DNA of 64,000 nt from Crocinitomicaceae bacterium. Lineage in GTDB: Bacteria; Bacteroidota; Bacteroidia; Flavobacteriales_D; Crocinitomicaceae. The DNA is taken from contig JAGQYP010000010.1 in the NCBI GenBank assembly GCA_020436025.1, forward strand, positions 1 through 64,000, written 5' to 3'. Both the position numbers and the translations under genes were made by a program. Below the pieces are notes generated by a model, which was given only the letters and a program-made list of their open reading frames with translations, had not been told where the DNA came from and searched no databases. Shown in pieces: positions 1 to 64,000 of the stretch (positions within the stretch are counted from its first letter, which is position 1; each line of letters begins with the position of its first letter).

Positions 1-156
1 AAATTCGGGACTCCACCCCGCACTATAATGTTTTCAATCTAAAATTCCTTTTCAACCGTTGTTGAGTTTCCAAACTTAGTTTAGCTCAAGGCCTTGTAAA
101 TTTTGGTGTGCAAATATATTATTTGTTTCTTTGCAATCAAAATATTTCAAGAAGAA

Positions 157-1035
157 ATGTCGTATAAATCAGGTTTTGTAAACATTATTGGATACCCAAA
201 TGTCGGGAAATCAACGCTTATGAATAAATTCATGGGGGAAAAGTTTTCGATTATTACTCCAAAAGCTCAGACAACGCGTCATCGAATTATTGGAATTTTG
301 AATGAACCTGATTATCAGATTGTTTTTTCTGATACCCCCGGGATTGTTAAGCCATCTTATAAGTTGCATCAACAGATGTTGTCCTATGTCGACTCATCGA
401 TTCAGGATGCGGATATTTTGTTGATCGTGATTGATGTGTCAAACGATAAGGAATTCGATCCAAATTTGGTTAAAAAAATCAATCACCTAGAAGTACCAAA
501 GATGCTTTTGATTAATAAGATTGATTTGTTGCCACAGGATCAAGTGGAGGAAAAGATTTCAAAATGGAAGGCTCTTTTTCCAAATGCGGAAGGCCTGGTT
601 ATTTCTGCCTTACACAAATTTAATACGGATGTATTATTGGATCGAATTAAGGAGCTTCTGCCTGAGAATCCTCCGTTTTACGGTACAGATGATTATACGG
701 ATCGACCCATGCGATTTTTTATTAGTGAAATTATCCGTGAAAAGATTCTTTATCATTATGCTAAGGAAGTACCTTATTCATGTGAAGTAATTGTGGATGA
801 ATATAAGGATGAAGGAGATTTGGTTCGTATTCGGGCTTCCATTGTCGTAGAACGAGATTCTCAAAAGGGGATTTTGATTGGGCACAAAGGAAAAAAACTA
901 AAAGCCGTGGGCATTGATTCTCGAAAAGACATGGAGAAATTTATTGGAAAGCAGGTTTTTTTGGAGACCTTTGTAAAAGTAGATCCAGATTGGAGGAATT
1001 CTGATCAAAAATTAAAAAAATACGGATATCAGTAA
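157..1035 (+). CDS. era: GTPase Era
   Basis: Ribosome-associated GTPase of 292 residues, known in the family for 16S rRNA maturation and 30S assembly. The G1 motif GYPNVGKST lies near residues 12-20, the G3 motif DTPG follows, NKID (G4) is near residue 118, and the C-terminal KH domain carries [10 protein letters not shown] near residues 236-247. I start at ATG 157; an in-frame start at 103 would add an 18-residue hydrophobic stretch not expected in Era. The stop overlaps the start of der by one base (TAATG), so the two are probably co-translated. The upstream 156 bases hold no convincing promoter or gene. Confidence 0.96.
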
Positions 1036-2345
1036 TGTCGAATATTGTAGCGATAGTAGGAAGGCCAAATGTAGGGAAATCAACTTTATTTAACAGGTTG
1101 ACAGAGTCCAAAAAAGCCATAGTGGAAGAGCAAAGTGGGGTGACTAGGGACCGTATTTACGGTAGATCTGAATGGAATGGAAAAGAATTTTCTGTGATCG
1201 ATACAGGTGGTTATGTGAAAGGATCCGATGATATTTTTGAAGGTGAGATTAGAAAGCAAGTAGAAATAGCTCTTGAAGAGGCGAATTATGTATTATTTGT
1301 ACTTGACTGCACAGTGGGGATTACAGACCTAGATGAGTCAGTTGCTAAATTGCTTCGAAAAAATTCAAAGAAGAAAATATTTGTTGTTGCCAATAAAGTA
1401 GATAATCCAAGCAGAATTAATGACACTTATGAGTTTTATTCTCTAGGATTGGGAGAGATTTATGGAATAAGTTCCGTAAATGGTGCTGGAACCGGAGAAT
1501 TATTAGATGCTCTTACAGCCGAAATGGAGTTGTCAAATGAAGAAGAAGAGGCAGAATTGCCTAGATTTTCAGTGGTAGGGAAGCCCAATGTTGGTAAGTC
1601 ATCTTTGGTCAATGCTTTAACAGGACAGGAAAGAAATATTGTTACGGATATTTCAGGAACTACAAGAGATTCCATTAATACTCGATACAATGCTTTTGGC
1701 TTTGATTTTATTTTAGTTGACACAGCTGGTATTCGAAAAAAGAACAAGGTTCATGAAGACATTGAATATTACTCTGTCATAAGATCTGTAAACAGCATTG
1801 AAAATTCTGATGTGTGCATTTTTATGATTGATGCCACAGAAGGGTTGCAAAAACAAGATTTGACCATTTATTATATGATTGAAAAAAACCACAAAGGAGT
1901 AGTGGTTTTGGTAAATAAATGGGATTTAGTTGAAAAGGAAACGAATACCATGAAGGAATATGAGGAAAAGTTGAGAGCTCAATTGGCTCCTTTCAATGAT
2001 GTTCCAATCATTTTTACTTCGACTGTGAATAAGCAGAGGTTGCACAAGGCTTTGGAAGAGACGATGAAAGTTTATGAAAACAGAATTCGAAAGATTCCAA
2101 CTTCCACATTAAATGAAGTGATGCAGGAAATTATCGAGGAGAATCAACCTCCATCCGTGAAGGGGAAATTCATTAAGATTAAGTATGTGACACAGTTGCC
2201 AACTCATGCCCCCTCTTTCGCTTTCTTCTGCAATTTACCTCAATACATACGAGATTCCTACAAGCGATTTCTTGAAAATAAGCTTCGAGAAAATTTTGAC
2301 TTTGAGGGTGTTCCGGTTCGTATCTTTTTCAGAAAGAAAAACTAA
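1035..2345 (+). CDS. der: Ribosome biogenesis GTPase Der (EngA)
   Basis: Tandem-G-domain GTPase of 436 residues, known to act in 50S subunit maturation. The first G domain opens with GRPNVGKST (residues 9-17) and the second with GKPNVGKSS near residue 181; NKVD and NKWD serve as the two G4 motifs. The last ~85 residues form the KH-like domain typical of Der. Length matches the family. It starts on the last base of the era stop. Its 3' end overlaps the last four bases of the convergent hydrolase gene, so both transcripts must read through the partner's coding end. Confidence 0.97.
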
Positions 2346-2980
2346 AGGTGATTCATCGGATTGCTGGCCTTTTCGATTCCAATTGAAGTTTCCGGACCAT
2401 GGCCACAGAATACAACAGTTTCATCCGGTAGTTTGAAAAAAGTGTTCAGAATAGAGTCTTTCAACGTATGAAAATCTCCTCCAGGTAAGTCTACTCTTCC
2501 AAAGCTTCCTTGAAAAAGAATGTCGCCTGAAATCATAAAATGCTCTTTTTCTGAATAAAAGGCGATGTGGCCCGGACAATGACCTGGACCAAATAATATT
2601 TTAAATTCAGAATTTCCGAATTGGATGGTATCATTTTCGTCAATAAATTCAGGTTTTGGAGAGGATTTGTAATTGTTGAATCCGTATAAATGACAATAAG
2701 AATCTACACTTTCCAATGTAACCAAGTCCTTTTGATGTATTTTAGGAATAAGGCTATATTTCTGTGCAACTGCTTGATTTCCTAAGACATGGTCTATGTG
2801 ACAATGTGTGTTCAGGAGATGTTTTACAGTCAGCTGATTTTGGTCAATGAAGTCAAACAGTTCCTTTTCTTCAAAACTTTCGTAGCATCCGGGATCTATA
2901 ATTACAGCTTCTTGAGTTTCATCGAAAACAACGTAAGTATTTTCCTGAAAGGGATTGAAAACGAATTTTTTGACTTGCAT
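2342..2980 (-). CDS. Metallo-beta-lactamase-fold hydrolase (glyoxalase II-like)
   Basis: A 212-residue cytoplasmic hydrolase of the metallo-beta-lactamase fold. The metal motif THCHIDH sits at residues 58-64, followed by a histidine in GPGHCPGH, an aspartate in SGDILF and the terminal CGHGPET histidine, so all expected metal ligands are present. The closest relatives by pattern are YcbL/glyoxalase II-like enzymes that hydrolyse thioesters such as S-lactoylglutathione; the exact substrate cannot be read from the sequence. It is divergent from the 3017 gene with a 36-bp shared promoter region, and convergent with der, which it overlaps by four bases. Confidence 0.88.
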
Positions 2981-2984
2981 ACTA

Positions 2985-2992
2985 TAATTTTG
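2985..2992 (+). promoter_or_regulatory. Putative -7 box for the propeller/barrel gene
   Basis: TAATTTTG fits the Bacteroidota sigma-A -7 consensus TAnnTTTG and lies 24 bases before the GTG at 3017. A correctly spaced -33 TTTG is not evident. Confidence 0.45.
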
Positions 2993-3008
2993 TAACTTGA
3001 AATTCGTT

Positions 3009-3016
3009 CAAATGTA
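3009..3016 (-). promoter_or_regulatory. Putative -7 box for the hydrolase gene
   Basis: On the minus strand this reads TACATTTG, a match to TAnnTTTG, 28 bases before the hydrolase ATG (2980). It abuts the start codon of the divergent gene, so the two promoters share the same 36 bases. Confidence 0.5.
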
Positions 3017-6000
3017 GTGAACTTTAATGCTATTAAATTAATTACTTTTACAGAAAATCGATACAATTTGTTAAGATTCACTCTTCTAATATGTTTTATT
3101 GGTCTGACCTTTTCCTCATCTGGTCAGTTTTACAATGGTTCACAACAGGATTATGGGAAGAGTCGTGTCCAGTACCGAAAATTTAAGTGGAAGGTCTATA
3201 AATTCCAGCAATTTGATGTCTATTTCTATGATCAGGGAACTGAAATGGCCTCTTACATTGCTCAGAAAGCACATCAAGATATTCAAAAAATAGAACGTCT
3301 TTTTGATTATGAATTTGGAAGTAAAATAGAAATTATCTGTTACAATTCTTTGACAGATTTTAAGCAAAGTAATATAGGAATAACGGGAGAAGAAACTCAG
3401 GTAGGAGGGAAAACACAAATTATCGGATCGAAGTTGTTTATTTATTACGAAGGCACCCACGAACAGTTGAATGAGCAATTAGCCAGCTCTTTGATGGAGG
3501 TTTTTCTGAATAAAATGATGTGGGGAGGAAGTTGGAAGGATGTTCTGAAAGCCAATTTATTAATGGATTATCCTGAGTGGTTTATTAAAGGTTTTTTAAG
3601 TTATATCGGGAAGGATTGGGACACAGAATTAGAAGCCAAGATCAAAGACGGAATTTTGACTGGTCGATTCAAAAGATTTAATGATTTAGAAGGTGAAGAT
3701 GCTGCATTAGCAGGTCATGCCATTTGGAAATACGTAGAGGATAATTATGGTAAGGAAATGATCCCGAATATCATTTATTTGAGTAAAGTTTCGAAAAACA
3801 TTGACCGTGCCTTTAAGTTCTCGATAGGTGTGGGTATTGCAAAACTATCCTATTTGTATTTGAAGTATTACGAAGATATTTTTTGGTCAGATGTTGCAAA
3901 TCAAGAAGAAATGAAGGGTGAGCAGATTCTAATCAAATCGAAAAAGAATCATCATTATTATCAAGTGAAATTGAGTCCAGATGGAGAACAATTGGCTTAT
4001 GTAGACAATATTGACGGTAAATACGGGATTTACGTCTATGATTTCTTCAGTGGAAAACGAACAAAAGTCTATGGTGCCGAGTCTAAAATTGCGCGTCTTC
4101 AAGATCGTACTTTTCCGGTTATTGAGTGGCATCCATCAGGAGATTATTTAAGTTTCTACAACGAAAGGAAAGGGAAAATCTGGTATCATTTGGTTGATCT
4201 GAAAACGAAAGAGCATACTAAAGTACAGATCACAAAATTGGAAAAAGTGATGTCTTACAGCTTTTCGCATGATGGAAAAAGAATAGTGCTTTCAGGGGTG
4301 TGGCATGGACAAACAGATATCTACATTTATAATATTGTCGGAAATTCCATTAAGAAATTGACGGATGATATTTGGGATGATGTTGACCCGAGATTCGTGG
4401 ATAATTCTTCCAAAGTAATATTCTCATCCAATCGTGATACGACTTATATCAACATGCTTAAAAAGCCTGAAAATAAACCATTTCAAAGAAGAATGGATTT
4501 GTATCTAATGGATTTGAAAGAGGAAGATCAACAGGTTAAGATTTTGGAACAATTGACGAATACACCACTGGTAAATGAAAGACAGGCTTATCAAATTGGA
4601 ACTAAATCATACGTCTATTTATCCAATGCAAATGGGGTAGTGAATCGACATATTGCCTATAAAGACAGTGTTATTAGTCACATTGATACAATCATACATT
4701 ACAGATATTTGTTGAACAATGGAGCAATGACGAATTATGTCACCAACATTCTGGAACAAGACGTTCGATTTAAAGTTGGTAAGTCCATTAATCTATACTT
4801 TCAAAATAATAAGTACAAGTTCTATTTAGAAGATTTTTCACCTAAAGATTCATTGAAAGAGCTTTCAGATACTTATTACATGAGAGCTTTAAAAAGGGAT
4901 AATAAAAAGTTAGTTCAAACGGATCCCAATAATACTTTGGAACTAAAAAATCCAATAAAAAATGATGACCCTAAAAATGTTAAAAACGACAATCCCGATG
5001 TAAAGAGAGATCCTTCTGTTATTGATATTTACGACTACACCTTTTTGGATGAAGGAGGAAATGGGAATCAAGATGGGCAGACTTATGAGAAGAAAGTCAT
5101 CATTTTAAGAGAGGATAACGGGAATAAAGGGAATAATGAAAATCAAGTAATTGCCTCAGAAGTTGACACAACCAAGCAGAAGAATAGAAGTGGATTTCAG
5201 CCTCCTCATGAATCTCTTTACAAGATGAATTTTGCGAAAGATTATGTAGTCACTCAGTTAAATAATGATTTTTTAAGTCAGACTTACCAAAGATATTCAG
5301 GACCTGGAGCCATTTATTTCAATTCTGGATTCAGTGCTTTGTTTAAAATTGGCTTTAGTGATCTATTTGAGGACGTTAAATTAATTGGAGGGATGCGAAT
5401 TCCAGTAAATTTCAATAGTTCAGAATTTTTAGTTGGAATGGAGCTTTTGGCAAATCGATTGGATCACAAAATCATTCTCTACAGAAGTTCCTACAAGAGT
5501 ATCGAAAGTGTAAGTGGAGATTATATCAAATGGAAAACCCACGAAGTGAGGTACAGAATGTCTTATCCTTTTACAGAAACATTTAGCATCCGAGGAACAT
5601 TTAATTATCGAAATGATCACAAGGTCTATTTGTCTTATGATGACATTTCTATTGGTCAGCTACCAGAAAACACAAGCCAGGCTGGGGCAAAATTTGAGCT
5701 TGTTTTCGATAATTCCAAGCCGATTCAGTTGAATATTTGGGAAGGCGCTAAACTCAAAGTTTTTGGGGAATATTTACAAAGTTTTTCTTCTGGGTTTAAG
5801 GCAATGTACAATTTAGGTTTTGATTTCAGACATTCCTTGAAAATTCATAGAAATTTGATTTGGGTCAATCGCTTGTCTTTTGCAACTTCTTGGGGTCAAA
5901 ATAGGATTTTGTACTATTTAGGTGCAGTTGATGGATGGTGGCAATACAATGATGATAAACGATTCGATAAAACGATTGAAGTAGATCCGAGTCAGCCATA

Positions 6001-6418
6001 TGCTTACCAGGCGATTGGAACTCCGATGCGAGGCTTTAAACAAAATGTTAGAAACGGAAATTCTTTTGTAGCCTTAAATTCAGAATTGCGTTGGCCTATT
6101 TTCTCTTATTTCTCAAAATACCCAGTTAAATCTGATTTCCTTAAAAATTTCCAGATTGTGATTTTTGGAGATATTGGAACAGCATGGACAGGACCACATC
6201 CATATTCTGATGACAATTACTTCAACAAGCAAACGATTTATCAAAAACCATTAACCATTGAAGTGTTTAATGCCCGAGAACCTATTGTTGGTGGATTTGG
6301 GTTTGGTGCACGTGCAAAATTGTTCGGTTATTTCCTTAGATTTGATTTGGGATGGGGTGTGGAAAATGGTGTAATCGGAAAACCTATTCCTTATTTCACT
6401 CTTTCGACAGATATTTAA
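3017..6418 (+). CDS. Secreted MA-peptidase-like / TolB-like propeller / outer-membrane barrel protein
   Basis: An 1133-residue envelope protein. After an N-terminal hydrophobic signal (about residues 18-36) comes a region resembling the peptidase-MA-like domain found in Bacteroidota surface proteins (about 45-290). A WD40/TolB-like propeller follows (about 300-520; repeats of the SPDGEQLAYVD and SHDGKRIVLSG type). Next is an Asn/Lys/Asp-rich linker (about 640-740). The C-terminal ~370 residues alternate like a beta barrel, with BamA/surface-antigen-like features. No HExxH zinc motif is visible, so peptidase activity is not supported. The start is GTG at 3017; no upstream ATG exists. Likely an outer-membrane protein exposing or tethering a propeller; its function is unknown. 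Confidence 0.75.
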   Translation: MNFNAIKLITFTENRYNLLRFTLLICFIGLTFSSSGQFYNGSQQDYGKSRVQYRKFKWKVYKFQQFDVYFYDQGTEMASYIAQKAHQDIQKIERLFDYEFGSKIEIICYNSLTDFKQSNIGITGEETQVGGKTQIIGSKLFIYYEGTHEQLNEQLASSLMEVFLNKMMWGGSWKDVLKANLLMDYPEWFIKGFLSYIGKDWDTELEAKIKDGILTGRFKRFNDLEGEDAALAGHAIWKYVEDNYGKEMIPNIIYLSKVSKNIDRAFKFSIGVGIAKLSYLYLKYYEDIFWSDVANQEEMKGEQILIKSKKNHHYYQVKLSPDGEQLAYVDNIDGKYGIYVYDFFSGKRTKVYGAESKIARLQDRTFPVIEWHPSGDYLSFYNERKGKIWYHLVDLKTKEHTKVQITKLEKVMSYSFSHDGKRIVLSGVWHGQTDIYIYNIVGNSIKKLTDDIWDDVDPRFVDNSSKVIFSSNRDTTYINMLKKPENKPFQRRMDLYLMDLKEEDQQVKILEQLTNTPLVNERQAYQIGTKSYVYLSNANGVVNRHIAYKDSVISHIDTIIHYRYLLNNGAMTNYVTNILEQDVRFKVGKSINLYFQNNKYKFYLEDFSPKDSLKELSDTYYMRALKRDNKKLVQTDPNNTLELKNPIKNDDPKNVKNDNPDVKRDPSVIDIYDYTFLDEGGNGNQDGQTYEKKVIILREDNGNKGNNENQVIASEVDTTKQKNRSGFQPPHESLYKMNFAKDYVVTQLNNDFLSQTYQRYSGPGAIYFNSGFSALFKIGFSDLFEDVKLIGGMRIPVNFNSSEFLVGMELLANRLDHKIILYRSSYKSIESVSGDYIKWKTHEVRYRMSYPFTETFSIRGTFNYRNDHKVYLSYDDISIGQLPENTSQAGAKFELVFDNSKPIQLNIWEGAKLKVFGEYLQSFSSGFKAMYNLGFDFRHSLKIHRNLIWVNRLSFATSWGQNRILYYLGAVDGWWQYNDDKRFDKTIEVDPSQPYAYQAIGTPMRGFKQNVRNGNSFVALNSELRWPIFSYFSKYPVKSDFLKNFQIVIFGDIGTAWTGPHPYSDDNYFNKQTIYQKPLTIEVFNAREPIVGGFGFGARAKLFGYFLRFDLGWGVENGVIGKPIPYFTLSTDI

Positions 6419-6807
6419 TGACTCTGAATACCATCATCATACTTATTTTAATTGGAATTGCTGCTGGAATCTTAAGTGGCTTTGTAGGTATTGGTGGCGG
6501 GGTGGTGATTGTTCCGGCTTTGATTTATTTTTTCGGGATGACTCAAATGCAAGCGCAGGGAACGAGTTTGTTTCTTATGTTACCTCCCATTGGGATTTTA
6601 GCTGTCATGAATTATTACAAAACCGGAAACGTCAATATTTGGTATGGGATCATCATTGCAGGTACCTTTGTTATTGGAGGTTATTTCGGTTCCAAGATTT
6701 CATTGCGATTGTCTCCCAACCTTGTTAAAATAATTTTCGGAACATTTATGCTCTATGTTGCGTTTAAAATGATTGTATCAGGTTGGAAAGGAATTCAATC
6801 CGAATAA
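6418..6807 (+). CDS. Half-size TSUP-family membrane permease
   Basis: A 129-residue integral membrane protein of the TauE/SafE (TSUP, DUF81) family, which moves sulfur-containing or organic anions. The family signature GFVGIGGGVVIVPAL lies near residues 20-35 and about four membrane segments are visible. Full TSUP proteins have two such repeats and about 240-270 residues, so this is a single-repeat version that would need to dimerise. It starts at ATG 6418, overlapping the previous stop by one base, and is followed one base later by the amidohydrolase start, so it sits in a tight operon. The substrate is unknown. Confidence 0.85.
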   Translation: MTLNTIIILILIGIAAGILSGFVGIGGGVVIVPALIYFFGMTQMQAQGTSLFLMLPPIGILAVMNYYKTGNVNIWYGIIIAGTFVIGGYFGSKISLRLSPNLVKIIFGTFMLYVAFKMIVSGWKGIQSE

Positions 6808-6808
6808 A

Positions 6809-7981
6809 ATGAATTTTCACAAGGAAATAGAGAACATATTTGATCAGATTGTAGCTTGGAGAAGGCATTTGCACGCAAATCCGGAATTGAGTTTTGAGGA
6901 GAAAAACACTAGTGCATTTATTTGTGACTTATTGGATAAATGGGGTGTTTCTTATTCAAGGGAATATGGAGGTTACAGTATAGTAGCTTCTTTAAAAGGG
7001 AGAGAGGGAGAAAAGTGCATCGCTTTGAGGGCAGATATGGATGCTTTACCGATTCAAGAAGAAAACACTTGTGAATACAAATCAAAAGTTTCAGGTTGCA
7101 TGCATGCTTGTGGTCATGATGTGCATACCGCAAACCTCTTGGGTGTATTGGCAATTTTGAAAGATCATACTGATTTATTTGGTGGAACCATCAAATTCAT
7201 CTTTCAACATGCTGAGGAAAAATTACCAGGAGGAGCGAGTATCATGATTGAAAAAGGAGTTTTGCAAAATCCCAAAGTTGAAGAGATTTATGGGTTACAT
7301 GTTTTTCCTGATCTAGAAGTTGGAAAGGTGGGATTTAGATCTGGTATGTATATGGCTAGCTGTGATGAATTGTATTTCAGAATTATTGGAAAAGGAGGAC
7401 ACGGAGCCATGCCACATAAGACGATTGATCCGATTCAAATAAGTGCTCAAATCATTCAGGCATTGCAAACGGTGAATAGTAGAAGTTTTGATCCTACAAT
7501 TCCTTCTGTCATTTCTATTGGTCGTATTGAAGGGCTTGGAGCAACCAATGTGATTCCAGATGAGGTTAAAATGCAAGGTACTTTTCGAACATTGAATGAA
7601 GAATGGAGAGCGAAAGGGCATGAATTAATAACGGAAATCGCTAAAGGAATTGCAAAGGCAAATGGAGCTCAATGTGAAGTAGAGATCATAAAAGGCTATC
7701 CCTATTTGGAGAATGACCAAGAGTTGACTGAGTCTGCAATGGCTGCGGCTAGAAATACATTGGGAGAGGAACGGGTAATCGATTTACCTATTCGCATGAC
7801 AGGGGAAGACTTTGCATACTATTCCCAAAAAATCCCGGCATGTTTCTTTCGATTGGGTGTTAGAAATGAAGAGAAAGGCATTATTCACGGCGTACACAAC
7901 TCTAAATTTGATGTAGATGAGGCGTGTTTTAAAACTGGGGTTCAGACGATGTTAGGAATTGTATTGGATCGAATGAGCTGA
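6809..7981 (+). CDS. M20 family amidohydrolase (N-acyl amino acid / hippurate hydrolase type)
   Basis: A 390-residue metallo-amidohydrolase of peptidase family M20D. Metal-binding elements are visible: MHACGHDVHTANLLG near residues 97-111, HAEE near 136 and a C-terminal HGVHNSKFDVDE. Relatives cleave N-acyl amino acids (hippurate, IAA-amino acids, N-acetyl-diaminopimelate); which one cannot be settled here. There is no signal peptide, so it acts in the cytoplasm. ATG 6809 is preferred because it follows the TSUP stop by one base; an in-frame start at 6773 would intrude into that gene. It ends two bases short of the convergent recQ stop. Confidence 0.9.
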   Translation: MNFHKEIENIFDQIVAWRRHLHANPELSFEEKNTSAFICDLLDKWGVSYSREYGGYSIVASLKGREGEKCIALRADMDALPIQEENTCEYKSKVSGCMHACGHDVHTANLLGVLAILKDHTDLFGGTIKFIFQHAEEKLPGGASIMIEKGVLQNPKVEEIYGLHVFPDLEVGKVGFRSGMYMASCDELYFRIIGKGGHGAMPHKTIDPIQISAQIIQALQTVNSRSFDPTIPSVISIGRIEGLGATNVIPDEVKMQGTFRTLNEEWRAKGHELITEIAKGIAKANGAQCEVEIIKGYPYLENDQELTESAMAAARNTLGEERVIDLPIRMTGEDFAYYSQKIPACFFRLGVRNEEKGIIHGVHNSKFDVDEACFKTGVQTMLGIVLDRMS

Positions 7982-7983
7982 AA

Positions 7984-10167
7984 TTAATTCGCCATTTCAC
8001 TCATGAATTTGATTCGCATCAAACGCAGTTCTTCTTCGGTATAATCTCCATCAAATTCTTCATAAGCTTCCTGAATATCATCTGTTTCAGCTTCTGAAAA
8101 ATAGTCATAGATTTCTTCCTGATGTGATTCATCTAAGATTTCATCGATATAATAATCGATATCTACTTTTGTTCCTGAGGCCACAATAGCTTCAATTTCT
8201 TCAATGATTTCTTCCAGGTCTTTTCCTTGAGAGCTACCAATATCTTCTAAAGGCATTTTTCGATCAATGTTTTGGATAAGGTGTACCTTCATCCCTGATT
8301 TGTTGACAATCGATTTTACGACATAATCCATAGGACGGTCGATTTCGTTTTCGGCAACATATTTAGAGATTAATTCGACGAACTCTTTACCATATCTTTT
8401 GGCTTTCCCCATTCCAACTCCCTGAATATTGGTCAATTCTTCAATGGAAATTGGATATTGAGTGGCCATATCATTGATTGATGGTTCCTGGAATATCACG
8501 AAAGGAGGGATGTCCTTTGATTTCGAAATTTTCTTACGAAGATCCATCAGCATATTAAACAAATCTTCATCCGTAGTGGCACCTCCTTTTTGATTCAAAA
8601 CAATGTCGCCATCAACTTCAGCTGAGTAATCTCTCTCAAGGACCAATTGAATTTCTCTAGGGTTAGCCATGAAGTCAATACCTTTTTGAGACAATTTGAT
8701 TACTCCATAGCTTTCTATATCTTTTGATAAATAACCTCGAACAAGTGCTTGTCTTAAAACGGCATTCCAATGGTTTTCATCTTTATCTTTTCCGGATCCA
8801 AAACCTGGTAATTTATCATGTTTGTAGGTTTTGATCTCCGTGGCTTCAATTCCAGTAAGAAATTTGCAAATGTGCTTGGCTTTCTGAGTTTCTTTCATTT
8901 CTTCTACGGCCTTGAGTGCAAGTAAAAGATCGTGAGTTCCAGGGTATTTTTCTTTTGGTGTTTTGCAGTTGTCGCACATACAACTACAATCCTGATCATT
9001 GAACTCTTCTCCAAAATAATGAAGAATGTATTTTCTTCTACATACTGAAGTTTCAGCATAGGAAGTTACTTCAAAAAGCAATTGTCTTCCTATCTCTTGT
9101 TCCGAAACTGGTTTTCCCTGAAGGAATTTTTCTAATTTTTCAATATCCTTGTAGCTGTAGAAAGCCAAGCAATGTCCTTCTCCACCATCCCGACCGGCTC
9201 TCCCCGTTTCCTGATAATAGCTTTCAATACTTTTTGGAATATCATGATGGATCACAAATCGCACATCCGGTTTGTCAATTCCCATACCAAATGCAATGGT
9301 CGCAACGATAATGTCAACCTCTTCCATCAAGAACATGTCCTGATGCTTCGCTCTGGTAGCCGCATCCATTCCTGCATGATAGGCAAGAGCATTAATTCCA
9401 TTTACTTGCAGAACTTCTGCTAATTCTTCAACTTTTTTTCTGCTCAGACAATAAACGATTCCAGATTTACCGGGTCTTTGTTTGACGAATTTGATGATCT
9501 CTTTTTCAATTTCCCTTTTAGGGCGTACTTCATAAAAAAGATTGTCTCGATTGAAAGATGCTTGAAAAACCTTAGCATCCATCATATTTAGGTTTTTCTG
9601 GATGTCCGATTGTACTTTAGGTGTAGCCGTAGCGGTCAAAGCTATAATCGGAACTTTAGAGATTTGTTGAAATATTTCTCTAAGCCTTCTGTATTCAGGT
9701 CGGAAATCATGCCCCCATTCTGAAATACAATGTGCCTCATCAATCGCAAAAAAGGAAATCTTAACGGTATTGAAAAATTCAATATTTTCTTTTTTGGTTA
9801 AAGATTCCGGAGCAACATACAATAATTTGGTTTTGCCCGCTGAAATATCAGATTTAACCTGATTAAGTTCCGTCTTATTTAAAGATGAATTTAAAAAGTG
9901 AGCGACAGCATTATCCTCTGAAACCTGACGCATGGAGTCCACCTGATTTTTCATCAGTGCAATAAGTGGAGAAACTACGATAGCTGTTCCTTCTTGGATT
10001 AATGCTGGTAATTGATAGCACATAGATTTCCCACCTCCTGTAGGCATGATCACAAAAGTGTTTTGTCCATTCAAAACATTTTCAATGATCGATTCTTGGT
10101 TCCCGCGAAACTTCTCGAATCCAAAGTATTTTTTTAGGGAGGCTTTTAAATCCAGACTTTCAATCAC
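7984..10167 (-). CDS. recQ: ATP-dependent DNA helicase RecQ
   Basis: 3'-5' DNA helicase of 727 residues for recombination and fork repair. The Q motif leads into Walker A MPTGGGKSMCYQLP, then DEAHCISEWGHDFRPEYRRL marks motif II and the RecQ aromatic loop. TGRAGRDG is motif VI, and the RQC zinc site has four cysteines (CRRKYILHYF, CSCMCDNC). A winged helix and an HRDC domain with IQGVGMGKAKRYG follow. A further acidic C-terminal extension (about 610-727) resembles the HTH_40-type tail of long RecQs. The likely start is GTG 10167; an upstream ATG out of frame terminates across it. Divergent from tatC. Confidence 0.95.
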   Translation of the reverse strand: MIESLDLKASLKKYFGFEKFRGNQESIIENVLNGQNTFVIMPTGGGKSMCYQLPALIQEGTAIVVSPLIALMKNQVDSMRQVSEDNAVAHFLNSSLNKTELNQVKSDISAGKTKLLYVAPESLTKKENIEFFNTVKISFFAIDEAHCISEWGHDFRPEYRRLREIFQQISKVPIIALTATATPKVQSDIQKNLNMMDAKVFQASFNRDNLFYEVRPKREIEKEIIKFVKQRPGKSGIVYCLSRKKVEELAEVLQVNGINALAYHAGMDAATRAKHQDMFLMEEVDIIVATIAFGMGIDKPDVRFVIHHDIPKSIESYYQETGRAGRDGGEGHCLAFYSYKDIEKLEKFLQGKPVSEQEIGRQLLFEVTSYAETSVCRRKYILHYFGEEFNDQDCSCMCDNCKTPKEKYPGTHDLLLALKAVEEMKETQKAKHICKFLTGIEATEIKTYKHDKLPGFGSGKDKDENHWNAVLRQALVRGYLSKDIESYGVIKLSQKGIDFMANPREIQLVLERDYSAEVDGDIVLNQKGGATTDEDLFNMLMDLRKKISKSKDIPPFVIFQEPSINDMATQYPISIEELTNIQGVGMGKAKRYGKEFVELISKYVAENEIDRPMDYVVKSIVNKSGMKVHLIQNIDRKMPLEDIGSSQGKDLEEIIEEIEAIVASGTKVDIDYYIDEILDESHQEEIYDYFSEAETDDIQEAYEEFDGDYTEEELRLMRIKFMSEMAN

Positions 10168-10321
10168 GATTGCATGATTTTAAAACATCATTAAACTGAT
10201 ATTAAATTTAAGGATAATTTATTACAAAAGAGAAACCTATTATCATTTAATTTCTATTTTTTTCATAAAAGCAATTCAAGGAATAACTCTTAATGCATTA
10301 GGCAATTTAAAGGCAATCGAT

Positions 10322-10329
10322 TACTTTTG
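10322..10329 (+). promoter_or_regulatory. Putative -7 box upstream of tatC
   Basis: TACTTTTG matches TAnnTTTG and ends 11 bases before the tatC ATG. The 173-bp recQ-tatC gap is otherwise AT-rich with no other feature seen. Confidence 0.45.
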
Positions 10330-10340
10330 CTTCCTGATTT

Positions 10341-11123
10341 ATGGAGGAAGAAAAGAATATGTCCTTTTTGGATCATCTCGAAGAATTGAGATGGCGATTG
10401 GTGCGTTCGAGTGTAGCGATCGTTCTTTTTGCGGTTGTGATCTTTATTTTCAGAGAATGGATCATGGAAAATATATTCCTCACCTTGAAATCAACTTCAT
10501 TTCCAACCTACGCCTTATTATGTGATTGGTTTGGGATTTGTGTGAGCGAAATCAGCTTAAATGTTCAGAATATTAACATGTCGGGACAGTTTTCACTGAC
10601 CTTAATGATCAGTATTGTTGGGGGAATAGTTTGTGCATTTCCTTACATTTTTTGGGAGATGTGGGGGTTCGTTAAGCCTGGTTTGAGACAAAATGAAGCT
10701 AAAATGGTAAGCGGAATTACTTTTTTTGTGTCCCTTTTGTTCTTTTTCGGAATATTGTTTGGCTATTACATTATTGCCCCTCTTACGGTTCAGTTTTTTG
10801 GGAATTGGAAGTTATCAGAAGACATTAGTAATAATATTACGATTGCTTCATTTTTAACCACGATTGTTTCTACTGTTTTCTATACTGGCTTACTATTTCT
10901 TTTACCCGTTGTGATTTATGTTTTCTCCAAATTAGGAATCATGACACCCGCTTTTTTAAGAAAATACAGAAGACATGCCATCGTCCTTGTGTTGATTCTT
11001 GCAGCGATTATCACGCCTCCTGATTTCATAAGTCAAATTATTGTGGCCGTTCCTATTCTTATCCTTTATGAAGTTGGAATCTTGATCTCGGCAAGGGTTG
11101 AAAAAAACAGGACTAAACTGTAA
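10341..11123 (+). CDS. tatC: Sec-independent protein translocase subunit TatC
   Basis: The 260-residue polytopic core receptor of the twin-arginine translocase in the inner membrane. The N-terminal cytoplasmic motif FLDHLEELRWRL is the TatC hallmark that binds the twin-arginine signal. Six membrane segments can be read, and the PGLRQNE loop and the P-rich ITPPDFISQ segment are conserved family features. The predicted extracytoplasmic loop after the first segment is somewhat long and contains cysteines, as in other Bacteroidota. No tatA/tatB is adjacent. Confidence 0.95.
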   Translation: MEEEKNMSFLDHLEELRWRLVRSSVAIVLFAVVIFIFREWIMENIFLTLKSTSFPTYALLCDWFGICVSEISLNVQNINMSGQFSLTLMISIVGGIVCAFPYIFWEMWGFVKPGLRQNEAKMVSGITFFVSLLFFFGILFGYYIIAPLTVQFFGNWKLSEDISNNITIASFLTTIVSTVFYTGLLFLLPVVIYVFSKLGIMTPAFLRKYRRHAIVLVLILAAIITPPDFISQIIVAVPILILYEVGILISARVEKNRTKL

Positions 11124-11161
11124 TTCAAGAACCTAGTATCTAAGGAATATTTCTCTATATT

Positions 11162-11169
11162 TAGCTTTG
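11162..11169 (+). promoter_or_regulatory. Putative -7 box overlapping the DUF5686 gene start
   Basis: TAGCTTTG matches TAnnTTTG, but its last base is the first base of the GTG taken as the start codon. A weaker TATATTTA lies at 11156-11163. Either the start is slightly downstream (TTG 11172), or the transcript comes from tatC or the weaker box. Confidence 0.25.
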
Positions 11170-13637
11170 TGTTGCGCTTATTCTTTCTAACTATAATACT
11201 CATTTGGATCTCTGGATTCTGGAATCTATCTGTTGCCCAAGGAACAGTTGTAGAAGGATTTATCCGTGATGGAATCACAAAAGAAAGATTGCCCTTTGTG
11301 AATATTCAATTCAAGGGGACTTCAATCGGAACCATGTCTGATACTTCCGGGTATTATATGATCAAAACCAAAACTTCGGTAGATTCCTTGGTGTTTTCCT
11401 TTCTAGGGTATCAAACAGCTGCGATTAAAATTGAGGAAGATAAGATTAATAAAAGGGACATTTTCTTGTATTCGACGGATGAGATGCTCGAGGCTGTTGA
11501 AGTGAAGGCACCAGAAATTGACCCAGCTTATTATGTACTTGCAAGAATATTGAAGCACAAGGACGAAAATGATCCAAAGCGTTTGGAATATTATCAGTAT
11601 GAGTTGTACAATAAGATTCAGATGGATCTTACTAATTTGACTGAAAAGTTTCAAAATCGTGGCCTGGTCAAGAAGTTAGATATGGATCATTATGTCGATT
11701 CAACACAAAATGGGTATATACTTCCGATCATGTTGACAGAAACCTTATCTGAATACTATTTCAAAAAAAATCCGAGACAAAAAAAGGAAGTGATCAAAGC
11801 CAGTAGAGTTACAGGTGTAGACAATCTTCAGGTGGGTCAGTTTTTGGGGGATATGTATTTTGATGTGAACGTCTACGACAATTATCTCAAATTATTTAAT
11901 AAAGATTTTATTTCTCCCATCGCCAATTTTGGAAAGGCGCATTATCGCTATTACATGATTGATACGGTTGAAGTTAAAAATCGCAATTGTTTCCGAATCA
12001 AGTTTTTTCCAAAACACAAAGGGGAGCCTGTTTTTATTGGAGATATGTTTATTGATACCATTGATTATGCGGTAGTTAGAATTGAATCAGCTTTATCTCC
12101 GGATATTAATATTAATTATATCAATGATATTTGGGTGATACAGGAATATGAGAAGATCGATTCAATGGCATGGATGCTTACCCGAGAAGAGGTAAAGGCA
12201 AAATTCAACATTGTTCGAAAATCAAAATTATTTGGATTTCAAGGATTTAAAACGACGACAAGAAGTGATTTTAAATTTGTTGATGAAAATCCGTCTAACT
12301 TCATGACTCTGCCCGATGAAGTTATTTTGAACCCTGATGCTAGTGATAAAGGAAATGAGTATTGGGATAAAAACCGCCATGTTGAATTAAGCGATAAGGA
12401 TGAGGGAATCATTCAAATGACAGATTCTCTTGAAAACAATAAAACCTATAAATTTCTAAAAGCTTTAGGGACGGCTGTTTACTCGGGCTATTGGCCTGTC
12501 GGACCTATTGAAATTGGACATTTTCATCGTTTTGTAAGTTTTAACCAAATCGAAGGGTGGAGATTTGAAGGATCTTTGAGGACATCCAACAAGTTCAGTA
12601 AGACATTTGAAATTTCAACTTATCTCGCATATGGTCTGAATGATCAAAAATTCAAATTTGGAGTCGGTGCTCGATGGAAATTATCTCAAAAGAAACGCTC
12701 CATGCTTGCGGCCTATTTTAGGAGTGATATTGAGCAATTGGGTCAGTCGCCGGATTCAAAAGCATTGGGGTCTACATTGGGGACCTTACTTCGAACCGGA
12801 CCTCTGACAAAACTTACTTATGTCAACAAAGTTGGATTGACCTTTGAGAGAGATTGGTTTGATGGATTCATCACTTTTAATGGTTTTGAATGGAAGGAAT
12901 ATATTCCAACTGGAGCTTCGGATTACAAGAAAGTTGATTTACATGGAAACATTGTAGATGTTGAGAAAATTCAAACTACCGAACTCTTTTTTCAACTAAG
13001 GTATGGTCAGGGTGAAAGATTTATCAGTGGTCAGTTCGATCGACTTTCCCTTGGTTCTAAAAAGCCAATTATTAGTATGAAATATACTTTATCAGCTAAA
13101 GGTTTTTTAGGATCTGATTTTACCTATCACAAATTTGAAATTGATCTGGATCACAGACCTAAAATTGGAATTCTGGGAAGGTTAAGGTACAATATTTATG
13201 CGGGTTATATTTTAGGAGATATTCCTTATCCATTTCAAAAAGTTCATGAGGGAAATCAGTCTGTGTATTCACAGATTACGGCTTTCAATAACATGAATTT
13301 TTTCGAATTTGTGAGTAATCGGTATGTTGGATTCAATTTCGAGCATCATTTGATGGGGTTGATTTGGGATAGAATTCCAGGATTAAGAAAAGCGAAATTG
13401 AGAACGGTGTGGGCGTTTAAGATGGTGTATGGTAGTTTGAAGAAGCCAGACCCAAGAATAATGCTCCTTCCAAACAATATTTATACTTTAGAAAAGTTAC
13501 CTTACATGGAGATCAGTGTGGGAATTGAGAATATCCTTAATTTTGTCCGCGTTGATTTCGTTTGGAGATTAACGCATTTGGACAAACCAGGTGCAGTTCC
13601 ATTTGGAGTAAGATTCAGATTCCAGGTGGATTTTTAA
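11169..13637 (+). CDS. DUF5686 family outer-membrane protein with carboxypeptidase-like regulatory domain
   Basis: An 822-residue envelope protein. A signal peptide (residues 1-24) precedes a carboxypeptidase-D regulatory-like beta sandwich (about 25-105, with [14 protein letters not shown]). Next is the long DUF5686 region, which ends as a predicted beta barrel (last residues VRFRFQVDF, aromatic C-terminus). In Bacteroidota such proteins are outer-membrane proteins of unknown role. The start is GTG 11169 or TTG 11172; no ATG precedes the signal peptide. lptB begins five bases after the stop, suggesting co-transcription and a link to envelope biogenesis. Confidence 0.85.
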
Positions 13638-13642
13638 GAAAT

Positions 13643-14407
13643 ATGGAGTTAAGAACAGAAGATATCAAAAAAACCTATTCAGGGCGTCCGGTTGTAAAAG
13701 GGGTTTCTGTATCGGTGAAACAAGGTGAAATTGTTGGTTTATTGGGGCCGAATGGAGCAGGGAAAACAACATCTTTTTACATGATTGTAGGCTTAGTGAA
13801 ACCCGATTCAGGAAAAGTCTTTTTAGATGATAAAGAGATTACCAAAACACCGATGTACAAGAGATCTCAACTTGGAATAGGCTATTTGCCACAAGAAGTT
13901 TCGGTTTTCAGAAAATTAAGTGTGGAAGACAACATCATGTCGATTTTGGAGATGACTAAACTCAACAAAAAAGAGCGCAGGGAGAAACTTGAGATGTTGT
14001 TGGAAGAGTTCAGTTTGACTCATGTTAGAAAAAACTTAGGTAACCGATTGAGTGGAGGGGAGAAGAGAAGGACTGAAATTGCCAGAGCATTGGCCACGGA
14101 TCCTAAATTTGTGTTATTGGACGAACCATTCGCAGGGGTAGACCCAATTGCCGTGGAAGATATTCAGTCTATTGTTGCTCAATTGAAAGAAAGAAATATC
14201 GGAATCTTAATCACCGATCACAATGTTCAAGAAACACTTTCCATCACAGATAGATCTTATTTGCTTTTTGAAGGGAGTATTTTGAAATCAGGTACTTCTG
14301 AGGAATTGGCTGCGGATGAAACAGTAAGAAAAGTGTATTTGGGTCAGCATTTTGAGCTAAGAAGAAAAAACATAGTTCCTCGAAAATCAGAAAATTCGGC
14401 AGGTTAA
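13643..14407 (+). CDS. lptB: LPS export ABC transporter ATP-binding protein LptB
   Basis: A 254-residue ABC ATPase that powers lipopolysaccharide extraction by LptFG and delivery along LptAC. Walker A is GPNGAGKTT (about residues 36-44), the signature is [15 protein letters not shown], and Walker B is [13 protein letters not shown]; the H-loop [10 protein letters not shown] is characteristic of LptB. ATG 13643 is chosen; an in-frame upstream start at 13562 would run inside the preceding gene. The 3' end overlaps the convergent phosphatase gene by 21 bp. No lptFG or lptA is adjacent. Confidence 0.93.
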
Positions 14408-15622
14408 GATCGCCGTGTCGTCGATGAAGTCATTTTTCCCTTTCCATTCCTCTAGTTTAGAAAATAGGATGTTGTTCAAATCTTCCATTTTTAAGGGATA
14501 GAAGTTTTTGATGATCTTCAGTAAATTATCAGTTTCAAAAGGAATTCCCTCCTTGTTTTCTAATTCGACCACTCCATCTGTGTAAAGTACAATGGTTGTA
14601 TTTGGATGAATATCAATTTCTTCTGATTCCAAGAAAGGTAATTCATCTAGCATGCCGAGTCCGGGGCAACCTGCTGCTAATTCTCTTGTTTTGTTTCCAG
14701 AAACCAATAATGGGTAATTATGGCCTGCATTGATATATTTCAGTTTTCTTGTTTTTGCGTTGTATTTAGCAATGAAGAAAGTGATGAATTTATCTCCGTT
14801 GGAAGCATTGATCACTTTGTCATTCAACTCTTTGATTAAATCTTCCAGATCAAAATTCTGATAATGAAACAAGGTTCGAATGGTCGCTTGGAAATTGGCC
14901 ATGAGCATGGCTGCTGAGATTCCTTTACCGGAAACGTCGGCAATACAAATCATGAATTCATTTTCGTTGATTTGAATAAAATCATAATAATCTCCTCCGA
15001 TCTCATGACGAGGCAAGAATTTGGCTGAGACATCTAGCTTTTGATTGGAAGGGAGTTGGGCCGGGAAAAGTTGTTTTTGGAGTTCCACAGCAATTTCCAA
15101 ATCCTTTTTCAATCTTTCCTGCATGATGGTCGCATTGGCCATTCTCTTGTTTTCAATCGCTACAATAATAATGTTAGTCAGCGTTTGAATGAAAGACATG
15201 TTTTTGATGATCCCACCCATTTTTTCTCTGTCCTGCAGTAAGCCACCAATAAGCAAGAAAGCCAAGGGTTTGCTTTTATGAAAAACGGGAACGATCACAT
15301 CAAACTGATTTAGAGAAGATTTGTGTGAAGACTCAATAACTGTAACGTCCTTGAATCGCAATAAATCCTTTTCAACAGAAATATCCTTGATCTTTCCTTT
15401 AATTCCAATTTTGAGGAAAATATTCCATTCGTCTTCTTCTTTAGAAAACAAAATGAATTTATCCAAACCAAGTTGTTCTCGAAGTACGAATTCAAAAATC
15501 TTGGTTAAATGATTAATAGGTTGATTGGTATTGATAGACTTGGTAATCTCCAATAAGGAATGCAGCTTAAAGTCTTTAAGCTTGATTTTTTCTTCCAAAT
15601 TTTTGACTACGTCTTCCTGCAT
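14387..15622 (-). CDS. GAF-domain PP2C (SpoIIE/RsbU-type) serine phosphatase
   Basis: A 411-residue soluble signalling phosphatase. Residues ~15-170 look like a GAF sensor region. A coiled linker ([22 protein letters not shown]) leads into a PP2C domain with the metal-binding pieces GGDYYD, ADVSGKG, YTDGVVE and the final DDTAIL. RsbU-type enzymes dephosphorylate anti-sigma-factor antagonists; no partner anti-sigma or STAS protein is nearby, so the target is unknown. It begins one base after the lpxD stop, so the two are probably one transcript. A second PP2C phosphatase is encoded at 39058-41706. Confidence 0.87.
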
Positions 15623-15623
15623 T

Positions 15624-16544
15624 TTATAACTTTTCTAACATCGTAGGTAGTTTCTTTAGAGCCGCCACTTCTCTCATTTTTAAACGTGCATCAATGGCTG
15701 GTGCTCCCCAATACACTCGTCCACCTTCAAGATCCTTATTTGTACCAGACTGGGCTAAAAGTGTAGCTCCAGCTCCAATTCTCACATCACTTGCAATTCC
15801 TACCTGACCCCAAAGTGTCACGTGATCCTCAATATTCACACAACCTGCGATACCAACATGAGCAGCGAAGAGACAATGTTTTCCAATAACTGTATCATGA
15901 CCGATATGGACGTGATTATCAATTTTGGTTCCTTCACCTATAATCGTATCTCCTGAAACTCCACAATCGATGGTAGTAGCGGCGCCAATTTCTACGCGGT
16001 CTTCAATAATGGTTCTACCGCAGGTTTCCAATCGGGTAAATCCTTCTGGTTTTTTCTTATAATAAAAGGCATCGTGACCTAATACGGCGTTGGGGCCGAT
16101 AACCACATCGTTACCGATAATTGTATTATCGCAAATGACTACACCTGCACAGATTTTTGTGTTCGCCCCAATTTGAACATTGTTGCCGATGGATACATTT
16201 GGGAAAATATTTGCCGTTGGATCAATTTTACCTTGGGGTTCTTTGCTCCAGTTTTCACGGCTTCTATTCGCTTTAATTATTTTATTGAAATCATCAAAAG
16301 GAGTAGGGCTAAGAATAATGGCTTTTCCTTTAGGATAATCTACTTTTTCTGTAATGATAATCGTAGTTGCAGCAGAATTCAATGCTTTACCGAAATATTT
16401 TGGATGGTCTACAAAAACCAGATCACCAGTTTCAACTTTATGTATTTCATTGATTCCAGAAACCAGATGATCTTCCGGACCTTCAAATTCTCTTCCCAGA
16501 AAGGAGGCCAGCTCTTTTAATGTAAATGGTTTTTCAAATTTCAT
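15624..16544 (-). CDS. lpxD: UDP-3-O-acylglucosamine N-acyltransferase (LpxD-like)
   Basis: A 306-residue left-handed beta-helix acyltransferase. The N-terminal ~100 residues form the LpxD uridine-binding domain. They are followed by many hexapeptide repeats ([47 protein letters not shown]) and a helical C-terminus. The histidine in [10 protein letters not shown] aligns with the usual catalytic region. LpxD adds the second acyl chain in lipid A synthesis at the inner membrane. At 306 residues it is a little shorter than typical LpxD (~340), and Bacteroidota often encode more than one LpxD-like protein, so it could be the accessory paralogue. Confidence 0.82.
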
Positions 16545-16662
16545 TTAAGAATATTATTACCCATCCTAAAATTAGCGGTTTGAAAGACGCAATAAATGCT
16601 GCATTCCCATGAATTATCAAACGTGAATTGTTTATTAGAACTTAAGAGAGAGGAGAGTTCGG

Positions 16663-17970
16663 TCAATTGGAAATCACTTTTTGTTTCAATAATCGGTTTT
16701 TATAGAAATCATTTGGGTCTCGATGCAGATAGTAAATGAACCCATTTTTGATTTTAAGATTTTCGGGATAAGCGTTTTCTTCCAGAATGATTCCATTTTC
16801 TAATTTACCCGTTTGAGTATTGATGGAATGGGCCGTGTAAAGCCCTTTATTCTTGAAAAAGGTGACAAAAATTTGGTTGTTTTTATCGAAGAGAATCAGA
16901 TCGACCCATTTTCTGGATTCGTGGTAGGTAATGGGTATTTCATTTTTTGAATTCAGATATCGAATACGGTTATTGGTATGGTCAAAAAGGATAAGAGCAT
17001 CATGGAAATTGAAAATTGGAGAATACAGGGGTTGAGATAGGATTTTATCATAAAAAACGATCATTTGATTCAGTTTAGGCGATTCATTTAGTTTTTTTAC
17101 GTCTCCATCCCAAATGCCTCCATAAATCACGTTGTCTCCATAGCTTACAGATGCATTGTAAAGGGCGATGATTTCAATATAATATTGTGCAGCGACTTTC
17201 CATCCATCCAAGTCTACTATTTCCAGTTTTTCAGGCTCTTTGGCGGTGTCTTTTGGAAACAAAGTATATTGAATGGATTTTCCGTGTTCACCGTTCTCTT
17301 TGAAGACATAATACGTATTATTTTGAGTAAGGCAAGGAGCAATTAATTTGTCGTAATCCGTTTTTGAAAATTGATCTACCAAATAGAAATACTGATCCTG
17401 AAAAGCCATTTGATAAACCGAATCCTTTCCTCGGATTTGAATATTCCCAAAGCAATCCAACTCCAATGATTTGGGTCGGAAAGATAGTTTTTGTCTTAGG
17501 CCATTTGAAGCGAATTCACTCTTAATCTCTATAAAGTAACCAAGATCTGTACTTTCTTGGATCAATAATAAGCTATCACCTAAAAATTCAAAATCCAATA
17601 TATTTAGATTGTCTTCTGAGATGACTTTTTTCACTGGAGATGCAGTGACCTCGACCCCGGTGATTTCCTCTGTTTTGGCTTCAAGTATGAAATCCAATTT
17701 GTAATCTTGTGTGAGTTTGGATTTAGGTATTTCGATCACTTTTGTGTGGTACCCGATATAGCTAATTCTCAGTTTAAGATCTTCTTTTTTTAGTTCCAGA
17801 AAATAGTGACCATTTTCATTGCTCGGAGCTCCTTTTTCTTGATTGATTTCATAAACATTTGCACCTGAAAGAAATTCCCCTTTTTCATTTTTCACACTAC
17901 CATAAATCGTGACTTGACTATGCAAGAAATGGTTTAGAAAGAGAAGTATGAGGAAAAGAAGTGTTCGCAT
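16663..17970 (-). CDS. Secreted protein with carboxypeptidase-like regulatory domain and propeller-like region
   Basis: A 435-residue exported protein. A signal peptide (1-18) is followed by a carboxypeptidase-D regulatory-like domain (about 20-105; GSVKNEKGEFLSGANVYE, then NENGHYFLEL). The remaining ~320 residues hold repeated aromatic-rich strands resembling a six-bladed beta propeller. No sorting signal or catalytic motif is recognised, so its function is unknown. A weak -7 box (TACCTTTA on the minus strand, 17984-17991) lies 13 bases upstream. A 7-bp tandem array starts 20 bases further upstream, where a -33 element would be expected. Confidence 0.65.
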   Translation of the reverse strand: MRTLLFLILLFLNHFLHSQVTIYGSVKNEKGEFLSGANVYEINQEKGAPSNENGHYFLELKKEDLKLRISYIGYHTKVIEIPKSKLTQDYKLDFILEAKTEEITGVEVTASPVKKVISEDNLNILDFEFLGDSLLLIQESTDLGYFIEIKSEFASNGLRQKLSFRPKSLELDCFGNIQIRGKDSVYQMAFQDQYFYLVDQFSKTDYDKLIAPCLTQNNTYYVFKENGEHGKSIQYTLFPKDTAKEPEKLEIVDLDGWKVAAQYYIEIIALYNASVSYGDNVIYGGIWDGDVKKLNESPKLNQMIVFYDKILSQPLYSPIFNFHDALILFDHTNNRIRYLNSKNEIPITYHESRKWVDLILFDKNNQIFVTFFKNKGLYTAHSINTQTGKLENGIILEENAYPENLKIKNGFIYYLHRDPNDFYKNRLLKQKVISN

Positions 17971-18008
17971 ATTTTATAGATGCTAAAGGTAGGGGATTTG
18001 CATAATTT

Positions 18009-18073
<65 letters not shown>

Positions 18074-18099
18074 CGCTGCCCTGAGTGAGAGCCGAAGGG
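18074..18099. repeat. REP-like imperfect palindrome between heptamer copies
   Basis: Twenty-six bases starting CGCTGCCCTGAG and ending CCGAAGGG split the heptamer array. The CCCTGAG...CGAAGGG arrangement resembles a dispersed intergenic repeat seen in many bacteria. The terminal CCCT/AGGG arms can pair, but the rest of the stem is imperfect. Confidence 0.5.
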
Positions 18100-18120
18100 T
18101 TCTAAGTGGAAATTTAGATC

Positions 18121-20559
18121 TTACTTTTTTGTGGCGATTTTGAATTCTAGTGTGACATAGGTGTAAATTCCATCGGAGGGGATGATTCCTGGGCCGGGGT
18201 AGCTTGTGGCTCTTCTTGTGAAATATTGATTGTTGGTGAGGTTATTGACTCCTGCTTCGATGGCAAACCATTTTTTAAATCGGTAGGAAGTTGAAAAATC
18301 GATTACGTAATAAGCTGGAATAATTCCATAAACTGCTGTTGGGGTGTATTCGGAGTTTGTTGCATCTGTGTATTGACTCGCAACATAGTTGAATTGAGTT
18401 GAAACCGTGAATCGATCGTATTTGAATTTGATTCCTGCTCGGATGGTATATTCAGGTACATTTTCAATTCTGTTTCCATTGAAAGCACTAACATCTGAGG
18501 AGGAATATTTCGCGTCGATGTAAGAAAAATTCGTGAATAAAGATAAACCAGATTTCCCTTCAGGTTTGAAGCATTTAAGGAAGTCGAATTCGGCAAAAAG
18601 TTCCATTCCAATGTTTCGGGCGTCTGAGATATTTGTTCTGATTTTATACAATTGATTGTCTACTACCTTTTCACCAATCTTATCATTGTATTGCAAATAA
18701 AAAACACTGAAATCGTAATAGAAACATTTGTTAACGATACCTCTTATTCCAATATCGGCATTGAATCCTTTTTCGTCTCTGATTTCTGGATCCACTTGAA
18801 TATTTTCATTGATGATTCGAATGTCAGAAAAATTGATGGCTCGGTAATTTTGAGAAATGTTGGCGTATAAGTTTAGTTTTCCATTTATTTTCTCCCCTTT
18901 CGGTTTGTAACTGAATCCAAGACCCATTAAAAAAACGGGTCTACTTTTCCTTAAAGTATCCGTGTTGGTTTGCACATTTAAAATTTCGCCAGTTAAAGGG
19001 TGTTTGGTGTATTGTTTCCAATAACCTTCTGAGGAAGTCGTAATGTATTCAAATCGTATTCCAGGTGTGATGGAAATTTCCTTTGTAATGAAAAAGATGT
19101 TTTCAGCAAATGCAGCATAGTTTTGAGATGGAAAATTGTAGTCCGAACCAGCTAAATCCGCATCTCCATTGATGAATTCGAAATCGGGTCCGTCTTGATC
19201 GTTTGCCAGACCTTGTCGGTTGTTGGTGTGACCCACATAAGCACGAGCACCAAACAAAAAGGCACCATAATTTTTCCCAAGTTTGTATTTGTGAAGAATT
19301 CGAGCTTCCACACCAATATTCCTGAATTTTCCTTGAATAAGATCTCTTTCAGTACCTAAATCAGGTCGATCGATTCTTCCCAACCATCCCAAAGCAGATC
19401 GAGAAGATATGTTGGAAAAAGCTCGAATGTTCAGTTTGGTAGAATTAGAAAAAGCCCAGTCAAAATTAAGCGCGATGAGGTTCCAATTTACTTTAAACCA
19501 GTTTCTATTTCTGTTGGATTGTCTTGGATCCGAATTAAATTGAGCGTCAGTTAAACCACCTGCTTGACGTGCCAAATAATTCATGAAAGTATATTCCACT
19601 CCCAAGCTAATTTTCTCAGTAAATCGGTAGTTCAACTGAGTGAAAAACTGATGTTGGTCAAAGTTCGAATTGGCTCGGTAGCCATCTGCCATTTTATATT
19701 GGTAATAAGTGTTGTAACTAAAATTTTTAACCGTTCCTGCAATCCGATTAAAGGTTCCGAAATACCCGTACATTCCTCCTGTGTTTCGAGTGGTAAATTC
19801 AAGGAAATTTTTTGGTGGAGATTTGATTCTGAAATTGAGCAAACCACCAAATTGAGAACCGTATTGCAAAGAAGCAGCTCCACGAATAATTTCGATGGCG
19901 TCTAAGGCTTCGGTTGGAGGGGAATAATAGGATTCCGGATAGCCCAGGGCATCTGCAGAAATATCGTAACCATTTTGTCTGGTATTGAAATTTGCAGTTC
20001 GGTTCGGACTCAATCCTCGACCTCCGATTCCAAGCTGAATTCCGTAAGAATCGCTTTCCCATATATTCAGACCTGGCACCTTGGCGTATAGTTCTCTGGC
20101 AGTTCCAGATGACTTATTCCCACTTAGATGTTCTAGCATTAGAATTTCATGTTTTTTTCCGTCGTAAATTACGGTTCCTTTGATGGGTGGAGCATAGCCA
20201 ATACCAAATTCTTCCTCCATGTTTTTGGCAATTACTTCGATGGTGGAATCCAATTGTACACCGAACTCTTCCAAATCAAAATTGAATTCTTTTTTTCCTT
20301 TTTCTTTGATTTCGATTTGGGTTGAAATGGCATTAAAACCGTAAGCCTGGATTTTTAAAGAGTGCATTCCAAGACTCACATTTTGAAAGGAATAAGCTCC
20401 TTTGTTATCCGTCTGGGTTTTTTGATCATCTAAAGCAACAAAAGCTCCTGGGATGGGTTCACCCTCGGAGCTTTTGATTTTACCCTGGATTTCGAACTGT
20501 TGACAAAAACTTGTCAGTCCGACAAACAAAAATAATATGTGCAAATAGATCCGTATCAA
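18121..20559 (-). CDS. TonB-dependent receptor, probable iron/siderophore uptake
   Basis: An 812-residue outer-membrane receptor. A signal peptide (1-20) precedes a carboxypeptidase-D regulatory-like domain (about 22-110). A plug domain follows (about 135-245, including EALDAIEIIRGAASLQYG, the conserved plug end), then a ~560-residue 22-strand barrel ending in an alternating hydrophobic strand (YTYVTLEFKI). Its barrel resembles FecA/FhuA-like siderophore receptors. The first codon appears to be TTG 20559, overlapping the imelysin stop (TTGA), which implies translational coupling. It is the last gene of a three-gene operon with two surface lipoproteins; iron is the probable cargo by context. 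Confidence 0.9.
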   Translation of the reverse strand: MIRIYLHILFLFVGLTSFCQQFEIQGKIKSSEGEPIPGAFVALDDQKTQTDNKGAYSFQNVSLGMHSLKIQAYGFNAISTQIEIKEKGKKEFNFDLEEFGVQLDSTIEVIAKNMEEEFGIGYAPPIKGTVIYDGKKHEILMLEHLSGNKSSGTARELYAKVPGLNIWESDSYGIQLGIGGRGLSPNRTANFNTRQNGYDISADALGYPESYYSPPTEALDAIEIIRGAASLQYGSQFGGLLNFRIKSPPKNFLEFTTRNTGGMYGYFGTFNRIAGTVKNFSYNTYYQYKMADGYRANSNFDQHQFFTQLNYRFTEKISLGVEYTFMNYLARQAGGLTDAQFNSDPRQSNRNRNWFKVNWNLIALNFDWAFSNSTKLNIRAFSNISSRSALGWLGRIDRPDLGTERDLIQGKFRNIGVEARILHKYKLGKNYGAFLFGARAYVGHTNNRQGLANDQDGPDFEFINGDADLAGSDYNFPSQNYAAFAENIFFITKEISITPGIRFEYITTSSEGYWKQYTKHPLTGEILNVQTNTDTLRKSRPVFLMGLGFSYKPKGEKINGKLNLYANISQNYRAINFSDIRIINENIQVDPEIRDEKGFNADIGIRGIVNKCFYYDFSVFYLQYNDKIGEKVVDNQLYKIRTNISDARNIGMELFAEFDFLKCFKPEGKSGLSLFTNFSYIDAKYSSSDVSAFNGNRIENVPEYTIRAGIKFKYDRFTVSTQFNYVASQYTDATNSEYTPTAVYGIIPAYYVIDFSTSYRFKKWFAIEAGVNNLTNNQYFTRRATSYPGPGIIPSDGIYTYVTLEFKIATKK

Positions 20560-21635
20560 TCTCCGTCGTTACTATCAAATTCGATCAATAAACCTAGGGC
20601 AGAGGACATATCCGTTTTCATGTACAAAACTTGAGTTCTGATAGAAAAATACAGATTGTCAATTTGAGAATAATTTGTGCTTAATGCATTCGAAAGTGGG
20701 TCTGGAAGACTCATCATCTCAGTTTCAAGATTTGCAAACTGGTTTTTAATAACTAAAGATAGATCTTCGGCGCCTCTTTTGGCTCCAACAAAATCCAAAT
20801 AATCATCAAAACCAACTCCGTCGTTTCCGTCTAGATCGCGCCCTAGAAAAACATCTTCAATGGAAGTCATGTTTTCTCTTGCTAAATGGTTCGATATCCC
20901 AGAGTACAAAGCTTCAACATAAGTAGGTCTTGCCACGTCCAAAATATCTTTTCCAAGAGGTATACCATACTTAGCATTTTTGATCAATTCAAGGTCGAAG
21001 ATCAGTGCATTGTATAAATTATTGGTCGAACTCCCACTTGCAGAACCTGTTGATGCTACAAAAGAATTTCTGTAAGAAGTGGTCCATTGCGTAAGTACCA
21101 AATTTACATCCGTTGCCATTTTCTCAACTACATCTGCAAGATATTGTCTGAAGTTAGCAGATGTAGCAATTCGGTTCAAAATATCCGCATCAGAATCAGC
21201 ATAAAGAAGGTAATCTAAAGCAGGAAAACCAATCGCTTGAATATTCCCCAAACTCCCTAAAGTATAAGATCCATTTGAAATATTAGATTCAATCAAAGAG
21301 GTATCCGTAGGAAAAGTATTCATCGAAGATCGCAAAGCATAATCTGAGGCAGGACCAATCTCAAATACCTTGCAATATTGCCATTGAGAATAGGATTGAT
21401 ACCAATAGAATTTCACTGAATCCAGCCAAGTTTGAGTCATGTTGGCATTCAAAGAATCCAAAGAAGCTTTCAGTTGATTAAGATCAGTGGCCATGGCTTC
21501 ATAATTGGGAATGATGATGTTATCCGCAATATTGGTTAGCATGGGAACTCGATCGTAATCCTGTACATCTTTATTGTTCTCTTTACAAGAAAACAGGAAT
21601 AAAGCAATAAGAATAGTTGAGATTAGTTTATTCAT
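20556..21635 (-). CDS. Imelysin (M75 / IrpA-like) lipoprotein
   Basis: A 359-residue lipoprotein; the lipobox LFSC puts the lipidated cysteine at residue 17. The all-helical imelysin fold is suggested by segments such as VKFYWYQSYSQWQYCKVFEIGPASDYALR and by the C-terminal VLYMKTDMSSALGLLIEFDSNDGD region. Imelysins are iron-regulated envelope proteins thought to bind iron or siderophore. The canonical GxHxxE motif is not seen; the equivalent position reads GFPALDY, a substitution found in IrpA-like members. Operon position between a DUF4856 lipoprotein and a TonB receptor supports an accessory role in iron capture. Confidence 0.85.
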   Translation of the reverse strand: MNKLISTILIALFLFSCKENNKDVQDYDRVPMLTNIADNIIIPNYEAMATDLNQLKASLDSLNANMTQTWLDSVKFYWYQSYSQWQYCKVFEIGPASDYALRSSMNTFPTDTSLIESNISNGSYTLGSLGNIQAIGFPALDYLLYADSDADILNRIATSANFRQYLADVVEKMATDVNLVLTQWTTSYRNSFVASTGSASGSSTNNLYNALIFDLELIKNAKYGIPLGKDILDVARPTYVEALYSGISNHLARENMTSIEDVFLGRDLDGNDGVGFDDYLDFVGAKRGAEDLSLVIKNQFANLETEMMSLPDPLSNALSTNYSQIDNLYFSIRTQVLYMKTDMSSALGLLIEFDSNDGD

Positions 21636-21638
21636 TTT

Positions 21639-22772
21639 TTACAAATTGTAAGTTGTTGTCAAAGTTGTTTTGATTGCATTCAGATCATTCAAAGTAAGGT
21701 TCCAGAAATTGGTTCCGAATTGACCGACAAGGGCATCCACTTCAGTCGGAGTCATTTTTCTTGTAGCCACTGGAGAATATCTGATGATGTTAACGAAAGC
21801 ATAGGCTTCTGAAATCTCATGTAAGAATTTAGCTTGATCATTTCCGAAGTAAGAAATTCCTTCATTGATATAATCCACGGCATTTGCAGCTACCATTTTT
21901 TCCATGTTTTCTTGGATGATCAATCTTTGTGCGTCTCGAGTCACTAGGTCATTTTGCGTGATGGCGTATCGTCCTTGTAAAAATGCATTCATCAGTGTTG
22001 TATTAGAATTGATTGTTGGATCAGCCGCATTGCAGTATTTTCCCCAGTATCGAATTCCTACGATGTTTCCGGGGAAATCTGTTGGTACCCCGAAATACCC
22101 AAATGCCTCATCGAAATGATGTTCCATAGTTGTGTAATATTCACCATTTGCTGGATCCACAGCTGTGGTATTGTCTACATTCATTTTTGAATCGCTTAGG
22201 TAAACGGAATTCATTTGATAATAGAAAACAGCTCCCATAATCGTTTTTTCAATAACCTCAGAATATTGAATTCCATTGGCAGAGAACAAATAAGTAGAAG
22301 TTCCAGAAGTCAAAATTCCCGCTTGGCCATTCGAAGCTGTAGAAGCAAAACTTGCACTTGCAAGGGCGATGGAATCAAAATAGCCCATGATCGTTGTGGT
22401 ATCTAACGAGTAGCATTTTGATTTGAGATCTTTGGTAGAAGTAAAACTAAAGTTTCCGTTTCCATTTCCTCCAGTGTTGGCAAACATATCGCTCAGAATG
22501 GACGCTGAAATAGGAGTAGTTTCACCAGTCTCAGCATAGGCGATTAATTCATCTAACTGATTTAATCTTTCTGTTTGACCACCAAAAGAAACGGTATTAT
22601 TTCCAGCCTCATCTGTAAACATATAGGAAGAGGGAGCTTTGTATTCACAAGATCCATTGTCTTTTTGTGCATCGTGGTTGTAGTTGGATGCATTTTGATC
22701 CATACATCCTTCTTTCTTACATGAGGTTGCAACTAAACCGATAGTTAGTAAAGCTATAATTGAATTTTTCAT
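21639..22772 (-). CDS. DUF4856 domain lipoprotein
   Basis: A 377-residue lipoprotein with lipobox VATSC (cysteine at residue 18). The mature N-terminus carries the motif GCMDQNASNYNHDAQ...GSCEY, a small Cys/Asp-rich module common in secreted Bacteroidota proteins. It is followed by the DUF4856 region containing HHFDEAFGYFGVPTDFP. DUF4856 proteins are repeatedly found beside imelysin and TonB-receptor genes; no biochemical role is established. It is the first gene of the operon, with a good promoter immediately upstream and the imelysin ATG three bases downstream of its stop. Confidence 0.82.
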   Translation of the reverse strand: MKNSIIALLTIGLVATSCKKEGCMDQNASNYNHDAQKDNGSCEYKAPSSYMFTDEAGNNTVSFGGQTERLNQLDELIAYAETGETTPISASILSDMFANTGGNGNGNFSFTSTKDLKSKCYSLDTTTIMGYFDSIALASASFASTASNGQAGILTSGTSTYLFSANGIQYSEVIEKTIMGAVFYYQMNSVYLSDSKMNVDNTTAVDPANGEYYTTMEHHFDEAFGYFGVPTDFPGNIVGIRYWGKYCNAADPTINSNTTLMNAFLQGRYAITQNDLVTRDAQRLIIQENMEKMVAANAVDYINEGISYFGNDQAKFLHEISEAYAFVNIIRYSPVATRKMTPTEVDALVGQFGTNFWNLTLNDLNAIKTTLTTTYNL

Positions 22773-22809
22773 TTGCTTATCCTTATTTAGATTTATTTTA
22801 AATAAAGGG

Positions 22810-22840
22810 CAAATATATTTGGAGCGTGAAGAAGTGGCAA
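22810..22840 (-). promoter_or_regulatory. Promoter of the iron-uptake operon
   Basis: On the minus strand TTG (22840-22838), a 20-bp spacer and TATATTTG (22817-22810) make a close match to the Bacteroidota -33/-7 promoter, 37 bases before the DUF4856 ATG. An inverted repeat, AATACCA / TGGTATT (22839-22858), overlaps the -33 element and could be an operator or the end of the upstream gene's transcript. Confidence 0.65.
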
Positions 22841-22868
22841 TACCATTTTTGTGGTATTCTGGAGGAAA

Positions 22869-25589
22869 TTATTTTAAAAAGCTTGAAATAGCTTCGATGG
22901 TTTCTTCTTTATTTTCCTTCCATTCGATATAGGATATAGGAAAGATGGAGATTCCAATTCGGTGAAACACTTTATATCTTTCGATGGAATATATTTCTTC
23001 AAAATCTCCTGGAAAACCAATAAGATCGAAACCGAAATATTTATCTCCTTTTTTGACCAATAGATCCATGAGTACGCCCGACATGGAATAAGAAGGCCAT
23101 AGATTATCAACTTTTCCTTCAACACAAGCGATTAATTCAGATAAGAATTGGTCTTGATATTCAGATTTTACCGATTGTACGCTCAAACTGGAATAATATT
23201 CAAAATACCTGCGAATTCTGTTTTTCTGTGAAATTTTAGTGTAGTCGAAGGAATATACTATGTGTTGATTAGATCTGGCACGGGTAATCGCAACATTTAA
23301 TAATTCTGGTTTATTCAGATAACTAAAAGCCATGGCATGAGAAGAATTGTCCAAAGCCATGGAGATAAACATGGTATCTCTTTCATTGCCTTGGAAAACA
23401 TAGCTGGTCCCCACCATTATTCTATGTTTTTGGATTATTTCATATGGGAAAGTTTCCAAAAGTCTTTCTTCTAAATAATCCGTTTGCTTTCTAAACGGCG
23501 ATAGAATTCCTATGGAAGTAGAAAGGTGAAAGGGCAAACTTTTCTCTCGATCAATAATGTCTTGGATTTTTTTCCAGATAAAATCAGCTTCCTCGATGTT
23601 ATGTCCTTCACTATTTTGCGCGCCACTTATTTCATGAAAATGCAAACCTTCAGTTGGATGAAGCTCGGGTTTTGTGGTCATTATCTGAAGAGCATTCGAG
23701 TAGAATTCTTCATTGCTAAACTGAATGATGGCTGGTAAGGATCTAAAATGTTCATTGAGAAATGCGATTTGGTCATTGGTGTCAATTTTTTCTGAAATCA
23801 CATCAATTATTGATTTATTTCTGTAGTCGAAAAACTCCTCTTCCAGATGTTTGTACTGATCGAGATTGTATAATTCATAAAGCGCATTTTGCTTTGACTT
23901 AGAAACGAAACTAATATGTCTAATTTGTTTTGGGTCACCAGCAATAACCGCTTTTTCAGCTCGGTATAAAATTGGAAGGGTAGAAGCGATATCGCATTGA
24001 GTAGCTTCGTCGATGATTACCAAATCGAACAGGTTTTTCTTTAATGGAATGGATTTGTAGATGTCTTTTAATTTGACCATCCAGATAGGGAAAGCATTTA
24101 ACAAAGGGTAATAATCTATTTGTTCCTGCAACAATTCTCTTTTACTGGCAGATCTTGAAGAGAATGATTTTTTAACATTTTTAATCATATGTCGATCATT
24201 CTCAATTAGGTCGAATTTTTTCCAATTCAAATAGCTTTCAACGTGCTTCTTTGTTAGAATTTCATTTTGCTTTAATTCGTGATGTAGTTTTTCAAGTTTG
24301 CTATAAATTGATGATTTACCATTGTACCTATATTTCAAAAGTTCAAATCGAATTTTATTCAACAAGCCAGACTCACCATCTAATTCAAAATATTTATTAG
24401 AATATTCTCTAAGTTTATCTGATAGTTCAATAAACTCTTTTTCTGTTTTTTCGGCCTTTTTGTTTGATTTTTGATGCTTAATAAGGTTATCGTATTCTGT
24501 TCCTATTTTTTTAGAATAACTATTCTCTACAACGTTATTTAAAAGGTCATCCAATTGTTCTTTAATATCAGAAAGGTAATTTTTTTGCCCAGTTCTAAAT
24601 ATGGAGCTATGTAAATGGTATTTATTCTCTAAAATATCTTTGATCACATCCACTGCTTCATCAGTTTTAGAAACAATGAGCACTGCTTTGCCTTGTAGTA
24701 AATGATCTAATGCAATCCCTGCCACAGTATAGGACTTCCCTGTTCCTGGAGGACCAATTACATAGGATAAGCCATATTTTTTTGCATTTTCAACCGCCTT
24801 TTTTTGGCTTGCGTTGAGGTGAGAACTTGTATTGGATTTTAAAAAACTAAATCTGCTTATTTCTTTTTCGTTTAGTAGCTCAAGAAGTGCTGTGTTATTT
24901 AGATCTTTTGAAGCAATATGCTGCAACTCTCCCAAAACCCCCTTCACTTCACTTTTATCTCTGATAAAGCAAAGACCTCCAGCTGGAATAAGATGATTTT
25001 CATCCGCATATTTTTTAGCTCGGCTTTTGTAGACTTTGATCATCTCTTCTTCATTATTTAAAGAAGGGAAATTCATGCAAGTATTGTTGTTTATGTCGTC
25101 AAAATATTCATCGAAAAGTATTGGAATATCTTTATAATCTATTAGGCCTTCTAATTGGTTAAATACATTTTCAATGAAGATTTTATCCTCAGGATTTTTA
25201 ACGAATTCTTGGAAGCTACTTTGGTTGACTACAGGAATATGAGATAAAAGTTCCGCATAGAAAAATTCACCCTTTTGAAAAATTTTAGCTTCGAAAAGAT
25301 AAAGCGGAGTGAAAAGTTTAATTTTTCGGTTGTTTTGTATTGTTTCACCTCTTAGAATGTAGGAGAAATAGTAGAGCTTTCCTTCTGCAGAATGAAGTTT
25401 AATCAATTTGCTGAAATCTTTAAAAACACTTTCTGGAATTGGTGCAATTGGAGATTCTTTATTGATTAACTCTTCTTTTTCAAAAAAATGAGTGCAATTG
25501 GATGATTTAAAAAGATCATTGATAATGAAATTGCGGTTGTCTATTTCAAAACAATTTCGAAAATATTGGATTAGGGCAGAATAGTCCAT
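22869..25589 (-). CDS. UPF1-like superfamily 1 helicase with possible degenerate Vsr-like tail
   Basis: A 906-residue DNA/RNA helicase. The N-terminal ~240 residues match no family I recognise. Walker A GPPGTGKSYTV lies near 278-288 and motif II DEATQCDIASTLP near 524, followed by GDPKQIRH (motif III). Motif VI is seen in LNVAITRARSNQHIV. A coiled insertion (~330-470) separates motifs I and II. The last ~70 residues look like the Vsr/MTES_1575 nuclease domains that end related helicases, but the usual acidic/Lys signature is replaced by FGFDLIG, so catalysis is doubtful. Such proteins occur in bacterial defence loci, although no defence partner is present here. Confidence 0.8.
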   Translation of the reverse strand: MDYSALIQYFRNCFEIDNRNFIINDLFKSSNCTHFFEKEELINKESPIAPIPESVFKDFSKLIKLHSAEGKLYYFSYILRGETIQNNRKIKLFTPLYLFEAKIFQKGEFFYAELLSHIPVVNQSSFQEFVKNPEDKIFIENVFNQLEGLIDYKDIPILFDEYFDDINNNTCMNFPSLNNEEEMIKVYKSRAKKYADENHLIPAGGLCFIRDKSEVKGVLGELQHIASKDLNNTALLELLNEKEISRFSFLKSNTSSHLNASQKKAVENAKKYGLSYVIGPPGTGKSYTVAGIALDHLLQGKAVLIVSKTDEAVDVIKDILENKYHLHSSIFRTGQKNYLSDIKEQLDDLLNNVVENSYSKKIGTEYDNLIKHQKSNKKAEKTEKEFIELSDKLREYSNKYFELDGESGLLNKIRFELLKYRYNGKSSIYSKLEKLHHELKQNEILTKKHVESYLNWKKFDLIENDRHMIKNVKKSFSSRSASKRELLQEQIDYYPLLNAFPIWMVKLKDIYKSIPLKKNLFDLVIIDEATQCDIASTLPILYRAEKAVIAGDPKQIRHISFVSKSKQNALYELYNLDQYKHLEEEFFDYRNKSIIDVISEKIDTNDQIAFLNEHFRSLPAIIQFSNEEFYSNALQIMTTKPELHPTEGLHFHEISGAQNSEGHNIEEADFIWKKIQDIIDREKSLPFHLSTSIGILSPFRKQTDYLEERLLETFPYEIIQKHRIMVGTSYVFQGNERDTMFISMALDNSSHAMAFSYLNKPELLNVAITRARSNQHIVYSFDYTKISQKNRIRRYFEYYSSLSVQSVKSEYQDQFLSELIACVEGKVDNLWPSYSMSGVLMDLLVKKGDKYFGFDLIGFPGDFEEIYSIERYKVFHRIGISIFPISYIEWKENKEETIEAISSFLK

Positions 25590-25620
25590 TATCCGCTAAA
25601 AGTAATTATTTCCTTGAAAA

Positions 25621-26415
25621 TTACAGATAAACAACAAAACCAAAATCAACTCCCCAAGCCCATTGATGGTGCTCGTGTTGATATTGTTTTTCGTAGGTAT
25701 TGAAAAGCATGTAGCGAATTTCAGGTGCCAAGTAAAAACCAACGTGTTTGGTAAAGTTAAACTGCATACCCAATCGCCCAATGGCCATCATGTTGAATTG
25801 ATTGTATTTGTTGTCTCTAAAAGTGAGAAGTTCTTCTGTTCCGGTTCCTGTGATGGTAGTATATCTTAGATTCTGACCTTGGTTGATAAACATTAAGGGT
25901 ATGACACCTCCTCCAAAATAAAATCGCACATTTTCACCTCCAAAAATGGCATTGGCGGTTAGTGGGACTCCTATATATCTGTATTTATTGATATAAGAAT
26001 AAGAGGAGTCTGAATTCTCATCCTCATAGCTGTATTGCTCACCTTGTGCAGTATAAGTAAAACCAAAATCAACCATGAAATACTTCCATAAAACGGCTTG
26101 CATTCCAGCTTGTGCTCTGACCGAAAAGATCATTTTTTCATTGACTTTTTCTCCGATTGGTTTTCCGAAAATGGTATTGGCAGGTTGGATCGTTCTATAA
26201 GCTTGACCCAGAGAAACTCCCAAATAGATATTTCGACCTGTTATGGCAAGTGGTTTTTTAGATTTATCCTTGTCCTTGATTTCTTTTTCCACTTCATCTT
26301 TCATCTTTTGCTCTTTCTTTCGGTCATTTTCATTTTTATTACCGATTTCAATCTGAGCCAAGGATGGCAGTGAGAAAGCAAAAAATAGTATCAAGACATA
26401 AATGGATTTCATCAT
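25621..26415 (-). CDS. Outer-membrane beta-barrel protein
   Basis: A 264-residue exported protein with signal peptide (1-20, ending SLAQ). A highly charged Lys/Glu/Asp segment follows (about 25-52, coiled coil-like). The rest is a ~200-residue alternating-strand region typical of small PorT/OMP_b-brl porin-like barrels in Bacteroidota (GRNIYLGVSLG, then a C-terminal FGFVVYL strand). The start is ATG 26415 or the adjacent ATG 26412. A -7 match, TAAATTTG on the minus strand, lies only five bases upstream (26420-26427), giving an almost leaderless message if used. Its function is unknown. Confidence 0.72.
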   Translation of the reverse strand: MMKSIYVLILFFAFSLPSLAQIEIGNKNENDRKKEQKMKDEVEKEIKDKDKSKKPLAITGRNIYLGVSLGQAYRTIQPANTIFGKPIGEKVNEKMIFSVRAQAGMQAVLWKYFMVDFGFTYTAQGEQYSYEDENSDSSYSYINKYRYIGVPLTANAIFGGENVRFYFGGGVIPLMFINQGQNLRYTTITGTGTEELLTFRDNKYNQFNMMAIGRLGMQFNFTKHVGFYLAPEIRYMLFNTYEKQYQHEHHQWAWGVDFGFVVYL

Positions 26416-26546
26416 GATACAAATTTAAGGAAATATTTAGCTTTTTGTTGCATGTTCTATTTGGAAGCGGATTTCATTGAGAATATGGTTGAAATGGTTT
26501 AGTCTTCTGAACTTTTAGGGGATTCAAGGTTTTATCAAATATGATG

Positions 26547-26554
26547 TATATTTG
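26547..26554 (+). promoter_or_regulatory. Putative -7 box for the acyl-CoA carboxylase gene
   Basis: TATATTTG, an exact TAnnTTTG match, 26 bases before ATG 26581. No clear -33 TTG at the right distance. Confidence 0.5.
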
Positions 26555-26580
26555 GGCAATCGAAAACAAAATAAATTAAA

Positions 26581-28224
26581 ATGGCTATTAGTGCGAAAAC
26601 TTTGGAATTCAATAAGAATGATGACGATATGCGTCTGAAAATCTCGAATCTGGAGCGTAAATTATCTAAAATCTACGAAGGAGGAGGGAAGAAAAAGATC
26701 GAAAAGCATCATGAAAAAGGAAAGCTCACGGCTAGAGAAAGAATTGAAAAACTAGTTGATCCGGATACAAAAACTTTAGAAATTGGTGCATTTGCGGGCG
26801 AAGGAATGTACAAAGAATACGGTGGGTGTCCATCTGGAGGAGTAGTAATTAAGATCGGATATGTAAGTGGAAAACAATGCATTATTGTAGCTAATGATGC
26901 TACAGTAAAAGCAGGGGCTTGGTTTCCAATTACAGGAAAGAAAAACTTAAGAGCACAGGAAATTGCAATCGAAAACAGATTGCCAATCATCTATTTGGTA
27001 GATTCAGCGGGCGTATTTCTACCAATGCAGGATGAGATTTTCCCAGACAAGGAGCACTTCGGAAGAATTTTCAGAAACAATGCGGTAATGTCTTCCATGG
27101 GGATTCCTCAAATTGCAGCAGTAATGGGATCTTGTGTTGCTGGAGGAGCTTATTTACCGATCATGTCGGATGAATCTTTAATCGTAAATAAAACCGGAAC
27201 CATCTTTTTGGCGGGATCTTATTTGGTGAAAGCCGCGATAGGTGAATCCATAGACAATGAGACTTTAGGTGGAGCAAAGACACACACAGAAATCAGTGGC
27301 GTGTGCGACTACAAATCGGAAAATGATGAAGAATGTTTGAGTACCATTCGCGATTTGATGGATAAAATTGGTTCTTATGAAACGGCTGGATTTGACAGAA
27401 AAGAAAGTCACGAGCCAAAGAGTCCGGTGAAAGAAATTTATGGCATCCTTCCAAAAGAAAGATCTAAGCCTTACGATACACGAGAAATCATTAAACGATT
27501 GGTGGATGAGTCAAAATTTACTGAGTATAAGAAGGAATATGGGCAATCCATTATTACCGCTTATGCCCGAATCGATGGATGGTCAGTTGGTATTGTAGCC
27601 AATCAAAGAGAATTGATGAAAAATGCCAAAGGAGAAATGCAGTTTGGTGGAGTGATTTACAATGATTCGGCAGACAAAGCCGCTCGTTTCATCATGAATT
27701 GCAATCAGAAAAACATTCCATTGGTGTTCTTGCAGGATGTAACTGGTTTTATGGTGGGATCAAAATCCGAGCATGCTGGAATTATCAAAGACGGAGCGAA
27801 AATGGTGAATGCCATGTCGAATTCTGTAGTTCCTAAGTTTACCATCGTGATGGGGAATTCCTACGGAGCTGGAAATTACGCCATGTGTGGAAAGGCATAT
27901 GATCCAAGGTTGATCGTGTCTTGGCCAACTGCAGAATTAGCGGTAATGTCAGGTGCAGCAGCTGCGAAAACCCTGCTTCAAATTGAAGTGGCAGGAATGA
28001 AAGCTAAAGGAGAAGAAATTACTCCAGAGGCAGAAAAAGAATTATTTGACAAGATCAAAAGCCGATACGACGAGCAAATATCCCCTTATTATGCAGCTTC
28101 CAGATTATGGGTAGATGCGATTATTGATCCAGTGGATACCAGAGACTGGATTTCCATGGGGATTGAAATGGCTAATCATAAAAAGGCGGAGAAACCATAT
28201 AATGTTGGAGTTATTCAAACATGA
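26581..28224 (+). CDS. Acyl-CoA carboxylase carboxyltransferase (beta) subunit, methylcrotonyl/propionyl type
   Basis: A 547-residue carboxyltransferase that moves CO2 from carboxybiotin to an acyl-CoA. The N-terminal crotonase-like half has KLTARERIEKLVDP and the oxyanion segment GSCVAGGAYLPIMSDE. The C-terminal half has VTGFMVGSKSEHAGIIKDGAKMV and MGNSYGAGNYAMCGKAYDPR. The overall pattern is closest to methylcrotonyl-CoA carboxylase beta (leucine degradation), but propionyl- or geranyl-CoA specificity cannot be excluded. The biotin-bearing alpha subunit is not in the window. Its stop overlaps the next gene by four bases (ATGA). Confidence 0.88.
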   Translation: MAISAKTLEFNKNDDDMRLKISNLERKLSKIYEGGGKKKIEKHHEKGKLTARERIEKLVDPDTKTLEIGAFAGEGMYKEYGGCPSGGVVIKIGYVSGKQCIIVANDATVKAGAWFPITGKKNLRAQEIAIENRLPIIYLVDSAGVFLPMQDEIFPDKEHFGRIFRNNAVMSSMGIPQIAAVMGSCVAGGAYLPIMSDESLIVNKTGTIFLAGSYLVKAAIGESIDNETLGGAKTHTEISGVCDYKSENDEECLSTIRDLMDKIGSYETAGFDRKESHEPKSPVKEIYGILPKERSKPYDTREIIKRLVDESKFTEYKKEYGQSIITAYARIDGWSVGIVANQRELMKNAKGEMQFGGVIYNDSADKAARFIMNCNQKNIPLVFLQDVTGFMVGSKSEHAGIIKDGAKMVNAMSNSVVPKFTIVMGNSYGAGNYAMCGKAYDPRLIVSWPTAELAVMSGAAAAKTLLQIEVAGMKAKGEEITPEAEKELFDKIKSRYDEQISPYYAASRLWVDAIIDPVDTRDWISMGIEMANHKKAEKPYNVGVIQT

Positions 28225-28676
28225 TCAACTGGGAAATTAAACATTACAAAGATTTGTCAGTAGACGAATTTCACGACCTCGTTTCTCTAAGAATCGAGGT
28301 CTTTGTTGTTGAACAAGATTGTCCTTATCAGGATTTGGATGGGAAGGATAAAATTGCCTTTCATCAAATTGGGAGAGATGATTCAGGTGAGATTGTAGCC
28401 ACATCAAGAATACTTGGACCAGGGGTATCTTATCAGGAAGTTTCCATAGGCAGAGTCGTAGTGTCTCAGAAGGTCAGAGGTCGAGGAGTAGCGCATGAAA
28501 TGATGGAAAAATCTAAGGAATTCGTCAATTCAGAATATGGAAATGTGCCTATTCGGATTTCGGCTCAGGAATACTTGGAGAAGTATTATTCCGGGCATGG
28601 ATTTGAATTCACAGGAAAGAAGTATTTGGAAGACGGCATACCGCACATGGAAATGTTGTTTCAACCGAAAAATTAA
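28221..28676 (+). CDS. ElaA-type GNAT acetyltransferase
   Basis: A 151-residue N-acetyltransferase of the ElaA branch. The signature start WEIKHYKDLSVDEFHDLVSLR and the acetyl-CoA loop VSQKVRGRGVAHEMM (about 85-100, R/Q-x-x-G-x-G/A type) are clear. The substrate is unknown; ElaA proteins act on small molecules or free amines. The ATGA overlap with the carboxylase subunit indicates co-translation. Confidence 0.87.
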   Translation: MINWEIKHYKDLSVDEFHDLVSLRIEVFVVEQDCPYQDLDGKDKIAFHQIGRDDSGEIVATSRILGPGVSYQEVSIGRVVVSQKVRGRGVAHEMMEKSKEFVNSEYGNVPIRISAQEYLEKYYSGHGFEFTGKKYLEDGIPHMEMLFQPKN

Positions 28677-28689
28677 TCTAGTATCTTTA
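28656..28689 (+). promoter_or_regulatory. Possible promoter of the M13 peptidase gene
   Basis: TTG (28656-28658), a 23-bp spacer and TATCTTTA (28682-28689, one base off TAnnTTTG), 25 bases before ATG 28715, partly inside the preceding coding end. Confidence 0.35.
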
Positions 28690-28714
28690 TCGACAGAAAA
28701 TAAAATCGAGGAAA

Positions 28715-30772
28715 ATGAAAAAACAATACTTAATTCTTACTGCTCTAACAGCGTCACTTTTAGTGTCTTGCGGAGGCGAAAAAAAGGAAGAAGAGAAAGG
28801 GAAAGGAGAAACTAAGGAGGAAGCGAAAGCAGCTCCAATGAAAAATGAGTTGTCTTACATGGATTCAACTATCCGACCACAAGAAGATTTCTTTCTTTTC
28901 TGCAATAACAATTGGATCAAAAACAATCCGGTTCCATCAACTGAGTCTAGATGGGGAAGTTTTAATGAATTGGATGAGGCTAACCGAGCAAAATTAAGAG
29001 TGATCTTAGAAGAAGTCGCTGCCAATCCAGGAGAGAAAGGGTCTTACAATCAAATCGTTGGAGATTACTACAATTCCTTCATGAATATGGAGAAGCGAAA
29101 TGAATTGGGAATTACTCCAATTAAAGAAGAATTAGCCATTGTAGATGGAATTACAGATAAAGAATCTTTAGTTGCAGCTATCACAAAATTGCACGCGATG
29201 GGTGTTGGAACTTTATTCGGAATGGGAGTGGATTTGGATATGAAAAACCCAAACATCAACGTCTTGAATACAGATCAAGGTGGGTTGAATTTGCCAAACA
29301 AAAGTTTTTATGTTGATAAGGCAAAAGAAGAGATTCGAAATGAATATGTAATGCACATCGATAAGATGTTTGACCTGGCTGGACTTGGAAAAGGAAAAGG
29401 ACAGGATGTATTGAATTTCGAGACTAAAATTGCTCAAGCTTGTAAAAGTCAGGAAGAACAAAGAATTCCAGAATTGTCTTACAACAAATATTCAAAGCAA
29501 GATTTTGCGAAATTGGCAACTGCATTTGATTGGGATGCCTATTACGCAGCTAATGGAATAGGTGATTACGATACTTTAATTGTTGGGAATCCGAACTATT
29601 TTGGGTCGATGAACAGATGGATCAATGCAGAACCTATTGAGTCCTGGAAAAACTATTTGAATTGGTGTGTCATCAATACCTATTCTTCAGCTTTAACTCA
29701 AGAATTTTTAGATCAGGATTTTGCGTTTTATTCCACTGTCTTGAAAGGTCAGAAGGAGATGAAAGAAGACTGGAAAAGAGCGATTGGAGATTTAACGCAT
29801 AATTATATTTCAGAAGCGCTTGGAAAGTTGTTTGTTGAAAGACATTTTTCTGAAAACGCAAAGAATAAGGTTAATGTGATGGTAGATAATATCATGGCAG
29901 CTTTCAAAGAAAGATTGAATGATTTGGAATGGATGTCGGATGAGACCAAAGGAAGAGCTTTACATAAATTAGAGTCTTTTGGAAGAAAATTAGGTTTCCC
30001 GGAAGAGTGGAAAGATTTTTCTGGCATTGATATTTCGGCAGACAATTACGCTCAGAATATCAAAAACATCACCTTGTTTGCAAAGAAGGAGAATGTAGAA
30101 AAATTAGGAAAACCAAAAGATCCAAAAGAGTGGGGAATGCCTCCACACATGGTGAATGCGTATTATCATCCATTATTTAATGAGATCGTTTTCCCTGCAG
30201 GAATCATGCAGCCACCATTCTTCGACGAGCACGCATCTGATGCAGTGAATTATGGAAGAATGGGAATGGTAATCGGACATGAATTTACACATGGATTTGA
30301 CGATATGGGGTCTAAGTTTGCTGCGGATGGATCTTTCTCAAACTGGTGGTCTGAAGAAGATTTAGACAAGTTTAAAGAAAGAACAGATAAGTTAGGAAAC
30401 ACTTATGCGCAGTTCTGTCCGTTTGATGATGTGTGTGTACAACCACAAATGACCATGGGAGAAAACATTGCAGATTTAGGTGGAATTACTTTGGCTTATT
30501 ATGCATATTTGAAAACAGATGAGTACAAAAAAGGAGAGAACGTTGATGGATTTACACCAGCACAACAATTCTTTATCGCGGTAGCTCAATTGTGGAAAAT
30601 CAATTATACAGATGCAGAATTGAAAAACAGAATTGCAACAGATTATCACTCACCTGGTATGTACAGAGTGAATGGTCCTTTGAAAAACTGTCCAGAATTT
30701 TGGGAAGCATTTGATGTAAAAGAAGGAGATCCGATGAGAAATTCAGAAGATCAGGCCGCAAAGATCTGGTAG
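28715..30772 (+). CDS. M13 family zinc metallopeptidase lipoprotein (neprilysin/PepO type)
   Basis: A 685-residue endopeptidase anchored by a lipobox (LLVSC, cysteine near residue 19). The residues after the cysteine (GGEKKEEEKGK) are charged, as in flavobacterial surface-export signals, so outer-surface display is possible. The M13 N-terminal helical domain precedes the catalytic domain with VIGHEFTHGFDD (HExxH) and ENIADLGG, which supplies the third zinc ligand. The length is usual for the family, and family members cleave oligopeptides. A strong intrinsic terminator follows at 30836. It is monocistronic with its own weak promoter. Confidence 0.93.
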   Translation: MKKQYLILTALTASLLVSCGGEKKEEEKGKGETKEEAKAAPMKNELSYMDSTIRPQEDFFLFCNNNWIKNNPVPSTESRWGSFNELDEANRAKLRVILEEVAANPGEKGSYNQIVGDYYNSFMNMEKRNELGITPIKEELAIVDGITDKESLVAAITKLHAMGVGTLFGMGVDLDMKNPNINVLNTDQGGLNLPNKSFYVDKAKEEIRNEYVMHIDKMFDLAGLGKGKGQDVLNFETKIAQACKSQEEQRIPELSYNKYSKQDFAKLATAFDWDAYYAANGIGDYDTLIVGNPNYFGSMNRWINAEPIESWKNYLNWCVINTYSSALTQEFLDQDFAFYSTVLKGQKEMKEDWKRAIGDLTHNYISEALGKLFVERHFSENAKNKVNVMVDNIMAAFKERLNDLEWMSDETKGRALHKLESFGRKLGFPEEWKDFSGIDISADNYAQNIKNITLFAKKENVEKLGKPKDPKEWGMPPHMVNAYYHPLFNEIVFPAGIMQPPFFDEHASDAVNYGRMGMVIGHEFTHGFDDMGSKFAADGSFSNWWSEEDLDKFKERTDKLGNTYAQFCPFDDVCVQPQMTMGENIADLGGITLAYYAYLKTDEYKKGENVDGFTPAQQFFIAVAQLWKINYTDAELKNRIATDYHSPGMYRVNGPLKNCPEFWEAFDVKEGDPMRNSEDQAAKIW

Positions 30773-30835
30773 AATTTGATTTCTGGATGCCTTGATTTCT
30801 GGATATCTGGAATGATTGAAATATGGAAAAAAGGG

Positions 30836-30859
30836 AGAGGGAGAAATCCCTCTTTTTTT
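30836..30859 (+). terminator. Rho-independent terminator after the M13 peptidase gene
   Basis: Perfect 7-bp stem AGAGGGA / TCCCTCT with a GAAA loop, followed by a run of T. It separates the peptidase transcript from the tmRNA gene. Confidence 0.9.
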
Positions 30860-30885
30860 GTGATCAGAAATTTGGAAAAGGTTCG

Positions 30886-30893
30886 TATCTTTG
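30886..30893 (+). promoter_or_regulatory. Putative -7 box of the tmRNA gene
   Basis: TATCTTTG matches TAnnTTTG exactly and lies 21 bases before the tmRNA 5' end. A TTTG at 30857-30860 is 25 bp upstream, slightly too far for a standard -33. Confidence 0.5.
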
Positions 30894-30914
30894 TTGTCCG
30901 TTTTTTGAAATCAT

Positions 30915-31314
30915 GGGGCTGACATGGATTTGACAGCGATAGCGTTTGTTAAGTAAGCATGTAGAGCTTTGAGGTGTAGCTCTTTAATCTAATGTCTCAC
31001 AACAATAATCGACAACGATTATAATTACGCACTTGCAGCTTAATTCCCAAAGGGAATATAGCTTAATCCACTCCGAAGTATAGTAAGAGGGACAAGTAAT
31101 TCCACCGGTTTGCGTTTGATAGAACCGGAATCTGGAGTTTCATTATATCGAACTAGTCTGGATATTGCTTCGGTTGAAGGGCGAAATTTTAAGAAGCTAA
31201 GTCTCAGGTAGGGTGTTTGTGTCCGGCCTGTTATCGAAAATCAATCGCAAAATAAACATGTAGAAGGCTTAATGGATCGTAGTTTGGACGAGGGTTCGAT
31301 CCCCTCCAGCTCCA
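30915..31314 (+). ncRNA. ssrA: Transfer-messenger RNA (tmRNA)
   Basis: A 400-nt tmRNA that rescues stalled ribosomes. The 5' end GGGGCTGACATGGATTTGACAG and 3' end GGTTCGATCCCCTCCAGCTCCA give the tRNA-like acceptor stem (GGGGCT pairs with AGCTCC) and T arm; CCA is not encoded. The tag frame is at 31011-31043: GAC AAC GAT TAT AAT TAC GCA CTT GCA GCT TAA, giving DNDYNYALAA, preceded by TAATC in the position of the usual TAGTC element. The resume codon is therefore GAC rather than the common GCA or GGC. SmpB is not encoded nearby. Confidence 0.96.
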
Positions 31315-31341
31315 CTGGAGAAGCAAGAGTATTGAGCAAGA

Positions 31342-31375
31342 GCAAGAGAATAGAAATGAGTCTATTTGCTCTTGC
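31342..31375 (+). repeat. Hairpin built from CAAGAG hexamers after tmRNA
   Basis: GCAAGAG-AATAG / CTATT-TG-CTCTTGC can form a 12-bp stem with a two-base bulge and an 8-base loop. Extra GCAAGAG units stand at 31323-31329 and 31335-31342. It is followed by CTTATTT, a weak T tract, so it might end the tmRNA precursor. Confidence 0.5.
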
Positions 31376-31380
31376 CTTAT

Positions 31381-31725
31381 TTAAGAAAGTCGATTTATCA
31401 TTGCAAAAAGCATTTTGGAAATTTCTTCAAGAATGCTGTAAAATTTTTTAAACTCTTCTTCCGTTGCCACTTTTTTGTTTTTCAAATAGATAAATACTCC
31501 AGCGCATTCAAATGCTGAACCTCTTGAGATAACAAAAAAATGCCTTTTATCTTTCGGAGTCCTCCTCCCAGAACCTTCTGAAATATTGAGCATAATACTC
31601 AACGAGGCTCTTTTTAGTTGATCATGAGTTGTGAAATCAAGTTTTTTGGAATCAAGGAATTCATCCAATTCAATATTATAGGCTGATGTTTTATGGAATA
31701 CATCCAATTTCTCAAAGTCAAACAT
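31381..31725 (-). CDS. S23-type four-helix bundle protein
   Basis: A 114-residue protein of the 23S-rRNA-intervening-sequence/S23 family (PF05635, TIGR02436). The opening FEKLDVFHKTSAYNIEL, the central QLKRASLSIMLNISEGSGR and SRGSAFECAGVF are diagnostic. Members occur inside rRNA intervening sequences, as Avd accessory proteins of diversity-generating retroelements, and as orphan genes; no reverse transcriptase or rRNA is present here. It lies directly behind tmRNA on the opposite strand and has its own promoter (31751-31779). It is flanked by CAAGAG hexamers on one side and 17 CTCTTG-type hexamers on the other, which suggests a small acquired cassette. Confidence 0.85.
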   Translation of the reverse strand: MFDFEKLDVFHKTSAYNIELDEFLDSKKLDFTTHDQLKRASLSIMLNISEGSGRRTPKDKRHFFVISRGSAFECAGVFIYLKNKKVATEEEFKKFYSILEEISKMLFAMINRLS

Positions 31726-31750
31726 GGTATATGATTTAAATGGTTGGAAA

Positions 31751-31779
31751 CAAAAGTATAAATTTTTGGAAATACCAAA
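31751..31779 (-). promoter_or_regulatory. Promoter of the S23-type gene
   Basis: Minus-strand TTTG (31779-31776), a 17-bp spacer and TACTTTTG (31758-31751), 25 bases before ATG 31725: a good match to the Bacteroidota consensus. Confidence 0.6.
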
Positions 31780-31810
31780 ACCAATAAAAAAAATAAAAAA
31801 TACCTTTTAA

Positions 31811-31914
31811 GCTCTTGCTCTTGCTCTTGCTCTTGCTCTTGCTCTTGCTCTTGCTCTTGCTCTTGCTCTTGCTCTTGCTCTTGCTCTTGCTCTTGCTCTT
31901 GCTCTTGCTCTTGC
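31811..31914. repeat. Hexamer microsatellite (GCTCTT) x 17.3
   Basis: Seventeen perfect uninterrupted copies of GCTCTT plus two bases. On the right it abuts the A/T tract of a minus-strand terminator; on the left it lies 86 bp upstream of the S23-type start. The long open frames across it (Glu-Gln or Ala-Arg repeats) are by-products of the period-6 repeat. Confidence 0.97.
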
Positions 31915-31941
31915 AAAAAAAAGGAGACCGAAGCCTCCTTT
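31915..31941 (-). terminator. Rho-independent terminator of the 31964-32801 gene pair
   Basis: On the minus strand AAAGGAG / CTCCTTT forms a 7-bp stem with an 8-base loop, followed by a T run that touches the hexamer array. Confidence 0.85.
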
Positions 31942-31963
31942 CATAAAGATATCAATTAACGTT

Positions 31964-32476
31964 TTATTTTCCTGCAGCCTTCTTCGCTTCAGCTTTAAAA
32001 GCATCAGAGGCTTCTTTGTTCGCAAACTGACAGAACATCCAATCAATTTTATCAGATGACTTTGTTCCGCTAGAGCAATAGTGTTGATCTTTTACTCCTG
32101 GCTTGTCAGTACGTTTGAAAGAAGTACCGAATGATAATTGGTGTGCAGGATTCCCCATGTATCCAGTAATGGACTCTTCCTTACTTCTCGACTCAAACAT
32201 GTTGTTGAAAGCCCAGTTGATTTCAGAAAGTGCCATGTGAGATTGGGTAACCATGTAAACGGAACCTTCTTTGGTATATACAAGTGTAAAATAAGCTTCT
32301 CCATCTTTAATTCCGGCGTACCATTCGTACATTGTACCTTCTGCACCGGCTTTTACATCAGAAAAAACTTTTTTACCAATAAGATCTACCGAATTTGTTC
32401 CACAAGTGGCTTTTGCTTGTCCAAACGTAAATGCTGAAACTAAAGCAAAACTTAGGGTTAAGAATAAACTTTACAT
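31964..32476 (-). pseudogene. Small secreted protein gene with a stop at codon 2
   Basis: Reading from ATG 32476 the second codon is TAA, and the same frame then stays open to 31964. The frame after the stop begins with a clear signal peptide (SLFLTLSFALVSAFTFGQA) and a ~150-residue mature domain with three cysteines (ATCGTNS, DQHYCSSG, DWMFCQF). A single change, TAA from AAA, would account for the break. The next ATG (32332) removes the whole signal peptide. It follows the upstream gene's stop by one base, so the two form one unit. No family is recognised. Sequencing error, very recent inactivation or an unusual start are all possible. Confidence 0.6.
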
Positions 32477-32477
32477 T

Positions 32478-32801
32478 CTATAAATACTGAGAAAGTTTAA
32501 TAGTTTTACCACACATGCTATTGTCGATTGTAAAGATCAATCCAGTAGCCTTTGACCCGTTTGAATGAGAAATTTTTCTTCCTTCTTCACAAGAAACGGA
32601 AGTTGAACCTCCACCGTGGATCAATTTTACGTGACCTGAACCTGTGTGAATTTGAAGATCTTCTTTTGTGTCGTTAACGATTTTAACAGAACCACCTTTG
32701 AATTCCTCAACTGATACTCCATTGTTTGGTGTTGGATTTACTCCAGAAATTGAAATGCTTGTAAAAGCCACCATGGCTAAGCCAATAAAAAAACGCTTCA
32801 T
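32478..32801 (-). CDS. Small secreted protein of unknown function
   Basis: A 107-residue exported protein with signal peptide (about 1-20, ending SISISG) and an otherwise beta-rich mature part with two cysteines (SVSCEEG, SMCGKTI) that could form a disulfide. The segment KEDLQIHTGSGHVKLIHGGGS is glycine-rich. I do not recognise the family. The stop codon is one base before the ATG of the downstream gene (TAG A ATG), and a terminator ends the unit at 31915. Confidence 0.65.
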   Translation of the reverse strand: MKRFFIGLAMVAFTSISISGVNPTPNNGVSVEEFKGGSVKIVNDTKEDLQIHTGSGHVKLIHGGGSTSVSCEEGRKISHSNGSKATGLIFTIDNSMCGKTIKLSQYL

Positions 32802-32994
32802 AATTTTAAATTTTTTAAAAAGTTTAACTGAAAGTAAAGAATAAAAATATTGGCTGTTAATGGATTTTAGGAATGGCTGAAATTGCTTTATAAATGGACT
32901 AATATTTTGTGTTAGCCATTCTCTGTATCTACCTACTATTCTGATACCTACAGATATTAGATAAATCTAGAACAACATTTTGAAGTAAATATTT

Positions 32995-34605
32995 TCATTC
33001 AACCAAAAAGCTCAAAATCTTATTACCTCTAACGCCCACTACAATTCGATTGTCAATGGCAATCGGAGAAGATTCAAAAGTGTAGTTTGTTTTTTCCTGA
33101 TAGATAACTTCACCAGTTTTACCATTCAGAAGATAAATGGAACCGCGAACATCGGTAAAGAATAAATACATGTTTCCTTGTTTGTCATACAAGTCGATCG
33201 GGGAAGCCCACGAATAAGCTTTCATTAAATAAGAGAAAACTTCCTTCCCCGTTTTTTTATTGATGGCAATGAGTTCTGACTGATTCTTTTCATTCATTCG
33301 GGAGAAAATGACGTAAACGAGTTCTTTGCAATTTTTTTTACCCAACAAAGGTGTAGCCAGAATCCCTCCGCTGTTCGTTTTATCAGCAATAGGAGTGCCC
33401 CGACAGAGTCTTTGTATGTTCCAGATTTCTTTTCCATTCTTCGCATCTAATTTTCTGAAGGATGAGATAGCTTCTGGACCACGAAAATCCACTTCATTGC
33501 CCACATATAAATATTGTTGATTTTCTTCTTTGTCTAAAACGATGGTAGCATCGGTATCATCTTCATTTTTTTGATTCCAAATAGGGATTTGATTGATGAG
33601 ATCCATGCAAAAAACATTTCCACTATTGTCGGCAAAAAAGCCAAATTTCCCATCCACAGCCATGCTAGATTCCAAACCATGTCGCATCATATTATTGTTA
33701 GTATATTTCCACTTTGAAGCGATATTTATCTTGGAAGGGTTAGAACTATTGATCGAATAAATCAGACCATTTTCGCTTGGCCAAAAAACACTCCCCGATT
33801 TCCTGTCTATTAATGGATTGCTATCAAATGCCCCCCATTTTCTATAGGCATCCTGATCTTTCCCTGATTGGTGAAAAATGACCTCGTTTTTGGTCATGTC
33901 AATAACATAGGAACCAAAACGTAATCCTTTATCGATTCCTTGTCCAACATAAAGCAGACCGTTTAATCTTGGGTCTACGGAAGGAGTTCCTTTTATGGGT
34001 CCATCTAAGTGCAAGGAATGTCTGGTACTATCTCCGGTCTCCATATTAAGGAAATACACTTCTCCGGAAAGGGAGCCTATAATGATTTCTCTTGCATTCC
34101 TGTTGTTGATGAAGTTCGGGTCAATGATGTTCAGTTTTTGTTTCATTTCAGAAGGCCACTGAATCACCAATGGCTGACCTGTCCATCCAGTCCCACCTCC
34201 CCATTTTCCAAAACGTGTATTTCCTGTGTCTTTTCGGGTTTTAAAAATCCAATCCAGCTTGATTGATTTAGGCTGAGAATTTAATGTGCCCCGGGTTGGC
34301 GCATTTCGTCTGTGGTTCCCCCTAAAACAAAGGATGTCATCTTCGTTTTCACAATAATTTTCATCAAAACCATTAAAATTTATGGGTTCGGAATCCGTTT
34401 TAATCAAATGCCAACGGAAGTCATGATCCAAAAAGGGTGAAGGACTGAAATGGATGGATTCAATGATGTTTTCTACTGGTTCTTCTTGGGAAGAAGAATT
34501 TTCAGGAATCGGTAAGGTTTTCATTTCTTCAAGTGCAAAGAAAATGTATCCGGCCAGCAGAAAAAGCAGTATTCCAAATTGAAAAAAGCGGTTCCAGAAG
34601 TTCAT
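32995..34605 (-). CDS. Membrane-anchored PQQ-like (BamB-like) beta-propeller protein
   Basis: A 536-residue protein with one N-terminal membrane segment (about 8-26) and a periplasmic part. That part has repeated propeller blades of the PQQ/YVTN type: SLSGEVYFLNMETGDS, GNVFCMDLINQIPIW, RKLDAKNGKEIWN, AINKKTGKEVFSY, GSIYLLNGKTGEVIYQ. This resembles BamB and quinoprotein dehydrogenase folds, but no quinone-binding catalytic residues are evident, so a scaffold or sensing role is more likely. It is alone, divergent from the 34706 gene, and its 3' neighbour is in the same orientation 193 bp away with nothing recognisable between. Confidence 0.78.
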   Translation of the reverse strand: MNFWNRFFQFGILLFLLAGYIFFALEEMKTLPIPENSSSQEEPVENIIESIHFSPSPFLDHDFRWHLIKTDSEPINFNGFDENYCENEDDILCFRGNHRRNAPTRGTLNSQPKSIKLDWIFKTRKDTGNTRFGKWGGGTGWTGQPLVIQWPSEMKQKLNIIDPNFINNRNAREIIIGSLSGEVYFLNMETGDSTRHSLHLDGPIKGTPSVDPRLNGLLYVGQGIDKGLRFGSYVIDMTKNEVIFHQSGKDQDAYRKWGAFDSNPLIDRKSGSVFWPSENGLIYSINSSNPSKINIASKWKYTNNNMMRHGLESSMAVDGKFGFFADNSGNVFCMDLINQIPIWNQKNEDDTDATIVLDKEENQQYLYVGNEVDFRGPEAISSFRKLDAKNGKEIWNIQRLCRGTPIADKTNSGGILATPLLGKKNCKELVYVIFSRMNEKNQSELIAINKKTGKEVFSYLMKAYSWASPIDLYDKQGNMYLFFTDVRGSIYLLNGKTGEVIYQEKTNYTFESSPIAIDNRIVVGVRGNKILSFLVE

Positions 34606-34705
34606 TCCTGAAGAAAATAAGGCAATTTATGAAATTTAGAAGCTTAAGAAAAAAATGATGCGTTGGTTTTTCTATCTTTAAAACAGACAATTAAATATAT
34701 TACTT

Positions 34706-35110
34706 ATGAAATCTCTATTCTTATTATTTGCTTTAATCGTTTTGGGATGGACGTCAAACTCCCTTGCTCAGGATGATTGGAGAGGAACTTATACCTATAC
34801 TCGCGGAGAAGCGACTTACGAAATTGAAATTTACGGACCTCCGGGTGAATTGGAAGGTGATTTTAAATGCACCAGCGAAGGAGGAAGCTACAAAATCTCA
34901 TTGAATCTGATCGAAGACGGAGATTTTTTAAAAGTAGAAGCTGTAAAAATCTATGAAGGAACATGTCCGATTGCATCTAAAATCAATGCGGATAAGTTGA
35001 TGCTGAGATTGACTCATGCAGATGGTGAATTGATTACTGAAATTGGCAGTCATTCCTTAGGTGGATTTACCGCTGGATATCAGGATGTTCTTTTCAGCAA
35101 GACAGAATAA
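34706..35110 (+). CDS. Small secreted beta-rich protein
   Basis: A 134-residue exported protein with signal peptide (1-21, ending NSLAQ). The mature part starts DDWRGTYTYTRGEATYEIEI and is predicted all-beta, with two cysteines (FKCTSEG, GTCPIAS) that could pair. It resembles lipocalin-like DUF5991-type small proteins, but I cannot assign it firmly. A near-consensus -7 box (TATCTTTA, 34673-34680) lies 25 bases upstream and a perfect terminator follows, so it is monocistronic. Confidence 0.6.
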   Translation: MKSLFLLFALIVLGWTSNSLAQDDWRGTYTYTRGEATYEIEIYGPPGELEGDFKCTSEGGSYKISLNLIEDGDFLKVEAVKIYEGTCPIASKINADKLMLRLTHADGELITEIGSHSLGGFTAGYQDVLFSKTE

Positions 35111-35136
35111 TATTTGAGTTTAATTAATTTTTACTG

Positions 35137-35163
35137 ATCCCTCTATTTGGAGGGATTTTTTGT
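35137..35163 (+). terminator. Rho-independent terminator
   Basis: Perfect 7-bp stem ATCCCTC / GAGGGAT with a 6-base loop and a T tract, 26 bases after the 34706 gene stop. Confidence 0.9.
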
Positions 35164-35198
35164 TTTGTGGCATAATTCATGAAGTTGATTGAAAAAAG

Positions 35199-35206
35199 TA
35201 TATTTG
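35199..35206 (+). promoter_or_regulatory. Putative -7 box for the DUF4476 gene
   Basis: TATATTTG, exact TAnnTTTG, 22 bases before ATG 35229; no well-placed -33. Confidence 0.5.
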
Positions 35207-35228
35207 AATTCAACTAAAATTATTGATT

Positions 35229-36281
35229 ATGAGAATATTGGTCTTACTCCTTACCGTTTTAACCGCATTACAGATGCAAGCGCAATCTTGCCAAGGAATC
35301 GCAGAAGCTTTATTTATTCCGAAATACAATCAAGTAGCAACGCAAAATTCTGACAATTACAAGCTGAATAAAGCCATTGTTGTTTTTAGTGGTCAGTGTT
35401 TGAAAGCGGATCAAATTAAAAGAGTAGCCATGCTCTTCAATCAGGATGATAAGAAATTGGAGTTCTGTAAAATTGCTTGCCAGCAACTAGCAGATTATCC
35501 AAATAGATATGTAATCTATGATGCATTCAATTCTTTTTCAACAGTTTTTCAGTTGCATGATTATTTAACGGCCATTCACGGTGGAAATACTGCACCTCCG
35601 GCACCACCAGCTCCGCCAGTCGTTCCGACAATGACTTTCCCTAATTATTCTTATCCTTCAACAACCAATTACAATGGAAGAAAGGGATGCCAACAGGTAA
35701 CCTCGGACGATGTTTTCAATACGTTTGCCTACCAAGTGAGTCAGAAAACTGGTGTGGATCAAATGACCCATATTCAAAACAATGCCAAATTCTATTGTTT
35801 GAGTATGGCTCAGTTAATGAAACTAGTGAGTTTAGTATCTAATCCAGATAACAAATTAATCATCATGAAAGAACTTTTCATGGGATGTTTTGATTTGGAA
35901 AATTATCCATCAGCTACTGCAGTTTTTGGTTCGGCAACAAGACAAACAGATTGGTTAGAATATTGCCAGAAGGAATTGGCCGCTACTGCTTTGTGTCAGA
36001 CAACCGCAGATGATTACAACAATATCAAAAATTCAATTAAGCAAAAGACTTTCAGCAACGATATGTTGGAGCAATCGCGTTTTTTTGGCAAAAACAAGTG
36101 CTTAAATCCTGATCAGGTTGTTGGAATCATGGGACTTTTCATTTCTGACAACGACAAGGTAGAAGTAGCCAAAATATTCTACGATAAATGTTCAGATAAA
36201 GGAAATTACTACAAATGTATTGATGCCCTTACTTTTTCGATGCAAAAAGATGAATTAAGAAACTGGCTAAAAAACAAGTAG
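35229..36281 (+). CDS. Secreted protein with three DUF4476 repeats
   Basis: A 350-residue exported protein (signal peptide 1-19, ending MQAQS). Three homologous helical repeats are visible, each about 90 residues with paired cysteines and the pattern N-x-K-x-x-x-A...CL...Q-x-x-x-x-x-x-L. They lie at about 20-115, 150-250 and 255-350; a proline-rich linker (APPAPPAPPVVP) separates the first two. This matches DUF4476, a repeat of unknown function in Bacteroidota. ATG 35229 is used; a TTG two codons upstream is less likely. It ends three bases before the convergent neighbour. Confidence 0.8.
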   Translation: MRILVLLLTVLTALQMQAQSCQGIAEALFIPKYNQVATQNSDNYKLNKAIVVFSGQCLKADQIKRVAMLFNQDDKKLEFCKIACQQLADYPNRYVIYDAFNSFSTVFQLHDYLTAIHGGNTAPPAPPAPPVVPTMTFPNYSYPSTTNYNGRKGCQQVTSDDVFNTFAYQVSQKTGVDQMTHIQNNAKFYCLSMAQLMKLVSLVSNPDNKLIIMKELFMGCFDLENYPSATAVFGSATRQTDWLEYCQKELAATALCQTTADDYNNIKNSIKQKTFSNDMLEQSRFFGKNKCLNPDQVVGIMGLFISDNDKVEVAKIFYDKCSDKGNYYKCIDALTFSMQKDELRNWLKNK

Positions 36282-36284
36282 CTT

Positions 36285-36896
36285 TTATTTCACTTTTGTT
36301 TTCTTGCCTTCTTGGAGTTTACCTTTGGAATCAACAGTGTGAGTCCATTCGTAATTTTCTGCAGGCCCCCAATCCGGTCCGTCATCGGTTTCAATTGCTT
36401 TTTTAGAAATTAAGTGGAATTTCAGCTCCACATTTTTTCCAGATTGCGAAACTTTAACGGTAAGGGTTCCTTCGTCCATTCCTATTCCCCCTCTGGTATA
36501 GGCCAAGTCAGTTACATTTTCCAATTTATAGGATCCTTCTGTATAAATAGCAAAAGAATATTCATCCATATGAGAAGGAACTGGTACAACCAAAGTAGAG
36601 TACATTAAGAGATACATCCCTTTTGAAAGTTCAACTTTTCCAACTGCACCCATGTGCATTCCAAAACCTTCCTCATCGAAACCACCCATATTGAATATTT
36701 TTTCTTGCATTTCAGCAGTCAGTGAGCCTTGTTCGGGGGATTGAATTCCGTCTTCATTGGCTTTTAACTCAAATGGTAATGATACGGTTTTGAAAAGATC
36801 GAGACATTCTTTTTCCAGTTTGGCTTTGTCCTGACCAAATGTGATCGACTGCATACCTAGTGCAATCAAGCTGATAATAAGGATTCGAATATTCAT
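36285..36896 (-). CDS. Secreted protein of unknown function
   Basis: A 203-residue exported protein with signal peptide (1-21, ending ITFGQ). The mature part has a helical start, a glycine/methionine-rich stretch (FNMGGFDEEGFGMHMGAVG) and a beta-rich C-terminal half ending in a lysine-rich tail. There are no catalytic motifs and no recognised family. It is convergent with the DUF4476 gene and lies 42 bp downstream of the CarH-like regulator gene in the same direction, so it may share that transcript. Confidence 0.6.
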   Translation of the reverse strand: MNIRILIISLIALGMQSITFGQDKAKLEKECLDLFKTVSLPFELKANEDGIQSPEQGSLTAEMQEKIFNMGGFDEEGFGMHMGAVGKVELSKGMYLLMYSTLVVPVPSHMDEYSFAIYTEGSYKLENVTDLAYTRGGIGMDEGTLTVKVSQSGKNVELKFHLISKKAIETDDGPDWGPAENYEWTHTVDSKGKLQEGKKTKVK

Positions 36897-36938
36897 ATGA
36901 ACGTGTTTAGTTGTTTTTTCCGAAAGTAAGAAATAATC

Positions 36939-37817
36939 TTATAAAACATGCTGAAAAAAATCGTCAATTGAATGGATCAGGAAGTGATTTTTTTCAGTGA
37001 TTAATTTCGATTCTTTCACAGCTGCTCCAGACCAGTAAAAATTCATTTTTGGATAGGATTTGGAAAGGTCATTTTTCAATTGGATAAAATCATCGGCATT
37101 CTTTCTGGAAACTACAAATGCATAAGCGCCATCTGGTTTTATGGTATTAAGCGTCTGTTCCAAACTTGCTAGAGGTACACGGGCACCTAAATAAATGACT
37201 TTGTGATTAAAATAGCGAAGCAAATAGTTGATGTACAAAAGTCCAATTTCATGCTCTTCCGATTCAGGCAGCCAGAGGACAAATGTTTTTCCACTTCCGT
37301 TTTTTAATTTAGCAATCTCTACAATAATGCGGTCACGGATAAGGCAAGAGGTAAAGTGTTCTTGGGCAGGGGAGAAGTCGCCTACTTCCCATAATAGACC
37401 CACTCGGATTAGAACTTTGTAAAGAATGGAATGAAACGCATTTTTCAATCCTACTTTTTCAATCATTTCGTCCATTGTTTGGTGGAAACTAGCTTCATCT
37501 AAAATCATTCCGGCTTCAATCAAACGATTAATGAAAATAGCTTCCGTGTCTTCTATGGATAAGTTTTCGTTTGTTCGAGACGATAAAATAGCATTCCTCT
37601 CATCTTCTGACATCCCAACAATATTGGAGATTTTATACCCTAAATCCTGAAGGACTTTTATTTGCAGTAAAAAACGAACATCCTCATCGTTATACAATCT
37701 AATATTGGTATCCGTTCGGTCTGGATTGAATAAATTATAGCGTTGTTCCCAGATTCGAAGGGTATGTTTTTTAATACCTGAAATTTTTTCTAATTCCTGA
37801 ATTGAGTAGTTCGCCAT
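36939..37817 (-). CDS. CarH/LitR-like B12-dependent MerR photoreceptor repressor
   Basis: A 292-residue regulator. The N-terminal MerR winged helix (residues 1-72; KKHTLRIWEQRYNLFNPDR) binds DNA. A helical B12-cap region carries WEVGDFSPAQEH, the W-x9-EH motif that contacts the adenosyl ligand of AdoCbl. A Rossmann B12-binding domain follows with EEHEIG, the ExHxxG cobalt-ligand histidine motif. All three CarH hallmarks are present, so AdoCbl-dependent, light-released repression is a sound inference. It lies 53 bp downstream of a CruF-like carotenoid gene on the same strand, the classical target of CarH proteins. Confidence 0.87.
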   Translation of the reverse strand: MANYSIQELEKISGIKKHTLRIWEQRYNLFNPDRTDTNIRLYNDEDVRFLLQIKVLQDLGYKISNIVGMSEDERNAILSSRTNENLSIEDTEAIFINRLIEAGMILDEASFHQTMDEMIEKVGLKNAFHSILYKVLIRVGLLWEVGDFSPAQEHFTSCLIRDRIIVEIAKLKNGSGKTFVLWLPESEEHEIGLLYINYLLRYFNHKVIYLGARVPLASLEQTLNTIKPDGAYAFVVSRKNADDFIQLKNDLSKSYPKMNFYWSGAAVKESKLITEKNHFLIHSIDDFFQHVL

Positions 37818-37870
37818 AATTATTCTTCAAAATACCTGTGGAAGATTGGGAGGCTAAAATTAAACAAAAA

Positions 37871-38518
37871 TTATATCCCAAAATAAAGCCCGGTAAAAAA
37901 GAATAGATTGATGAAGAATAAGTATTTGAAAAGACTGTCTTTTTGAGTGAAATTCCAGAGGATGTATTGCATCACCATGGCGATTAGAATCCAGCAAATG
38001 TAGTTGTATAATGGAGGTGTTCCTTCAGCCCATGTCCACAAATCATAGGAAATGGCAACAGGTTCTAGAATCACGTCGAAAAGTAATAAGATTAGTGCAC
38101 CAAGCGGAATAACGGCCCATTTTGAAAGATCAAATTGTTTCAAGAATGCCTGAATCCCGATGTTGAGACTTAGCCACAGAACCCCAATCATGAGAGGCGT
38201 TTCCAATAATTTCACACCCAGGGAATCACTGTAGTGGTAAGTTCCAAACAAATAGCCGGTGTTGACCCCAATCATTTCAGTAATCAAACCTATGAGATAA
38301 ACCGATACAAATGGAATCCAATTTTTACTCAATGTTTTGAACTCTGGAATGAAACAAAGCCCAGAACTAATCAAAATAATCAAGCTGGAAGATTCCATGA
38401 GTTCAGCCTTATTGTTTACTACAATTTGGTAGAATCCAACAATATGGAGAATCAAAATGATTCCAATGGCAATGGCCGGATAATATGCAATTTCGAGTTT
38501 TCTCAGAGTAGCAATCAT
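37871..38518 (-). CDS. CruF-like carotenoid biosynthesis membrane protein
   Basis: A 215-residue integral membrane protein with about six or seven hydrophobic segments. The family (DUF422/CruF) pattern is present: LITEMIGVNTGYLFGTYHYSD, then a later segment with LFDVILEPVAISYDLWTW. CruF-type proteins hydrate the psi end of carotenoids (1',2'-hydratase); in other bacteria relatives are simply tagged as carotenoid biosynthesis proteins, so the exact reaction is not certain. It starts two bases after the stop of the upstream small gene and precedes the CarH-like regulator, suggesting one light-controlled operon. Confidence 0.85.
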   Translation of the reverse strand: MIATLRKLEIAYYPAIAIGIILILHIVGFYQIVVNNKAELMESSSLIILISSGLCFIPEFKTLSKNWIPFVSVYLIGLITEMIGVNTGYLFGTYHYSDSLGVKLLETPLMIGVLWLSLNIGIQAFLKQFDLSKWAVIPLGALILLLFDVILEPVAISYDLWTWAEGTPPLYNYICWILIAMVMQYILWNFTQKDSLFKYLFFINLFFFTGLYFGI

Positions 38519-38520
38519 TT

Positions 38521-38997
38521 TTACGGGAATTTAGCTAGAACTCCATCGATCAAACTTACCAATTCCTGATCTGTACTTTGGTTCTTTTTATATTCTAACA
38601 GAATTTTCTTGTCTTCCTCTGTGTTTTCACTGTATTTTAAGAATTTCGGAGCATTTTTCTGTACAGCATAGCGCACAAGTCGCAAATCTGCATTCATCGG
38701 ATATTTTTCAATGGCAAGATCTAATTTAGTTCTTCCTGTTTTGAAGTTTTCCATTTTTTTGTGCACCCAAAACACGTATTTGGCATTCATGATATAGTAC
38801 AAACATTTGTAAGCATAGATCGTGGGATTATCAATGTTTGTAGACTTCGTTAATTCCCAAAGTTCGGAATTGTATTTTTCGTCGTAATGTACTTTTGTGA
38901 ACAAGGAACGGATTTTCTTTTGATAGAGGCTTTGACCTTGGGCTGAAAATCCAATCAAGAGTAAAAATGCAAATAATAAAACGCGCATGACTTTCAA
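38521..38997 (-). CDS. Secreted helical protein of unknown function
   Basis: A 158-residue exported protein (signal peptide about 1-22, ending SAQGQ; an alternative ATG is three codons in). The mature part is helical, with aromatic-rich segments (TIYAYKCLYYIMNAKYVFWVHKK) suggestive of TPR-like packing. No family is recognised. Its stop is two bases before the start of the CruF-like gene, so translational coupling is likely, and it is probably the first gene of that unit. Confidence 0.62.
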   Translation of the reverse strand: MKVMRVLLFAFLLLIGFSAQGQSLYQKKIRSLFTKVHYDEKYNSELWELTKSTNIDNPTIYAYKCLYYIMNAKYVFWVHKKMENFKTGRTKLDLAIEKYPMNADLRLVRYAVQKNAPKFLKYSENTEEDKKILLEYKKNQSTDQELVSLIDGVLAKFP

Positions 38998-39057
38998 TTT
39001 TTAAGTTAGTTTACCACTCTAACAAGAAAGTCATGGAATTGTTTATAGAGTTTGAAT

Positions 39058-41706
39058 TTAAATGATTTCTTTTTCTTTGCAATAATTGATCAATTCTGTG
39101 GTATTGTAGGTGTTTGTTTTGGAAAGTAATCTTCTTCTATAAGTATCTACTGTGTGTACACTGATATTCATTTTGTCTGCAATCAGTTTGCTTGGCAGGC
39201 CTTCCAATAAAAATTCCAGTACTTCCAATTCTCGATTGGTGAAATTATTTCTTTCCTTCCCGTTAATCTTTACTCCAATTACACAGATGTCGTCTACTTG
39301 TTCCAGTTCTCCTTTCCAGGATTCAAATTTTTGATCTATTAGTTCTCTTTGTTCGCTCATGTCCTTGTCAAAGTTCTCCAAAAGGATTTCTCTGAACTGC
39401 TGGTATTTGAACTTCTTGCCTCTTTTTCCACCAAACTGATCTGCCAATCCATCCGAAAAAACAAAAATTCCATCGCCAGGTTGCAGATGAATCGTGTTTG
39501 ATTTGAATTCTTCATTGCTGTCGTTCAGACCAATATGTTTTTTAACTCCTTTAATTTCGTGAAGAAATCTATTCGGAACATGCTCTAGCGAGTAAGAATG
39601 GAAATCTGATTCTGTATTCAATTTTTCGTTTGGAGAAATGATCCAAAGTGGATTGTTTGCCCCAGTAAAGTAGAGGATTTTTCTTCCTATGTCTAATCCA
39701 CAAAGGGCGATATCCATGCCATCCAATACTTTGTGGTCACTTTTTTGAAAGCTTTCTACCACCAGCTCTGAAACTTTATTCAGTATTTCACCAACATCGG
39801 ATAATTGGTATTCATTTACCGCTCGATTCAGAGCACCCGCGCAAATAACACTAACCATAGCACCCGGAACACCATGACCCGTGCAATCAGCGGCGGCAAA
39901 AAAGGTAATGCAACTTTGTTTGTCGTCCACCTTAAAATTTGCCGTTTCCATCCAGTAGAAATCTCCAGAAACAATTTCTTTAGGCTTATAAAGGATGAAA
40001 CTATTGGTAAGCCATTCTTTCACTAATTTTTGAGGGGGTAAAACCGCTTCCTGCAATCGTTTTGCATATTTGATGGAATCCATTATATCTCGGTTTCTCT
40101 CTTCCAGTTGAATCCGGTTTTCTTCAGCAATCAAATAGTTTTCATGCGCTTTGTCTCGCTCAATTGAAATCTCTTCTTTTTGGTTCAGAATTACTTCTTT
40201 ATCTCTTTGTTTTTGACGATTGTTTCTAAATAATAACAAGATGACCACCAAAGCAAAAAGTCCAGCCCCCGAGAGGTAAAAAATCTGGTTTCTCGACTTA
40301 CTAATTTCCAGGTCTTTTTCAAGCATTTCTTTGTCAGATTGTTCTTGAAGAAGTGAGGCATTCAAGCTATCTTTTTCTTTTTGTAGAAGTAATTGCTTTT
40401 GGTATTCTTTTCTAAGAATTTGCTGCTGATTTTTTGTATTCTGAGTGCGGTCAATGAGTTCGTGATAGCGCAAAAGATGTTTCAATGCATTCTTAGCGTC
40501 ACCCCTTTTATCATAGATCTTGAACAAAATTTCATTGGCTGTAGATTCATCTTCTCGATTTTCTGATTGAATAGCAAGAGCCAAAGACTTATTGCCATAT
40601 TTTAGAGCTTGTTCAATTTGATTGATTCGCATATAATACACTGCTGTTTGGGCATAGGCATCCGTCATGATAGCCGGATAATCGTAATAGGCTGAGTCGT
40701 TCAGAACTAGATTTAAATAATAGATGCTACTGTCTAATTGATCCGTATGATCCATAAGCAAAGCATATTCCGTCACAGCCTCTCCAAAATTCAAATAATT
40801 TCCAATCTTTTTAGAAATCGCCATGGATTTTCGATTCAATTCAATGGCCTCTTCAGTTCTACCGGAAGCATTTAAAAAGACGGATTTATTCAGATAAGCC
40901 GCAGAAATTCCAATATCATCACCAACTTCTTCTCTAATCGCAATACATCTGTCAATAAGCTCCAAGCATTTTACCGTATCGCCCATTTCAGCCAATACAT
41001 TTGCGAGGTTGTTCAAAGTTGTGGATAGATCATTTTTATATCGAGGATATTTTTCCTGAATTTCTCTGGCTTTGTTGTAGTACTCGTAGGCCTTTAGAAT
41101 ATCACCTTTCTGATCGTAGACGTAACCAATATTGTTGTATTGAACCCCGTATTCCACCTCGTTTCCGCGTTCCCAATTCAGTGCTTCCTTAAAATAGTAA
41201 AGCGCTGAATCCAAATTACCCTCTTCCTTGTAGGTGAATCCAATATTATTGATACAGACAGAAACATCATGGGTTTTATCTAATTTCTTATAAATTTTGA
41301 GCGCTTTTTCATATAAAACCCTGGAATCGTTATAATTACCAATAATGTCAGTATAAAATCCTTTGTTGAGATAACAGTGTCCTAAATAAAACTCCAGCTC
41401 TTTTTTACGTTCAGGGTCTGTTTCTTTTTTCATTTCGGTTTGAACCAGATTGAACATATAATCACTGTAATCCACCCAATAACGCTCATCAAAAAGCTGA
41501 TCGATCATTTCGGATATATGGCGAATTTTCTCAATGGGATCCTTGGCTTTGTGATAGGCCTTTAGGGATTCGCGTACAACCATTCTGTCATTGTCAGACA
41601 TGGTATTCGTGTCTACTTCTTTATCCAAAAGAAAATAGGATTTCCCCTGTCCGAAACAGTTTAGAGTGAGCAGTATTCCAATAAAGATTCTAAAAATATT
41701 TTGCAT
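39058..41706 (-). CDS. TPR - transmembrane - PP2C phosphatase - LuxR HTH fusion protein
   Basis: An 882-residue signalling protein. After a signal peptide (1-19) come about eight TPR units (about 100-430; INNIGFTYKEEGNLDSALYYF, YNNIGYVYDQKGDILKAYEYY). A coiled coil, a membrane segment (about 474-494) and a second coiled coil follow. A SpoIIE-type PP2C domain (about 540-810) has SGDFYW, AADCTGHGVPGAMVS, SDGLADQFGG and DDICVIG. The last ~65 residues form a LuxR-type HTH (FTNRELEVLEFLLEGLPSKL, then a recognition helix in ISVHTVDTYRRRLL). A phosphatase and a DNA-binding domain on one membrane-anchored chain is unusual. It is co-directional with the 41720 gene, 13 bp away. Confidence 0.87.
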   Translation of the reverse strand: MQNIFRIFIGILLTLNCFGQGKSYFLLDKEVDTNTMSDNDRMVVRESLKAYHKAKDPIEKIRHISEMIDQLFDERYWVDYSDYMFNLVQTEMKKETDPERKKELEFYLGHCYLNKGFYTDIIGNYNDSRVLYEKALKIYKKLDKTHDVSVCINNIGFTYKEEGNLDSALYYFKEALNWERGNEVEYGVQYNNIGYVYDQKGDILKAYEYYNKAREIQEKYPRYKNDLSTTLNNLANVLAEMGDTVKCLELIDRCIAIREEVGDDIGISAAYLNKSVFLNASGRTEEAIELNRKSMAISKKIGNYLNFGEAVTEYALLMDHTDQLDSSIYYLNLVLNDSAYYDYPAIMTDAYAQTAVYYMRINQIEQALKYGNKSLALAIQSENREDESTANEILFKIYDKRGDAKNALKHLLRYHELIDRTQNTKNQQQILRKEYQKQLLLQKEKDSLNASLLQEQSDKEMLEKDLEISKSRNQIFYLSGAGLFALVVILLLFRNNRQKQRDKEVILNQKEEISIERDKAHENYLIAEENRIQLEERNRDIMDSIKYAKRLQEAVLPPQKLVKEWLTNSFILYKPKEIVSGDFYWMETANFKVDDKQSCITFFAAADCTGHGVPGAMVSVICAGALNRAVNEYQLSDVGEILNKVSELVVESFQKSDHKVLDGMDIALCGLDIGRKILYFTGANNPLWIISPNEKLNTESDFHSYSLEHVPNRFLHEIKGVKKHIGLNDSNEEFKSNTIHLQPGDGIFVFSDGLADQFGGKRGKKFKYQQFREILLENFDKDMSEQRELIDQKFESWKGELEQVDDICVIGVKINGKERNNFTNRELEVLEFLLEGLPSKLIADKMNISVHTVDTYRRRLLSKTNTYNTTELINYCKEKEII

Positions 41707-41719
41707 TCAATCAACTTTG

Positions 41720-42325
41720 CTATTTGCAGTATTCTTTGTACAAATCCATGTATTCGAAAATCGAAGTTTGTGCACTGGCTTTCATGTCTTGAACCAAAGC
41801 TTTATTGATTCTTACATCGTTGCACACTTTCCAGCAATCGCACCAATCTTTGTCAAAATCGCTCTGCGCCTTAATCAAAGCATGAATAATATGGCCTGTA
41901 TAGGAGTTTTTAAGTTTGTTTTTAGCGATTTCGGCAATTTTAAGGGCTTCATCCACTTTGAAATAGTCATCCATTACTTTGATGTAGGCCAGACAAATCA
42001 AGTCATCCCCTTTGAGTTTTTTTAGATAATTAGATTCCTTTACTTTCTTCATTCTTACCAAATATTCCAGAGCAAAGGAAAAGTTATTTTTTCCATTTGA
42101 ATCCCAGCTCAAAGCATTGATCACGGCTATTCGTGCACCTAATTCATTGTCCTTATTGAATATGAAGTTGCAGTATTCATCTGTCAAGTTTCCATCCGAC
42201 TCCAAAGCTTTACTTACGATGGCTTCATCTTTATAGGATTGAGCAATATCTGTGCTTGTTATGGGAGAGTCTGCATGAGTAAAAGAAGATAAAAAGCATA
42301 CGATAGTCAGAAGTAAAATTCTCAT
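41720..42325 (-). CDS. Secreted helical repeat protein of unknown function
   Basis: A 201-residue exported protein (signal peptide 1-18, ending THA). The mature part is helical with TPR-like spacing (ISVINALSW-like and LAYIKVMDDYFKVDEALKIAE segments) and a cysteine-rich patch WCDCWKVC near residue 163. No catalytic motif is seen and the family is not recognised. It has the best promoter of this region (42350-42383) and ends 13 bases before the PP2C-LuxR gene, so it may supply an envelope partner for that protein's periplasmic TPRs. Confidence 0.62.
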   Translation of the reverse strand: MRILLLTIVCFLSSFTHADSPITSTDIAQSYKDEAIVSKALESDGNLTDEYCNFIFNKDNELGARIAVINALSWDSNGKNNFSFALEYLVRMKKVKESNYLKKLKGDDLICLAYIKVMDDYFKVDEALKIAEIAKNKLKNSYTGHIIHALIKAQSDFDKDWCDCWKVCNDVRINKALVQDMKASAQTSIFEYMDLYKEYCK

Positions 42326-42349
42326 AGTTCACTGTTTTAGCTGTTGATC

Positions 42350-42383
42350 CAAAAATAAGGAAATAAAAAAAACGGGAGTCAAA
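42350..42383 (-). promoter_or_regulatory. Promoter of the 42325-39058 unit
   Basis: Minus-strand TTTG (42383-42380), a 22-bp spacer and TATTTTTG (42357-42350), 24 bases before the ATG; both boxes match the Bacteroidota consensus. Confidence 0.65.
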
Positions 42384-42401
42384 AAGTTTTAAATTCCCAC
42401 C

Positions 42402-42451
42402 TAGTGCGCTTGTGCAACGCGCACTTCACTTCCTGGCGTTTCTAACGCCAA
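42402..42451. repeat. Left copy of a 50-bp two-hairpin direct repeat
   Basis: It matches 43110-43159 at 47 of 50 positions; the last 39 bases (42413-42451) are identical. It contains GTGCGC / GCGCAC (6-bp stem, 9-base loop) and TGGCGTT / AACGCCA (7-bp stem, 3-base loop). It is GC-rich against its surroundings and REP/REPIN-like. Confidence 0.95.
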
Positions 42452-42545
42452 AAAAAGCAATCTGGGATACTATCTCCTCCAAAAACAAGAATTCAAGGCA
42501 TTAAAGAAGCTTATTGGAAAACTTAAAATTTCGCTTGAAAACCCG

Positions 42546-42553
42546 TATATTTG
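42546..42553 (+). promoter_or_regulatory. Putative -7 box of the toxin-antitoxin pair
   Basis: TATATTTG, exact TAnnTTTG, 15 bases before the antitoxin ATG. Confidence 0.5.
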
Positions 42554-42568
42554 TTAAAACCACAAATC

Positions 42569-42781
42569 ATGATCAGAACATTTTTAATCGACGATTCAAC
42601 AGAGAAAAGCAAGGAGCTTTTGGAATATCTTTCTACCCTTGATTTTGTCCAGGAAGAAATAAACTCCTATACGCTTACCGATGATCAAATTTCAATAGTT
42701 GAAGAAAGAAGGATGAACCGCCAGAGTGGAAAGTCAAAATCAAAATCCTGGGAAGAGGTCAAAAAAGACCTAGGATCCTAG
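42569..42781 (+). CDS. Probable antitoxin of a ParE-type module
   Basis: A 70-residue protein that starts MIRTFLIDDSTEKSKELLEYL and ends in a basic/amphipathic stretch with KSKSWEEVKKDLGS. Small size, a helical C-terminus (DDQISIVEERRMNRQ) and position 31 bp before a ParE-like toxin identify it as an antitoxin. No ribbon-helix-helix fold is obvious, and it resembles the short Bacteroidota antitoxins of the addiction-module-component type. ATG 42569 is taken; a TTG six codons upstream is inside the -7 box and unlikely. It probably binds the toxin and the promoter just upstream. Confidence 0.75.
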   Translation: MIRTFLIDDSTEKSKELLEYLSTLDFVQEEINSYTLTDDQISIVEERRMNRQSGKSKSKSWEEVKKDLGS

Positions 42782-42812
42782 TCTAGAATTTCTTTTCCAC
42801 TAAATCACCAAA

Positions 42813-43106
42813 ATGCCACCACCCCTTCAAATTCAAATCGAGGAAATCGCAATTAAAGAAATTCAGGATGCTTTTGAATGGTATGAAATGCAATCCAAGG
42901 GTTTAGGAAATAAATTTCGAATTGCTTTACAAGATTCCTTTGATCAAATTCAAAAGTCTCCAAATGGATTCAAAAAATATAGGTTTCACAGACAATGTCC
43001 AATGAAAGACTTTCCTTATGTCATCTTGTACGAAATTTCAGGTGATACTTTATTTGTCGATGCCGTATTTCACACTAAGCGCGATCCAAAATACAAGAAA
43101 AGATAG
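42813..43106 (+). CDS. RelE/ParE family toxin
   Basis: A 97-residue basic protein of the RelE/ParE superfamily. The opening helices (IEEIAIKEIQDAFEWYEMQSKGLGNKF) and the terminal beta strands with RFHRQCPMKDFPYVILYEI and VDAVFHTKRDPKYKKR match ParE-type toxins; the final RDPK motif is characteristic of this subgroup. ParE members inhibit gyrase, whereas RelE members cleave mRNA; the target is not decided by sequence alone. It is paired with the preceding antitoxin, with 31 bp between them. The pair lies inside two 50-bp direct repeats. Confidence 0.85.
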   Translation: MPPPLQIQIEEIAIKEIQDAFEWYEMQSKGLGNKFRIALQDSFDQIQKSPNGFKKYRFHRQCPMKDFPYVILYEISGDTLFVDAVFHTKRDPKYKKR

Positions 43107-43109
43107 AGA

Positions 43110-43159
43110 TAGCGCGCCTTTGCAACGCGCACTTCACTTCCTGGCGTTTCTAACGCCAA
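43110..43159. repeat. Right copy of the 50-bp two-hairpin direct repeat
   Basis: The three differences from the left copy all lie in its first 11 bases and weaken the first stem (GCGCGC versus GTGCGC). The second stem, TGGCGTT / AACGCCA (43142-43158), is intact. The repeat ends at the base adjoining the alaS stop codon. Confidence 0.95.
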
Positions 43160-45775
43160 CTAAAATAAAGTCTTCGCTTCCTCAATCGCAGGTTGCAATC
43201 CAGCGGCATTCTTTCCACCAGCTGTAGCAAAGAACTTCTGACCTCCGCCTCCACCTTGGATATGTTTTCCAGCTAGGTCTCTTACAATCTTTCCTGCATC
43301 CAAATCTTTATTGGCAACCAAATCATCGGTGATGGCAATGCTCAGAACTGCTTTACCTTCCTCTTCGGTTCCTATGATGGCAAACAAATTGTCTTTTTCT
43401 GCTTTTAATTGGAAAAGGATATTCTTCACTGAACCGGCATCCAAATCCGTTTTTATTCCAAGGAAATTCACTCCGTTTACCTCCACAATCTTATCAGCCA
43501 AATCCTTCTTGAAAGAACCTGCTTTTTCTGCTTTTAATTTTTCAATTTCTTTAGCAAGCGCATTGTTTTTGTCGAGCAATTCCTGAACTGATTTCACCAC
43601 ATCTTTAGGATTCTTCAATAATTCAGCAACTTCGGTTTTAATGTTTTCGGCTTCTTCAAAATAAGCAATGGCTTTTTCTGAAGTGATGGCTTCGATCCTT
43701 CTAATTCCTGCAGCGATGGCGGATTCAGATTTGATCTTGAATAATCGAATTTCTGCAGTATTTTGAACGTGAATTCCTCCACACAATTCTCTAGAATCCC
43801 CAAACTGAATCATTCGAACCGTGTCGCCGTATTTTTCTCCGAACAAAGCCATGGCGCCTTTTGCTTTTGCTTCTTCTATGGCAATTTGTCTGTACTCATT
43901 TAATCCAATCGCCTCTTCGATCATGGAATTGACCATGGACTCCACTTTTTCAATTTCTTCCTCTTCCATTTTTGAGAAATGAGAGAAGTCGAAACGTAAA
44001 TATTCTGAGTTCACCAAGGATCCTTTTTGCTCCACATGTTCACCCAAAATTGTTCTCAAAGCATGGTGCAATAAGTGAGTGGCTGAGTGATTTCTAGCCG
44101 TTAACTTTCGTTTATCTGAATTCACAACCGCATGGAATTCTGCATTTAGATCTGTGGGTAATTTTTCAGCAAAATGGACGATGAGGTTGTTTTCTCTTTT
44201 GGTGTCAAAAATGAAAGTTTTCTCTCCGCCTTTTTCAATGTATCCTGAGTCGCCAACCTGACCTCCTCCTTCAGCATAGAAAGGGGTTTTATCGAAAACC
44301 ATTTGGAAAAATTCTTTGTTTTTCTGCTTGACTTTTCTGTAACGAACAATTTTGATTTGCTCTTCAGAATGGTCATAACCTGTAAAAACTTCTTCTTGAG
44401 TGGAAATAAGTTCAGTCCAATCTCCTGATTCAATGGAAGTCGCTTTTCTGGATCTTTCTTTCTGCTTTTGCAATTCAGTTTCAAATCCTTTTTCATCCAC
44501 AGAAAGTCCGTTTTCCCGAGCAATTAAGGAAGTTAGATCCACAGGGAAACCAAATGTATCATACAATTCGAAAACTTTCTCTCCTGAAAGGACAGACGAA
44601 CCCTCTTTTTTCGTGTTTTCAATCAAGTCATTGATCAATTTCAAACCTTGTTCCAGAGTTCTAAAGAAAGACAATTCCTCTTCTAAAATAACTTTGGTGA
44701 TGATGTCTTGTTGCGTTTTCAATTCGGTAAAAGTTCCACTCATCATCTCCACCAAAGTTGGTACCAATTGATTGATGAAAGGTTCTTTTAATTCCAAAGT
44801 TTGATATCCGTATCGAATTGCTCTTCTCAAAATTCTTCTGATCACATAACCTGCACCAGTATTGGATGGTAATTGTCCGTCAGTAATTGAAAAAGCGATC
44901 GCTCTGATATGATCTGCAATTACTCTAAATGCGATATCTGTTTTTTCCTGCTGACCGTATTTTTTACCCGAAATCTTTTCCAATTCCTTGATCAAAGCCT
45001 GGAAAATATCTGTATCGTAGTTGGAAGTTACCCCTTGGATCACCATGGCCAATCTTTCCAATCCCATTCCAGTGTCTACGTGTTTTTCAGGAAGCAACTC
45101 CAAAGATCCATCCGCCTTTCTATTGAATTGCATGAAAACCAGGTTCCAGATTTCAATGACTTGAGGATGATCTTGGTTGACCATATCTCGACCTGGAATT
45201 TTATCGATTTCTGATTGTGAACGAATATCCATGTGGATTTCAGAACAAGGTCCGCAAGGTCCCGTATCACCCATTTCCCAGAAATTGTCTTTTTTATCGC
45301 ATTTCAGAATTCTTGATTCCGGCACGTGTTTTTTCCAAAAATCAATAGACTCCTGATCTACAGGTACACCGTCCTTGTCATCTCCTTCAAAAACTGTGAT
45401 GTACAATCTTTCTTTGTCTAAACCGTAAACATTGGTCAGTAAATCCCATGCCCAGTCAATAGCTTCTTCTTTGAAATAGTCTCCAAAAGACCAGTTCCCA
45501 AGCATCTCAAACATGGTATGGTGGTAAGTGTCCACTCCAACTTCTTCTAAGTCGTTATGTTTTCCAGATACACGCAAACATTTCTGAGTATCCGCAATCC
45601 TTTTCTCTTTGGCTTCTGTATTTCCAAGGAAGTATTCCTTAAACTGATTCATACCGGCATTGGTAAACATCAGTGTAGGGTCATTTTTGATCACCATGGG
45701 CGCGGAGTCCACTATTTGGTGCCCTTTCGATTTGAAATATTCTAAATATTTTCGTCTTATTTCCTCAGTTTTCAT
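43160..45775 (-). CDS. alaS: Alanyl-tRNA synthetase
   Basis: An 871-residue class II synthetase that charges tRNA-Ala and edits Ser/Gly mischarging. The catalytic domain has RKYLEYFKSKGHQIVDSAP (motif 1), FTNAGMNQFKEYFLG and GMGLERLAMV (motif 3). The editing domain has the zinc-type HSATHLLHHAL and CGGIHVQNT (HxxxH and CxxxH). The C-Ala domain ends in the glycine-rich HIQGGGGGQKFFATAGGK. Length is normal. The stop codon TAG is immediately downstream of a hairpin-bearing repeat, which could act as its 3' end. Its promoter is intertwined with that of the divergent M23 gene. Confidence 0.97.
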   Translation of the reverse strand: MKTEEIRRKYLEYFKSKGHQIVDSAPMVIKNDPTLMFTNAGMNQFKEYFLGNTEAKEKRIADTQKCLRVSGKHNDLEEVGVDTYHHTMFEMLGNWSFGDYFKEEAIDWAWDLLTNVYGLDKERLYITVFEGDDKDGVPVDQESIDFWKKHVPESRILKCDKKDNFWEMGDTGPCGPCSEIHMDIRSQSEIDKIPGRDMVNQDHPQVIEIWNLVFMQFNRKADGSLELLPEKHVDTGMGLERLAMVIQGVTSNYDTDIFQALIKELEKISGKKYGQQEKTDIAFRVIADHIRAIAFSITDGQLPSNTGAGYVIRRILRRAIRYGYQTLELKEPFINQLVPTLVEMMSGTFTELKTQQDIITKVILEEELSFFRTLEQGLKLINDLIENTKKEGSSVLSGEKVFELYDTFGFPVDLTSLIARENGLSVDEKGFETELQKQKERSRKATSIESGDWTELISTQEEVFTGYDHSEEQIKIVRYRKVKQKNKEFFQMVFDKTPFYAEGGGQVGDSGYIEKGGEKTFIFDTKRENNLIVHFAEKLPTDLNAEFHAVVNSDKRKLTARNHSATHLLHHALRTILGEHVEQKGSLVNSEYLRFDFSHFSKMEEEEIEKVESMVNSMIEEAIGLNEYRQIAIEEAKAKGAMALFGEKYGDTVRMIQFGDSRELCGGIHVQNTAEIRLFKIKSESAIAAGIRRIEAITSEKAIAYFEEAENIKTEVAELLKNPKDVVKSVQELLDKNNALAKEIEKLKAEKAGSFKKDLADKIVEVNGVNFLGIKTDLDAGSVKNILFQLKAEKDNLFAIIGTEEEGKAVLSIAITDDLVANKDLDAGKIVRDLAGKHIQGGGGGQKFFATAGGKNAAGLQPAIEEAKTLF

Positions 45776-45819
45776 ACAGTTACGAACTATCTGCTATTTG
45801 TTAATACGTGTTAAAGGAA

Positions 45820-45849
45820 TTGCAAAAATAGATTAATTCGGTAAATTTG
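45820..45849 (+). promoter_or_regulatory. Promoter of the M23-CapA unit
   Basis: TTG (45820-45822), a 19-bp spacer and TAAATTTG (45842-45849), 26 bases before ATG 45876: a very good match to the Bacteroidota consensus. Confidence 0.7.
45823..45830 (-). promoter_or_regulatory. Putative -7 box of alaS
   Basis: TATTTTTG on the minus strand, 47 bases before the alaS ATG. It lies inside the spacer of the divergent M23 promoter, so the two polymerases would compete for the same DNA. Confidence 0.5.
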
Positions 45850-45875
45850 CACCTGTAAACGAAGAAATCGTTGGT

Positions 45876-46844
45876 ATGAAACAGAAATACAAATACAATC
45901 CCAAAACCCTTTCTTACGAGAAGGTGGAGGTTAGTTGGCAAGAGCGATTGGTGAAGGTGGCGCTGTTTGTAGGACCAACTCTATTGACTTCTGTTGTATT
46001 GGCTTTTTTAATTGCTCCTTTCTTTAAATCGATGTCGAAGTCGGAAATGGAAAGAGAAAACGACAAATTGAAAGCTGTAAATGCCCAAATGCGTGAAGAT
46101 GTAGAATTGATGTCTCAAGTTTTGAAAGATATTGAAACAAGAGATGAAGGAATCTATCGAGTAGTATTTAACGCAGAGAAATTTCCTACTGAAATGCGTG
46201 AATTGGGAACAGGAGGTTCTGAGAAATACAAAGATTTAGATGGGTATGAAGCTTCTGAAATCATGAAGGAAACAGCCTTGAAGATCGACATGGTTAAGAA
46301 GAAATTGTATGCCCAATCACTTTCTTTTGATGAGTTGGTAAAACTTGCAAAAGAAAAAGAGAAAATGTTGGCTTCTCTTCCTGCGATTCAGCCTGTAAAC
46401 AACAAAGATTTGCATAGAATGGCTTCTGGTTATGGTTGGAGAATTGATCCTATCTACAAAACTCAAAGAATGCACTGGGGAATGGATTTCACTGCAGACA
46501 AAGGTACGGATGTGTATGCTACAGGAAATGGAGTAGTAGAAGCATGCGAAGAAAAAGCCTGGGGATATGGGAAGTCTGTCATCATCAATCATGGTTTTGG
46601 GTACAAGACAAGATATGCGCACTTGAGTAAATTCAATGTGAAACCAGGTCAGAGAGTGAAAAGAGGTGACTTGATCGGATTTGTAGGTTCGACAGGAAAG
46701 TCTACTGCCAATCACTTGCATTATGAAGTTGAGAAAAATGGACAGAAAGTGAATCCGGTACATTATTACCATTCGGATCTTTCTCCTGAGGATTATGAGA
46801 AATTGATTCAGATGTCCAATCAAACCAATCAATCGTTTGACTAA
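45876..46844 (+). CDS. Membrane-anchored M23 peptidoglycan peptidase
   Basis: A 322-residue LytM-type endopeptidase. A single membrane segment (about 28-50) and a coiled coil (about 55-90) precede the catalytic domain (about 190-300). Zinc motifs are complete: HWGMD (HxxxD), then HLHYEV (HxH) near residue 287. Such membrane-tethered enzymes cleave peptide cross-links or act with division and elongation machinery. The stop overlaps the CapA-like gene by one base (TAATG), indicating a shared transcript. The N-terminal PKTLSYEKVEVSWQERL cytoplasmic tail is typical of Bacteroidota M23 proteins. Confidence 0.92.
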   Translation: MKQKYKYNPKTLSYEKVEVSWQERLVKVALFVGPTLLTSVVLAFLIAPFFKSMSKSEMERENDKLKAVNAQMREDVELMSQVLKDIETRDEGIYRVVFNAEKFPTEMRELGTGGSEKYKDLDGYEASEIMKETALKIDMVKKKLYAQSLSFDELVKLAKEKEKMLASLPAIQPVNNKDLHRMASGYGWRIDPIYKTQRMHWGMDFTADKGTDVYATGNGVVEACEEKAWGYGKSVIINHGFGYKTRYAHLSKFNVKPGQRVKRGDLIGFVGSTGKSTANHLHYEVEKNGQKVNPVHYYHSDLSPEDYEKLIQMSNQTNQSFD

Positions 46845-48637
46845 TGAAATTTATTGAAAATAGCATTGTGAAGTCCCTTTTGTTGGGACTTTTCTTTTTT
46901 TCGGGCAGTTTGTTCGCTCAGAAGTCGACTTACGTGGAGTACTTTCTTGAAAAGACAGGGATTCAAAATGCTAAGGATTTGGAAGAAGCAGCGAATAATT
47001 CTTTGGATCAGCTAGAACAAAAGTATCAGGAAGCCTTGCAGAAAATTCAGCAAAATCATCCTGGAAGCATACAGAATAACATTACACTTTCTGCCATGAA
47101 TAAGGTGGAAGAGAAAACTAAAAACGAGGTAAAATTGATTCAGTATATCTCGGAAAAGTGTTGGGCTGATAAAGGATTTGATCCTTTGTTCTTCACCAAA
47201 AACATGGAACATTTGGCAAAAATGAGAGATACGGCCATTGGGGATTACGCCTATTTCGCTACCATGCATCATTCTAAGAAAAAATTGATTTTCGACAGAG
47301 ACAAATACGATTTGAATGCGGATGAGGGAGTTATGGATGGAACCAAAAAACTAGAGGAAAGGGATCGTGACTTAATTCTAGCAATTCACGCCATGTATTT
47401 GACACCTTCAGGGATGGGGACAGCAGATTATAATGAGCAGTTAGCCACTTTTAGATTGATACAATTAGAATATAAACTGATTCAATTGTTGATCGCAGAA
47501 AATCATATCCATGAGAAAGTAGATCTGGATTATGAAAAACGCCTCAACGAACAATTGAAATCGGAATATGGGAAATTGGTGGAGTTTCGAGAGCAGGTTC
47601 GATTGGATTCTATCAGAAAAGCAGAAGAAAAAGCAAAATTGGATTCAATTGCCAATTCTAAAAAGAATAGAACTTATCATGTTGTAGGAGTAGGAGACAT
47701 GATGTTAGGGACCAACTTTCCGAACGAATCTTATTTACCGCCGTCAAATGTGAAATTACTGGATCCTGTAAAGGAATATTTGCAAAATGCAGACTGTACT
47801 TTCGGGAATTTGGAAGGAACGGTTTTGGATAAAGGAGGAGATGTGAAACATTGTTCAAATCCGAGTATATGTTATGCCTTTAGAATGCCTGTGAAGTATG
47901 TGGATGAAGTAAAAGAAGCAGGATTTGATTTAATCTCAGTAGCGAATAACCACGTGGGGGATTTTGGTGAAAGTGGAAGAACAAGTACCACTCAAGTATT
48001 AAAAGAAAAAGGCTTTTGTTTTGCCGGATTGTTGTCCAGACCGTGGGATACACTCACAATTAATGGATTGAAATACGGTTTGGTTGCTTTCTCACCCAAT
48101 ACTGGAACGGTCAGAATAAATAATTATCCGGAAGCGATTCGAATTGTAAAAGAATTGGATAAGATGTGTGATGTTGTAGTAGTATCGTTCCATGGAGGAG
48201 CAGAGGGAAGCAAGCATCAGCACATGCCCAAACAGACGGAAATTTTTTACGGAGAAAATAGAGGAAATGTCTATGAGTTTGCTCATTTAATGATTGATAA
48301 CGGAGCGGATTTAGTCTTCGGTCATGGACCTCACGTAACTCGAGCCATTGACATTTACAAAGACCGTTTCATTACCTATTCCATGGGCAATTTTTGTACC
48401 TATCACAGATTCAACCTAAGTGGAGTATCTGGAATGGCACCGATCTATGATATTGAAATTAAAAACGACGGAACATTCATAAAAGGGAGGGTGATTTCGA
48501 CAAGACAATACGGAGAGGGTGGTCCGGTAGTTGACTCACAGAAAAATGCTTTAAGACTAGTAAAAGAATTAACCGCATCAGACGTTCCAGAATTGAAATT
48601 GAAGTGGGATGGGGAATATTTTACTCTCCCAGAGTAA
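46844..48637 (+). CDS. CapA-like metallophosphatase-fold secreted protein
   Basis: A 597-residue exported protein (signal peptide about 1-25, ending FAQKS). The N-terminal half (about 30-270) is a charged helical domain with no recognised family. From about residue 278 it is a CapA/PGA_cap domain: VVGVGDMMLGTNFP, FGNLEGT, SVANNHVGDFGESG, VVVSFHGGAEG, FGHGPHVTRA and YSMGNF, i.e. the metallophosphoesterase-fold motifs. CapA is required for poly-gamma-glutamate attachment in other bacteria, but CapA-like proteins here more likely act on envelope polymers; no CapB/CapC is present. It is coupled to the M23 peptidase by a one-base overlap. Confidence 0.86.
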   Translation: MKFIENSIVKSLLLGLFFFSGSLFAQKSTYVEYFLEKTGIQNAKDLEEAANNSLDQLEQKYQEALQKIQQNHPGSIQNNITLSAMNKVEEKTKNEVKLIQYISEKCWADKGFDPLFFTKNMEHLAKMRDTAIGDYAYFATMHHSKKKLIFDRDKYDLNADEGVMDGTKKLEERDRDLILAIHAMYLTPSGMGTADYNEQLATFRLIQLEYKLIQLLIAENHIHEKVDLDYEKRLNEQLKSEYGKLVEFREQVRLDSIRKAEEKAKLDSIANSKKNRTYHVVGVGDMMLGTNFPNESYLPPSNVKLLDPVKEYLQNADCTFGNLEGTVLDKGGDVKHCSNPSICYAFRMPVKYVDEVKEAGFDLISVANNHVGDFGESGRTSTTQVLKEKGFCFAGLLSRPWDTLTINGLKYGLVAFSPNTGTVRINNYPEAIRIVKELDKMCDVVVVSFHGGAEGSKHQHMPKQTEIFYGENRGNVYEFAHLMIDNGADLVFGHGPHVTRAIDIYKDRFITYSMGNFCTYHRFNLSGVSGMAPIYDIEIKNDGTFIKGRVISTRQYGEGGPVVDSQKNALRLVKELTASDVPELKLKWDGEYFTLPE

Positions 48638-48639
48638 AA

Positions 48640-48800
48640 TCCCTCATTCTCATTCTCAAACTCATTCTGGAAAGAGTGCTAGGTTCTAGGTTCTAAGTTC
48701 TAATTAGTTAGTTTTATTTACTGTTCACTCAAACTTCAAACTCAAACTTTTTATTTCGCAAAGTGACGCAAAGGAGACGCGAAGTTTCGCGAAGGTAGAG
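48640..48800. repeat. Cluster of short dispersed repeats
   Basis: The gap after the CapA-like gene holds, in order: three CATTCT-type copies (48643-48668), three degenerate TTCTAAG heptamers (48681-48702), CAAACT repeats (48729-48748), a CGCAAAG series (48757-48773) and a perfect 14-bp palindrome, CGCGAAGTTTCGCG (48778-48791). No open frame or T-tailed hairpin is seen. Confidence 0.75.
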
Positions 48801-48817
48801 GGTTTCTTAATTTATTC

Positions 48818-49162
48818 TTAGCTATTACTTTTTAATCCTTTATCTAGTGTGAAAATTCCTATTAAGATCACAACAAAAGGTAGAGTAGAAACAAAGCCTT
48901 TTCCCCAAAGCATGTTTACCATTATTCCTCCGAATACAATTAGTAATATTGGTATGATAATATTTAAATTAAACCATTTTTCGGAAAGGTTTTCTTTCTT
49001 TGTTTTTTGTTTTTTTTCGTGCTCTCGGACTGAAGAAATTATTGACTGAACTTCTTCTTCGCTTTCACAATTGTTATGTAAATAAGTAAAAATAGTTCTG
49101 TATGAATCTCCACGGTCGAACATTCTAATAGCGTATTCTTTTAATTCTTTTTTTGAATTCAT
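48818..49162 (-). CDS. Small two-segment membrane protein
   Basis: A 114-residue protein. The N-terminal ~60 residues are soluble and helical (KKELKEYAIRMFDRGDSYRTI, then a Glu/Lys-rich linker). Two membrane segments follow (about 68-84 and 90-107; PILLIVFGGIMVNMLWG, STLPFVVILIGIFTL). No family is assigned. It lies between a repeat cluster and the dioxygenase gene, with 52 bp to the latter. Confidence 0.6.
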   Translation of the reverse strand: MNSKKELKEYAIRMFDRGDSYRTIFTYLHNNCESEEEVQSIISSVREHEKKQKTKKENLSEKWFNLNIIIPILLIVFGGIMVNMLWGKGFVSTLPFVVILIGIFTLDKGLKSNS

Positions 49163-49214
49163 GTGATAGGATTTTTTACAAAAATAGAATTATCTAAATT
49201 CTAGAAAGTAAAAT

Positions 49215-50096
49215 TCACCCAACCTTCAAAGAAAGCATACTTAAAGATCCTCCGATGATTTGATCATTGAAGAGCTGTATGGTTTCTTTTTCATTTTTGA
49301 GTCCGAGCGTATACAATAAGGGGAGGTAATGTTCTGCAGTTGGAACAGACTGAAGGAAAGCTTCTCCTTGTTTTGTGTAGTGGATTAGATCTTTATGGTT
49401 GCCCGATAAAATAAGAGACTTCATTTTTTCATTGGCTTCTTCTGCCCAATCCCAGGCAAAGGGATCTTTTACCTTGTCCCAGGCTATTTTTCTGAGGTTG
49501 TGAACGATGTTGCCACTTCCAATAATCAAGACACCATGATTTCTTAAAGTATCAAGTTCTTGAGCCAATTCATAATGGTATTGAGGCGCTTGAGAATAAT
49601 CCAAACTCATTTGAATCACCGGAATATTGGCTTCTGGATAAAGATGCTTGATAACCGTCCAGGCGCCGTGATCCAATCCCCATTCGTGATCCAATTCAAT
49701 CTCTGTTTTAGAAATTAAATCTTTGGTTTGTTTGGCCAGTTCAGGACTACCTTTGGCTGGATACTGAACATCAAACAATGCCTGAGGAAATCCCCCAAAA
49801 TCATGAATAGTTCTGGGCATTTCCATGGCCGTAATTTTGGTGCCTTTGGTTTCCCAATGTGCAGAAATACATAGAATGGCTTTAGGAGTTTCCAGATCTT
49901 GCCCTAATTTTTTAAAACTTTGAACAAATTCATTGTCTTCTATCGCATTCATTGGATTGCCGTGTCCTAGGAAAAGAACGGGCATTTTAGAGCTGAGAGG
50001 AAATGCATCCACCAGCTTACCTAAGGCATTTGCTTTCATCGTACAACCTGCTATTGTGAGTAAACTTAAATTTCTTATGAAGTCAATTCTTTCCAT
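49215..50096 (-). CDS. LigB-family extradiol dioxygenase (4,5-DOPA dioxygenase type)
   Basis: A 293-residue ring-cleaving dioxygenase of the YgiD/LigB class-III family. Metal and catalytic histidines are present in LFLGHGNPMNAI, CISAHWETKG, DHGAWTVIKHLYP and GSGNIVHNLRKI. In the family these act on catechols such as DOPA; the natural substrate is unknown. The N-terminal ~45 residues (MERIDFIRNLSLLTIAGCTMKANALG) look like an export signal not present in E. coli YgiD. ATG 50096 is preferred to TTG 50132. It follows a PepSY membrane protein gene in the same direction. Confidence 0.85.
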   Translation of the reverse strand: MERIDFIRNLSLLTIAGCTMKANALGKLVDAFPLSSKMPVLFLGHGNPMNAIEDNEFVQSFKKLGQDLETPKAILCISAHWETKGTKITAMEMPRTIHDFGGFPQALFDVQYPAKGSPELAKQTKDLISKTEIELDHEWGLDHGAWTVIKHLYPEANIPVIQMSLDYSQAPQYHYELAQELDTLRNHGVLIIGSGNIVHNLRKIAWDKVKDPFAWDWAEEANEKMKSLILSGNHKDLIHYTKQGEAFLQSVPTAEHYLPLLYTLGLKNEKETIQLFNDQIIGGSLSMLSLKVG

Positions 50097-50124
50097 AAAC
50101 TGACTCCAAAGATAAGATATTTGT

Positions 50125-50616
50125 TTAAACAAATAATAATACCAAAGCCAAAATAATTCCAGCAGCGGTAAAGTACATTCCCTTTTTGAAGATGTCTGAT
50201 CCTGGGAAGAACATCCAGAAAGAAGAGATCACAAAAAACAATAGGGAAACTCCAAAGATGATGTTCAGCCAGAATATGGGGCTTTCGGTATTGGCTTTGT
50301 GTAAACGTGTCATTTGTTTCAGGACATAAGGCAAATCCTTTTTGGTAAATTTCACTTCACCGGTTTCCTTGTTGTACTGTCCATTTTGAAAGTAAAGAAT
50401 CCCATTTTCTTCTTTGGTGATTTTTAAATTTCTATTCCGTACTTCACGACCTAGTTGGTTGGCCTCTAAATTTGGAGCAATCTTTTTCTCAATTGTTTGT
50501 TCACTTTTTAAGAAATCTGTTTCTCTGAAGATTAGTACGATTCCGCTGAGGGCATAAATAGCCATGATTCCTGCAAGAAAGAATCCCAAATAACGGTGAA
50601 TGATGCGCATTTTCAT
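50125..50616 (-). CDS. PepSY-associated membrane protein
   Basis: A 163-residue membrane protein with an N-terminal segment (about 9-30) and two C-terminal segments (about 112-131 and 142-162). Conserved histidines lie at the ends: IHRYLGFFLAG near residue 7 and RLHKANTES near 104. This is the arrangement of short PepSY-TM proteins, which often carry haem or iron-reductase-like roles. The middle shows an extracytoplasmic PepSY-like strand region (ILYFQNGQYNKETGEVKF). Probably in an operon with the TSUP gene upstream and the dioxygenase downstream. Confidence 0.75.
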   Translation of the reverse strand: MKMRIIHRYLGFFLAGIMAIYALSGIVLIFRETDFLKSEQTIEKKIAPNLEANQLGREVRNRNLKITKEENGILYFQNGQYNKETGEVKFTKKDLPYVLKQMTRLHKANTESPIFWLNIIFGVSLLFFVISSFWMFFPGSDIFKKGMYFTAAGIILALVLLFV

Positions 50617-50674
50617 AATAATGTGTGTTTAAATGAATGAGACAAAATAGGATGAAGAAGGTTTAATCCAACAG

Positions 50675-51403
50675 TTAAAAAAAGACATATTTAAGAATGG
50701 TACTTGCTCCTGTAATCAAAATCAAAGAAAGCACCAAAACTCTAAATCGCTCCTCAGGCATTTTATCTAAAATTTTCTTTCCAATAAAAGTTCCAATGAT
50801 GCTAGCGCCAATTAAAAATGGAATCACATATAAATCATCCGAATGCATGTAACCATTTTGCCAATAAACCACGCTTCTACCCGCATCAACGCCAAAATCA
50901 ATGATGGCCGAAGTGGCAATGAAAATTTCTGGTTTGAGTCGGAAACTGGTCAAAGTCATCCCGCGAATTGCTCCCCCAGTACCAATCAAACCTGCTATCC
51001 CTCCCGAAAAAATACCTCCCAGAATGGCACTTGTATTGGTGGGTTTGATCGAGAAATTTTTAAAAATCAGAAAGACAATACTCATGACAATTAAGAAAAT
51101 AGCCAAGCCAATTTCCAGACCATCCGAAGCTACAAACTGACTCAAATAGGCGCCTAAAATCACAAAAAGGATGGCCGGAATTCCCATCGACAACACCAAT
51201 TTCTTGTCGAATCCTTTTCGAAACATGGTGATTTTTGTAAGATTACTTGAAACATGAAAGATGGCCGTAATCCCCAAAGCAGAATAAAAATCAAGGAAAA
51301 ATGCAGCAATAGGAATGAAAAATACGGAAGAGCCAAATCCGCCAATCGTCCCTAAAATTTCCGCGATCAGGGCTAGGAAGATGAATAAGGCTAAATGATC
51401 CAT
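50675..51403 (-). CDS. TSUP-family sulfite/anion exporter-like permease
   Basis: A 242-residue membrane protein of the TauE/SafE family, full length with two homologous halves: LIAEILGTIGGFGSSVFFIP near residues 14-33 and GGIFSGGIAGLIGTGGAIRGM near 128-148. About seven to eight membrane segments are visible. It contrasts with the half-length TSUP gene at 6418-6807. The substrate is unknown. It follows the START-domain gene by 10 bp, which implies one operon. Confidence 0.87.
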   Translation of the reverse strand: MDHLALFIFLALIAEILGTIGGFGSSVFFIPIAAFFLDFYSALGITAIFHVSSNLTKITMFRKGFDKKLVLSMGIPAILFVILGAYLSQFVASDGLEIGLAIFLIVMSIVFLIFKNFSIKPTNTSAILGGIFSGGIAGLIGTGGAIRGMTLTSFRLKPEIFIATSAIIDFGVDAGRSVVYWQNGYMHSDDLYVIPFLIGASIIGTFIGKKILDKMPEERFRVLVLSLILITGASTILKYVFF

Positions 51404-51413
51404 CCAGATTTAG

Positions 51414-52028
51414 TTATTGGCATTTGGTCCGCATGTTGGACATGGTTTTAAACGGCCCATCCACAATAAATGAATTAATAATTCCTGAAGGAATACTGCC
51501 TGCTGGATCACCATAAGATTGATAAATTACTTCAATATAGCCGTTTTCTTTTGGAGTAAGTTTCCAGGAGCCTTGAGCATCTTTAATGCGGATGAATCCC
51601 TCTTTTTCTTTGATGTAATCCGGTTTGGAAGTCAGTTTGAAAATCACTTGACCAGAAGTATAGCTCGTTTTTTTGACATGAGTAACCACATCTCGATCTG
51701 TTATGGGCCAGGGAACATCCAAAGCATAATAGATATATCTTTCAGTGGTGCTGATTTTTTTCAAGGTTTTCGAACTTGTAATGTCCGATTGCCATTCAGG
51801 ATACTTTTCCACATCCTCAATCAGATCAATGATTTTTTGCATGTTGGTCTTAATCTTGACAATGGCTTTAAATTCTTTGATTTTTTTACCTTCTGGCTGG
51901 CGCGTGTAAACTAGAACGCCATCTTTGTTTTTGGCTAATTTCCAGGGTTCTTCTGCGGGCGTAATCCATTCACTTTTAGGAGTAAACGAAAGTAATAAGA
52001 AGCCCAAAAATAATACAGTGTACTTCAT
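51414..52028 (-). CDS. Secreted START-domain lipid-binding protein
   Basis: A 204-residue exported START-like protein (signal peptide about 1-17). The lipid-pocket core is seen in WKLAKNKDGVLVYTRQPEGK, the helix MQKIIDLIEDVEKYPEWQSDI, and SERYIYYALDVPWPITDRDVV followed by GSWKLTPKENGYIEVIYQSYGDPAGSIP. START proteins carry lipids or sterol-like molecules; the ligand here is unknown. An upstream in-frame ATG at 52085 would add 19 residues before the signal peptide, so ATG 52028 is chosen. The downstream TSUP gene starts 10 bp later. Confidence 0.85.
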   Translation of the reverse strand: MKYTVLFLGFLLLSFTPKSEWITPAEEPWKLAKNKDGVLVYTRQPEGKKIKEFKAIVKIKTNMQKIIDLIEDVEKYPEWQSDITSSKTLKKISTTERYIYYALDVPWPITDRDVVTHVKKTSYTSGQVIFKLTSKPDYIKEKEGFIRIKDAQGSWKLTPKENGYIEVIYQSYGDPAGSIPSGIINSFIVDGPFKTMSNMRTKCQ

Positions 52029-52119
52029 TTTAAATAACGGTTTTTCATGTGCACATCTAAGATACTGAAAATTACGTCTTGCCAATTGTTATTTCAAAGA
52101 ATTCAAAGCCCATTTACAT

Positions 52120-52503
52120 TTAAGTATGCATACAGTAACCTAGGGTATGTAATCTGTAAACAGCAATAAAAAACGATATTCCGAAGAAAATAATTGTTGC
52201 AGGAATTTCTTTGTATTCCTTCTTACGAATATGATAGGTCATGGCAAAAAGCATAAATAGTGCAATGGCAAATCCAGCAATTGGAGTTAACAAGGGAAGG
52301 ATAGAAAACGCCATCGGAAGTATGAGTCCAAGTCCACCAAGAATCTTGGAAGTACAGATAAAATAGCGCATTTTATCGGAGTAATGACTTATCCAACTCA
52401 TCCGTGAAGAGAGCTTTTCTTTGTTGCTAAGTAAAATGATTAAAGCAGAAGTCGTTAAGGCTATCGCAACGACAATCTGCAAAGTCCAAATAGTTGTGTT
52501 CAT
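52120..52503 (-). CDS. DoxX-like membrane protein
   Basis: A 127-residue protein with four hydrophobic segments and the DoxX-family core YFICTSKILGGLGLILPMAF. DoxX proteins act in sulfur/redox or membrane oxidoreductase complexes, but most have no defined role. It follows a methyltransferase gene by 11 bp in the same direction. The window shows Rrf2 regulator, methyltransferase and DoxX in a row, a grouping that suggests redox-responsive control. Confidence 0.8.
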   Translation of the reverse strand: MNTTIWTLQIVVAIALTTSALIILLSNKEKLSSRMSWISHYSDKMRYFICTSKILGGLGLILPMAFSILPLLTPIAGFAIALFMLFAMTYHIRKKEYKEIPATIIFFGISFFIAVYRLHTLGYCMHT

Positions 52504-52514
52504 TGTATTTATTT

Positions 52515-53147
52515 TTATTGATTACTGGGTTTTAGAATTTCTAAAATCGCTTGCCTTTGGAAAACAATTTTAGAGTCGTAGGTGAGGTTAAATTTGTCTG
52601 CAATTTTTAGAAGATATTTTTTTCTGGTCCAAAAGCGACCTCGAAAACTCACGAAAAATTTCCAGAAGAAATAAGTGTAATTTTTCCATGAAAAAGGATA
52701 TTGCCAAACATAAATAAACGCTTTCCAAATGCGAAAATCCCCCTTTGGACTCAAAACAAGAATCTGTCCTTCCTTGTGCAATATATGAAGTGCTTGTCTG
52801 ATCTGTTTTTCAATTTCTTTTTCAGTCAGCAGGTAGAGCATAGAACAAAAGACAATATTTCTAGGTCGCTCTATTTTGGAAGGAGCGTAAGTTTGAAGGG
52901 TCTGTTGCAACCACTGAATCTGTTGCTTTTTGTCTTGTTTTTTTGCAAGTCGGATCATTTGTGGATCAGGATCAATTCCAATGATCGAAATAGTTGGATG
53001 TACCTGCTTTAACATTAAGGGCAAAGTTCCCGGACCTGTTCCTATATCTAAGGTAATACCAATAGGTCCAGAATTGATTTCAAGAACAACTGGTTCTAGG
53101 AACTTGCTGTACCATCCGCATTGGGTAGCATGGGTAAAAATAAACAT
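52515..53147 (-). CDS. Class I SAM-dependent methyltransferase
   Basis: A 210-residue methyltransferase. Motif I, ITLDIGTGPGTLPLML, lies near residues 33-48; motif II acidic SIIGIDPDPQMIRLAKK near 59-75; motif IV region RNIVFCSMLYLLTEKEI near 100-116. The C-terminal ~60 residues are basic and aromatic. Ubiquinone/menaquinone or small-molecule methylation is possible; no specific family is assigned. Just downstream of an Rrf2 regulator gene on the same strand, with a short inverted repeat (TAGTT-A-AACTA, 53156-53166) in its leader. Confidence 0.85.
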   Translation of the reverse strand: MFIFTHATQCGWYSKFLEPVVLEINSGPIGITLDIGTGPGTLPLMLKQVHPTISIIGIDPDPQMIRLAKKQDKKQQIQWLQQTLQTYAPSKIERPRNIVFCSMLYLLTEKEIEKQIRQALHILHKEGQILVLSPKGDFRIWKAFIYVWQYPFSWKNYTYFFWKFFVSFRGRFWTRKKYLLKIADKFNLTYDSKIVFQRQAILEILKPSNQ

Positions 53148-53200
53148 TGTATAAATAGTTAAACTAAATAAAAAGTATATATAGATATATTGAAAAAAAA

Positions 53201-53617
53201 TTAAGTCAGAATATCTTGTAGTGTAGCTTTTTTTAATTCTTCTTTCATAGTGTTTTCGGCCTGCAAAAGTTTTTCCTTCAATCTTACCTGTATTTCCATG
53301 GGGCGTTTTGAAGTAGATCGGATATCGAAGTTTGTCTGAAAAAGTGGTTTTGGACTTTCAATCGCTAAAAGAATAGCATGAAGGGTAATGTCTTTAGGTG
53401 CTTTTGCAAAACGAACCCCACCATGGATTCCTTCTTTGGAATCTAGTATACCTGCTCTAACCAGATTATTAAAAATTAAAGCTAAAGTGGGTCGCGGAAT
53501 ATTTAAAAGTTCCGAAATTGTTTTCGCCGAAATATAGTCTGTTTCCTCCCGGGATATTTTATCAGAAATAAAAGCGAGAACCAAAATTGCTTTAGAATAA
53601 GATAATGAATAAGCCAT
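53201..53617 (-). CDS. Rrf2-family transcriptional regulator without Fe-S cysteines
   Basis: A 138-residue winged-helix regulator. The Rrf2 pattern is clear: YSKAILVLAFISDK, ISAKTISELLNIPRPTLALIFNNLVRAGIL (helix-turn-helix) and a C-terminal helix. It has no cysteines at all, so it cannot hold the [2Fe-2S] cluster of IscR or NsrR and is closer to YwnA/CymR-like members. It has a good promoter of its own (53645-53677) and precedes the methyltransferase and DoxX genes, its most likely targets together with its own promoter. Confidence 0.87.
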   Translation of the reverse strand: MAYSLSYSKAILVLAFISDKISREETDYISAKTISELLNIPRPTLALIFNNLVRAGILDSKEGIHGGVRFAKAPKDITLHAILLAIESPKPLFQTNFDIRSTSKRPMEIQVRLKEKLLQAENTMKEELKKATLQDILT

Positions 53618-53644
53618 AACTATATAAACAGCATATAAAGATTA

Positions 53645-53677
53645 CAAATATATGATAATTATATTTACTTCTTCAAA
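53645..53677 (-). promoter_or_regulatory. Promoter of the Rrf2 regulator gene
   Basis: Minus-strand TTTG (53677-53674), a 21-bp spacer and TATATTTG (53652-53645), 27 bases before ATG 53617. Confidence 0.65.
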
Positions 53678-53715
53678 TAAAAATGAAAAAAAATGAATCC
53701 GTTACTACCCAGTTT

Positions 53716-54297
53716 CTATTTCAATGCCTTCCCTAAAGTTTCAGCCTGGTCAAGCCACTTCTGTATTTGGTCCGATTTTGAATTTCGAACCGGGCCAAAA
53801 GTTTTGATCTTTACTGGTTTTATACCGCAAAAGCCCAAAATCGATCTTTTCATGGAATTATGTCCTGGTCTTTTGAATACCAAAGAATAAAACCAGTCTG
53901 GTGTATCTGTTGTGACGAGTAAACGGGCTGTTTTTCCTTTTAATAGTTTTTTGGGTAGGGGCGAATTTTCTTGATATTCAAATGCAAATCCGGGCAAGAA
54001 CAATCGGTCAAAAAAACCTTTCAATAGTGCCGGATAGGTTCCCCACCAGTTCGGGTAAACAAAAACTAAATGTTCTGCTTCTTGGATTTGCTCCCAAACG
54101 CGTAAAAGATCCGGTTCTAACTCAGTGCGTTTTCGATAGCCATAGCTAAGAACGGGGGAGAATTCAAGATCTGTTAAATTTACTAGTTCACAATTGGCGC
54201 CTGCTTGATCTGCTCCTTTTTTGTATTGTTTTGCCAGAGAAGAGCACAAGCTTTCCGGGTCTGGATGCCCATTTATAATTAGAATTTTCTTTGACAT
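53716..54297 (-). CDS. Flavodoxin-fold NAD(P)H quinone oxidoreductase
   Basis: A 193-residue FMN enzyme of the KefF/MdaB/NQO family that reduces quinones by two electrons. The FMN-binding opening KKILIINGHPDPESLCSSLA, the FVYPNWWGTYPALLKGFFDRLF loop and GHNSMKRSILGFCGIKP match the family. ATG 54297 is used (MSKKILI); an upstream ATG at 54330 would overlap the universal-stress gene. It lies directly downstream of that gene, so both may respond to oxidative or energy stress. Confidence 0.88.
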   Translation of the reverse strand: MSKKILIINGHPDPESLCSSLAKQYKKGADQAGANCELVNLTDLEFSPVLSYGYRKRTELEPDLLRVWEQIQEAEHLVFVYPNWWGTYPALLKGFFDRLFLPGFAFEYQENSPLPKKLLKGKTARLLVTTDTPDWFYSLVFKRPGHNSMKRSILGFCGIKPVKIKTFGPVRNSKSDQIQKWLDQAETLGKALK

Positions 54298-54323
54298 GGC
54301 TTGTTCAATTAAATCAGAATGTT

Positions 54324-55148
54324 TTAACAAATACTCGTATTTGGAATTACTAATAGTGGTAGGCGAGTACGAACTGTCATTTTGCTGGTTTGACTTCCTT
54401 TTGTCATCGACTCAAAAAAGCCCATTTTATGAGGAACCATTACCAAAAGATTGGCTCCAAAATCTTCCAATCCGGTTTCAATCCCTTCTCCAATTTTGGA
54501 GTTGGAAACATATCTGAAATGATGTTGTAAATCATTGAGCATGGTATTGATTAATTCTTCGAGAACTTCATTCTTTGGATTCTCTGAATGATCTGTAACA
54601 ACATGTAATACCTCAAGATCAGCTTGGCACGCTTTTACAAATTCTTTGAGTACATCCAATCGGCAGTTCTCATTCAGGTAAGAAGTTTCACAAGCATAGG
54701 TGATTTTTTTGATGCCTTCAAATTTAATGTCGTTGGGGACAACTAATAGTGGGAACTGCATCAATTTAATGGCTTCAGTTGTGGTGTTCCCAAATAGTTT
54801 GTATTCGGTTAAATTACTTTCAATACCCATTACAACCAAATCTACAGGATGACTTTTTGTATATTGTTTTAAACTTTCTACGGTATCGATTTCACCTGTT
54901 GCGGAACTTGTTTGTACACCGTATTTATCCCCGATTTTAATGGCATGGGCGCTCAATTCATCAGCATTTTGCTTTTTCATTTTTTCAATATGAGCAAGGG
55001 AAGAAAAAGAGTTGCTGGCGTGTATGTTCATTTTGTAAACGTTGAAAAGGGTCAATTCTGCTCCAATGGTTTTGGCCAATTGAGCGGCAAATTCAACGGC
55101 ATTTTCAGCTGGAGCGGAATAATCGGTTGCGACTAAGATTGTTTTCAT
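54324..55148 (-). CDS. Tandem universal stress protein (UspA)
   Basis: A 274-residue cytoplasmic protein made of two Usp domains (about 1-140 and 145-274). The first opens KTILVATDYSAPAENAVEFA and contains the DLVVMGIESNLTEYKLFGNTTTEAI loop. The second ends in NLLVMVPHKMGFFESMTKGSQTSKM with the G-x-S/T pattern but no complete ATP-binding GxxGxxxxxxxxGxxS motif. Usp proteins act in stress survival; the ligand is unknown. The quinone reductase gene follows it closely in the same direction. Confidence 0.88.
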   Translation of the reverse strand: MKTILVATDYSAPAENAVEFAAQLAKTIGAELTLFNVYKMNIHASNSFSSLAHIEKMKKQNADELSAHAIKIGDKYGVQTSSATGEIDTVESLKQYTKSHPVDLVVMGIESNLTEYKLFGNTTTEAIKLMQFPLLVVPNDIKFEGIKKITYACETSYLNENCRLDVLKEFVKACQADLEVLHVVTDHSENPKNEVLEELINTMLNDLQHHFRYVSNSKIGEGIETGLEDFGANLLVMVPHKMGFFESMTKGSQTSKMTVRTRLPLLVIPNTSIC

Positions 55149-55238
55149 AATGTATAATTTGAGTCTTCCAAATTACACTTTATTGGTGGTAGGGACTGTT
55201 AAAAATTTGTTAGTTTTTATGTTAAAATGATTGGGGTC

Positions 55239-55682
55239 TTAGCTTTCAAAAATCCACAACCAGGCATTGCCAATTTCTTCATCTTGAACAGTATTTGAAA
55301 AGACAAATCCTGATTTTTCCAAAATTCGTGTTGATGCATTCGGCTCAGGAGCTGTTTTTGCCGTTACTCGAATATTTGGATTTTCTCTATGAGCAATCAT
55401 TACTAATTCTTTGCATGCAAAAGAGGCAACCCCCTGTTTCTCATAGTCTTTGAATGTCCAGTATGCAATTTCCACAACTCCTTCTTTTGGCGGACCAACA
55501 AAACTTGCAGAGCCCACAATTTGATCAGCTCTAAAAATAAAATATCCAATCCAGGGAGGGTTGAATCCAAATTTCGGATAAAAATCTTCATAGGCATCAA
55601 TTAAGTTTTGACAATCCTCAGTAGAATAAATTGGCAAATGTCGTTCTGTTTTCAATGGGATGGCCTTCAATATATAGCTCAT
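55239..55682 (-). CDS. GNAT family N-acetyltransferase
   Basis: A 147-residue acetyltransferase of the RimJ-like kind. The acetyl-CoA motif region GVVEIAYWTFKDYEKQGVASFACKELV is near residues 69-94, and the C-terminal NASTRILEKSGFVFSNTVQ segment is typical of amino-acid-type GNATs. The substrate is unknown. Its start overlaps the stop of the membrane protein gene upstream by four bases, so the two are translated together. Confidence 0.86.
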   Translation of the reverse strand: MSYILKAIPLKTERHLPIYSTEDCQNLIDAYEDFYPKFGFNPPWIGYFIFRADQIVGSASFVGPPKEGVVEIAYWTFKDYEKQGVASFACKELVMIAHRENPNIRVTAKTAPEPNASTRILEKSGFVFSNTVQDEEIGNAWLWIFES

Positions 55683-56188
55683 TTTTGTGAATTCAATTTA
55701 GATTTAAGTCTATTGCAATCCTCCTCATTAAAACCACCCAAACGAATCTTCTTTCCATTTTTAAGATGAATTTTCAATGTGTAAATGTCTGGATAGTAGC
55801 CGACATCATTTTCGTAAAATTTACTTTGCTCATTTTTAGAAATAGTTTGAATTTCATCCATTTTGAAATTTCTTTTTGCGGAGGTAATTGGTCTTTTTTT
55901 GAAGGAAATTTGATCTTTCTCAATGCTAAGAACCGATTTACGGTTAAAAAGTAGAAAAATAGCAAGAAATATGTTTGCACCAATTAAAACAACTTGAGCA
56001 ACACCATTCAACTTTAGGATTTTCAAACCAATGATTTCATCTAGATTTAAGTAGAATCCCAAAAGATAAATCCAAAGCATAATCGAAACGAAAACAGCGA
56101 TGATGTCGAAAAAGCTCAAGCGGTACCAGTAAAATTGAGTCCCGTTTGCAGTAGATTTTTCTTTGAGATATTTCCCTAATAGCTTCAT
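55679..56188 (-). CDS. Small membrane protein with PH-like C-terminus
   Basis: A 169-residue protein with two hydrophobic segments (about 28-48 and 64-82) and a cytoplasmic C-terminal part (KDQISFKKRPITSAKRNFKMDEIQTI, then IYTLKIHLKNGKKIRLGGFNEED) that resembles bacterial PH-like or YdbT domains. No family assignment is made. It overlaps the GNAT gene by four bases. Confidence 0.6.
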   Translation of the reverse strand: MKLLGKYLKEKSTANGTQFYWYRLSFFDIIAVFVSIMLWIYLLGFYLNLDEIIGLKILKLNGVAQVVLIGANIFLAIFLLFNRKSVLSIEKDQISFKKRPITSAKRNFKMDEIQTISKNEQSKFYENDVGYYPDIYTLKIHLKNGKKIRLGGFNEEDCNRLKSKLNSQK

Positions 56189-56220
56189 TTCAAGCGAATT
56201 TAAGAAAATATAGTGGGCTT

Positions 56221-56988
56221 TTATTTCTGATGATCTAATTCTTGGCCGTAGGCTTCCTTTTCCTTTTCAATTTGGGTTCTAATCTGGTCTCCTGTTGCTT
56301 TGTAGTCTTTGGCAGAACCATCGAAGAAATTAATCAACATCCTTCCGATTTTATAAATTCCGATTTCAGTATTGTGTTTCTCCTCTTTTGGAAAAAGGGG
56401 AATGGCTATTTTTAGGTCTCGTAAATAATAGGAATCTCTATGACTTAGTGATCTCGAATTCAACCGATTGATTTGTTCCAATTTGATCCAGTATTCGGTA
56501 AGAATTACTTCGCTAAAATCAGTGGGTTGGGCATGAATATCATTTCCTTTCGCTGCAATTCGATCGGCTATTTTTAAGTAATTGATTTGTGTTTGCGTCA
56601 ATTTGAAAGTGTTGGAACTATCGGTTTTCCATTCGAATTCTCCTTCCAGCTTATCGGCTTTTTGGCTGATTTTTTTAGTAAGATCATCATGTCTGCAATA
56701 CACCTGATTTTTCACTAGTTTTCCCGGATGTTCTATTTGAAGTTCGATTCTTAGCATCAACACTCTCTTTTCATCTTCTAATTCGAGAAAAATAAAATTG
56801 TGGGATTGACGGAGCACGGAATGGTAAGCAGTGCCTTTCTCGTCATTCACTTCTGTTTTTACTTCTTCAAGAAATTCCCAAAAAGGGTGAAGATTATTAA
56901 AGAGATTTTCTGTGGATAAGTTTTGGGCTCTCGCCGATAAGGAACAGCTAAAAATGATCATGTATATCGTGAAAATCTTTATTTTCAT
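56221..56988 (-). CDS. Secreted protein of unknown function
   Basis: A 255-residue exported protein (signal peptide about 1-22, ending SARAQ). The mature part is mostly helical and charged, with a conserved-looking beginning (NLFNNLHPFWEFLEEVKTEV) and a helix pair near the end (KDYKATGDQIRTQIEKEKEAY). No catalytic motif is seen and no family recognised. ATG 56988 gives a proper signal peptide; an upstream in-frame ATG at 57030 adds a non-signal stretch. It lies just downstream of the esterase gene. Confidence 0.6.
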   Translation of the reverse strand: MKIKIFTIYMIIFSCSLSARAQNLSTENLFNNLHPFWEFLEEVKTEVNDEKGTAYHSVLRQSHNFIFLELEDEKRVLMLRIELQIEHPGKLVKNQVYCRHDDLTKKISQKADKLEGEFEWKTDSSNTFKLTQTQINYLKIADRIAAKGNDIHAQPTDFSEVILTEYWIKLEQINRLNSRSLSHRDSYYLRDLKIAIPLFPKEEKHNTEIGIYKIGRMLINFFDGSAKDYKATGDQIRTQIEKEKEAYGQELDHQK

Positions 56989-57032
56989 TTTTAGTGACTG
57001 ATGACTTTTGAATGGGAATTCCATAATCAAAT

Positions 57033-57875
57033 TTATTCTTTCTTCCCGAAAATCATTTCAAAGGCATTGTATACAGCAATATGCAATGCATCTCCATGAT
57101 TTTTGTCTTCCAGAAACTCAAAAAATACGTTAGTGTGCTCTTTTTTATTTTCATTCAATAAGTCAAACAACTGTTTCGCGGGTTTTTCCATCATCTCCCC
57201 TTCTTTTCCTACGGCTATATAAATGGATTTTTTAGATTCATAGGGTATTGGTTTTTCTTTTAGTAGTTTCTTATCATTCCACCATAAACTTGGGCTTACA
57301 ATGATGTAATTGTCAAAAAGATCTGGTTTTGTAAAGAGAATTTCCGTTGCTAATAATCCACCCAAGGACTGGCCGATAATTGTTTTTTCTTGTGTTGTTC
57401 GGAAGGTTTTATCGATCAAAGTCTGCACTTCTTTTTCCAGAAATTGGATGAAATTTGCAGATTTTCCAGATGTAGGAAGTTCTTTCAAATCAAGTTCATT
57501 TTGAGAAGGGGAAGTGAAATCTCTTTTTCGGTCAACATTGGCAATGCCTACAACAATTGACTCTGGCAATAGGTTGATCCAGGAAAAAGAACCAAATTGA
57601 ACCAATCCGGAAATATGAATAAAGTCTTCATCCATTGAACCATCTAGGAGATAAATAACAGGATAGATTTTGGAACTGTCGGATTGGTAGCTCAAGGGTA
57701 AATAAATGTTCAATTGCCGGTTTTCAGATAAAACATCTGAATGAAATTCAAGCTTCCTGCCAATTGAAAAATTTGAATCCGAAGTGATTTTTGGAACTGA
57801 CTGGCAAAGAGTATTACTTGTAAAGAATAAAATGGGAACTAGTGCAAATATTATTTTCATGGACAGTAATTTCAT
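57033..57875 (-). CDS. Secreted alpha/beta-hydrolase (esterase D / siderophore-esterase-like)
   Basis: A 280-residue exported esterase-like hydrolase (signal peptide about 1-24, ATG 57875 or 57860). The nucleophile elbow is GQSLGG (GxSxG) near residue 165. An aspartate and the histidine in LEDKNHGDALHIAV complete a likely catalytic triad, and LEKEVQTLIDKTFRTTQEKTI precedes the elbow as in the esterase-D/Fes family. In that family, relatives open enterobactin-like siderophores or hydrolyse acyl esters; the substrate is not decided here. It is followed three bases later by the unknown 56221 gene. Confidence 0.87.
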   Translation of the reverse strand: MKLLSMKIIFALVPILFFTSNTLCQSVPKITSDSNFSIGRKLEFHSDVLSENRQLNIYLPLSYQSDSSKIYPVIYLLDGSMDEDFIHISGLVQFGSFSWINLLPESIVVGIANVDRKRDFTSPSQNELDLKELPTSGKSANFIQFLEKEVQTLIDKTFRTTQEKTIIGQSLGGLLATEILFTKPDLFDNYIIVSPSLWWNDKKLLKEKPIPYESKKSIYIAVGKEGEMMEKPAKQLFDLLNENKKEHTNVFFEFLEDKNHGDALHIAVYNAFEMIFGKKE

Positions 57876-57928
57876 TTAGAATTCCTAAATCTACAGATAA
57901 AATAAGTCTAATCCATTTCAATTCCTTA

Positions 57929-58432
57929 CTAATCAAATTGATAAGGTTCATTATTCAGTACCATTTTTCTAATATTCTCCAAAACCCTTTTCATATAGAT
58001 TTTCCAAAAAGTTTTACCGAAAAACCAACAAATTGGAGCTAATAAAAATCCCTTGGAATGCAGGTGGTAGGTATAGTCTATTCTAATTTTATTCTCTTCA
58101 ATTTGAGTAGTTTTCCATTCACCTACAAATTTATAAAATCCAAGCATCCAGGTTTGAAATTGATCCACTTGAATAACCCAGTACTGATTTTCTTTTCTTT
58201 CAATCACATGATCCATGGATGCGAAGCCACCTTTTTGGAAAAAAGACTTTGCGACATGAACTTTTTTACTTGAGCCAGGTTTGCCCCACTCTTGATCATC
58301 ACTGGTATGCGTTACTTTCGGCATGATTCCAAAACCGGTATGTACTTTCGACACATCACAGAGCATAGGTGTTTTGAATGCTCTTTCAAGTGAACAATCA
58401 TAAATGGTGCTACGACTTACTTTGGTGATCAT
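57929..58432 (-). CDS. SRPBCC/START-like lipid-binding fold protein
   Basis: A 167-residue cytoplasmic protein of the Bet v1/SRPBCC superfamily. The pattern of a first strand (VSRSTIYDCSLERAFKTPMLCDVSK), the long loop, and a C-terminal helix (WKIYMKRVLENIRKMVLNN) is characteristic, and a polyketide-cyclase-like or lipid carrier function is the usual guess. No active-site residues can be named. It is separated by 53 bp from the esterase gene. Confidence 0.75.
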   Translation of the reverse strand: MITKVSRSTIYDCSLERAFKTPMLCDVSKVHTGFGIMPKVTHTSDDQEWGKPGSSKKVHVAKSFFQKGGFASMDHVIERKENQYWVIQVDQFQTWMLGFYKFVGEWKTTQIEENKIRIDYTYHLHSKGFLLAPICWFFGKTFWKIYMKRVLENIRKMVLNNEPYQFD

Positions 58433-58517
58433 AGAAATTTTACTTTGGTTGCATGAATATACTACAAAGAAGGACCCGTTTCGATAAGAACTGTATTTTC
58501 TGCTTTATTAAAGTAAA

Positions 58518-59786
58518 TTAAAACATTAATCTCCAATACATAAAGCCAACAATCAGGCAGATAAAAAGTCCTGCATTAAAGTTTAAAATCCATTTACTCC
58601 AATTTGACCACTCAAAGCGATTTTTTCGAGTAAAAAAGAAAAACAATACACCTATGATCATGATCCAAGGTATAGCGGAGGCAAGGGTGATCCATATATT
58701 CTGAGGATGCACATAAGGAGCCGGGAAATAATACACTCCAATTTCGGTAGTCAAAATAAACATGTAGGCAAATGCAAGTACTAAAACCAGACTAATTCCC
58801 AAGCGATTGAGAATCTGTCTATTGGTTTGTTGTCCTTTAAGAATTGGAAAAAAGACAATCCCGGCAGAAACAAGAAAAAGTAGACCAATAAGTGCCAAAA
58901 ATACCCTGAGAAATGTAGTGTTAAATGGTGTGATGTAAGCCTTAAGCTTTTCGAATTCAGGTCGGTCTCCAAATAAAGAACCGATGAAAAACTGGTGATT
59001 CTCCTGGTCCCATTCATTTCTTAAATCAAATGTTTGAGCTTCTGTATAATCGTGGTAAAAATACAGAGTCACTTTGAACTCTTTTGGATTCCAGATGGAA
59101 GTCAGCAAGGTGCCATCTCCAATTTTGGGTCTGCACACATGCATGGCTTCAGCTAAAGAAGTGCAAAAATTCAAATCTGTTTCGAATCCGTCTGCTACAA
59201 AGGCTTTCCCGTTTTTGTATCTGTTTTGACGACTTCTTTCTTCTTCTGAGGTAATAGAAGGGCAAAAATTTGATTGGATTAGAGATTCATCTTTGCCCTC
59301 TAGAATTTGGTAGGGTTCTACAATTAAATAATTTCCTTCTGCATCCACATACACAAAAACATCCTCCAAAAAACAGGTGCGGTCATGGGCATTGAACTTA
59401 GCCTTCACTTCTTCCAGGTTTTTACATTCTCTTAAAACGTCCATCAGAAAATGATCGGGATGTTCGATTTTGGGAAGCTCTGAGCTCGAGTTTTCTTTCG
59501 GATGGAAACTACCCAATCGAGTGTAGACGATACCTTGGTCATTCATTCCGGACTGAGCTGCGTAATGGTTGTTTCCTATTTCTCTTGAACCCGTAAAACA
59601 CACTGCATATTCTCCTTCTTTTTTTGATTCAAACCAAATATGTGGAGTAGTTCTCCAGGCGTCTTCATTACATCCCACCATGGTCGTTTCATTTTTAGTG
59701 AGTTTGTACATGCTGCATGAAAAAGTAGTTGAACTAAACTGATTCAGCATCAATAATAAAAGGGAAATTCTAAAGAGAAGTTGCAT
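58518..59786 (-). CDS. Ntn-hydrolase (C45/choloylglycine-type) fused to a membrane domain
   Basis: A 422-residue protein. After a signal peptide (1-23) a cysteine lies at the mature N-terminus (FSCSMYKL), the position of the nucleophile in N-terminal-nucleophile amide hydrolases, followed by GCNEDAWRTTPHIWFES. The linear-amide/penicillin-acylase-like region extends to about residue 290. The C-terminal ~130 residues hold four hydrophobic segments (about 292-316, 334-354, 366-386, 400-420). This places the enzyme on the outer face of the cytoplasmic membrane. No partner is adjacent; the substrate is unknown. Confidence 0.8.
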   Translation of the reverse strand: MQLLFRISLLLLMLNQFSSTTFSCSMYKLTKNETTMVGCNEDAWRTTPHIWFESKKEGEYAVCFTGSREIGNNHYAAQSGMNDQGIVYTRLGSFHPKENSSSELPKIEHPDHFLMDVLRECKNLEEVKAKFNAHDRTCFLEDVFVYVDAEGNYLIVEPYQILEGKDESLIQSNFCPSITSEEERSRQNRYKNGKAFVADGFETDLNFCTSLAEAMHVCRPKIGDGTLLTSIWNPKEFKVTLYFYHDYTEAQTFDLRNEWDQENHQFFIGSLFGDRPEFEKLKAYITPFNTTFLRVFLALIGLLFLVSAGIVFFPILKGQQTNRQILNRLGISLVLVLAFAYMFILTTEIGVYYFPAPYVHPQNIWITLASAIPWIMIIGVLFFFFTRKNRFEWSNWSKWILNFNAGLFICLIVGFMYWRLMF

Positions 59787-59846
59787 AAAGTGTTTTGTTC
59801 GAAAATGTCAGTATTGGAAAAAGTAACAAAGTTTTGGAGCAATATT

Positions 59847-60650
59847 CTATTTCTTTGTAAGACATTCCAACTCTGGGTTCTTAGTGTACATCCCAATCTT
59901 CTTTTTCAGATAGCCAGCTGGAGAATAATACCCCATAATCAAAACCGATTTATTGGAGATTTGAGAAGTGTTTCCTTGTTTGAGATGGACGCCGTTGAAT
60001 ACAAAGAAATCATTGATCAAGGCGTCTTTTGTTTTGTAGTAGGATTCATATTTGTCCGAAACATCTGTTCGGTTGACAAAAATGGAATTGGATTCAACGA
60101 TCAATTTCTCAGTTAGTTTAGGAGAAGATCCATAATGTTGAAGTAGCAAATCCTTTAAAAAAGATCGGGTAGTGGAAGGAGTATTTTCATTTAGTTGAGG
60201 ATGTACAACCGGGAAAAATGAATTGAATTGCACATAAACTCTTGGGTTAACCGTAATAGCAATGGCTGCAAATTTTTTAAACATCCAAAATACTCCCAGC
60301 TGTCTTTTGATATGTTTGAAAGAGATTTGACCCACTACCTTTTTAATCTCTTTTCGATTTTTTCTATAAGCTAATTCACCGATGCTAACTAATACCTTCC
60401 GCTTACTTTTTTTGTCCTGAACCCAAATACAACTATACGAAACCGCAGCAACCAGTTCTTCGTTCATTCGAATCAGGTAGAATTCTCCTTCGTATCGCTC
60501 CAAATGATTTTTTTGAACATGATTCTCAGGTAAACTTGGGTCAATTTCATGTACGAGTTTTTCCAATTCCTCGATTTCATTTCTGGATAAATCTCGAGCT
60601 TGAATGTATTGGGCTACAATTTTATTTTTGCTTCGGGATGTCAAATTCAA
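59847..60650 (-). CDS. GNAT-like acyltransferase, start codon unclear
   Basis: A 267-residue cytoplasmic protein. The N-terminal half resembles a GNAT or N-acyltransferase domain (LSRNEIEELEKLVHEIDPSLP, EGEFYLIRMNEELVAAVSYSCIW). The rest (FHRQLGVFWMFKKFAAIAITVNPRVYVQF-like segments) is unassigned. There is no ATG near the N-terminus: TTG 60650 or TTG 60644 must serve, or the real start is downstream at the ATG at codon 61. A clear promoter is not visible. Confidence 0.55.
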   Translation of the reverse strand: MNLTSRSKNKIVAQYIQARDLSRNEIEELEKLVHEIDPSLPENHVQKNHLERYEGEFYLIRMNEELVAAVSYSCIWVQDKKSKRKVLVSIGELAYRKNRKEIKKVVGQISFKHIKRQLGVFWMFKKFAAIAITVNPRVYVQFNSFFPVVHPQLNENTPSTTRSFLKDLLLQHYGSSPKLTEKLIVESNSIFVNRTDVSDKYESYYKTKDALINDFFVFNGVHLKQGNTSQISNKSVLIMGYYSPAGYLKKKIGMYTKNPELECLTKK

Positions 60651-60741
60651 ATCACAATTAATTACAACTCTAAATGTAGTAATTTAGAGTGGGTTACATG
60701 GATATTAACGCGATAATTATGAGGTGACTCCGCAATGAAAA

Positions 60742-60861
60742 TTAAAATTCTTGGATTTCGTACAAGTCTTTCATTTGTTTATTCAGCATAGATTCTGGAG
60801 TGTATTTGAATACTAGCTTCATAGCTTTTTGTCCACTTGATGAGTGCGCTGCTTTGCCAAA
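60742..60861 (-). pseudogene. Remnant of the 3' end of a second FAD monooxygenase gene
   Basis: Read on the minus strand this fragment encodes KAAHSSSGQKAMKLVFKYTP and continues ESMLNKQMKDLYEIQEF before TAA (60744-60742). It matches the C-terminus of the monooxygenase at 63471: 92 bases (60770-60861 versus 63502-63593) differ at only three positions, while the last few residues before the stop diverge. There is no start and no upstream homology beyond 60862. Apart from this remnant and a terminator, the 313-bp gap 60651-60963 shows nothing recognisable. Confidence 0.85.
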
Positions 60862-60895
60862 ATGCTAAGTCAGTTAGAACTGCTAAATTTTAATA

Positions 60896-60924
60896 AAAAA
60901 AGGGAAGTTTAATCTTCCCTTTTT
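60896..60924 (-). terminator. Bidirectional hairpin terminator after the type IX-secreted repeat protein gene
   Basis: Perfect 11-bp stem AAAAAGGGAAG / CTTCCCTTTTT with a 6-base loop; the A and T runs allow termination on either strand. It lies 40 bases past the stop of the minus-strand gene. Confidence 0.85.
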
Positions 60925-60963
60925 CCTCTGAAATAAATGAACAGAATATTATGTTTTAATAGT

Positions 60964-63294
60964 CTAGTGTTTGACTACAAGTCTTTTGTAAATTTTATCC
61001 TCAAGTATAACCTGAATAATATAGGTTCCATTGGCTTCATTTATTTCCATTGGAATAAGCGAATTACTTTGGAATTGCTTACTTGAAATTTCACGTCCGT
61101 CTAAAGATAAGACTTTCACTTCTCCTGAATGGGTTGTATTAGGTAGCATTATTGTAAATGTCCCGTTGGTTGGGTTGGGATAAACTACGAATTCATCACC
61201 AAAACTGTTTTCTTCGATCCCAACTGTTGCAATAGCCACACAAATTGAAGTGTCCGTACATCCGTTTTCCGTTAACTCTACAGCATAGTCGCCATTCATA
61301 GTAGCGGTGAATGTTTGACTAGTTTCTCCTGTAATTACCGAGTTATTATTATTGCAATCCAACCATTGATAAGTAGCACCAGTATTCACGGCTGAGATGG
61401 TTTCTCCTGAAAGTGTAGTAGATATATCAGGCAATTGATTTATCGTTACGTCAAATGAATTTTCGTCTGTGCAAGTACCATTTACTGCGTACACATATAG
61501 AGTTTGATTTGCAGTAACACTTGTTCCTACTGAAATCATGGATCCAGTTCCGCCTGAACCAGTGTAGTAGTTTCCTACGGTTAAACTTGGTAAAACATAA
61601 CTATCACATTCAGTAACATCCGATGGTGCATCTGCTGTAGGTGTAGTATTGATTGTTACGGCAAATGAATTCTCGTCTGTGCAAGTACCATTTTCTGCAT
61701 ATACATATAGTGTTTGATTTGCTGTAATACTTGCTCCTACGGAAAGCATGGATCCAGTTCCTCCTGTACCAGTGTAGTAGTTTCCTACAGTTAAACTTGG
61801 TAAATCATAACTATCACATGCAGTAACATCCGATGGTGCATCTGCTGTTGGTGTAGTGTTTATAGTTACGGTAAATGAATTTTCGTCTGTGCAAGTGCCA
61901 TTTACTGCGTATACATATAGAGTTAGATTTCCAATAATACTTGTTCCTACTGAAAGCATTGTTCCGGTCCCACCTGAACCAGTGTAGTAGTTTCCTACGG
62001 ATAAACTTGGTAAATCGTAACTATCACATGCAGTAACATTCGATGGTGCATCAGCTACAGGAGTAGCTTGAACACTTTGGAAATTAAATACCGGGTAACC
62101 TCCTGAGCTGCAAATCCCCATATCCCATATATCACTTGTACCATTTGTAGTTTCTCCTACAAAATCCCAAGTAGTCGAAGTAAATGTTGAAAGCGTTTGA
62201 AGTTCCGCAGTTGTCTTCCCTGTTCCAGCTGGACTTGATCCTGCGTAAACATCCGTATTCCAATACGTATTGATAGCAGTTCCACCGCTTAAAATAAGTC
62301 CTACCAATCCACCCACGTTTGATCCACTACTCGATATGGTAGAAACTACATAACTGTTGTTAATTGTAGCTGAAAAAACGTAGCCAACCAGACCACCAGT
62401 TATATCACCTCCATTTACACTTCCATTGGCATAGGAGTTGGATAATGTAGATGATGAAAAGAGTTTTCCTACAAGGCCACCTAAGTTCCCCATAGTTCCA
62501 TTTTCTGAAATCGAACAAGTTGAATAGCATTCAGAAATAGTAGATCCGAATGAATATCCTACTAATCCACCTGTTCCGCTATCTTTACCAATAACACTTC
62601 CTTCGGAATAAGATTTGCTAACAGAAGAACCTTGGGCTATAAAACCAACAAGCCCACCTGCTTCACCTTGCATTGAAATGACAGTAATAGTGGTGGTGCA
62701 GTTTGTGTTACAACTAACTATTGAACTACCAAAACAATACCCAACTAATCCACCTGTATCTGAATTACCTGTAACAGATCCAGAAACACTACAACTTGTG
62801 ATTTGGCTTGCACTATTTATGAAGCCAGCTAACCCACCTGTTTGGGACATACTACTACCATTAGTAATGTTGACATTTGTTAAGTGCAGGTTTGAGATAC
62901 TAGCGCCAACACAATATCCAAACATTCCTAATCCATTCATAGATGAAGAATTATTGATAAATAAACCATCGATTGAATGTCCATCACCATTATATGAGCC
63001 TTGAAAAGGGGATCCGTCTCCAATACTGATGAAACCTGTTCCACCATTAAAAAAAGCACCTCCACTTTGAAAATCTGGAGCCGTGAAAGCTATATCATTG
63101 GTTTGAATGAAATGTTTAGTCCATTCACCAGCATTTTCACTAAGATATTTCAAGTCGGTTTTGTTAGCAATTTGGTATGGATCAAGAGTTGTTCCAGCTC
63201 CTCCAGAATAACTCTGAGCATTTACAATTTGTACATTTGTACCAAGGACAATGCACAAGTTGACTACTATGAATTTTAAGTTTTTTGTTTTCAT
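60964..63294 (-). CDS. Type IX-secreted GLUG and Ig-like repeat surface protein
   Basis: A 776-residue secreted protein. After a signal peptide (1-26), GLUG repeats occupy about 140-345 (GGLAGFINSASQITSCSVSG, GGLVGYCFGSSIVSC and similar). Three near-identical 70-residue repeats follow (about 410-620; CDSYDLPSLTVGNYYTGTGG each). The C-terminal ~80 residues are a Por/type IX sorting domain (FVVYPNPTNGTFTIML, EVKVLSLDGREI, terminal IYKRLVVKH), so it crosses the outer membrane by the type IX system and is anchored or released. The function is probably adhesive or matrix. The DNA repeats have an exact 210-bp period at about 61430-62060. Confidence 0.88.
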   Translation of the reverse strand: MKTKNLKFIVVNLCIVLGTNVQIVNAQSYSGGAGTTLDPYQIANKTDLKYLSENAGEWTKHFIQTNDIAFTAPDFQSGGAFFNGGTGFISIGDGSPFQGSYNGDGHSIDGLFINNSSSMNGLGMFGYCVGASISNLHLTNVNITNGSSMSQTGGLAGFINSASQITSCSVSGSVTGNSDTGGLVGYCFGSSIVSCNTNCTTTITVISMQGEAGGLVGFIAQGSSVSKSYSEGSVIGKDSGTGGLVGYSFGSTISECYSTCSISENGTMGNLGGLVGKLFSSSTLSNSYANGSVNGGDITGGLVGYVFSATINNSYVVSTISSSGSNVGGLVGLILSGGTAINTYWNTDVYAGSSPAGTGKTTAELQTLSTFTSTTWDFVGETTNGTSDIWDMGICSSGGYPVFNFQSVQATPVADAPSNVTACDSYDLPSLSVGNYYTGSGGTGTMLSVGTSIIGNLTLYVYAVNGTCTDENSFTVTINTTPTADAPSDVTACDSYDLPSLTVGNYYTGTGGTGSMLSVGASITANQTLYVYAENGTCTDENSFAVTINTTPTADAPSDVTECDSYVLPSLTVGNYYTGSGGTGSMISVGTSVTANQTLYVYAVNGTCTDENSFDVTINQLPDISTTLSGETISAVNTGATYQWLDCNNNNSVITGETSQTFTATMNGDYAVELTENGCTDTSICVAIATVGIEENSFGDEFVVYPNPTNGTFTIMLPNTTHSGEVKVLSLDGREISSKQFQSNSLIPMEINEANGTYIIQVILEDKIYKRLVVKH
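61430..62060. repeat. Three 210-bp tandem coding repeats
   Basis: The landmark GTAACAT recurs at 61613, 61823 and 62033, i.e. exactly 210 bp apart, and long blocks between are nearly identical. They encode the three 70-residue Ig-like repeats of the surface protein and can vary by recombination. Confidence 0.9.
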
Positions 63295-63314
63295 GTTTTA
63301 ATTTAGTTATTGCT

Positions 63315-63322
63315 CAAAAATA
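63315..63322 (-). promoter_or_regulatory. Putative -7 box of the surface protein gene
   Basis: TATTTTTG on the minus strand, 20 bases before the ATG; a TTG lies 15 bp further upstream, slightly short for the usual spacer. Confidence 0.45.
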
Positions 63323-63470
63323 AATAATGTTTGTGAACAATTTTAGTAGGTGAATATTAGGATTGCAAAACATTTTCCGAACCTCTTGATACTTAATGTA
63401 TTATTATTGAAAAAAAATGCATTTCAACTTAAAGGTGGAGCGTTTTTATCGATTCAAAGAATGGGTAAAT

Positions 63471-64000
63471 TTATTCTATTCCTTTTAGAGAGTAGAGTTC
63501 CTTCATTTGTTTATTCAGCATAGATTCTGGAGTGTATTTGAATACTAGCTTCATGGCTTTTTGCCCACTTGAAGAGTGCGCTGCTTTGCCAAAGCGCCAA
63601 GAGTTCTTTACCACAAAATCTACTTTTTTTCTACGGCTATTTTCGAATAACTCAAATGCATTTTCCGGGTTGTTTTTAAGAAAGTGTGCCAGGTAATAAG
63701 CATCTTCAATTCCTTGACAAGCACCCTGACCCATGTTCGGAGTTGTAGCATGTGCCGCATCACCAAGTAGGCAAATACCTTCCTCAAACCATCTTGGTAG
63801 TCGTTCCAAATCCTTTAAGGGGCCAATATGTGAGTTGTCGGTATGCTTAATCAATTCAAGAACAACAGGGTGGAAGTCACCAAATAAATTAGGTAGTTCT
63901 TTCAAACTGATTTTTTCTGTTTCCGGGGTGGCTTTCGCAACAGCAAACCAGTACACTTGATTGTCGCTAATTTCCGAAAATCCAAATCGAATGCCTTTCC
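63471..64000 (-). CDS. FAD-dependent monooxygenase, 5' part cut by the window edge
   Basis: The C-terminal ~175 residues of a UbiH-type flavin monooxygenase. The frame is open to the last base of the window, reading GIRFGFSEISDNQVYWFAVAK before the next part, so the gene continues beyond 64000. The conserved FAD motif GDAAHATTPNMGQGACQGIEDAYYL is present. Such enzymes hydroxylate aromatics, carotenoid-like or antibiotic substrates; which one is unknown. A nearly identical 92-bp piece of its 3' end is also found at 60770-60861. Confidence 0.88.
   Translation of the reverse strand, partial: KGIRFGFSEISDNQVYWFAVAKATPETEKISLKELPNLFGDFHPVVLELIKHTDNSHIGPLKDLERLPRWFEEGICLLGDAAHATTPNMGQGACQGIEDAYYLAHFLKNNPENAFELFENSRRKKVDFVVKNSWRFGKAAHSSSGQKAMKLVFKYTPESMLNKQMKELYSLKGIE

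What the first reader, a model, noticed from the sequence alone, without database searches (positions are those of the whole stretch)
31315..31941. S23-type four-helix gene wedged between tmRNA and a terminator, bracketed by hexamer repeats
Directly seen: the tmRNA gene ends at 31314; CAAGAG units stand at 31323-31348; a minus-strand S23/PF05635 gene with its own promoter follows; then 17 perfect GCTCTT copies abut the next terminator. Known: the 3' end of tmRNA is a favoured integration site, and S23 proteins occur in rRNA intervening sequences and as Avd partners of retroelements. Inferred: this is a small repeat-bracketed cassette without a recognisable mobility enzyme, perhaps of a type not described.
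Basis: partly seen in the sequence, partly recalled or inferred. Interest (0 to 1): 0.7.

Follow-up and report, generated by a model that had tools for sequence, protein, structure and literature searches.

The report
Transposase-less S23 element with repeat arms
A small gene sitting beside the tmRNA gene turns out to be one copy of a very widespread kind of hopping cassette - one four-helix (S23) gene held between mirror-image arrays of short repeats - that appears to move between sites in bacteria of many phyla although it carries no known mobility enzyme.

Summary
An S23/PF05635 gene on the minus strand lies between an inverted pair of CAAGAG arrays, directly after tmRNA. It is not a one-off. 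The same genome has 13 S23 genes, and nearly all stand between locus-specific short tandem repeats whose reverse complement lies on the other side of the gene. Inverted arms: 48/73 S23 genes in the family against 4/207 other genes; 56/78 against 6/133 across about 16 phylum-level groups. The usual period is 7 (upstream arm roughly AGGNAWT); the window's hexamer is a variant. Cassettes sit inside operons (sdhA|sdhB, sufB|sufC, cysD|cysN, CRISPR, conjugation) or after tmRNA/tRNA genes. Mobility is supported by near-identical operons on two plasmids of one Nostoc strain with different S23 cassettes at different junctions, each junction empty in the other; by an element 99% identical between plasmids whose adjacent gene is 92.5% identical; and by element replacement in Bacteroidota genomes with 95-98% identical flanks. 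The cassette encodes no transposase, integrase or reverse transcriptase, and the window's genome has no detectable reverse transcriptase. The nearest known thing is the S23-encoding intervening sequence of 23S rRNA. The enzyme that moves the cassette is unknown.

The parts
30915..31315 (+). tmRNA gene (ssrA), the neighbour on one side; context, not part of the cassette
   Evidence: ARAGORN; Rfam RF00023 147.9 bits
31323..31375 (-). 3' arm (downstream of the S23 gene): three CAAGAG units (plus strand) plus GCTCTTGC, partly self-complementary, just after the tmRNA 3' end
   Evidence: sequence; inverted match to the 5' arm ranks first
31381..31725 (-). S23 / 23S_rRNA_IVP four-helix-bundle gene, 114 aa, MFDFEKL subclade
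   Evidence: PF05635 E 7.6e-23; TIGR02436 E 6.6e-22; tree clade of 5 with support 100
31732..31745 (-). conserved leader motif AACCATTTAAATCA directly before the start codon
   Evidence: only occurrence in the window; just before 11 of 22 S23 starts in the genus, absent from 60 kb of other DNA
31751..31779 (-). Bacteroidota-like promoter (TTTG ... TACTTTTG), lying between the 5' arm and the gene
   Evidence: sequence reading only; consensus resemblance, not tested
31811..31914 (-). 5' arm: 17.3 perfect tandem hexamers, AAGAGC on the S23 strand (GCTCTT on the plus strand)
   Evidence: TRF 100% match, score 208
31915..31943 (-). terminator hairpin of the upstream minus-strand gene; the cassette begins directly after it (context)
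   Evidence: sequence

Best explanation
This is one copy of a widespread mobile cassette: a single S23 gene between two inverted arms made of short (usually 7-nt) tandem repeats, inserted in a tight non-coding gap. SHOWN: the anatomy and its statistics; distribution over many phyla; purifying selection on the S23 protein; empty, filled, replaced and relic sites. INFERRED: the S23 four-helix protein (pentameric in a solved homologue) binds the arms, which can pair so that the gene lies in the loop of a stem, as in the rRNA intervening sequences; in a read-through transcript the stem would let RNase III cut the cassette out without ruining the operon message; at the DNA level the arms, held by S23, would serve as the ends that host replication or repair enzymes copy or join into a new gap, often the same gap in another genome (homing). 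Arms turn over yet keep matching because one arm can be copied from the other through the fold-back. The enzyme that makes the strand joins is not identified.
For: 13 S23 genes in this genome and 9 in the congener; own-arm match ranks first for 16 of 21. Inverted flanks with z>4: 48/73 S23 vs 4/207 other genes in the family (Fisher 1e-30); 56/78 vs 6/133 control ORFs and 27/465 mismatched pairs across phyla. Repeats peak at lag 7: 3.4-7.4% of positions vs 0.1-0.6% at lags 1-6 in upstream flanks and about 1.0% at lag 7 in control genes; the unit has a strand-specific consensus near AGGNAWT. Operon insertions sdhA|sdhB, sufB|sufC, cysD|cysN, cas6|cas4, cas10|cmr3, nrd. Reciprocal empty sites between plasmids pNsp_a and pNsp_c of Nostoc sp. 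ATCC 53789; among homologous plasmids the first junction is empty in five and filled in three, the element 416/420 identical while the adjacent gene is 408/441. Same-site replacement: G057 vs G028, flanks 98.5/95.5% identical, S23 76.7%, different arms; G065 vs G002, S23 98.2% vs flanks 85.6/91.6%. S23 at 70-83% nucleotide identity in different cyanobacterial genera with unrelated flanks. dN/dS 0.07-0.48. Congener's syntenic tmRNA locus lacks gene and arrays.
Against: About 30% of S23 genes show no significant inverted arms. In the family, S23 proteins largely cluster by site (sdh, suf), so many copies are long-term residents or home to one site rather than hop freely. At sufB|sufC the arms are not element-specific. 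No target-site duplication is certain, and no joining enzyme is known. In the window the promoter-like site lies inside the 5' arm, so the gene's own transcript would lack that arm. Folding of the window RNA is not significantly stable (z -1.07). The window's empty site is not clean, because other small genes differ there too.
Confidence: 0.75

Rival explanations
1. RNA-level only: the arms exist to fold the S23 message out of polycistronic RNA (an mRNA version of the rRNA intervening sequence, cut by RNase III); the cassette spreads just by homologous recombination and gene transfer, and S23 has a host RNA function.
For: S23 open reading frames lie in the loop of a terminal stem in rRNA intervening sequences, excised by RNase III (PMC4990558); arms have one strand polarity relative to the gene; co-directional with both neighbours in 58/72 cases.
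Against: Reciprocal insertions at different junctions of near-identical operons and unrelated sites for closely related S23 genes need true insertion into new sites.
Confidence: 0.2
2. Retroelement: S23 acts like Avd with a reverse transcriptase in trans, and cassettes move by reverse transcription of the folded RNA.
For: PF05635 resembles Avd of diversity-generating retroelements (PMC10053308); a Nostoc S23 protein hits the Avd model weakly.
Against: The window's genome and its congener, with 13 and 9 S23 genes, have no RVT_1 hit; 52 of 86 S23-bearing genomes lack one; no correlation of copy numbers.
Confidence: 0.12
3. Coincidence of two intergenic features: short tandem repeats are common in these intergenic regions, and S23 genes merely collect there.
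For: Solo arrays exist in the window (18009-18073; 48640-48760).
Against: Control genes in the same DNA show inverted arms in 2-5% of cases against 66-72%; arms are inverted and locus-specific; 356 kb sampled from S23-less genomes hold no lag-7 array.
Confidence: 0.03

Closest known systems
23S rRNA intervening sequences with S23 ORF (Leptospira, Coxiella)
   Same: same gene family; one ORF between complementary ends that form a stem; suspected selfish element of unclear origin (PMC4990558)
   Different: here outside rRNA, between protein genes or after tmRNA/tRNA; arms are tandem 6-8-nt repeats that differ from locus to locus; comparative evidence of movement
Short tandem heptanucleotide repeats of cyanobacteria, Xanthomonas and Beggiatoaceae (GGGGAYT, GGGAATC, TAACTGA)
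   Same: same unit length, often G-rich on one strand, intergenic; Xanthomonas has about 70 convergent (inverted) pairs (PMC4692102, PMC4679880)
   Different: never linked to S23 in the texts read; here they are the arms of an S23 cassette
Diversity-generating retroelements (Avd)
   Same: related four-helix protein (PMC10053308)
   Different: no reverse transcriptase in the cassette; the window genome has no RVT_1 hit
REP/RAYT systems and MITEs
   Same: inverted terminal repeats and probable gene-less relatives: a 182-bp Nostocales repeat with the same heptads, 92 places in 43 plasmids
   Different: no transposase in the cassette; ends are variable tandem arrays, not a fixed palindrome

Membership tests
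S23 / 23S_rRNA_IVP protein family (PF05635, TIGR02436) | profile match above curated cut-off | tested here: met
   81.2 bits vs 33.8; 77.8 vs 24
rRNA intervening sequence (IVS) | S23 ORF between complementary terminal sequences | tested here: met
   inverted CAAGAG/CTCTTG arms
rRNA intervening sequence (IVS) | located inside an rRNA gene | tested here: not met
   lies between tmRNA and a protein gene; Rfam finds no rRNA in the window
rRNA intervening sequence (IVS) | excised by RNase III | not testable with these tools
   needs RNA experiments
Diversity-generating retroelement | reverse transcriptase in the element or genome | tested here: not met
   no RVT_1 hit in G000
Diversity-generating retroelement | Avd equivalog model (NF033474) | tested here: not met
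   no hit for the window protein
Insertion sequence / transposon | transposase encoded between inverted ends | tested here: not met
   the only gene between the arms is the PF05635 gene
tmRNA-integrated genomic island | integrase and direct repeat of the tmRNA 3' end | tested here: not met
   no integrase between tmRNA and the next genes; repeats are inverted simple arrays, not a tmRNA copy
Anti-phage defence system | PADLOC model match | tested here: not met
   no match

The most novel reading that the evidence does not exclude
S23 cassettes are a distinct class of mobile element found across many phyla, moved with the help of a small non-catalytic four-helix protein acting on self-renewing heptad arms. 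They would be a source of the unexplained heptanucleotide repeat arrays of cyanobacteria and other bacteria, and the parent form of the S23-bearing rRNA intervening sequences, with gene-less heptad-armed repeats as their passengers.
Probability: 0.5. Interest if true: 0.95.

Novelty: categorically new. Interest (0 to 1): 0.85.

Why it matters
S23 'four helix bundle' genes are annotated in a great many genomes without a function, the rRNA intervening sequences that carry them have no agreed origin (PMC4990558), and heptanucleotide repeats in cyanobacteria, Xanthomonas and Beggiatoaceae have no agreed source (PMC4679880, PMC4692102). One mobile cassette would connect all three, and it gives a testable system: a single gene, its arms, and known empty and filled sites in culturable Nostoc. 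It would also be a mobile element without a recognisable recombinase, living inside core operons such as sdh and suf.

Tried and rejected
Reverse-transcriptase dependence: no association with RVT_1. Thermodynamic stability of the window RNA: not significant. Gene-less heptad hairpins as a common feature of these Bacteroidota genomes: only one weak case in 461 kb, so not a general rule there, though lag-7/8 tandem arrays occurred only in the S23-rich sample (10 vs 0). The 182-bp Nostocales repeat as a known RNA: no Rfam match. Element-specific arms at orthologous sites: true for sdhA|sdhB (0 of 20000 permutations), not for sufB|sufC. GTAGG...CCTAC hairpins at sdhA|sdhB of genus g10 were set aside as REP-like. 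A 22-sequence alignment was too divergent for the genome scan; seven sequences were used instead. An empty-site search centred on a cyanobacterial chromosome locus was not possible. A defence-system reading found no support. An earlier count said 18/21 arms rank first; the correct count is 16/21.

Full report
1. The observation. tmRNA occupies 30915-31315. The minus-strand ORF 31381-31725 is a PF05635/TIGR02436 protein. On its downstream side, next to tmRNA, stand three CAAGAG units and a GCTCTTGC; on its upstream side stand 17.3 perfect GCTCTT copies at 31811-31914. Relative to the gene the two arrays are inverted.

2. It is not a one-off. The genome has 13 PF05635 genes and its only sampled congener has 9. 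Reading the flanks shows the same anatomy again and again with a different repeat each time: AGTTCTA, AGTTCCA, GAATTCG, CAAAGTG, AATAGGT, GTAAAAG and so on upstream, and the reverse complement downstream. Of 21 loci with both flanks, the own-partner match ranks first in 16, second in 3, third in 2.

3. Controls. In the family (86 of 100 genomes have the gene, 334 genes in all), 48 of 73 S23 genes have an inverted flank match above z 4, against 4 of 207 other genes in the same DNA and 0 of 32 small genes. In a named sample of 80 loci from a wide range of bacteria and one archaeal MAG, 59 pass; a repeat with in-locus controls gives 56/78 against 6/133 control ORFs and 27/465 mismatched pairs (Fisher 5e-26). 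Some of these are MAGs, so single-phylum claims should be checked, but cyanobacterial, alphaproteobacterial and Bacteroidota isolates carry the pattern independently. The repeats have a sharp period of 7, with 8 second. The unit of the upstream arm has a strand-specific consensus near A-G-G-N-A-W-T: information 2.39 bits per heptad against 1.18-1.24 in shuffled arms, 115 distinct elements. The window's hexamer CAAGAG is a variant.

4. Where cassettes sit. Many lie inside operons, in the operon's direction: sdhA|sdhB, sufB|sufC, cysD|cysN in Bacteroidota; cas6|cas4, cas10|cmr3, nrd and conjugation operons on cyanobacterial plasmids. The window's copy belongs to a distinct clade (MFDFEKL) whose other members lie after tmRNA in two further genera and after tRNA-Leu in this genome; a fifth member (L010) has no tRNA nearby. 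A further S23 gene follows tmRNA in G031 but was not in the tree. In G046 a tmRNA-terminator-like hairpin plus S23 is duplicated in tandem.

5. Evidence of movement. (a) Nostoc sp. ATCC 53789 has two plasmids with near-identical operons (genes of 98, 94 and 99% protein identity); pNsp_a carries an S23 cassette at the first junction, pNsp_c a different one (41% protein identity, different heptads) at the second, and each junction is empty in the other plasmid. (b) In the wider set of homologous plasmids the first junction is a 3-nt spacer in five and filled in three; the filling element is 416/420 identical between pNsp_a and a plasmid of strain C052, while the adjacent gene is 408/441 identical. 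(c) In Bacteroidota genomes G057 and G028, whose flanks are 98.5 and 95.5% identical, the sdhA|sdhB junction holds S23 genes only 76.7% identical with different arms; conversely G065 and G002 share an S23 gene at 98.2% in flanks of 85.6 and 91.6%. (d) Seven cyanobacterial S23 genes 70-83% identical in DNA lie in unrelated surroundings in different genera. (e) The sdhA|sdhB junction is also found clean (26-52 nt), with a relic, or with a gene-less inverted repeat. (f) At the window's own site the congener, which shares the downstream propeller gene, has neither the gene nor the arrays; this is not a perfectly clean comparison because other small genes differ too.

6. A likely gene-less relative. 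In the Peltigera cyanobiont N6 the S23 gene of that same element is interrupted by a 182-bp non-coding unit whose ends are the same heptads (TCAGAAG, TCAGAAT, TCAGGAG) in inverted orientation. It is a repeat family with 92 places in 43 Nostocales plasmids, not in Rfam, and it also interrupts a rarA-like gene in Calothrix. That S23 mobilises it is inference.

7. Function of the protein. S23 genes evolve under purifying selection (dN/dS 0.07-0.28 in nine pairs, 0.48 in the closest pair). Solved relatives are XCC0516 (2GSC) and 2RLD; the X. campestris protein is reported as a pentamer of four-helix bundles (cited in PMC4990558). Invariant residues across the 22 aligned proteins are Q36, S43, N47, E50, G51, S70 and E73 in window numbering. 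No catalytic motif is apparent, so S23 is more likely a nucleic-acid-binding or scaffolding factor than the joining enzyme (inference).

8. How it may work. The simplest model consistent with the data is a fold-back: the arms pair, in read-through RNA or in single-stranded DNA, and S23 sits on the heptads. This explains inversion, strand polarity, the match between arms within an element, and tolerance inside operons by analogy with RNase III removal of rRNA intervening sequences (PMC4990558). The joining step is unknown. A reverse transcriptase in trans is not supported: no RVT_1 in the window's genome or its congener, and 52 of 86 S23-bearing genomes lack one.

9. What is known. In the open-access library searched here no paper ties S23 or four-helix-bundle genes to short tandem repeats. 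Heptanucleotide arrays were described in Xanthomonas and Nostoc, with about 70 inverted pairs in Xanthomonas (PMC4692102), and in Beggiatoaceae, Cyanobacteria and Bacteroidetes, transmitted by no evident mechanism (PMC4679880); neither text mentions S23. Subscription papers and preprints were not searchable, so priority is not proven. A cautious reader may call this a new variant of the rRNA intervening sequence; I rate it categorically new because location in rRNA, transposase, integrase and reverse transcriptase all fail as membership tests.

Noticed in passing
window 18009-18073: Solo AGTTCTA x9.3 tandem array with no S23 gene; same unit as at S23 locus L002 of this genome.
   Followed up: partly
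window 48640-48760: Cluster of CTCATTCTCA, CTAGGTT and GTTCACTCAAACTTC repeats, resembling the arms of three different S23 loci of the same genome.
   Followed up: no
window 61438-62056: 210-bp direct repeat, 2.9 copies, 88% matches; nature not examined.
   Followed up: no
L155 1501-1869; L158 1501-1857: S23 cassettes inside CRISPR operons of Anabaena sp. 90 (cas6|cas4) and Picosynechococcus PCC 7003 (cas10|cmr3).
   Followed up: partly
L247 885-1066, L290-L295: 182-bp non-coding repeat family of Nostocales plasmids (92 places, 43 records) with heptad inverted ends, absent from Rfam; interrupts S23 in N6 and a rarA-like gene in Calothrix.
   Followed up: partly
L061: Tandem duplication of a tmRNA-terminator-like hairpin together with an S23 gene in genome G046.
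   Followed up: partly
L099, L100, L106, L107, L110: REP-like GTAGG...CCTAC hairpins at the sdhA|sdhB junction of one genus, the site that other genera fill with S23 cassettes.
   Followed up: no
window 31732-31745: Leader motif AACCAYTTAAATCA just before S23 start codons in this genus, almost specific to S23 genes.
   Followed up: partly
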